Shown here: positions 1 to 23,543 of the stretch, one piece after another | Layout of the letters: each line of letters starts with the position of its first letter | How positions within the stretch are numbered: position 1 is the first letter of the stretch | IMG/VR virus record: IMGVR_UViG_3300021197_000685 | Span: 1-23,543 of that record | Source: a virus | Reading direction: 5' to 3' (one strand) | DNA: 23,543 bases | The notes under the pieces: generated by a model | Database searches by the model: none | Seen by the model: the letters and a program-made list of their open reading frames with translations, nothing else | Told to the model about the DNA's origin: nothing | Position numbers and translations under genes: made by a program

Positions 1-1
1 T

Positions 2-922
2 CCCAAGTATGAGGTCGCGGGTCTGTCAGACCTTCAAGGTCAGATATACGGAACGGAAGACACACCGGGTCTTGCTGCCGATTTAACCTCTGCGGGTGGT
101 ATCGGAGGTTATAAGGGCTACTTGACTTCCGGTACGGACGCTCTGTCGGCAGGTCTTGGGACGGTAGGTCAAGCTCTTGGTGACGATGGCGCATTGGCCG
201 CTGCGACGGCGGCGGCACAAGGCTCCGCTCAGATGTTCCGGCCCGACGACCTTTCTGCATACATGAACCCGTATCAGCAGGAAGTCATCGACCAAACGAT
301 GAAGGAACTGCAACGGCAGGAAGCAATTAAGTATAACCAACTCGCCGCAGGTGCGGGCTCGTCCTTTGGCGGTAGCCGGTTTGGTGTGGAACGTTCAGAG
401 TTGGGCCGTGGGTTTGCGGATGTTAGAGCAAAATCGCTGGCCGACATGTATTCGCAGAACTACCAGCAAGCCCTACAAACGGCGTCTTCGTCCTTTGAAA
501 ACCAGCAACGGCGGCAGCAGGCGCAATCAGAATTGATGCGCGGCATTGGCGCGTTGTACGGGGACCTTGGTCGGGTGCAGGCTGGCATTGGTGGACAACA
601 ACTGGGTGCCGCTGAACTGGCCCAAGCTACGGGAATTAAAGATATTGCGACGTTGCAGAACCTGGGTGCAGAGCAGCGCGACATAGCGCAACAGCAGCTT
701 GATGCTACTCGTCAGAACACGTACCAAGATCTGTACGAACCGTATCAGCGACTAGGCTTCTTGTCTGATATATACAAAGGTGCTCCGTCATCTTCGATGA
801 CCCTTGGTACGGTGATATCGCCTAGTGCTCCGACACCCTCACTCTTCCAGCAAGCAGCGGGCGCGGGGGTAGGACTTCTTGGCGCAGGGGCCGCTGCGAA
901 ACAAATTGGTGGCCTATTTTAA
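2..922 (+). CDS. Ala/Gln/Gly-rich virion-type protein, 5' end outside window
   Basis: The reading frame is open from the first bases of the window to TAA at 920-922, so the gene starts upstream; the TTG at 122 is only an internal codon of the same open frame. About 306 residues are visible. The middle is rich in Ala, Gln and Arg and looks helical, with a segment reading YMNPYQQEVIDQTM followed by a Gly/Ser stretch (AGAGSSFGGSRFG). The last 25 residues are Gly/Ala-rich and hydrophobic. I recall similar proteins beside internal-virion genes in marine podoviruses, but cannot verify this. The next gene starts 14 bases downstream with AAGGAT ahead of it. A structural or internal virion role is inferred from position and composition; no enzyme motif is visible. 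Confidence 0.7.
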   Translation, partial: PKYEVAGLSDLQGQIYGTEDTPGLAADLTSAGGIGGYKGYLTSGTDALSAGLGTVGQALGDDGALAAATAAAQGSAQMFRPDDLSAYMNPYQQEVIDQTMKELQRQEAIKYNQLAAGAGSSFGGSRFGVERSELGRGFADVRAKSLADMYSQNYQQALQTASSSFENQQRRQQAQSELMRGIGALYGDLGRVQAGIGGQQLGAAELAQATGIKDIATLQNLGAEQRDIAQQQLDATRQNTYQDLYEPYQRLGFLSDIYKGAPSSSMTLGTVISPSAPTPSLFQQAAGAGVGLLGAGAAAKQIGGLF

Positions 923-936
923 TTAAGGATTTTGTC

Positions 937-1647
937 ATGAGAGATGTACTTAACCGACGCATGTTTAGAATGGCAAATGGAGGCATGATGCCACCGGAAG
1001 CGATGGCGGCTCCCGCACCAATGCCCATGGACCAAGGTATGAGCCCCGGTATGGGTCAAGGTATGGGTCAAGGTATGGGTCAAGGTATGGATCCAGAAAT
1101 GGAAATGGCTGCAATGGCAGAGATGCTTCCTGCGGAAGTCTTACAAGCGGCAAGCCGAGACATGTCGCAAGCTACTCAGGAAGTTGCCGCCGAAGAGATT
1201 GGTGCCGCTGCGGATCAGGCTGCGGCTGAAAGCATGATGGAGCTTAATTCAGCGGGCGATTTCCGTGAAATTATGAACGCGGTTTGGAACGACCAAGCCG
1301 ATGTTTCTGAGTACCGTGGGCGGTTGGCCGCTGTAGTCGGTCAATCCGACGCGGACCAGACCCCAGACTCCGTCTTAGCCCTTGTGCAGCCTACGCTACA
1401 GCTTGCAGAACTCGACAAGGGCATTGGCGCTTTAATGCAGGAAGAGTTGGCAGAAGTCGGTGAGGTAGACGGTGGTATCACAAATCTTGCTGCGAAGGGT
1501 GCGATAGCCGATAATCTATCATCCGGCACGGAAGCCGTAGTCAATGCCGTCAACAAGATGTCTCCTGGCGGTGGCGACGAAATGCAAATGATGGCCGATA
1601 TGGCCGAGATGCCCGGACCAATGCCCATGGGCCAAGGACCTGTCTAG
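937..1647 (+). CDS. Met/Gly/Gln-repeat virion-associated protein, unknown function
   Basis: 236 residues, ATG preceded by AAGGAT at a good distance. The N-terminus contains MFRMANGGMM, then a low-complexity stretch of Met-Gly-Gln-Gly units (about residues 30-50) encoded by a 12-bp tandem repeat. The rest is acidic and Ala/Met-rich, and the C-terminus returns to a PMPMGQG motif like the PMPMDQG near the N-terminus. No catalytic motif or signal peptide is recognised. It lies between two presumed virion genes, with only 9 bases before the next start, so it is probably expressed with the late structural operon. Function is unknown; a scaffold or minor virion protein would fit. Confidence 0.75.
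   Translation: MRDVLNRRMFRMANGGMMPPEAMAAPAPMPMDQGMSPGMGQGMGQGMGQGMDPEMEMAAMAEMLPAEVLQAASRDMSQATQEVAAEEIGAAADQAAAESMMELNSAGDFREIMNAVWNDQADVSEYRGRLAAVVGQSDADQTPDSVLALVQPTLQLAELDKGIGALMQEELAEVGEVDGGITNLAAKGAIADNLSSGTEAVVNAVNKMSPGGGDEMQMMADMAEMPGPMPMGQGPV
1048..1083 (+). repeat. Three perfect tandem copies of GGTATGGGTCAA inside the Met/Gly-rich gene
   Basis: The 12-base unit GGTATGGGTCAA occurs at 1048, 1060 and 1072, with degenerate copies before (1036-1047) and after (from 1084). It encodes Gly-Met-Gly-Gln and keeps the frame, so copy number could change without breaking the gene. Separately, a 21-base segment starting ACCAATGCCCATGG occurs at 1017-1037 and again at 1617-1637 with one mismatch, exactly 600 bases apart, at the two ends of the same gene. 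Confidence 0.9.
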
Positions 1648-1656
1648 GAGTTTTTA

Positions 1657-4600
1657 ATGGCTAATGGAATTACAGGGGTTCTGGACCCACGGGTAAAAGC
1701 AATTGCCGATCAATTAGACGAGGCGGAGATTTTTAAACCCACCGCCCTTACGCCTGAGAGTATTGAAACGCAACGGGCCTTGTTGCGCGGCCTTCCTGGA
1801 ATGGCCGCTACCGATTACCAGAAGCAACTACAAGAATCTAAAGATTTATCTAGATTAAATTTGCTTTTGGGAGTTTCCAAAGCGGGATTTGATTATGCTA
1901 GTGCTCCTCGACAGCGCGGAGAGGGTGAATTCTCGGTAGCTTCAAGGGCGCTCTTTTCTCCTCTTTTGCCGCAAGTATCCAAGTTTGCCACGGATGTAAA
2001 GTCCGCAGAACTTGCCGCAGCAAAAGCCAAGAGGGATGAGGAGAGGGCTCTGACGCAAAGTGCGCTCACCCTGCAACAAACGGAAGCGGCCCGTTCAGAC
2101 AAAGCTCGCGATGCACGACAAAATCTTGCTATTTCGCTTGCAGAAAAGAACTACAAGCCTATAGGGAAGGGTTGGCAGTATAAGGACGACAAGGGTAATT
2201 TCCAATCTTTCTACGGGTATCAAGTTACGAACAAACAAACCAACGACGTAGAAACGTACCGCGTAGACAAAAAGGGGAAGCCGGTACTTATAACGAGCGA
2301 GATAAAAGAAGCGCCCGATAAGACTACAACGTTGAAGCCCATGCTTTCTGAACCTGGTTATGTAATAGATCCTGACGGAAGGCAACAACGGGCAACCCGC
2401 ATCTTTAACCCAAACAACAACTCTATGAAAATTGTTCTTTCAGATAGCGGCGTTGCTATCCGTACTTCTGGAGAAAACCCCCCTTATACGTGGTCCCGCA
2501 CGGACCCAGCAGGGGGTGGCAAGGGGACAATAAAGTCTGTAACGAAAACGGCTCAATTTCTGACGAAAAATCCAAAGGGCAAATTTGAACTAAAGTCCAT
2601 TCCTGTAGAGCGCATTCAGATAGACGATCCTACCACACTTTTGAGGAGGTTTGGTCCGCAGTTGTTTCCTGTTAATAGCGAAATACCACTCACAGCGGAT
2701 GATCCCACAAAGAAAGGTCCAGACGGAAAGCCCCTGAAGATAAATCCTGTAGAAGGAATACATTTTACGTTAAGTCCCTTAGACAATCTAAGCCCTCCAA
2801 CCACGGAAAAATTCTATCTTAGAAAAGATTTAAGTGAGCAAGATTTAAGAGCCGCTCAAAGTAAACTTGGAAAAGTGCAACCCGGAGAATTAGTTAGCAG
2901 ACGGGTGTACCGGAACAAGAATACGCAACAGGTCCGTTTGTCTCAGTATGATGCACAGGGAAAAATAACGGGTTTAACTCCTGACGAAGCAAATAAATTT
3001 CTTACCGTAAAATCCGACCAGGACGACGGCAAGGGAAAGGCTCTTTCAAAGACCCCTGTAGAACTTACTATAGATGGCAAACCCGGACAGTTCTTATTGT
3101 ATGAGTATGGTCCTGGCGACATAGGCTTCTACGATCTTGCAACGAAGAAGCGACTCGACGACAGCAAAGCGAAAGGTGCCTATAAATCAATTCCTGAAGA
3201 CAAGCTTTTCCAAACTCTTGAACCTGTCTTCAATCAGGCGCTTGAAGCTGCCATAGCAAGGCGGCAGGACCTAGATGCGGCCACCTTGGAAGCATTAAAA
3301 AAGCAAACGCTTACTACTGCGGATCTAAAGAGGCTTACAAACCTGAAAGGCGGACAAGGTCTTACTCAAGCTATATCGGACATAGTTTCTACTAGGATTT
3401 CGGATATCTCAAATAGGCCGAAGCCCGCAGCGGCTGTTCCTAGTCCAGCCGTGCTTCCACCTCACCTTACTCAACGTTATCCGCGCATAAAGTCCTTGAT
3501 TTCTCCGAGTGGTGCAACTCGCGAAAACTTTGTTCCTAATGCTATATTTATGCCTTGGAAAAGTGGTGCGGAGGTCACCCCGGATAAAAGAATTATGCTT
3601 GGTACGGGGTCTCACAAAGGTTTCAAATCTGTTACAGAATCAGAGATAGACAGAGCTTCTAGAGACTGGCCGTCGATTAAATCCGACATAAACAACATTA
3701 TGCCAGATCTGGTTCTAGATAATCGGGAAGAAAATGTTCTTGCGTTTACAGGTCTGTGGAAGCATTTGCCTTCCATGGCAAAGAAAGAAAAGGTGGTTGC
3801 GTTTAGTCCGCAGCAATGGCGGACTGCCTATGATAAAGCGGCACAAAACTATGATGCCGCCGCAGGAAACTTTAAAGATCCATCAGAAATAGATTCTGGT
3901 ATGAAAGGGCGCAGCCTGCAACAACAGATAGATTCTAACGCTGACGCTATTCGGGATAATGCCATCATGTTCCGATACTCAGATCAGGGTGGCGCTTTTA
4001 ATCTTACGGGTACTTGGCTTGCTGAACTTAGAGGCAGTGGTTTAGGCGAACTATACGAAACAGTTGTTTTGGCTGGTGAAGAAGTTGCCATGCCGACAGC
4101 CAAGTGGGAAAAGTTTCTAAAGCCGGATAGCCAATTAACACCAAACGAAAGAGGAGAAAAAAACAAAGCTATAGAAATTTTTAACAAATTTCAGGCCGAG
4201 GGCGCTCCAAAAATTAGTGCGAATGAGTTTGAACGTGCCGCTGAATATCTTGCGGCATTGGCAAGGTATAGAATTCGTGCTTTTGATATGATACCGGATG
4301 CCCGCCCTTCGGATTTAGATATTAAAATGTTCTTACAAGCCTTTGTCGGAGACAGGGATTCAAAGACCGTTATCTTTCAACGGCTTTCTGAATTGCAAAA
4401 TAAACACGCCAACGCAGCTAGTCGTTTAGTCAACAACAACCTGAACAAAGCGGCTTTTTCTGCCGACACTATTGTCGATTTGGAACATACCGCCCGTGCG
4501 CTGGAACGTGCGGCTGTACGCGATGTAGATATGGGGCAGGGTTCCCGTGCAAAACAGCAGGCCGAAAATTATCGTCGTGCGGCGGGAAAATATAGACTAG

Positions 4601-4881
4601 CTGCAAGAAAGATTGCGGGAAAAGTTGTTCCAGGGGTGCGGAAAGGGGCCGTATCTCCTCTTTCAAGGACCGTTGATGAAGAAACCACGGCTAATCTTTA
4701 TAATAGGCTTGAGTCTGCTGCTTTGCAGGCTTTTCCTAACATGTCCTCTAAAGATGCTATTCAAGAGTTCTTGAAAGAAGGTCTAAACCTCATGGAGTTC
4801 AGAGGATCGTTTGAGCGAGGTCAAACTCCAAGTGCAGTGCAGGCAGTTAAAGAATCCGATGGAAGATATACAATTAAATAG
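1657..4881 (+). CDS. Large internal virion-type protein (1074 aa)
   Basis: Starts MANGITGVLDPRVKAIADQL, with AGGAG a few bases upstream. The N-terminal 160 residues look helical, with a coiled-coil-like Ala/Lys/Glu segment around residues 110-160. A Lys/Gly/Asp/Pro-rich middle (about 165-560) resembles repeated beta-rich segments, and the C-terminal third is again helical and charged. No signal peptide, membrane segment or catalytic motif is recognised. The length, the neighbour of 1497 aa and the endolysin that follows resemble the internal-core or ejection-protein blocks of podoviruses. This is an inference from size and position only; a tail protein is the alternative. Confidence 0.75.
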   Translation: MANGITGVLDPRVKAIADQLDEAEIFKPTALTPESIETQRALLRGLPGMAATDYQKQLQESKDLSRLNLLLGVSKAGFDYASAPRQRGEGEFSVASRALFSPLLPQVSKFATDVKSAELAAAKAKRDEERALTQSALTLQQTEAARSDKARDARQNLAISLAEKNYKPIGKGWQYKDDKGNFQSFYGYQVTNKQTNDVETYRVDKKGKPVLITSEIKEAPDKTTTLKPMLSEPGYVIDPDGRQQRATRIFNPNNNSMKIVLSDSGVAIRTSGENPPYTWSRTDPAGGGKGTIKSVTKTAQFLTKNPKGKFELKSIPVERIQIDDPTTLLRRFGPQLFPVNSEIPLTADDPTKKGPDGKPLKINPVEGIHFTLSPLDNLSPPTTEKFYLRKDLSEQDLRAAQSKLGKVQPGELVSRRVYRNKNTQQVRLSQYDAQGKITGLTPDEANKFLTVKSDQDDGKGKALSKTPVELTIDGKPGQFLLYEYGPGDIGFYDLATKKRLDDSKAKGAYKSIPEDKLFQTLEPVFNQALEAAIARRQDLDAATLEALKKQTLTTADLKRLTNLKGGQGLTQAISDIVSTRISDISNRPKPAAAVPSPAVLPPHLTQRYPRIKSLISPSGATRENFVPNAIFMPWKSGAEVTPDKRIMLGTGSHKGFKSVTESEIDRASRDWPSIKSDINNIMPDLVLDNREENVLAFTGLWKHLPSMAKKEKVVAFSPQQWRTAYDKAAQNYDAAAGNFKDPSEIDSGMKGRSLQQQIDSNADAIRDNAIMFRYSDQGGAFNLTGTWLAELRGSGLGELYETVVLAGEEVAMPTAKWEKFLKPDSQLTPNERGEKNKAIEIFNKFQAEGAPKISANEFERAAEYLAALARYRIRAFDMIPDARPSDLDIKMFLQAFVGDRDSKTVIFQRLSELQNKHANAASRLVNNNLNKAAFSADTIVDLEHTARALERAAVRDVDMGQGSRAKQQAENYRRAAGKYRLAARKIAGKVVPGVRKGAVSPLSRTVDEETTANLYNRLESAALQAFPNMSSKDAIQEFLKEGLNLMEFRGSFERGQTPSAVQAVKESDGRYTIK

Positions 4882-4893
4882 TAGGACGCCGTA

Positions 4894-7800
4894 ATGCCCA
4901 CACTTCTCGAAACTCAAGTTCAAAGCGTCTTAAATGACGGGCGTTCCAGTGACCATAACATGTTGCGCTCTGACCGGACTTTTGCAGAAATCCTTCGGGA
5001 CCCTAAAACAGGGGATGAAAACAAAAGAGATGTTGTAGACGCTTTTGTGCGGACATTTAAGAGAGATTTAGCCCCTAATACAGAGGGACAGGTCCTTGAA
5101 GGAACTGGTGATGCACAACCCTTTAGTGGAGCCCCTCCGGAAGCTCCTGCTCTAGGACCGTTACAGGCCGGGGAGTATTATGAACCCGGCGGAACGTTGG
5201 CCTATGATCCAGAGTTGGAGGCTACCCAAAGTATTCCTTTGACCGTGAACCTTGGATCTTTGGCAGGTGGCAAAAAAGTAGACGGAAAATTTCTTCCTGG
5301 CCCTCCGCGTGGAGATACGAAGTCAGTCACGTTTAATCTTCCTCCCGGAATGAGACCCGGGGAAATTCCCGAAGATTACTGGGATAAAATTATCCAATTT
5401 GTAAGAACGGACGAAAATTTATCCAAAGAATTCGCAGCGGCTCAAGAGCTTGAAGGACTAATAAAGACCGGGGCAAAAGCTGCAACGCGAGAGGCCATTT
5501 TGGGCATCCCAGCGTTACTTGATTTACCAAATCTTGCAGCGCGGGGCGCGGACTATGTATTGAGTCCTACAGGAACGAACACCCTGTTCAATGATACTTT
5601 TGGTAATCTGGCAAGATTTATTGATTACGAACCCCTGACAGATGTTGTGGAAAACATTGTAGATCCACGGGGGGAAGCAGAATCCGTTTATCTTGAGGAT
5701 GCTCCCCGTATAGGAATGTCGCTTGGACTTTATACGACGGAATATCCCAACGCTCTCTTCGAGCCCATGGTGGTTGTGGATCCAAACTACGAACTTGCTC
5801 CCGTTCACCGTGCCACGGGAGAACTTCTAGACTCAGTTCTTACCAATATAGGTTTGGATAAAGCCCTAACTCCTCAAGAAATAACTGAAGCACAGAAGAT
5901 AACGGGACTTATCGCAGGAGTAATGGGAGGTTCCCTTTCACAGTCGGGTGCCATAAAGGCAGGCGCTACACTTGTAAGCAAAGGGTTGACCTTTGAAGAT
6001 CTCCAAGAGGCGGGTGCTTTAAACAAAGCTCTGTACAACATTGCAAACACACCCGGGGTTACCTTTATGCAAGGGGGCCAACGTAGGTTCACTATTCCTG
6101 GGACTATGGTTTTTGGAGCAAAAGACCTTGGCGTAGCTGGGGTTTCCGGTACAGCAATGGCCCTTACGCCAGACGAGTGGGGTCCAAAAGGAAAACTACT
6201 GGCGGGTCTGGGGGCTCCTCTTACATTATCTGCAACAAAGAACTTTGTAACTAATGTTACTAGAGGACAGGGTCTCCCAATTATAGGAGGTATGTTAGAA
6301 CCTTTCTCTCCAGAGGGTCAGATACGGTTGGCAAACCGATATTTAGAGGCTACCCCAGGAGTTCGTGGTAACGAAGCTTTGATTGTTAGTTTGCTGGAGA
6401 ACGCGGAGAATTTTCCCACCAGACCGGGGCAAAGCGCACTTCTTACGACGCCCGCTTACTTCGATTCCGTTTCTAATTCTCTTATGAAGGCGGAACAAGA
6501 ATGGACGGCACTTAGTGGCAGAGGTGTTCCGGATGACCAGATAATCGCGCAACTCTCACAGAACCCAGAATTTGGTCGTTACTTCAATGAGATTCCTATA
6601 TTTCCGGAAACGCCTACTTTAGAAACGTTGTCACAAGCGAGGGTGGCTACCAAATCAATTTCAGATGGTCTCTTAGGAACCATGTCATGGTTAGCTAGTG
6701 GAAGTCCTATAAAAAACGAGGTCTTGAGATCCGCTTCTGAACGATTTGATAAAGCTGAAGAGGTGTTCAAAAACCAAGCTTCTCGATTTGCCGGGGACCC
6801 TGAGAAGGCCGCAGGTTTCGTTGAAGATAGTTTGGTTGCCTTGGATGATCTTGTTACGACGGCCTTATCTGATCACGCTGCCGACGCGGCTTTGTATAAC
6901 CGCCTTGCAGAGCTTGTTGATGACTCTGCGCTTCTTGCCGAAGCTAGGATAGGAGCCGCAGAAAGAGCTATTGAAGGTGTTCAAAATGCTCATAAGGAAG
7001 CTCGACAGATAGAAAGAGCCGTGTGGAGGAACGCGGGTGGCGATACGATATCTATCGATCCTTCCGACATGGCGCTTATAGGAGACAAGGCTGCGGATAT
7101 TATTTTATCCACGCCCGCCGCTCAACGTAATCAAGTACCTCCAATCTTGTTTCAACTGGCAGGGCGCACCCGTTTACTTTCTGACGATGCTTTAGCTGCC
7201 ATGGCGAAAGGTTCCGGAGCCGCTGACGATGTTCCACGTCAAATTGTAACCGCGAGAGCTAAAGTTGCACAACTTCAAGCGGAGTACGACAGTTTACCGT
7301 CCCTTGCAGCAGATCGTGTGGGAGAGAGGCTTGCAAAAAGATTAGAAAGGCAACTGGAAGGGGAAAAATCAAGATTAAAATCTTTTGAAGATCAACTGCT
7401 TCCCTCTAGAACCACAACAGATGAAGCAATCGAGACCTCTCAAGTCGGAATATTAGACTCTGTAGACACTTTAGATCAAGTTTTTGCAGCCCGTGGCGCT
7501 TTAGTAGATGCTGCTGCCCGGTCTCGCGCAAGAACGGGGGGAGCCAACGCCGCTCGTCTTGCTGGTGACATGCAAGCTTACATTATTGACGATTGGTTGC
7601 AGAACCCTGAGTTGTTTGCGGCGAGTGGGGCAATGTCTGACGATGTATTAGCTGCATATAACTTAGCAAGAAAGTTTAGTCAGCAACTTAATGACCGCTT
7701 TACACGGGGTTCTGTAGCGGACTTCTTGTCCACAACGTCTCGCAGAGAAGACAAGGCAGATCCGAATCAATTTCTCGCCAAACTTATTAATGACGACACA

Positions 7801-9387
7801 ATGAGACCAGGAAAATTACCCTCTGGAAGCGTAGACGAGTTGGATGCGGCTCTCGTAAAAGCTAGAGCACCTTTCCTTATGAGAGAAGACAACGTATGGA
7901 GAGTCGATCCAGACGCACCTCTCACTCCCAACATTGAAAACCTTACGTGGCAACAGATCAGCAGTGGAGAGGTTCCACTTTCTAGCGAACTTCTGCGCGA
8001 AGAACTTTTAAACCGTCTTGCTCTTGTAGCGGTGGATCGTCGTACAGGGGATGTTAATACGAAAAGCGTAAACAAGTTTGTAGATAGTTTGGCGGTCCCG
8101 ATTAACAAAGTTGAAGAGAGCTTTCCAGGCTTTCGTTCGGAGCTTCTTGAGTTATCAGAAAATGCCGAAAAACTGGCGGTTAGGAAGAAAGCTTTAGAAA
8201 AACCAACCAAGAAAGCTTTGGACAAAGCTTTACAATCGGGAGACATGGATGATTTATCTGGAGCTTTATCTGGAGCAAAACTTGTTAGAGAAGTTCAGGG
8301 AGATCGAACTGTAGCGAGCGTCTTTCTTGACAATGATCCGAATCAGGTTGCCGCTGCTCTTCTTGGAAAGCCGCAACAATTTGCGTCTGATGTAACTCCT
8401 ATTCTGCAAATTTTAAAGAATGATGAATCTGGTGCAGCTTTAGCAGGCTTCAAGAGAGCTTTGTGGAACGAGATGAATTCATTCACGATGGATAGTCCCG
8501 GAAGGGTAGGCCGCAAACCTTCTGAAGTTACTATGGATCCTAAAGCCTTGCAGACGCTGATGCGAGATCAAGAAACCACGCTCCGAAAAGTTTTCGATGA
8601 TGTAGTTCCTGTGGGATACAGACCCGACGAGAGTGCCACGACGACTTTTGACATGCTTCGTATGTATGTCGATGAAATGGTCAATACAATGGCAGAGATA
8701 GAGGGTCGCGTTTCAGGGGTGAAGGCCGCAGATCCAAGTCCTCCGTTGAGGGCTAGAGAGTTCATCCGAAATCTTGGTCGCATTGCAGGGGTGAAGTTAG
8801 CCTCACTAACGGGAGGTCCTGCACTTGTCATGGCAGGAACGGGTGGTCGGATTGCCAATGAACTTTGGAAGTCGGGGGGTCAAGAAGCTATCTTGCGAGT
8901 TGTTTCGGAAGCTTTGACTGATCCGAATTTTGCTAGAGACATGCTGGTTAACCGCGCTACACTCAATTCTAAAGGACGTTTTGTCTTTGACAAAAGGCTT
9001 ACTCAAAAAATCCGTCCACACCTTTACATTCAGTCCCCAGGAGTACCCACGCAAGTAATTCGTGAGACCATTGAAGACGTTGACAGGGAAGATCAGATTC
9101 GTAGGGAAGGGGGACGAGAAGTAATAACCCGTGACCCTAACGAGAATATTTATAGGCGGCAACGAATTGGGGATCAGTCTTCATTGAAGATGCCCACTCC
9201 TAACCCAGCGTCTGCTTTGAATAATGTTAATATCGCCGCGCCAATATCTCCGCCGCAACAACCCGCCGCCGCGTCGCAAGCGTCGCCTCAAACCTTGGCT
9301 AGACTTGAACAGGTGGGACTACCGCTCTTCGCGAATAAAGGCGGCATAATGTCGGTGCGGGCCAAGCCCAGGCAGATGGTCGGATGA
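4894..9387 (+). CDS. Giant internal virion-type protein (1497 aa)
   Basis: The largest gene of the window, starting MPTLLETQVQSVLNDG after a weak AGGAC. Residues about 330-460 contain several Gly/Ala-rich hydrophobic stretches (for example ITGLIAGVMGG) and another is near 1310 (PALVMAGTGGRIA), of the kind seen in phage ejection proteins that cross membranes. Long helical, charged, coiled-coil-like segments fill about 590-1260. The C-terminus is Pro/Ala/Gln-rich and ends in a basic tag, LFANKGGIMSVRAKPRQMVG. Its stop overlaps the endolysin start by 4 bases. No lysozyme or transglycosylase motif could be seen by eye. A DNA-ejection or internal-core function is inferred. Confidence 0.75.
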   Translation: MPTLLETQVQSVLNDGRSSDHNMLRSDRTFAEILRDPKTGDENKRDVVDAFVRTFKRDLAPNTEGQVLEGTGDAQPFSGAPPEAPALGPLQAGEYYEPGGTLAYDPELEATQSIPLTVNLGSLAGGKKVDGKFLPGPPRGDTKSVTFNLPPGMRPGEIPEDYWDKIIQFVRTDENLSKEFAAAQELEGLIKTGAKAATREAILGIPALLDLPNLAARGADYVLSPTGTNTLFNDTFGNLARFIDYEPLTDVVENIVDPRGEAESVYLEDAPRIGMSLGLYTTEYPNALFEPMVVVDPNYELAPVHRATGELLDSVLTNIGLDKALTPQEITEAQKITGLIAGVMGGSLSQSGAIKAGATLVSKGLTFEDLQEAGALNKALYNIANTPGVTFMQGGQRRFTIPGTMVFGAKDLGVAGVSGTAMALTPDEWGPKGKLLAGLGAPLTLSATKNFVTNVTRGQGLPIIGGMLEPFSPEGQIRLANRYLEATPGVRGNEALIVSLLENAENFPTRPGQSALLTTPAYFDSVSNSLMKAEQEWTALSGRGVPDDQIIAQLSQNPEFGRYFNEIPIFPETPTLETLSQARVATKSISDGLLGTMSWLASGSPIKNEVLRSASERFDKAEEVFKNQASRFAGDPEKAAGFVEDSLVALDDLVTTALSDHAADAALYNRLAELVDDSALLAEARIGAAERAIEGVQNAHKEARQIERAVWRNAGGDTISIDPSDMALIGDKAADIILSTPAAQRNQVPPILFQLAGRTRLLSDDALAAMAKGSGAADDVPRQIVTARAKVAQLQAEYDSLPSLAADRVGERLAKRLERQLEGEKSRLKSFEDQLLPSRTTTDEAIETSQVGILDSVDTLDQVFAARGALVDAAARSRARTGGANAARLAGDMQAYIIDDWLQNPELFAASGAMSDDVLAAYNLARKFSQQLNDRFTRGSVADFLSTTSRREDKADPNQFLAKLINDDTMRPGKLPSGSVDELDAALVKARAPFLMREDNVWRVDPDAPLTPNIENLTWQQISSGEVPLSSELLREELLNRLALVAVDRRTGDVNTKSVNKFVDSLAVPINKVEESFPGFRSELLELSENAEKLAVRKKALEKPTKKALDKALQSGDMDDLSGALSGAKLVREVQGDRTVASVFLDNDPNQVAAALLGKPQQFASDVTPILQILKNDESGAALAGFKRALWNEMNSFTMDSPGRVGRKPSEVTMDPKALQTLMRDQETTLRKVFDDVVPVGYRPDESATTTFDMLRMYVDEMVNTMAEIEGRVSGVKAADPSPPLRAREFIRNLGRIAGVKLASLTGGPALVMAGTGGRIANELWKSGGQEAILRVVSEALTDPNFARDMLVNRATLNSKGRFVFDKRLTQKIRPHLYIQSPGVPTQVIRETIEDVDREDQIRREGGREVITRDPNENIYRRQRIGDQSSLKMPTPNPASALNNVNIAAPISPPQQPAAASQASPQTLARLEQVGLPLFANKGGIMSVRAKPRQMVG

Positions 9388-9833
9388 AGCTATCTGATCA
9401 CTTCTCTCTAAGTGAGCTAACAAAGTCCAGTACGGCGGAGCGCCAGGGCATTGCCAATGACCCGTCCGAGGCTGAGATAGAAAACCTCATCCTTGTCTGC
9501 GGCAACATACTGGAGCCCGTCCGTAACCATTACGGCATACCGTTCATACCTAACAGCGGGTTTCGGTGCCTGGAGCTAAACCGCGCTATTGGATCTTCAG
9601 ACAAGTCCCAGCATACCATGGGCAAGGCCGTAGACTTTGAAGTGCCTGGAATCTCCAACAAAGACGTAGCGTTGTGGGTTCAAGAGAACTGCGACTACGA
9701 CCAGCTTATTCTGGAGTTCTACAAGGAGGGTCAACCCTCCAGTGGCTGGGTGCATTGCAGCTACGATGTAGATAAGGAATTAAGACGGACGGCTCGCGTC
9801 TTCGACGGCAGTAGTTGGACAGACCTAGCTTAA
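9384..9833 (+). CDS. Peptidase M15-type endolysin (D-Ala-D-Ala carboxypeptidase/endopeptidase fold)
   Basis: 149 residues. The zinc-peptidase signature is clear: SGFRCLELNRAIG (58-70), then SQHTMGKAVDFEV (75-87) with the metal ligands His77 and Asp84, then YDQLILEF (105-112) with a conserved Glu111, and WVHCSY (122-127) with the third ligand, His124. This is the Peptidase_M15_3 pattern found in many phage lysins, which cut peptide cross-links of peptidoglycan. There is no signal peptide, so release would need a holin or an injection role. The start overlaps the preceding virion gene (ATGA), so it may be co-translated with it and act as a virion or lysis enzyme. The last 9 bases overlap the end of the convergent helicase gene. 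Confidence 0.92.
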   Translation: MKLSDHFSLSELTKSSTAERQGIANDPSEAEIENLILVCGNILEPVRNHYGIPFIPNSGFRCLELNRAIGSSDKSQHTMGKAVDFEVPGISNKDVALWVQENCDYDQLILEFYKEGQPSSGWVHCSYDVDKELRRTARVFDGSSWTDLA

Positions 9834-11267
9834 CCAGTTCCGAGCGTCCTCTCCCATTATCTGGTCCGCAATTTTAATCTTACCCCGCAGGGCGTTGACG
9901 ATCTTCTCGTCAATCGTGCTTGGGGAGATCATGTCTATATATGTGACTTTGTTAGTCTGGCCTATCCGGTGTGCGCGGTCCTCTGACTGAAGGCGAAGCT
10001 CCAGATCATAGCTATTAGAGTAGTATACGACGGTGTTTGCTGCGGTAAGCGTCAGGCCGAAACCTCCTGTGCGAGGATGCCCCACGATGAAACGTAACTC
10101 TGATTGTCGATCCTGGAAGGATTCCACGATCTGTTGACGCTCAGAATCAGGGGTTTCACCGTGGAGCGATGAGACCGATGGTACGCTAAATCGGTCTCGC
10201 AGGGCCTCAGTAATCGAGCGAATGTCCCGGGTCCATGTCGCCCATATGATCGCCTTACCCTGTATCTCATCGCAAAGATCCAACAGGCTATCCAAACGGT
10301 TGGACTTTACCTGATGGATCGTGCCGTCGTCGTCTGTCAGGTGGCCGCAGCATATCTGTTGCAACCTCATAATCTGTGTCAAAACGTTTTGCGTCGTGGA
10401 CAACTCACCACTGTCCAGTTGTGCTAGTGCCAGATGCTTCATCTGGTTGTATGCCGAAGTCTGTTCTTTTGTAAGCTCGACCTCACGTTTCATGTAGACC
10501 TTGTCGGGCAGGTCCAGGCAGTCTTCCTTACGAACGCGGTATGAGTGCTCTTGCAGTTTCTCGGTCAACTCCTCCAGCTTTCGGAAGCCGACAATCTGGT
10601 TGAACGAATGAGCGCCCATGGTCCGTCGCTTCACAACGGCGTAACGGCCCTGGAATGCAAAGTAACTTTTGAAACCAAGGATCCTGGGGTCCAGGAATTC
10701 CATCTGGCTGTACAAGTCCATGGGACTGCGCGTGACAGGGGAGCCGGTGAGAATCCTACGCATGACGCACTTCTGTCCTATGCGACACAGGGTCTTAGTC
10801 CGTTGGGCTTTTCTATTCTTAATGGTTGTCGATTCGTCAACCGTCATAAACACTTTGAACCGTTCTGCAAAGAACTCGGCAATCTCGGAGCCCTTCTTTG
10901 TACTGAAGGCCTCGACGTTCATGAGCAAAAACTTGAGGGTAGCGGGGTCTCGCTGCGACAGATCGTTAAGTTCTTTCTTCTTGGCCTTTGTCAGGTTAGG
11001 CTTCCAGATGACTACTTCTCTTTGTATGCGCTCCGGAAGATGCGTTTCAATCTCTCTGGCAAGGTTGGCTACCACGGCCTTGGGTGCCACCATGAGTGCA
11101 AAGTCTATACGACCTTCTTCAAAGTTGTACGCCGTTGTATCCAGGTCTACCTTTGATTTGCCCGTCCCCATGTCCATAAGCAGCGCATAGTTCGTCTTCT
11201 CGGCGCTCGCGTCGAAGGCTTCCTTCTGGTGCGCGTAGGGCTGGGTCTTAAAGTTAAATTCGGGCAT
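9825..11267 (-). CDS. SNF2-type superfamily 2 helicase / DNA translocase
   Basis: 480 residues from ATG at 11265-11267 (MPEFNFKTQPYAHQ). The longer reading frame would add 32 hydrophobic residues that run through the promoter region, so I reject it. Motifs in order: a Q-like PYAHQKEA (10-17), Walker A MGTGKS (33-38), motif II DEST (from 144; a variant of DEAH), motif III LTGSPVTRSPMDLYSQ, a long helical insert with a C-C pair (QICCGHL), then GGFGLTLTAAN and SEDRAHRIGQ (428-437), the SNF2 motifs V/VI. Such proteins move along duplex DNA using ATP; in phages they are found in replication or recombination modules. It is the only minus-strand gene in the window, with its own promoter divergent from the replication operon. 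Confidence 0.93.
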   Translation of the reverse strand: MPEFNFKTQPYAHQKEAFDASAEKTNYALLMDMGTGKSKVDLDTTAYNFEEGRIDFALMVAPKAVVANLAREIETHLPERIQREVVIWKPNLTKAKKKELNDLSQRDPATLKFLLMNVEAFSTKKGSEIAEFFAERFKVFMTVDESTTIKNRKAQRTKTLCRIGQKCVMRRILTGSPVTRSPMDLYSQMEFLDPRILGFKSYFAFQGRYAVVKRRTMGAHSFNQIVGFRKLEELTEKLQEHSYRVRKEDCLDLPDKVYMKREVELTKEQTSAYNQMKHLALAQLDSGELSTTQNVLTQIMRLQQICCGHLTDDDGTIHQVKSNRLDSLLDLCDEIQGKAIIWATWTRDIRSITEALRDRFSVPSVSSLHGETPDSERQQIVESFQDRQSELRFIVGHPRTGGFGLTLTAANTVVYYSNSYDLELRLQSEDRAHRIGQTNKVTYIDMISPSTIDEKIVNALRGKIKIADQIMGEDARNWLS

Positions 11268-11280
11268 ACCAAGATTTCTC

Positions 11281-11309
11281 TTGCAATGTCTAATAAATAC
11301 CCATATAAA
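11281..11309 (+). promoter_or_regulatory. Probable sigma70-type promoter of the replication operon
   Basis: TTGCAA (11281-11286), a 17-base spacer, then TATAAA (11304-11309), about 50 bases before the start at 11362, which has AAGGAG 5 bases upstream. The -10 box overlaps the -10 box of the opposing promoter. Seen by eye; the match is 4/6 and 5/6 to consensus. Confidence 0.6.
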
Positions 11310-11330
11310 CAAAATCGCTGGTTTAGTCAA
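11302..11330 (-). promoter_or_regulatory. Probable sigma70-type promoter of the SNF2 helicase gene
   Basis: Read on the minus strand: TTGACT (11330-11325), a 17-base spacer, then TATATG (11307-11302), followed by GGTATT. The -10 boxes of this and the plus-strand promoter share four positions, so RNA polymerase cannot open both at once. Confidence 0.55.
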
Positions 11331-11361
11331 CCATCGAATAACGAACAAATAAGGAGTTATC

Positions 11362-11937
11362 ATGAGCGACTTAATTTCCGAAATGGCCTCTGACGGGGTC
11401 GATCAATCCGACAACATTGACAAGCTTAACGACGGCCAACTCGACGGCGTGTCCGGGCTTGCCAATCGCGCAGCAGAGCTTGAGCAGTTGTTGGCAAAGC
11501 AAGAGCAGGCGATGAAAGATACCAAGGCCGCTCTGCACAAAATCACCGACGAACAGTTGCCGGAAGCACTGGAAGAAATGGGCCTTCAGAAGTTCACTCT
11601 GACGGATGGTTCCGAAATATCTATAAAGCCGATCTACTCCGCGTCCATTCCCAAGGACCGGCGCGATGAGGCGTTTGAGTGGCTGCGCGACCATGAGTTT
11701 GGTGACTTGGTAAAGAACAACGTCACTGTGACGTTTGGACGCGGGGAAGATTCTGCGGCCAAGGAGTTCATGAACCTATGCGGTTCACAAGGATACGCTC
11801 CGGACCAACTCCAGAAGGTCGAACCAATGACCTTGAAGGCGTGGTTACGGGAGCGTGTAGAAGCGGGTGACGCCGTCCCGCTTGATCTATTCGGCGCATT
11901 CATCTCACAACGAGCAACTATCAAGAGGAGTAAATAA
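11362..11937 (+). CDS. Unknown phage protein, coiled-coil N-terminal half
   Basis: 191 residues, first gene behind the replication-operon promoter, with AAGGAG 5 bases before ATG. Residues 35-70 (AAELEQLLAKQEQAMKDTKA) are typical of a coiled coil. The C-terminal half is mixed alpha/beta, with segments QKFTLTDGSEISIKP and TVTFGRGEDSAAKEF, and ends basic (IKRSK). No known family is recognised with confidence. It lies one base upstream of the ssDNA-binding protein start, which suggests co-expression and a replication-linked role; this is inference only. Confidence 0.8.
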   Translation: MSDLISEMASDGVDQSDNIDKLNDGQLDGVSGLANRAAELEQLLAKQEQAMKDTKAALHKITDEQLPEALEEMGLQKFTLTDGSEISIKPIYSASIPKDRRDEAFEWLRDHEFGDLVKNNVTVTFGRGEDSAAKEFMNLCGSQGYAPDQLQKVEPMTLKAWLRERVEAGDAVPLDLFGAFISQRATIKRSK

Positions 11938-11938
11938 C

Positions 11939-12718
11939 ATGGCAAGAGCCGTCGCGAAAAAATCCAATGCACAACTTGCAGAGGTACATGACCTGTTCCT
12001 GGCGGATGCAGGTTCTGGCGTAGATGATTTGGGTTCAGAAGATCTCGCCATTCCGTTCGTCAAAATCTTACAAAAGATGTCCGACGAACTTGACGACCTC
12101 GACAACGCCAAGGCCGGGGACATCATCAACAGTGTAACGAAAGAGGTGACCAAAGGTAAGAACGGCATTCGTGTCATTCCCTGCGCTTACCGTCTGGAGT
12201 GGATTGAATGGGAGCCTCGCGGTACAGGAACCGGAGCACCTCATGCCATCTATCACACTGGTGATCAGATCCCCGCTACGGAACGGAGCGACGACAACAA
12301 AGACATGGTTGTCGATGGTGCGGGCCGTTACCTTGAGCGCACCGCTCAACATTACGTTCTTGTCGTTGATGAGGACGGAATGACCCAGCAAGCGTTGCTG
12401 CCCATGAAGGCAACGCAATTCAAGAAGTCCAAGCAATGGAACTCTGCTATTAAGTCTATCAAGATGAAAGACAGTAATGGCAACCTGTTTACACCGCCCC
12501 GTTTTAGTCATATCTGGAAGATGACGACGGTCTCCGAGGAGAACAAGAACGGGTCCTGGCACGGTTGGCAGATTGAGAAAGACGAGGTTATCTCAGACCC
12601 TGATGTTTACGCGGAAGCGAAGCATCTCGCTCAATCCATCCAAGCGGGTGAGGTTAAGGTTCAACATGTGCGTGAAGATGAGGGCTCTACCTCATCTGAC
12701 GAAGACACGCCGTTCTAA
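11939..12718 (+). CDS. Probable single-stranded DNA-binding protein
   Basis: 259 residues from ATG 11939, with AGGAG nearby upstream; the longer in-frame ATG at 11867 overlaps the previous gene and lacks such a site. The core (about 30-215) contains GSEDLAIPFVKILQ, VIPCAYRLEWIEW, TAQHYVLVV and GSWHGWQIEK, a pattern I associate with a common phage family of OB-fold-like SSBs near primases. The tail is strongly acidic (EDEGSTSSDEDTPF) and ends in Asp-Thr-Pro-Phe, like the C-terminal tip of bacterial SSB that recruits partner proteins. Fold assignment is inferred; the tail is directly seen. The hairpin that follows may reduce transcription into the primase gene, which would suit a protein needed in large amounts. 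Confidence 0.65.
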   Translation: MARAVAKKSNAQLAEVHDLFLADAGSGVDDLGSEDLAIPFVKILQKMSDELDDLDNAKAGDIINSVTKEVTKGKNGIRVIPCAYRLEWIEWEPRGTGTGAPHAIYHTGDQIPATERSDDNKDMVVDGAGRYLERTAQHYVLVVDEDGMTQQALLPMKATQFKKSKQWNSAIKSIKMKDSNGNLFTPPRFSHIWKMTTVSEENKNGSWHGWQIEKDEVISDPDVYAEAKHLAQSIQAGEVKVQHVREDEGSTSSDEDTPF

Positions 12719-12728
12719 CTTAGGGATT

Positions 12729-12749
12729 GGGGGAGGCTTGTCCTCCCCC
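12729..12749 (+). promoter_or_regulatory. Strong GC hairpin between SSB and primase genes (attenuator or RBS-masking)
   Basis: GGGGGAGG (12729-12736), loop CTTGT, CCTCCCCC (12742-12749): 8 uninterrupted base pairs with a 5-base loop. No U-run follows (ACCTTTCC), so it is a poor classical terminator. The left arm holds the only GGAGG near the primase start at 12758, so pairing would hide it. It probably lowers primase expression relative to SSB or stabilises the upstream mRNA. Confidence 0.6.
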
Positions 12750-12757
12750 ACCTTTCC

Positions 12758-14299
12758 ATGACAAAGAACGTAGATAGATTCGCACGGCTGTTCCGTGGCT
12801 TGAACAAGGCGTATGGCGCGGTGGACTTAACCACCAAGGACGCCAACGGCAAGCAAAAGGGCAATTACAAGATTGTCCGCGAACCACGGACCAAGGCCAC
12901 GTTTACATCTCACCTGAAGGGTGAGGTCAGCATAGGCGTTGTTCCGATTAACGAGGACAACGTCTGCATCTGGGGGGCCATCGACATTGATCAATACCCC
13001 CTGGATCACGCTCAAATAATCAGAAACATTCTGAAACATAAGCTCCCGCTGGTGGTTTGCCGCAGCAAATCCGGTGGGGCGCACCTGTTTCTATTCTTTA
13101 AAGACTTTATCGACGCGGAGAAGGTTCAACTCAAGCTCAAGGAGTTGTCGAGCGAACTAGGCTACGCCGCCAATACGGAGGTGTTTCCAAAGCAGATAAA
13201 GCTCTTGGTTGACCGGGGTGATACCGGGAACTTTTTGAACCTACCGTATTTCAAGGAAGACGGAGGTCTGCGCTATGCCTTTAAAGAGGACGGTAGCGCG
13301 GCCACGTTGGATGAGTTCCTGGACATGGCCGAAACGGCGGCGATTGATGAGGATCAACTCGACGCGCTGTTGAAGAAGGAAGAGGCTGTTGTTGATGAGG
13401 AGATTAAGGACGGCCCGCCGTGCCTACAGGCTTTGATTCGTCAGGGGTTCCCGGAGGGTACGCGCAACAACGGTCTGTTCAACATTGGCGTATATCTCCG
13501 TAAGTCCAGTCCCGACGACTGGGAGAAGAAGATTCTGGAGTACAATCAGAAGGTCTTCGATCCGCCGCTTGATCTTAAAGAGGTCAACATCGTAGCCGAT
13601 CAGGTGAAGAAGAAGGACTACCAGTACAAGTGCGCGGACCAGCCCATCTGCAACTTCTGTAACAAGGACCTCTGCCGGACACGGCGTCACGGCGTAGGTG
13701 GGGGGACGAACACCCCGACAGTTGCAAATCTTCGTAAGTATGATAGCGAACCTCCACTCTGGTTCCTGGATGTCAACGGATCTCCTGTTGAGCTAGACAC
13801 AGAGGCCTTACAAAAACAGCCGCGCTTTCAAATACTTTGCATGGAGCAGATAAACTTCATGCCGCGCACCATGGCTAAACAAGCTTGGGAGGCTGGCATC
13901 AACAACCTTCTTAGTCATATGATTGAGACCGAGGGTGCGGTCATATCAACGCCAGAAGATACCAGTCTTCGCGGCCAGTTCTATGACTTGCTTGAAGAGT
14001 TTTCGACGCACATGCAGACGGCGGTGGATAAAGAAGAGATATTGCTTCGCCGACCATGGACCGATCCGGAGGACAACCGCACCTACTTTCGGCTCAAGGA
14101 TTTTGAGTCATTTCTCAAGCGCAATAAGTTTTTTGAGTACCGGTCAAACAAGGTGGCTCAAAGACTGCGCGACATGGACGGTAGGGCGGAACAGTTTCGC
14201 ATCAAAGGCCGCACGGTCCGCTGCTGGTCGATACCCGCGTTTGCCAAGATTGAGGAAGAGTTCAGTTCTAAGTTTGAAGATGACGACGTACCATTTTAG
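12758..14299 (+). CDS. Archaeo-eukaryotic-type (AEP) DNA primase
   Basis: 513 residues. AEP catalytic motifs are visible: IWGAIDIDQY (71-80) with metal-binding Asp76 and Asp78; RSKSGGAHLFLFF (102-114) with the sxH-type His109; and LLVDRGDTGNFLNLPYF (149-165) as the third motif region. A four-cysteine cluster (Cys292, 298, 301, 306) suggests a zinc-binding module. The C-terminal region (about 340-500) is helical and may be a PriCT-like or DNA-binding part. The protein ends FEDDDVPF, closely resembling the bacterial SSB tip DDDIPF. It presumably makes primers for the family A polymerase encoded 2.4 kb downstream. No Shine-Dalgarno is free upstream because of the hairpin. A TOTE-type primase-polymerase is the alternative. 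Confidence 0.87.
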   Translation: MTKNVDRFARLFRGLNKAYGAVDLTTKDANGKQKGNYKIVREPRTKATFTSHLKGEVSIGVVPINEDNVCIWGAIDIDQYPLDHAQIIRNILKHKLPLVVCRSKSGGAHLFLFFKDFIDAEKVQLKLKELSSELGYAANTEVFPKQIKLLVDRGDTGNFLNLPYFKEDGGLRYAFKEDGSAATLDEFLDMAETAAIDEDQLDALLKKEEAVVDEEIKDGPPCLQALIRQGFPEGTRNNGLFNIGVYLRKSSPDDWEKKILEYNQKVFDPPLDLKEVNIVADQVKKKDYQYKCADQPICNFCNKDLCRTRRHGVGGGTNTPTVANLRKYDSEPPLWFLDVNGSPVELDTEALQKQPRFQILCMEQINFMPRTMAKQAWEAGINNLLSHMIETEGAVISTPEDTSLRGQFYDLLEEFSTHMQTAVDKEEILLRRPWTDPEDNRTYFRLKDFESFLKRNKFFEYRSNKVAQRLRDMDGRAEQFRIKGRTVRCWSIPAFAKIEEEFSSKFEDDDVPF

Positions 14300-14307
14300 G
14301 AAGAGAC

Positions 14308-14580
14308 ATGAACGTACCGACACACTGGCAAGTTATGCTGAGAGAGATCCGTCAGGACAAAGGATGGAGCATGAGGGAATTGGCCGAAAAGACCGGTCTG
14401 CATGAACGGACCATCTTTGATTACGAGAACGTAAGGAAGCCTAGGGAGATGTCCATATATAAAGTGGAAAGGATTCTTGCCTCGCTGGGCTACGAAATGG
14501 ATTTTTTTATGAAGGACCGGGCCGACCGGGTCATCAAGAAGCGCCATCCCGAGGTTTACGAGGCGACTACCGGTGTTTAG
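14308..14580 (+). CDS. XRE-family helix-turn-helix regulator
   Basis: 90 residues with GGAAGAG just upstream. Residues 8-62 form a Cro/CI-type HTH: LREIRQDKGWSMRELAEKTGLHERTIFDYENVRKPREMSIYKVERILASLGYEM, where SMRELAEKTGLHERTIFDYE covers helices 2-3. The rest is a short basic tail without a dimerisation or peptidase domain. It overlaps the helicase start by 8 bases and sits in the replication operon, not beside an integrase, so it is more likely an operon or early/late switch regulator than a lysogeny repressor. Its operator is unknown; the CCCATA-type intergenic motifs are candidates. Confidence 0.85.
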   Translation: MNVPTHWQVMLREIRQDKGWSMRELAEKTGLHERTIFDYENVRKPREMSIYKVERILASLGYEMDFFMKDRADRVIKKRHPEVYEATTGV

Positions 14581-16094
14581 GTATTTCGGACCTCCCGGCA
14601 CCGGCAAGACAACTACTCTTCTTAATCAGGTAGATGGGTTGCTCGCCAACGGAACGTCACCTACGGAAATTGGCTACTTCGCGTTCACGCGCAAAGCCGC
14701 ACATGAGGCCAGGGATCGCGCCGTTTCGCGGTTTGGTTTGGACCCAGAAAAAGACTTTCTCTACTTCCGCACGCTGCACAGTCTGGCGTTCCTTCTCTTA
14801 GGCATGAACAACGCTGAAATCCTTACAGAGGATAAGCTAAAGAAGTTTGGTAAGGCGGTAGGCGTGGACCTGTCCACGAACAACGAGACCTTGCAAGACG
14901 AAGGCTTCTCCATATTGAGGTCGAACCATCCGATCATGCGCTGTATAGATCTGGCGCGGAACACGCTCCAAGGTCCAGAGTACGCCTACAATTTCTGTGA
15001 CCTACACATGCCGTATTACGAGTACGAACACGTCTATAAGGAATACAACCGGTTCAAGACCGTCAACGGCCTTAAAGATTTCACCGACATGATGGTTGAG
15101 CTTGCGGCGAACGCATCCCTCGTTCCGCACCTGAAGGTTGTTTTTTTAGACGAGGCTCAAGACCTAACGCCTTTGCAGTGGCAGGTGGCTAAGATTTTGA
15201 GCGACAACAGTGACCGCATGTTCGTCGCTGGCGACGACGACCAGGGCATCTACCGCTGGGCCGGGGCCGACATTGACCAGTTCATTAACCTGTCGAGTGG
15301 CTCTGAAGTATTGGAGCAGTCTTACCGCATTCCGAGGTCCGTACAGTCTGGCGGACCGCGTGTCCAAAAGGATTACGCACCGGCAGAAAAAGGTTTGGAA
15401 CCCGCGCAAGGAAGAGGGGTCCGTGTCCCGCATCTATGATCCGCAGAACTTTGACTTTAACGGAGAGGGGTCTTGGCTGGTTATGGCGCAAGCCAATTAC
15501 ATGCTCGACGGCATTGCCGCAGAGATGAAGTCTACCGGCCAGTTCTTTGAAAGGTATAACCAACCGTCGTTAGGCCAGCGGGTGCGGGATGCCATTAGTG
15601 CCTGGAACCACATACAGCAGGAAGCCGGTCACGAAATATCGTTGCGCGATGCACAGAATTTATACCGCCATATATCCAGCGGTGAGGGCAAGCTTCAGCG
15701 CGGTGCGAAGAAGATGCTGGACGGTGCAAATGATCAGGACACGTTCAGCTTGTCCGTTCTCAGGAAGCATTTTGGTCTGCAAGTCCCGGATACAACCTGG
15801 GACGTGGCGCTAGACCGGATACGCGACGAGGACCGAGCATACATCACGGCGCTACTTAACCGAGGCGTTAACATATTTCAGAAGCCTACGATCAAACTGT
15901 CCACGATCCACGGGTCAAAGGGTGGTGAGGCCGACAACGTCCTTCTGTACCTAGACCTGTCGAGCAAGGCGCTACAGGAAATGGAGCGCAACCCGGACGA
16001 CGCTCACCGCGTCCTATATGTCGGAATAACCAGAACGAAGAACAACTTGGTTTTGAAAATGCCGGAGGATCAACAGAGGGGTTGGGCAGTATGA
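14573..16094 (+). pseudogene. UvrD/Rep-like superfamily 1 helicase, split by a frameshift near 15347
   Basis: Starts at GTG 14573 (MFRYFGPPGTGKTT). First part: Walker A GPPGTGKT (6-13), FTRKAA motif Ia, Walker B FLDEAQD (191-197), GDDDQGIYRWAGAD (220-233) and SYRIPRSVQS (250-259). The frame then changes: the continuation LADRVSKR starts at CTG 15348, one position ahead in phase, and runs through TIHGSKGGEADNVL (motif V) and VLYVGITRTKNN (motif VI) to TGA 16092-16094. The family pattern P-x-x-V-x-x-L-A fits if TCT is followed by CTG, i.e. two bases (CT) of a CTCT run are missing. All helicase motifs survive on the two sides, so this may be an assembly or sequencing indel, a recent mutation, or recoding. 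If joined it is about 507 residues. Confidence 0.85.
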
Positions 16095-16462
16095 AGAGCA
16101 TAGATCTTAGAGTTATCGTTGAGAGCCCGTATAGACCTAATCCTCACCGATATGATTTAGAGATGGAGTTGCAGGAAAACCTGGAGTACGCCAGACGTTG
16201 CATGTTCCATTCAATTGGCATGGGTGAATCGCCGTTCCTATCGCACCTTTTGTATACGCAAGTGCTTGACGACAAGAGATCTGAAGAGCGGGAAATGGGT
16301 ATGTTCCTCGCGAGGTCCTGGTACGACGTGGCCGACATGTGCGCCGTCTACACGGACAAGGGCGTCAGCGAAGGCATGAAGAAGGGCATTGAGTATGCTC
16401 GTTATGTAGGAATTCCAGTAGAGGAGAGATCACTTTATGAAGGCGAAGACGATTTTGAGTGA
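16091..16462 (+). CDS. DUF7768-like small phage protein (deoxyribosyltransferase-like fold)
   Basis: 123 residues from ATG 16091, overlapping the helicase stop as ATGA; a TTG three codons earlier is possible but unsupported. The pattern VESPYRP near the start, ENLEYARRCMFHSI, GESPFLSHLLYTQVLDD, EREMGMFLARSW, CAVYTDKGVSEGMKKGIEYA and GIPVEERSL matches the DUF7768/DUF4406-type family common in phages. These are related to nucleoside 2-deoxyribosyltransferases, though most members have no proven activity. A nucleotide-related role would fit the position between helicase and polymerase; this is inference. Confidence 0.75.
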   Translation: MKSIDLRVIVESPYRPNPHRYDLEMELQENLEYARRCMFHSIGMGESPFLSHLLYTQVLDDKRSEEREMGMFLARSWYDVADMCAVYTDKGVSEGMKKGIEYARYVGIPVEERSLYEGEDDFE

Positions 16463-16757
16463 AGCCATCAAGCTTGTTGATGGTGACCGAAAAGATACGC
16501 ATGGAGACATGGTAGAGAACCATGAGAACATAGCGCGTCTATGGAACGGCTACCTGTGGAACGTCGATACGTTAACGGGGTCCGACGTTGCTAACATGAT
16601 GGAAATACTGAAAGTTGCTAGAAGAAAACTGGGTGCTCTTAATGCTGACGATTATGTGGACGGGGGTGGATACTCCGGCGTTAGCTACGAGTGTAAAATA
16701 GCGGAGCTAAAAATTGAAAACAAACATGAAAAAACCAAAGTGGGGCGTAAGAACTGA
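16437..16757 (+). CDS. DUF6378-like phage protein
   Basis: 106 residues, ATG with GGAGAG upstream, overlapping the previous gene by 26 bases and the polymerase gene downstream. The recognisable pattern is RKDTHGDMVENHENIARLWNGYL (19-41), DVANMMEILKVARRKLG (50-66) and a DDYVDGGGYSG segment (71-81), typical of the widespread phage family DUF6378. The biochemical role of that family is not established as far as I know. The basic C-terminal tail (KHEKTKVGRKN) is encoded in the overlap with the polymerase start. Confidence 0.75.
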   Translation: MKAKTILSEAIKLVDGDRKDTHGDMVENHENIARLWNGYLWNVDTLTGSDVANMMEILKVARRKLGALNADDYVDGGGYSGVSYECKIAELKIENKHEKTKVGRKN

Positions 16758-18609
16758 GTGGGTTCCCGTTGACGACCTACCCGTGACGCCTCGCGACATA
16801 AAAGAAATAGCCATCGACCTTGAGACTAAGGACCCAAGGCTCAAGAGCCACGGTCCTGGATGGGCAACCGGCCACGGCGACGTGGTTGGCATAGCTGTGT
16901 CCTACGACGGTTTTACTTCATACCTCCCGTTTGGGCATGAAGGCGGTGGTAACCTTGACCGGGGCATCATCCTCAAATGGTTTGAGAAGGAAATCGCCAA
17001 GCACCCTTCTGACAAGATATTCTACAACGCCGCCTACGACGTAGGCTGGTTAGGCCGTCTGGGCGTCAAGCTGGAAGGCCGCATCCTCGACGCGATGTTG
17101 GCTGCACCTCTACTAAACGAGAACCGGTTCAGCTATTCGCTCAACGCGGTGGCCTACGACTACATGGGCGAGATGAAATCCGAAGCGGCACTCAGAGAGG
17201 CGGCGCAGGAATTTGGCGTAGACCCCAAGGGCGAACTGTACAAGTTGCCCGCTACGTTCGTTGGTGAGTACGCGGAAGCCGACGCACGGCTCACGCTCCA
17301 GCTTTGGCAGACGTTCAAGTCCGAACTTTCCAAAGAAGACCTATGGCAAGTGTTTGACCTGGAGACAGAGGTCCTACCGCTATGCATAGAAATGACTAGG
17401 CGCGGCGTCAGGGTAGACCTTGATCAGGCGGAGAGACTCAAACAGGATCTCCTCAAAGAAGTGAAGAAGATCCTGTCCGGGATTAAGAAGGAAACAGGTA
17501 TTAGTATAGAACTCTGGGCTGCGGCGTCCATTGCAAAAGTGTTCGACCAACTGGAGATACCTTACGGACGCACCAAGACGGGACTGCCGTCCTTCACCAA
17601 GAACTTCTTGTCCCAGCATGAGCATCCCATAGCTCAACAGATCGCAGAGGCGAGAGAGTACGACAAAATTGGTAACACGTTCCTGTCTAGCATTTTCCGC
17701 TACGCGGAGAAGGACCGCATCCACGGCCACATAAACCAGTTGCGGAGTGAGGGCGGCGGCACCGTATCGGGCCGCATAAGCATGTCTAACCCGAACCTCC
17801 AGCAAATACCGGCCCGGAACCCTGACATGGCGCGGAAGATACGCGGCCTTTTCTTACCGGAAGAAGGTGAGCAGTGGGCGTCTATGGATTTCGACCAGCA
17901 AGAGCCACGTATCCTGGTCCACTTCTCAAGCCTCACGAACAAGGGCCTAACCGGATCCGACGTTTTTGTTGACGCCTATAAGACTAAGCAAAATACCGAC
18001 TTCCATCAGATGGTTGCCGACATTGCTGAGATCCCTAGAAAACAGGCAAAGACCATCAACCTTGGCATTATGTACGGGATGGGTCAGACCAAACTGGCGG
18101 AGCAACTGGACGTGTCCACGGACGACGCTAAACGGCTCATGCGCCAGTACCATGATGACGTGCCGTTCGTGAAAGAACTTATGGATGCAGTGCAGCGTAA
18201 AGTTTCGCACCGCGACAAGGGCGGGTTTGTGAGATCTTTGCTTGGCCGCAAATGCCGCTTTGATTTGTGGGAGCCCAACCTTTTTGTTTCGTCCAAGGCG
18301 TTACCAAAAGAGGAAGCGCACATAGAGTACGGCGACAACATCAAACGCGCTTACACCTATAAGGCATTAAACAGACTGATCCAATCCAGTGCCGCCGATC
18401 AGACCAAGGCGTCCATGGCTGCAATATACAAAGAGAAGAACAAGATTCCTCTCGTTCAGATCCACGATGAACTGGCCTTCTCTGTGACTGACAAGAAGGA
18501 AGCCCGAGAACTTTGCGATGTCATGGAAAATTCCGTCGAACTACAGGTTCCGACGCCCTGCGACATCTCGTTAGGTCCGAACTGGGGAGACTTGACGAAG
18601 GAGGATTAA
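16714..18609 (+). CDS. polA: DNA polymerase I (family A) with 3'-5' exonuclease, Leu762-type
   Basis: 631 residues counted from TTG 16714, which has GGAG 7 bases upstream; ATG 16726 (MKKPKWG) is the alternative but lacks a ribosome site. Exonuclease motifs: DLET (Asp35, Glu37), NAAYDVGWL (Asn105, Asp109) and YAEAD (Tyr186, Asp190), so proofreading is likely intact. Polymerase motifs: SGRISMSNPNLQQIPAR (352-368), motif A MDFDQQEPRI (Asp392), motif B R-KQA-K-TIN-L-GIM-YG (Arg442, Lys446, Leu450, Tyr454) and motif C VQIHDE (Asp585, Glu586). Leu450 is at the place of E. coli Phe762. There is no 5' nuclease domain. This is the replicative enzyme of the phage, last gene of the operon begun at 11362. 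Confidence 0.97.
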   Translation: MKTNMKKPKWGVRTEWVPVDDLPVTPRDIKEIAIDLETKDPRLKSHGPGWATGHGDVVGIAVSYDGFTSYLPFGHEGGGNLDRGIILKWFEKEIAKHPSDKIFYNAAYDVGWLGRLGVKLEGRILDAMLAAPLLNENRFSYSLNAVAYDYMGEMKSEAALREAAQEFGVDPKGELYKLPATFVGEYAEADARLTLQLWQTFKSELSKEDLWQVFDLETEVLPLCIEMTRRGVRVDLDQAERLKQDLLKEVKKILSGIKKETGISIELWAAASIAKVFDQLEIPYGRTKTGLPSFTKNFLSQHEHPIAQQIAEAREYDKIGNTFLSSIFRYAEKDRIHGHINQLRSEGGGTVSGRISMSNPNLQQIPARNPDMARKIRGLFLPEEGEQWASMDFDQQEPRILVHFSSLTNKGLTGSDVFVDAYKTKQNTDFHQMVADIAEIPRKQAKTINLGIMYGMGQTKLAEQLDVSTDDAKRLMRQYHDDVPFVKELMDAVQRKVSHRDKGGFVRSLLGRKCRFDLWEPNLFVSSKALPKEEAHIEYGDNIKRAYTYKALNRLIQSSAADQTKASMAAIYKEKNKIPLVQIHDELAFSVTDKKEARELCDVMENSVELQVPTPCDISLGPNWGDLTKED

Positions 18610-18620
18610 TCCGATACTGT
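18592..18620 (+). promoter_or_regulatory. Possible promoter for the RHH/methyltransferase genes
   Basis: TTGACG (18592-18597, inside the polymerase 3' end), a 17-base spacer and TACTGT (18615-18620), followed at once by a TCCCATA motif (18620-18626). GAGG lies before the start at 18646. The -10 match is weak (3/6), so an activator might be needed. Confidence 0.4.
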
Positions 18621-18645
18621 CCCATAACATTATGAGGTCTAAACC

Positions 18646-18798
18646 ATGGATACAGAAAAGTGGAAGAGTGTGGTCATACCGATCAAGACCTACAAAGTCT
18701 TGAAACGTTTGGCCGAGCGCGAACACCGGACGTTGTCTGGTCAGTTCACATTTATGATTGAGCAAATGACCAATGAGGAAAAGGAGGCTACGAAATGA
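18646..18798 (+). CDS. Ribbon-helix-helix (Arc/CopG-like) DNA-binding protein
   Basis: 50 residues: a short strand KSVVIPIKTYKVLKRLAE followed by HRTLSGQFTFMIEQ, the strand-helix-helix pattern of Arc/CopG-type dimeric regulators. The start ATG has GAGG 7 bases upstream, and the stop overlaps the next small ORF as ATGA. Proteins of this fold bind short direct or inverted repeats cooperatively, so it is a candidate ligand for the intergenic palindrome at 19770 or the array at 22065; neither is shown. It is short but coherent and sits behind a possible promoter. Confidence 0.8.
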   Translation: MDTEKWKSVVIPIKTYKVLKRLAEREHRTLSGQFTFMIEQMTNEEKEATK

Positions 18799-18863
18799 CT
18801 CCCGTTCTCGCGACGGCGGCATTTTATGCAGTGGTGATACTGTATGTCGCAATTACCGGCTGA
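18795..18863 (+). CDS. 22-residue hydrophobic membrane peptide
   Basis: Reads MTPVLATAAFYAVVILYVAITG, a single uncharged membrane-spanning length. AAGGAGG lies about 7 bases before the ATG, the best ribosome-binding site in this region, although the ATG overlaps the stop of the previous gene. The peptide overlaps the first 20 bases of the methyltransferase gene, which has no good site of its own. It may be a leader for translational coupling, a small membrane protein, or both. Confidence 0.5.
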   Translation: MTPVLATAAFYAVVILYVAITG

Positions 18864-19419
18864 AAAGTTTGACGTAATCTACGCTGACCCTCCCTGGACG
18901 TTCCGCACTTGGAGCAACGAGGGCAAGGACCGCTCACCCGAAAAACATTACGACTGCATGAGCCTCGCAGACATCCGTGCGCTTCCTGTCTCTGACATAG
19001 CTGCCGAAAACTGCGCTTTGTTTTTGTGGGTCACGGATCCCTTGTTACCGGAGGGGCTCAAGCTCATGGAAGCGTGGGGCTTCAAGTTTAAAACCATAGC
19101 CTTTGTCTGGGCCAAATTAAACAAGAGCGCACCGCCTACGCTATGGACAGAGAGAGATTTCTTTACGGGTCTCGGTTACTGGACCAGGGCTAACCCAGAG
19201 CTTTGCCTTCTGGGTACGCGAGGCAAACCGAAGCGCGTATCTAAATCTGTTCGACGGCTTGTCGTATCACCCAGGCGGGAGCACTCAAGAAAGCCCGACG
19301 AGATTGCAGAGAAGATTGATGACCTCATGGGACATGATACGTCCAAGATAGAATTATTTGCTAGGACAGCTAGGACAGGGTGGACGACATGGGGAAACGA
19401 CGTTGCCAAGTTTGATTAG
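18844..19419 (+). CDS. MT-A70-type N6-adenine DNA methyltransferase
   Basis: 191 residues. The catalytic DPPW lies at 15-18 within FDVIYADPPWTF; further family marks are KHYDCMSLADIRALPV, CALFLWVTDP, GFKFKTIAFVWAK, the REHSRKPDEIAEKI segment and a terminal KIELFARTARTGWTTWGND. These fit the MT-A70/Ime4-like family, which moves a methyl group from S-adenosylmethionine to adenine N6. No restriction endonuclease gene is adjacent, so it is an orphan enzyme that probably modifies phage DNA to evade host restriction or marks it for regulation. The recognition site cannot be read from sequence. Confidence 0.93.
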   Translation: MSQLPAEKFDVIYADPPWTFRTWSNEGKDRSPEKHYDCMSLADIRALPVSDIAAENCALFLWVTDPLLPEGLKLMEAWGFKFKTIAFVWAKLNKSAPPTLWTERDFFTGLGYWTRANPELCLLGTRGKPKRVSKSVRRLVVSPRREHSRKPDEIAEKIDDLMGHDTSKIELFARTARTGWTTWGNDVAKFD

Positions 19420-19446
19420 TTGTTCTAAAAAAGAGTATCCATAGAG

Positions 19447-19752
19447 GTGCGCGTTATCCGGCATCCCCTGGCTCTTCGTTTGTTGACTCCTTTCGCAGAG
19501 TTTTTAACGCGCATCACCTCCCCGGAGGTGGAAGATAACCTCCCTGTGTCTTCTACCTTCGGGGCTCCCTTAAATAAGTGTTCTATATGTGACTGCGACT
19601 TCGACGTTGAAGAAGAAGGCGGCATCCTTGGTTATTTTGGTGTGTGTCCAGTAAGCTTCTGTCCGTGGTGTACGACATCAATTTTTGACATGGTGCAGCA
19701 GCATTGCGACTACTGCCCAAACGATGACGAAGACCCTCCCTTAATAAACTAG
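19447..19752 (+). CDS. Cys-rich zinc-binding protein, unknown function
   Basis: 101 residues from GTG 19447. The start is uncertain: the first 40 residues have no support and a later start is possible. The C-terminal 60 residues carry Cys pairs at 45/48/50, 67, 72/75 and 87/90 (NKCSICDC, VCPVSFCPWC, HCDYC), with EEEGGILGYFGVCPVSFCPWC resembling a small phage family that I cannot name. Zinc binding is likely. The coding sequence contains an inverted repeat CACCTC-CCCG-GAGGTG at about 19515-19530, followed by ACCTCC, so the GGAGG can pair on either side. It ends just before the next promoter. Confidence 0.6.
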   Translation: MRVIRHPLALRLLTPFAEFLTRITSPEVEDNLPVSSTFGAPLNKCSICDCDFDVEEEGGILGYFGVCPVSFCPWCTTSIFDMVQQHCDYCPNDDEDPPLIN

Positions 19753-19781
19753 TTGACAACTCCTATAACATCCCATACATA
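19753..19781 (+). promoter_or_regulatory. Promoter of the small-gene cluster
   Basis: TTGACA (19753-19758, 6/6), a 17-base spacer and TACATA (19776-19781), then AGGAGG ahead of the start at 19811. The -10 box is inside a perfect palindrome, so binding there would block transcription. Confidence 0.6.
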
Positions 19782-19787
19782 TGGGAT
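19770..19787. promoter_or_regulatory. Perfect 18-bp palindrome over the -10 box, probable operator
   Basis: ATCCCATA-CA-TATGGGAT: two 8-base arms with a 2-base centre. It covers the -10 box and start-site region of the promoter. The half-site TATGGGA or TCCCATA also occurs near three other promoters (ACCCATA at about 11300, TCCCATA at 18620, TATGGGA at 22744). The binding protein may be the XRE or RHH regulator, or a host repressor. Confidence 0.55.
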
Positions 19788-19810
19788 CAGTTTAACAGGA
19801 GGATTCGTCA

Positions 19811-19987
19811 ATGCCACATGTCAACTTGCTGGAAGAGTTCTTTCAGAACATCCGCATGGTCAACCAAATGGGCCGGGTAGCGCGGTGCGAGAGTGCCGCT
19901 GCACGGGCTAACGATCCCGAGTTCAAGCGCATCTGGACGGAGAAGGCCGACGCCATCCGTGAAACCTATAAGACGGAGATCAACTGA
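19811..19987 (+). CDS. 58-aa unknown protein, first gene of small-gene cluster
   Basis: Starts MPHVNLLEEFFQNIRMVNQ with AGGAGG 8-9 bases upstream. The product is helical and charged throughout (ARANDPEFKRIWTEKADAIRETYKTEIN), soluble, with one Cys. No family is recognised. Its TGA overlaps the next ATG. It is too short to classify, but the strong ribosome site and promoter make it a likely real gene. Confidence 0.75.
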   Translation: MPHVNLLEEFFQNIRMVNQMGRVARCESAAARANDPEFKRIWTEKADAIRETYKTEIN

Positions 19988-20190
19988 TGAATATAATCAG
20001 GCTTAACGGCGCGGACAGACGGCACGGTGATAAAATTTTGGTGATCCAGAACCTCACTGGGCAATTTGGACAGTTTTGTGGGCAAACTGCTCACGTCTGG
20101 AACAGTAGACTGAAAGCCTACGCCTGTTACCCTACCACTAACGTCAATACGGCGTTAAATGCACTCAACCAGATGGAGTTGGACGTATGA
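19987..20190 (+). CDS. 67-aa unknown protein
   Basis: Reads MNIIRLNGADRRHGDKILVIQ, then GQFGQFCGQTAHVWNSRLKAYACYP. It is mixed strand/helix with two Cys and no membrane segment. It is linked by TGATG to the gene before and by ATGA to the gene after, so the chain is probably translated by re-initiation. No family is recognised. Confidence 0.65.
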   Translation: MNIIRLNGADRRHGDKILVIQNLTGQFGQFCGQTAHVWNSRLKAYACYPTTNVNTALNALNQMELDV

Positions 20191-20495
20191 TTTCCCCTGG
20201 CTGGTACAAAGACATGTTTGACGCTTTCCATCGGCGCTTTGAGGTCTTGGAAAAGAACGAGTACCCTACATACGGTGCAACCGACGCCCTTCTCAATAAG
20301 AGCCGTGGCTTCACGCTAGGCGACATGGAGCGGTTGTTCGACAACCCCACCGCCTACTGGCCCCTCCCTATAACATGCCCGAAATGCAAAAGTAGTTTGG
20401 ATGTTGGACATCTGGACTGGGACACGTTTGTCTGCACGTCTTGCAAAGCCGAAGTAAAACGCGGCGACTGGATCTTGAAAGGATTTGAAAAGTGA
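20187..20495 (+). CDS. 102-aa zinc-ribbon protein
   Basis: The N-terminal half is helical (GWYKDMFDAFHRRFEVLEKNE, then a possible short HTH around 40-52, GFTLGDMERLFDN). The C-terminal half has a zinc ribbon with CPKC (64-67) and CTSC (83-86), 15 residues apart, joined by WDTFVC. Small phage zinc ribbons often bind DNA or RNA polymerase; no specific role can be given. It overlaps both neighbours by 4 bases. Confidence 0.72.
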   Translation: MISPGWYKDMFDAFHRRFEVLEKNEYPTYGATDALLNKSRGFTLGDMERLFDNPTAYWPLPITCPKCKSSLDVGHLDWDTFVCTSCKAEVKRGDWILKGFEK

Positions 20496-20704
20496 TCGCA
20501 CTTGTATTGATACCCGTCATCCTGTTTGGCGTGGACAACGCCGACTTCTTTAAACAAGCCGCTGAAGAACGCGAACAAGGTTACACTTGGCACTATACGG
20601 GAGAGCAGGAGCTTGACCCACGGTCCAAGGCCATCCCAATCCAATGCATGGACGGCGATAAGCCCTGCGGCGAACCCTTTATTCTCTGGAAGCTCAAGAA
20701 ATGA
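20492..20704 (+). CDS. 70-aa protein with hydrophobic N-terminus
   Basis: GTG start overlapping the previous stop (GTGA). The first 14 residues (MIALVLIPVILFGV) could be an uncleaved membrane anchor, but lack the positive charge typical of a signal peptide. The remainder is acidic and polar with two Cys (IQCMDGDKPCGEPF). No family is recognised. Its place in an unbroken chain of overlapping genes supports it. Confidence 0.6.
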   Translation: MIALVLIPVILFGVDNADFFKQAAEEREQGYTWHYTGEQELDPRSKAIPIQCMDGDKPCGEPFILWKLKK

Positions 20705-20895
20705 TTGGCCTCTGGGAAAAGTTCCTCATGTGGGTACGCGGATACCATCGTATCGCTCCCCGGCACACGCCAAGTATTCAACCGAAACAAAAAATTACCG
20801 CTTGGACCAGTGACGGCGAAGGTGTCGTCACGCTCCATGGTCCGGCAAAACCCGACCAGTTGGTCACATGGAAAGAAGGAGACGACGATGCCTAG
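20701..20895 (+). CDS. 64-aa unknown protein
   Basis: Starts MIGLWEKFLMWVRGYHR, an amphipathic and possibly membrane-surface helix, then a strand-rich part (KITAWTSDGEGVVTLHGPAKPDQLVTWKEGDDDA). ATGA overlap with the gene before and 8-base overlap with the gene after. No family is recognised. Confidence 0.58.
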   Translation: MIGLWEKFLMWVRGYHRIAPRHTPSIQPKQKITAWTSDGEGVVTLHGPAKPDQLVTWKEGDDDA

Positions 20896-21073
20896 TTTTG
20901 TGGTAATGCGCCCTGACGGCGAAAAGGTGGACATCACCGACAACATCAAAAACGCGCTTGGCGAGGACGACGTTCGCGAAGCCCTTGTTGGTGCGCTCAA
21001 GAAGCCCGTACCAGGGTCCAGCAATGCCGCCATCCGGCGGGAGAAGAAACTGAAAGAAGCGCGGACCAAGTGA
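20888..21073 (+). CDS. 61-aa unknown basic-tailed protein
   Basis: ATG 20888 has AAGGAG about 7 bases upstream, so I choose it over the longer frame from 20705, which would overlap the previous gene completely. The product begins MPSFVVMRPDGEKVDITDNI, then a helical charged part ending EKKLKEARTK. It overlaps the next start by one base (TGATG). No family is recognised. Confidence 0.62.
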   Translation: MPSFVVMRPDGEKVDITDNIKNALGEDDVREALVGALKKPVPGSSNAAIRREKKLKEARTK

Positions 21074-21240
21074 TGTTCACGCTTCTGCGATACAAGGAAC
21101 CGGACCCTGGCGAACACCGTCAGGGCTTCCGGCCCTTGCCCAAAGAGAACCCATACAAGAGCAGTCTCTGTTTGAAGTATGAAGAAGAATCAGAACTGCA
21201 AATCGTCAACGCACCCAAGAGCGTGGACATATCAATTTAA
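21073..21240 (+). CDS. 55-aa unknown protein
   Basis: Begins MFTLLRYKEPDPGEHRQGFR and ends APKSVDISI. It is linked to the previous gene by TGATG and to the next by a 12-base gap that holds GGAG. Mixed charge, one Cys, no membrane segment, no recognised family. Last member of the overlapping small-gene chain before the IS110-like gene. Confidence 0.55.
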   Translation: MFTLLRYKEPDPGEHRQGFRPLPKENPYKSSLCLKYEEESELQIVNAPKSVDISI

Positions 21241-21252
21241 GGAGTCGAACTA

Positions 21253-22053
21253 ATGTTAGAAGAACTTACCTCCGTCGAGCGCCTCAAGCGCGACATCCGC
21301 AACGCCGCTTCTACCCTGTCCGATACAGAGGCGCGGTTCCTCGTTGATTCATACTATCAGATGCAAGATGACCGCATCCGTGCCGCTGGACAGGTTCGTT
21401 CAATGGACAGCGAACCTCACGCCGTTCTGTCCTGGTTGACCGAACAGTCCTCCCTGCTAGAGAACCAAGTCAAAGGTGCTCTCGACGTGTACTCTGCAAA
21501 CCATCCTATAGGTAAGCGCATACGCACCGTCGATGGCGTGGGACCGGTTATCTCTGCGGGCTTCCTGGCGCACATAGACATAACGAGAGCTAACACGGCG
21601 GGCTCCATATGGCGCTACGCCGGTCTGGACCCAACCAGCGAATGGAAGAAAGGGACCAAGCGTCCGTTCAACGCCAGCCTTAAAACGCTTTGCTGGAAGC
21701 TAGGCGAGAGTTTCGTAAAAGTATCCGGCAAAGAGACGGCGGTGTACGGTCATCTCTACAAAGAGCGCAAGGCTACGGAACTGGAGCGCAATGAGAACGG
21801 GGACTTTGCGGATCAGGCCGCTGCAAAGTTAGAGAAGTTTAAGATCGGCAAGACCACCGACGCCTACAAAGCTTACTCCGTGGGCAAGCTACCGCCCGCA
21901 CATATCCATGCCCGTGCAAAACGCTACGCCGTTAAGATGTTCATCAGCCATCTGCACGAAGCATGGTACACGCACCACTACCAACGGCCCGCCCCGGCAC
22001 CTTATGTATTTGCTCACGCTGGGCATGTGCATAAAATGGATGTTCCGTTCTAA
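21253..22053 (+). CDS. IS110-like protein with Transposase_20 (HhH) domain only
   Basis: 266 residues, GGAG 8-9 bases before ATG. Residues 1-85 are helical and lack the DEDD/RuvC nuclease of IS110 transposases. Residues 88-170 match the C-terminal Transposase_20 domain: TVDGVGPVISAGFLAHI (92-108, helix-hairpin-helix), SIWRYAGLDP (118-127), a basic segment WKKGTKRPFNASLKTLCWKLG, and YGHLYKERK. Where typical IS110 proteins have Ser-Gly after the YAGL motif, this one has Lys-Gly (133-134), so the recombinase serine may be missing. The C-terminus ends HKMDVPF, like the SSB tip. No terminal inverted repeats or target duplication are visible, so it looks like a fixed phage gene and not an insertion sequence. 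The repeat array starts 11 bases after its stop. A DNA-binding or junction-binding role is my best guess. Confidence 0.75.
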   Translation: MLEELTSVERLKRDIRNAASTLSDTEARFLVDSYYQMQDDRIRAAGQVRSMDSEPHAVLSWLTEQSSLLENQVKGALDVYSANHPIGKRIRTVDGVGPVISAGFLAHIDITRANTAGSIWRYAGLDPTSEWKKGTKRPFNASLKTLCWKLGESFVKVSGKETAVYGHLYKERKATELERNENGDFADQAAAKLEKFKIGKTTDAYKAYSVGKLPPAHIHARAKRYAVKMFISHLHEAWYTHHYQRPAPAPYVFAHAGHVHKMDVPF

Positions 22054-22064
22054 TCAGTGTATCC

Positions 22065-22568
22065 GAGAGAACCATCGATAATGAATGAATCGAAAGATGG
22101 GAGAGAACCAAAACACGCGAATGAATCAAGTCCCAAGAGAGAACCATATGTTGAGAATGAATCATGAAATAAGAGAGAACCAAAACGCCAAAATGAATCA
22201 TCTGTTGCGAGAGAACCAAAACACGCGAATGAATCACCGCCCGTAAGAGAACCACACGAAGCGAATGAATCATCTGTTGTGAGAGAACCAAAAGCTGAGA
22301 ATGAATCATGTTATCAGACCTGAAGATAGAACCAGACTAGTTGAATGAATCACGTTCTGAGAGAGAACCAAAACACCAGAATGAATCAAAATATAGGAGA
22401 GAACCACTCGTAATGAATGAATCATCTTGTAAGAGAGAACCAAACTCTAAGAATGAATCAGCTAAAAAGAGAGAACCAGATACACTGAATGAATCAGTGC
22501 CTTAGAGAGAACCAGTAGCGAAGAATGAATCATATATCGAGAGAGAACCAGTGGCTATGAATGAACCA
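22065..22568 (+). repeat. Alternating 10-base repeat array with 8-base variable spacers (28 repeats, 18-bp phase)
   Basis: Fourteen copies of A (GAGAGAACCA) alternate strictly with fourteen copies of B (GAATGAATCA). Both fit GARWGAAYCA and differ only at positions 3, 4 and 8. Every spacer is 8 bases except one of 16 (22309-22324). Five of 280 repeat positions deviate: last base of B1, first base of B4 and of A6, third base of A8, eighth base of B14. Spacers are nearly all different; AAACACGC occurs twice and TCTGTTGC/TCTGTTGT once each. A faint extra B-like copy (22047-22056) contains the stop codon of the upstream gene. The plus strand is purine-rich and A and B are not complementary, so no hairpins form. 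Not a CRISPR: repeats and spacers are far too short and there are no cas genes. Function unknown. Confidence 0.97.
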
Positions 22569-22721
22569 ATGAGTGAAATTATCAAAACACCACCGCTACC
22601 GGAAGTCGTCCGAGAGCGACTTGTGCGTGAGGCGTCAAACCATCTCAGCCGTGACGCCGCCGGGGAGAAGAGCCTACGCGCCCTGTGCCATGCCTTTCTT
22701 GCCAAACATGTGGTAAAATGA
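22557..22721 (+). CDS. 54-aa helical unknown protein starting inside the last repeat
   Basis: ATG 22557 lies across the last spacer and the last B repeat, so the protein begins MNEPMSEIIKTPPLPEVV, and the first residues (NEP) continue the Asn-Glu-Ser/Arg-Glu-Pro reading of the array frame. An alternative ATG is 12 bases later (MSEII). The body, RERLVREASNHLSRDAAGEKSLRALCHAFLAKHVVK, is helical and basic. No good ribosome site is seen, except the purine-rich array itself. The next promoter begins 6 bases after the stop. No family is recognised. Confidence 0.55.
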   Translation: MNEPMSEIIKTPPLPEVVRERLVREASNHLSRDAAGEKSLRALCHAFLAKHVVK

Positions 22722-22727
22722 AGTGAC

Positions 22728-22756
22728 TTGACAACCTCTTCTGTATGGGATAGTTC
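22728..22756 (+). promoter_or_regulatory. Possible promoter with inverted repeat for the right-hand genes
   Basis: TTGACA (22728-22733, 6/6), a 17-base spacer and a poor -10, TAGTTC (22751-22756). An inverted repeat CTGTAT-12-ATACAG (22741-22764) overlaps it and includes a TATGGGA motif. GGGAG lies before the start at 22783. It resembles the 19753 promoter in its TTGACAAC start and TATGGGAT element. Confidence 0.45.
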
Positions 22757-22782
22757 TTATACAGTTAAAGGGAGAAAGTTAC

Positions 22783-23223
22783 ATGAACGCAAAATTTGAT
22801 CCTGCCGCCGCGTGGGATGAATACTTGGATTTATGCGAAGCGCAGCATGAGCCGAGCGATAGTGACTTTTTAGCTAACGCCGGTCTTGATGCATATGGGC
22901 ATCTGACATGGACCGTAGGTAATGATGATTGGATTGCCTGTTTTGATGCAGTCTTATCACCTGACGGAACACGCATTGCGTATCACGCGGTGGTTGATTG
23001 CGAGAGCGGTGGTTTCATCGACACGATTGAAAAGGGTGTTGTGCCTGTCGAAGAGGCAAAGGCGAAGTTACATTATCTGCCGGATAGTTACTTGGACAGT
23101 TGCTACGAGCAATACGCCGACGATCACGAATACCCTATCGATGTTGACGAGTGTCAACAAAGCATTCAACGCTGGAACCGCCATATCGATATTTTAGTGA
23201 ATCAAGGGGAGAAAATCGTTTAA
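22783..23223 (+). CDS. Acidic 146-aa unknown protein
   Basis: Starts MNAKFDPAAAWDEYLDLCEAQ, GGGAG upstream. The protein is strongly acidic (many Asp/Glu, e.g. EQYADDHEYPIDVDECQQS near 109-127) with a beta-rich centre (LTWTVGNDDWIACFDAVLSPDGTRIAYHAVVDCESGGF) and five Cys. No signal peptide or membrane segment. No family is recognised. First gene behind a putative new promoter, directly followed by the zinc-ribbon gene with no spacing. A DNA-mimic or inhibitor role is conceivable for such an acidic phage protein but has no direct support. Confidence 0.75.
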   Translation: MNAKFDPAAAWDEYLDLCEAQHEPSDSDFLANAGLDAYGHLTWTVGNDDWIACFDAVLSPDGTRIAYHAVVDCESGGFIDTIEKGVVPVEEAKAKLHYLPDSYLDSCYEQYADDHEYPIDVDECQQSIQRWNRHIDILVNQGEKIV

Positions 23224-23403
23224 GTGACTGAACCTATGACATGCCCATGGTGCGGCCAATGGACCCGACTGGAGATGGTCCGGTCGCACCTGGAATGTCC
23301 CGTGTGCCGACGTGTTGTCTATGATTGCTGCGACGGTGACCACGTGGGGGAGAAAACAGATGAAGAGACTACTGTTACTGGCTGTATTGCTGATTCCGAA
23401 TGA
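23224..23403 (+). CDS. 59-aa zinc-ribbon protein
   Basis: GTG at 23224 directly follows the previous stop; ATG 23236 is an in-frame alternative. CPWC and CPVC pairs (MTCPWCGQW, LECPVCRR) about 18 residues apart form a classic zinc ribbon, with an added YDCCDGDH. The acidic Thr-rich tail is encoded in the overlap with the hydrolase gene. Role unknown. Confidence 0.65.
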   Translation: MTEPMTCPWCGQWTRLEMVRSHLECPVCRRVVYDCCDGDHVGEKTDEETTVTGCIADSE

Positions 23404-23543
23404 AGCCCAGGCAGACCCCCAAACCTGCATGGCAGAGGCCATGTACTTTGAAGCGCGGGGCGAGGGCTGGCGGGGGATGCTGGCGGTGGGGGTCGTCGTC
23501 CGTAACCGGGTCGGCCAACCAGGCTACCCGTCCACCCTTGGCG
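23360..23543 (+). CDS. SleB-type cell-wall hydrolase with signal peptide, 3' end outside window
   Basis: 61 residues are visible. ATG 23360 has GGGGGAG upstream. Residues 1-18 (MKRLLLLAVLLIPNEAQA) are a Sec signal peptide with an Ala-x-Ala cleavage site. The mature part begins DPQTCMAEAMYFEARGEGWRG, the start of the Hydrolase_2 (SleB/CwlJ) domain, with the likely catalytic Glu31 in YFEARGE, continuing MLAVGVVVRNRV. Such enzymes cut the glycan strand of peptidoglycan. With the M15 peptidase at 9384 it gives the phage two cell-wall enzymes, this one able to reach the periplasm without a holin. Confidence 0.88.
   Translation, partial: MKRLLLLAVLLIPNEAQADPQTCMAEAMYFEARGEGWRGMLAVGVVVRNRVGQPGYPSTLG

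What the first reader, a model, noticed from the sequence alone, without database searches (positions are those of the whole stretch)
22065..22568. A strictly phased alternating repeat-spacer array of unknown kind
Twenty-eight 10-base repeats are separated by 8-base variable spacers for 504 bases, with two repeat versions alternating ABAB without one error in order. Repeats are about 98 percent conserved while spacers are nearly all different. This means the repeats and the distance are under selection and the spacer content is either free or deliberately diverse. CRISPR repeats and spacers are much longer; iterons are usually not alternating with fixed hypervariable gaps; coding is excluded by stops in the only coherent plus frame. 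Candidate roles: a multivalent protein-binding array (partition, origin or packaging), a set of short guides processed from a purine-rich transcript, or a recording or landing array for the adjacent IS110-like protein.
Basis: seen in the sequence. Interest (0 to 1): 0.96.

Follow-up and report, generated by a model that had tools for sequence, protein, structure and literature searches.

The report
Phage TIGR-TasA guide-RNA array
The odd striped repeat is the guide-RNA array of a TIGR-Tas system, a CRISPR-like RNA-guided DNA-targeting device described in 2025; here it is a removable add-on, together with its RNA-binding protein TasA, in a virus known only from metagenomes, and what its 14 guides aim at is still unknown.

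Summary
In detail: 14 GAGAGAACCA and 14 GAATGAATCA repeats alternate with 8-nt spacers, with one 16-nt spacer breaking the phase. The feature is not of unknown kind. It is a dual-repeat TIGR array. GAATGAATCA is the edge repeat and GAGAGAACCA the loop repeat, giving fourteen 36-nt tigRNA units with 8-nt spacers A and B. The "IS110-like" gene just upstream is TasA: 266 aa, a solo Nop-like domain without nuclease. By sequence and by predicted fold its best solved matches are TasR and TasH. Hundreds of relatives exist in IMG/VR, most of those examined with an adjacent array of the same build. The edge repeat's two internal pairs covary between arrays, and a 5'-truncated edge repeat overlaps the tasA stop codon. 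A sister virus (polymerase 97.5% identical) lacks exactly tasA plus array, so they form one accessory cassette. No targets were found. Exploratory: near-identical units differ with a 3-nt periodicity, as if guides followed protein-coding targets; the evidence is modest. Verdict: new member of a known kind, natural targets still open.

The parts
21253..22053 (+). tasA: 266-aa solo Nop-domain Tas protein (no HNH or RuvC domain)
   Evidence: phmmer vs PDB: TasR 9mty 5e-12, TasH 21kl 4e-10, IS621 only 0.23; AF2 model pLDDT 87.7, all ten best Foldseek PDB hits are TasH/TasR; Pfam Transposase_20 only
22052..22568 (+). TIGR dual-repeat array, 14 units of edge-spacer A-loop-spacer B
   Evidence: 5' truncated edge repeat AATCA at 22052-22056 overlaps the tasA stop codon
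22065..22074 (+). first loop repeat GAGAGAACCA; further loop repeats start at 22101, 22137, 22173, 22209, 22245, 22281, 22325, 22361, 22397, 22433, 22469, 22505, 22541
22083..22092 (+). first full edge repeat (GAATGAATCG, consensus GAATGAATCA); further edge repeats start at 22119, 22155, 22191, 22227, 22263, 22299, 22343, 22379, 22415, 22451, 22487, 22523, 22559
   Evidence: internal pairs A3-T8 and T4-A7 correspond to G3-C8 and C4-G7 of the commonest edge GAGCGAGCCA
22309..22324 (+). aberrant 16-nt spacer A (TGTTATCAGACCTGAA) of unit 8, before the variant loop GATAGAACCA; the phase break
   Evidence: the likely equivalent unit in L002/L003 has a 9-nt spacer before (G/A)ATAGAACCA
21239..21252 (+). 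ribosome-binding region (AAGGAGTCGAACTA) of the gene that follows the cassette in sister virus L335; now serves tasA
21247..21255 (+). GAACTAATG, left 9-bp imperfect direct repeat at the cassette boundary
   Evidence: read; empty site in L335
22563..22571 (+). GAACCAATG, right 9-bp imperfect direct repeat at the cassette boundary
   Evidence: read; empty site in L335
22569..22721 (+). 50-aa ORF (MSEIIKTPPL...) that directly follows the array; present in L335 (cassette absent), L332 (another ORF in the slot) and L003 (array present)

Best explanation
The array is a TIGR (tandem interspaced guide RNA) array. Shown by sequence comparison: a tasA gene encoding a solo Nop-domain protein is followed, overlapping its stop codon, by 14 units [edge GAATGAATCA - spacer A (8 nt) - loop GAGAGAACCA - spacer B (8 nt)], and gene plus array are gained or lost together as a 1.3-kb cassette. 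Inferred from characterised TIGR-Tas systems: the transcript is cut in the middle of each edge repeat into 36-nt tigRNAs; a TasA dimer holds the edge and loop repeats through box C (..CA) and box D (GA..); spacer A pairs with one strand and spacer B with the other strand of a roughly 16-18 bp DNA target. Having no nuclease, TasA would bind and bend the DNA rather than cut it. The role I think most likely (about 50%) is silencing of rival mobile elements in the same cell by blocking their transcription or replication. The confidence given is for the identification and the guide mechanism, not for the role.
For: Array build identical to experimentally processed SpTIGR of Salicola phage CGphi29 (edge AAGCGAGCCA, loop AAGACAACCA, 8-nt spacers, 36-nt unit; description in PMC12045711). 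Tas homology by sequence and fold. Most TasA relatives in viral contigs carry an adjacent dual-repeat array with period 34-38; 457 of 466 pattern-matched stretches encode relatives. Edge repeats show compensatory pairs at 3-8 and 4-7 (GC|CG, AT|TA, GC|AT, AT|CG, TA|CG). With edges named independently by the truncated first copy, both pairs form in 20 of 26 distinct edge/loop combinations for the edge and 3 of 26 for the loop. Whole edge-to-edge units are what relatives share. Cassette absent as one piece in L335. VIPR, an unrelated phage guide system, silences competing elements (PMC13142463).
Against: No natural target found in 2.1 Mb of TIGR-bearing viral DNA, 0.78 Mb around the relatives' polymerase genes, the virus itself, or, for one prophage guide pair, 200 genomes of the host's family. 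No terminator-like site follows the array, and its last edge repeat is complete rather than 3'-truncated, unlike the typical TIGR array. Transcription, processing, RNA binding and DNA binding were not tested for this locus.
Confidence: 0.93

Rival explanations
1. Same TIGR-TasA system, but its role is regulation of host or own genes, or an RNA-guided aid to recombination, rather than conflict with rival elements.
For: TasA lacks a nuclease; PMC12045711 itself lists gene regulation and help to integrases as possible roles. No targets were found in related viruses.
Against: The cassette is dispensable and sporadic in the lineage, which fits a conflict module better than a core regulator; no self-target in the 23.5-kb contig, but the contig is a fragment and the host is unknown.
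Confidence: 0.3
2. A DNA-level array of protein-binding sites (partition centre, origin iterons or packaging site) in which only repeats and spacing matter.
For: Fixed spacing and conserved repeats with variable gaps.
Against: The array accompanies a Tas protein in most sampled relatives; edge repeats covary as RNA pairs; spacers are inherited as edge-to-edge units; spacer sequence is conserved between viruses, which a spacing-only model does not predict; a close sister virus lacks it altogether.
Confidence: 0.02
3. A landing, recording or transposition array of an IS110-family transposase.
For: Pfam calls the neighbour Transposase_20, PHROGs call it transposase.
Against: No DEDD catalytic domain; the protein is nearly all helical with only the Nop-like half; solved-structure matches are TasR/TasH first and IS621 later; empty-site boundaries are the gene start and array end, so no separate transposon ends are seen.
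Confidence: 0.02
4. A decaying microsatellite or assembly artefact.
For: Tandem Repeats Finder scores it as a 36-nt tandem repeat; some units are duplicates of others.
Against: Repeats 98% conserved while spacers differ; the same build in independent contigs of viruses from many samples, with different repeat sequences.
Confidence: 0.01

Closest known systems
TIGR-TasA systems (Faure et al. 2025, PMC12045711)
   Same: Solo Nop-domain protein beside a dual-repeat array; two alternating 10-nt repeats; 36-nt unit; truncated first edge repeat; carried by tailed viruses.
   Different: 8-nt rather than the usual 9-nt spacers; A/T-rich edge repeat GAATGAATCA (A-T and T-A pairs instead of G-C and C-G); edge box C is TCA while loop box C is CCA; 14 units with one 16-nt spacer; no terminator found after the array.
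SpTIGR-TasH of Salicola phage CGphi29
   Same: 10-nt repeats, 8-nt spacers, 36-nt unit, edge AAGCGAGCCA and loop AAGACAACCA, truncated first edge.
   Different: TasH carries an HNH nuclease and cuts DNA; the window protein has no such domain. SpTIGR ends in a terminator-like hairpin.
IS110/IS621 bridge-RNA recombinases
   Same: Shared Nop-like RNA-binding domain (weaker fold matches).
   Different: No DEDD catalytic domain, no transposon ends, an array of guides instead of one bridge RNA.
VIPR (PMC13142463)
   Same: Phage-encoded repeat RNA guiding a compact protein to DNA, probably against competing elements.
   Different: vrRNAs are GGY/NN tandem repeats bound by a RAMP protein; unrelated repeat and protein.
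CRISPR arrays
   Same: Alternation of conserved repeats and variable spacers.
   Different: One repeat type of 25-36 nt and spacers of similar length in CRISPR; here two alternating 10-nt repeats with 8-nt spacers. No Cas gene was seen among the window proteins scanned.

Membership tests
TIGR-Tas | Array of two distinct alternating 8-12-nt repeats with short variable spacers | tested here: met
   10-nt repeats, 8-nt spacers, 14+14 copies; definition
TIGR-Tas | 36-nt unit (edge, spacer A, loop, spacer B) | tested here: met
   10+8+10+8 = 36, one exception of 44 nt
TIGR-Tas | Adjacent Nop-domain Tas protein | tested here: met
TIGR-Tas | Edge and loop repeats share box D at the start and box C at the end; edge has an extra covarying pair | tested here: met
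   GA...CA in both; pairs 3-8 and 4-7 covary in edges across arrays
[quoted passage not shown]
   AATCA at 22052-22056; an automatic test found it in 72 array records of relatives and not in 73 others
[quoted passage not shown]
   last edge GAATGAACCA is complete and abuts the ATG of the next ORF; no terminator-like site
TIGR-Tas | Processing into 36-nt RNAs bound by the Tas protein | not testable with these tools
   needs small-RNA sequencing of an RNP pull-down
TIGR-Tas | Dual-spacer pairing to opposite strands of a DNA target | tested here: inconclusive
   no target found in the sequences searched
TasA subtype (solo Nop) | No N-terminal HNH or RuvC nuclease domain | tested here: met
   266 aa against 331 (TasR) and 354 (TasH); no nuclease in Pfam; helical N-terminus
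IS110 transposase | DEDD RuvC-like catalytic domain | tested here: not met
CRISPR | Single repeat type of 25-36 nt with spacers of similar size | tested here: not met
   contrast stated
VIPR | GGY/NN tandem repeats with a RAMP protein | tested here: not met
   repeats and protein differ

The most novel reading that the evidence does not exclude
TIGR guide pairs follow protein-coding targets: near-identical units of different or the same arrays differ at positions in one codon phase, as if new guide variants copy synonymous variation of a target gene, with a 2-bp gap between the two 8-nt halves (18-bp target). This would make the unknown targets of TIGR-TasA coding sequences of a co-evolving rival.
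Probability: 0.3. Interest if true: 0.65.

Novelty: new member of a known kind. Interest (0 to 1): 0.42.

Why it matters
Natural targets and biological role of TIGR-Tas, above all of nuclease-free TasA, are stated open questions. This locus adds a clean natural gain/loss pair (window against L335, with another ORF in the same slot in L332), closely related arrays whose units can be compared one by one, and a testable hint that guides track coding DNA. It also shows that Pfam and PHROG labels ('transposase') hide Tas genes in viral metagenomes.

Tried and rejected
Targets: dual-spacer matches (spacer A + reverse complement of spacer B, gaps -2 to 5, 0-2 mismatches) were sought in about 0.9 then 2.1 Mb of TIGR-bearing viral DNA, in 0.78 Mb around the polymerase genes of related viruses (plus the window and L003), and in each array's own contig, against wrong-orientation and loop-first controls: no excess. 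Scanning all of IMG/VR for single 16-mers was judged uninformative, since I estimate tens of chance hits per pattern. A fixed preference of differences for spacer positions 2, 5 and 8 (p = 0.0003) did NOT replicate in held-out pairs (13 observed, 13.5 expected) and is dropped; only the weaker common-phase signal remains. Translation of the array rejected: stops at near-random rate in the plus frames, TGA in most edge repeats of the window in the relevant frame. VIPR was considered and rejected on repeat and protein. Rfam at its gathering scores and PADLOC gave no match.

Full report
OBSERVATION. From 22065 to 22568, GAGAGAACCA and GAATGAATCA alternate 14 times each with 8-nt spacers; 5 of 280 repeat positions deviate. 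Neither repeat occurs exactly elsewhere in the window. The reversed control pattern has no match. One spacer (22309-22324) is 16 nt, so the phasing is not strict. A 5'-truncated repeat, AATCA, with its own 8-nt spacer precedes the first full repeat and overlaps the stop codon TAA (22051-22053) of the upstream gene. All six frames have stops.

IDENTITY. This is the build of a TIGR array as defined by Faure et al. 2025 (PMC12045711): two alternating 8-12-nt repeats (edge, loop), short spacers A and B, a 36-nt unit, and an adjacent Nop-domain Tas protein. The upstream ORF 21253-22053 (266 aa), annotated Transposase_20 by Pfam and transposase by PHROGs, matches solved TasR (9mty, 5e-12) and TasH (21kl, 4e-10) by sequence, IS621 only at 0.23. 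Its AlphaFold2 model from 45 relatives (pLDDT 87.7, pTM 0.85) is nearly all helical. The ten PDB matches below E 0.001 are all TasH or TasR chains, followed by IS621/ISCro4. It lacks the N-terminal nuclease of TasR and TasH, so it is TasA. As a positive yardstick, the experimentally studied Salicola phage CGphi29 array has edge AAGCGAGCCA, loop AAGACAACCA, 8-nt spacers, 36-nt units and a truncated first edge.

RELATIVES. One DNA pattern scan of IMG/VR found the same array family in several contigs; searches with TasA found many more (457 relatives in one scan). Most examined loci carry an adjacent dual-repeat array of period 34-38 (256 array records, partly redundant). Repeat sequences differ between loci but mostly keep GA...CA. 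In edge repeats positions 3-8 and 4-7 form compensatory pairs: GC|CG, AT|TA, GC|AT, AT|CG, TA|CG. That table names the edge by its pairing and is therefore circular. The independent test names the edge by the truncated first copy: both pairs form in the edge of 20 of 26 distinct edge/loop combinations and in the loop of 3 of 26. By this rule GAATGAATCA is the edge repeat of the window and GAGAGAACCA the loop. In many loci, as here, the tasA stop codon lies in or next to the truncated edge. Shared units between relatives are whole edge-to-edge units, for example TCTGTTGC/AAACACGC, CCGCCCGT/CACGAAGC, AAATATAG/CTCGTAAT and TATATCGA/GTGGCTAT in both the window and L003; in the set, near-identical unit pairs (1 to 3 differences) number 24 edge-first against 16 loop-first.

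A REMOVABLE CASSETTE. Sister virus L335 (polymerase 97.5% identical) reads ...TTTAAGGAGTCGAACTA|ATGAGTGAAATC..., while the window has tasA and the whole array (21253-22568) between the same ribosome-binding region and the same ATG. The boundaries are 9-bp imperfect direct repeats GAACTAATG / GAACCAATG. L332 (polymerase 98% identical) carries a different ORF in the same slot, ending ...TTTTGAACCA|ATGAGTG. L003 has array plus the same downstream ORF. No tasA was found in any of the 80 loci fetched around relatives' polymerases; 23 of these loci hold 3.5 kb or more downstream of the polymerase, and only some reach the site. The contig of L017 does carry both an 84%-identical tasA with array and an 85%-identical polymerase. 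So gene and array come and go together and sporadically.

MECHANISM. Shown: anatomy, homology, covariation, co-inheritance. Inferred from PMC12045711: processing into 36-nt tigRNAs, binding by a TasA dimer, pairing of spacer A and spacer B to opposite target strands, DNA bending without cutting. Role: silencing of rival elements is my first choice at about 50%, by analogy with the unrelated phage system VIPR, whose natural targets are competing elements (PMC13142463), and because the cassette is accessory. Host or self regulation is the main rival.

TARGETS. No excess of dual-spacer matches over wrong-orientation or loop-first controls in any set searched.

EXPLORATORY. Near-identical edge-first units (2-3 differences) tend to differ at positions in one codon phase: over 33 pairs the common-phase score is 64 against 52 expected (p about 0.0005 for a 2-bp-gap target, and equally for array coordinates), with no effect in loop-first controls. 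With one independent pair per link, within-half same-phase pairs are 18 of 40 against 10 expected (p = 0.005; control p = 0.48). In held-out pairs the 2-bp-gap score gives p = 0.02, and the earlier preference for positions 2, 5 and 8 vanishes. Including four differences dilutes the signal below significance. The test was devised after seeing the data, so I rate it as a hint only. The geometry (gap 2 or other) is not settled.

HOST AND VIRUS. A tailed virus, by its gene content; nearest named relatives by polymerase are Phage DSL-LC04 (53%, host given as Gammaproteobacteria) and pelagiphages of the HTVC023P kind (about 50%). The host is unknown.

Noticed in passing
L332:11578-11825 (same slot as window 21253-22568): A sister virus carries an unrelated ORF at the exact site of the tasA-array cassette, ending in TTTTGAACCA before the same ATG, perhaps a relic of an array end; the site looks like a cargo slot.
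   Followed up: partly
window 22722-22788 and 22783-23223: A leader with a TTGACA-like box (cttgacaacctcttctgtatggga...gggagaaagttacATGAA) is nearly identical in L332 but is followed there by a different ORF; the window's 146-aa ORF has no match among the fetched relatives. It may be a second cargo slot.
   Followed up: no
window 14573-15439 and 15210-16094: A UvrD-like helicase seems split over two overlapping frames; relatives align to 273 of the first 288 residues, so a frameshift near 15390 (real or sequencing error) is likely.
   Followed up: no
window 1657-4881 and 4894-9387: Two very large ORFs (1074 and 1497 aa): the first without a Pfam match or a relative among the fetched loci, the second without a PHROG match and with only weak partial relatives.
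   Followed up: no
window 12758-14299 and 9825-11363: TOTE-type primase (AEP-TOTE) and an SNF2-like helicase on the opposite strand from the other replication genes.
   Followed up: no
L053, L055, L054, L059: TasA arrays with other unit lengths: 34 nt with a short GAACATCA-type loop, 38 nt with longer edge repeats.
   Followed up: partly
L190:9697-9990: Halomonas sp. NO4 carries tasA with a degenerate array upstream of the gene instead of downstream; an isolate genome that could serve as a laboratory model.
   Followed up: partly
L195:9784-9883: Two units of one array are allelic (GAAATAAC and GAAGTAAC, both with CACTGGTA), as if two variants of one target were covered.
   Followed up: partly
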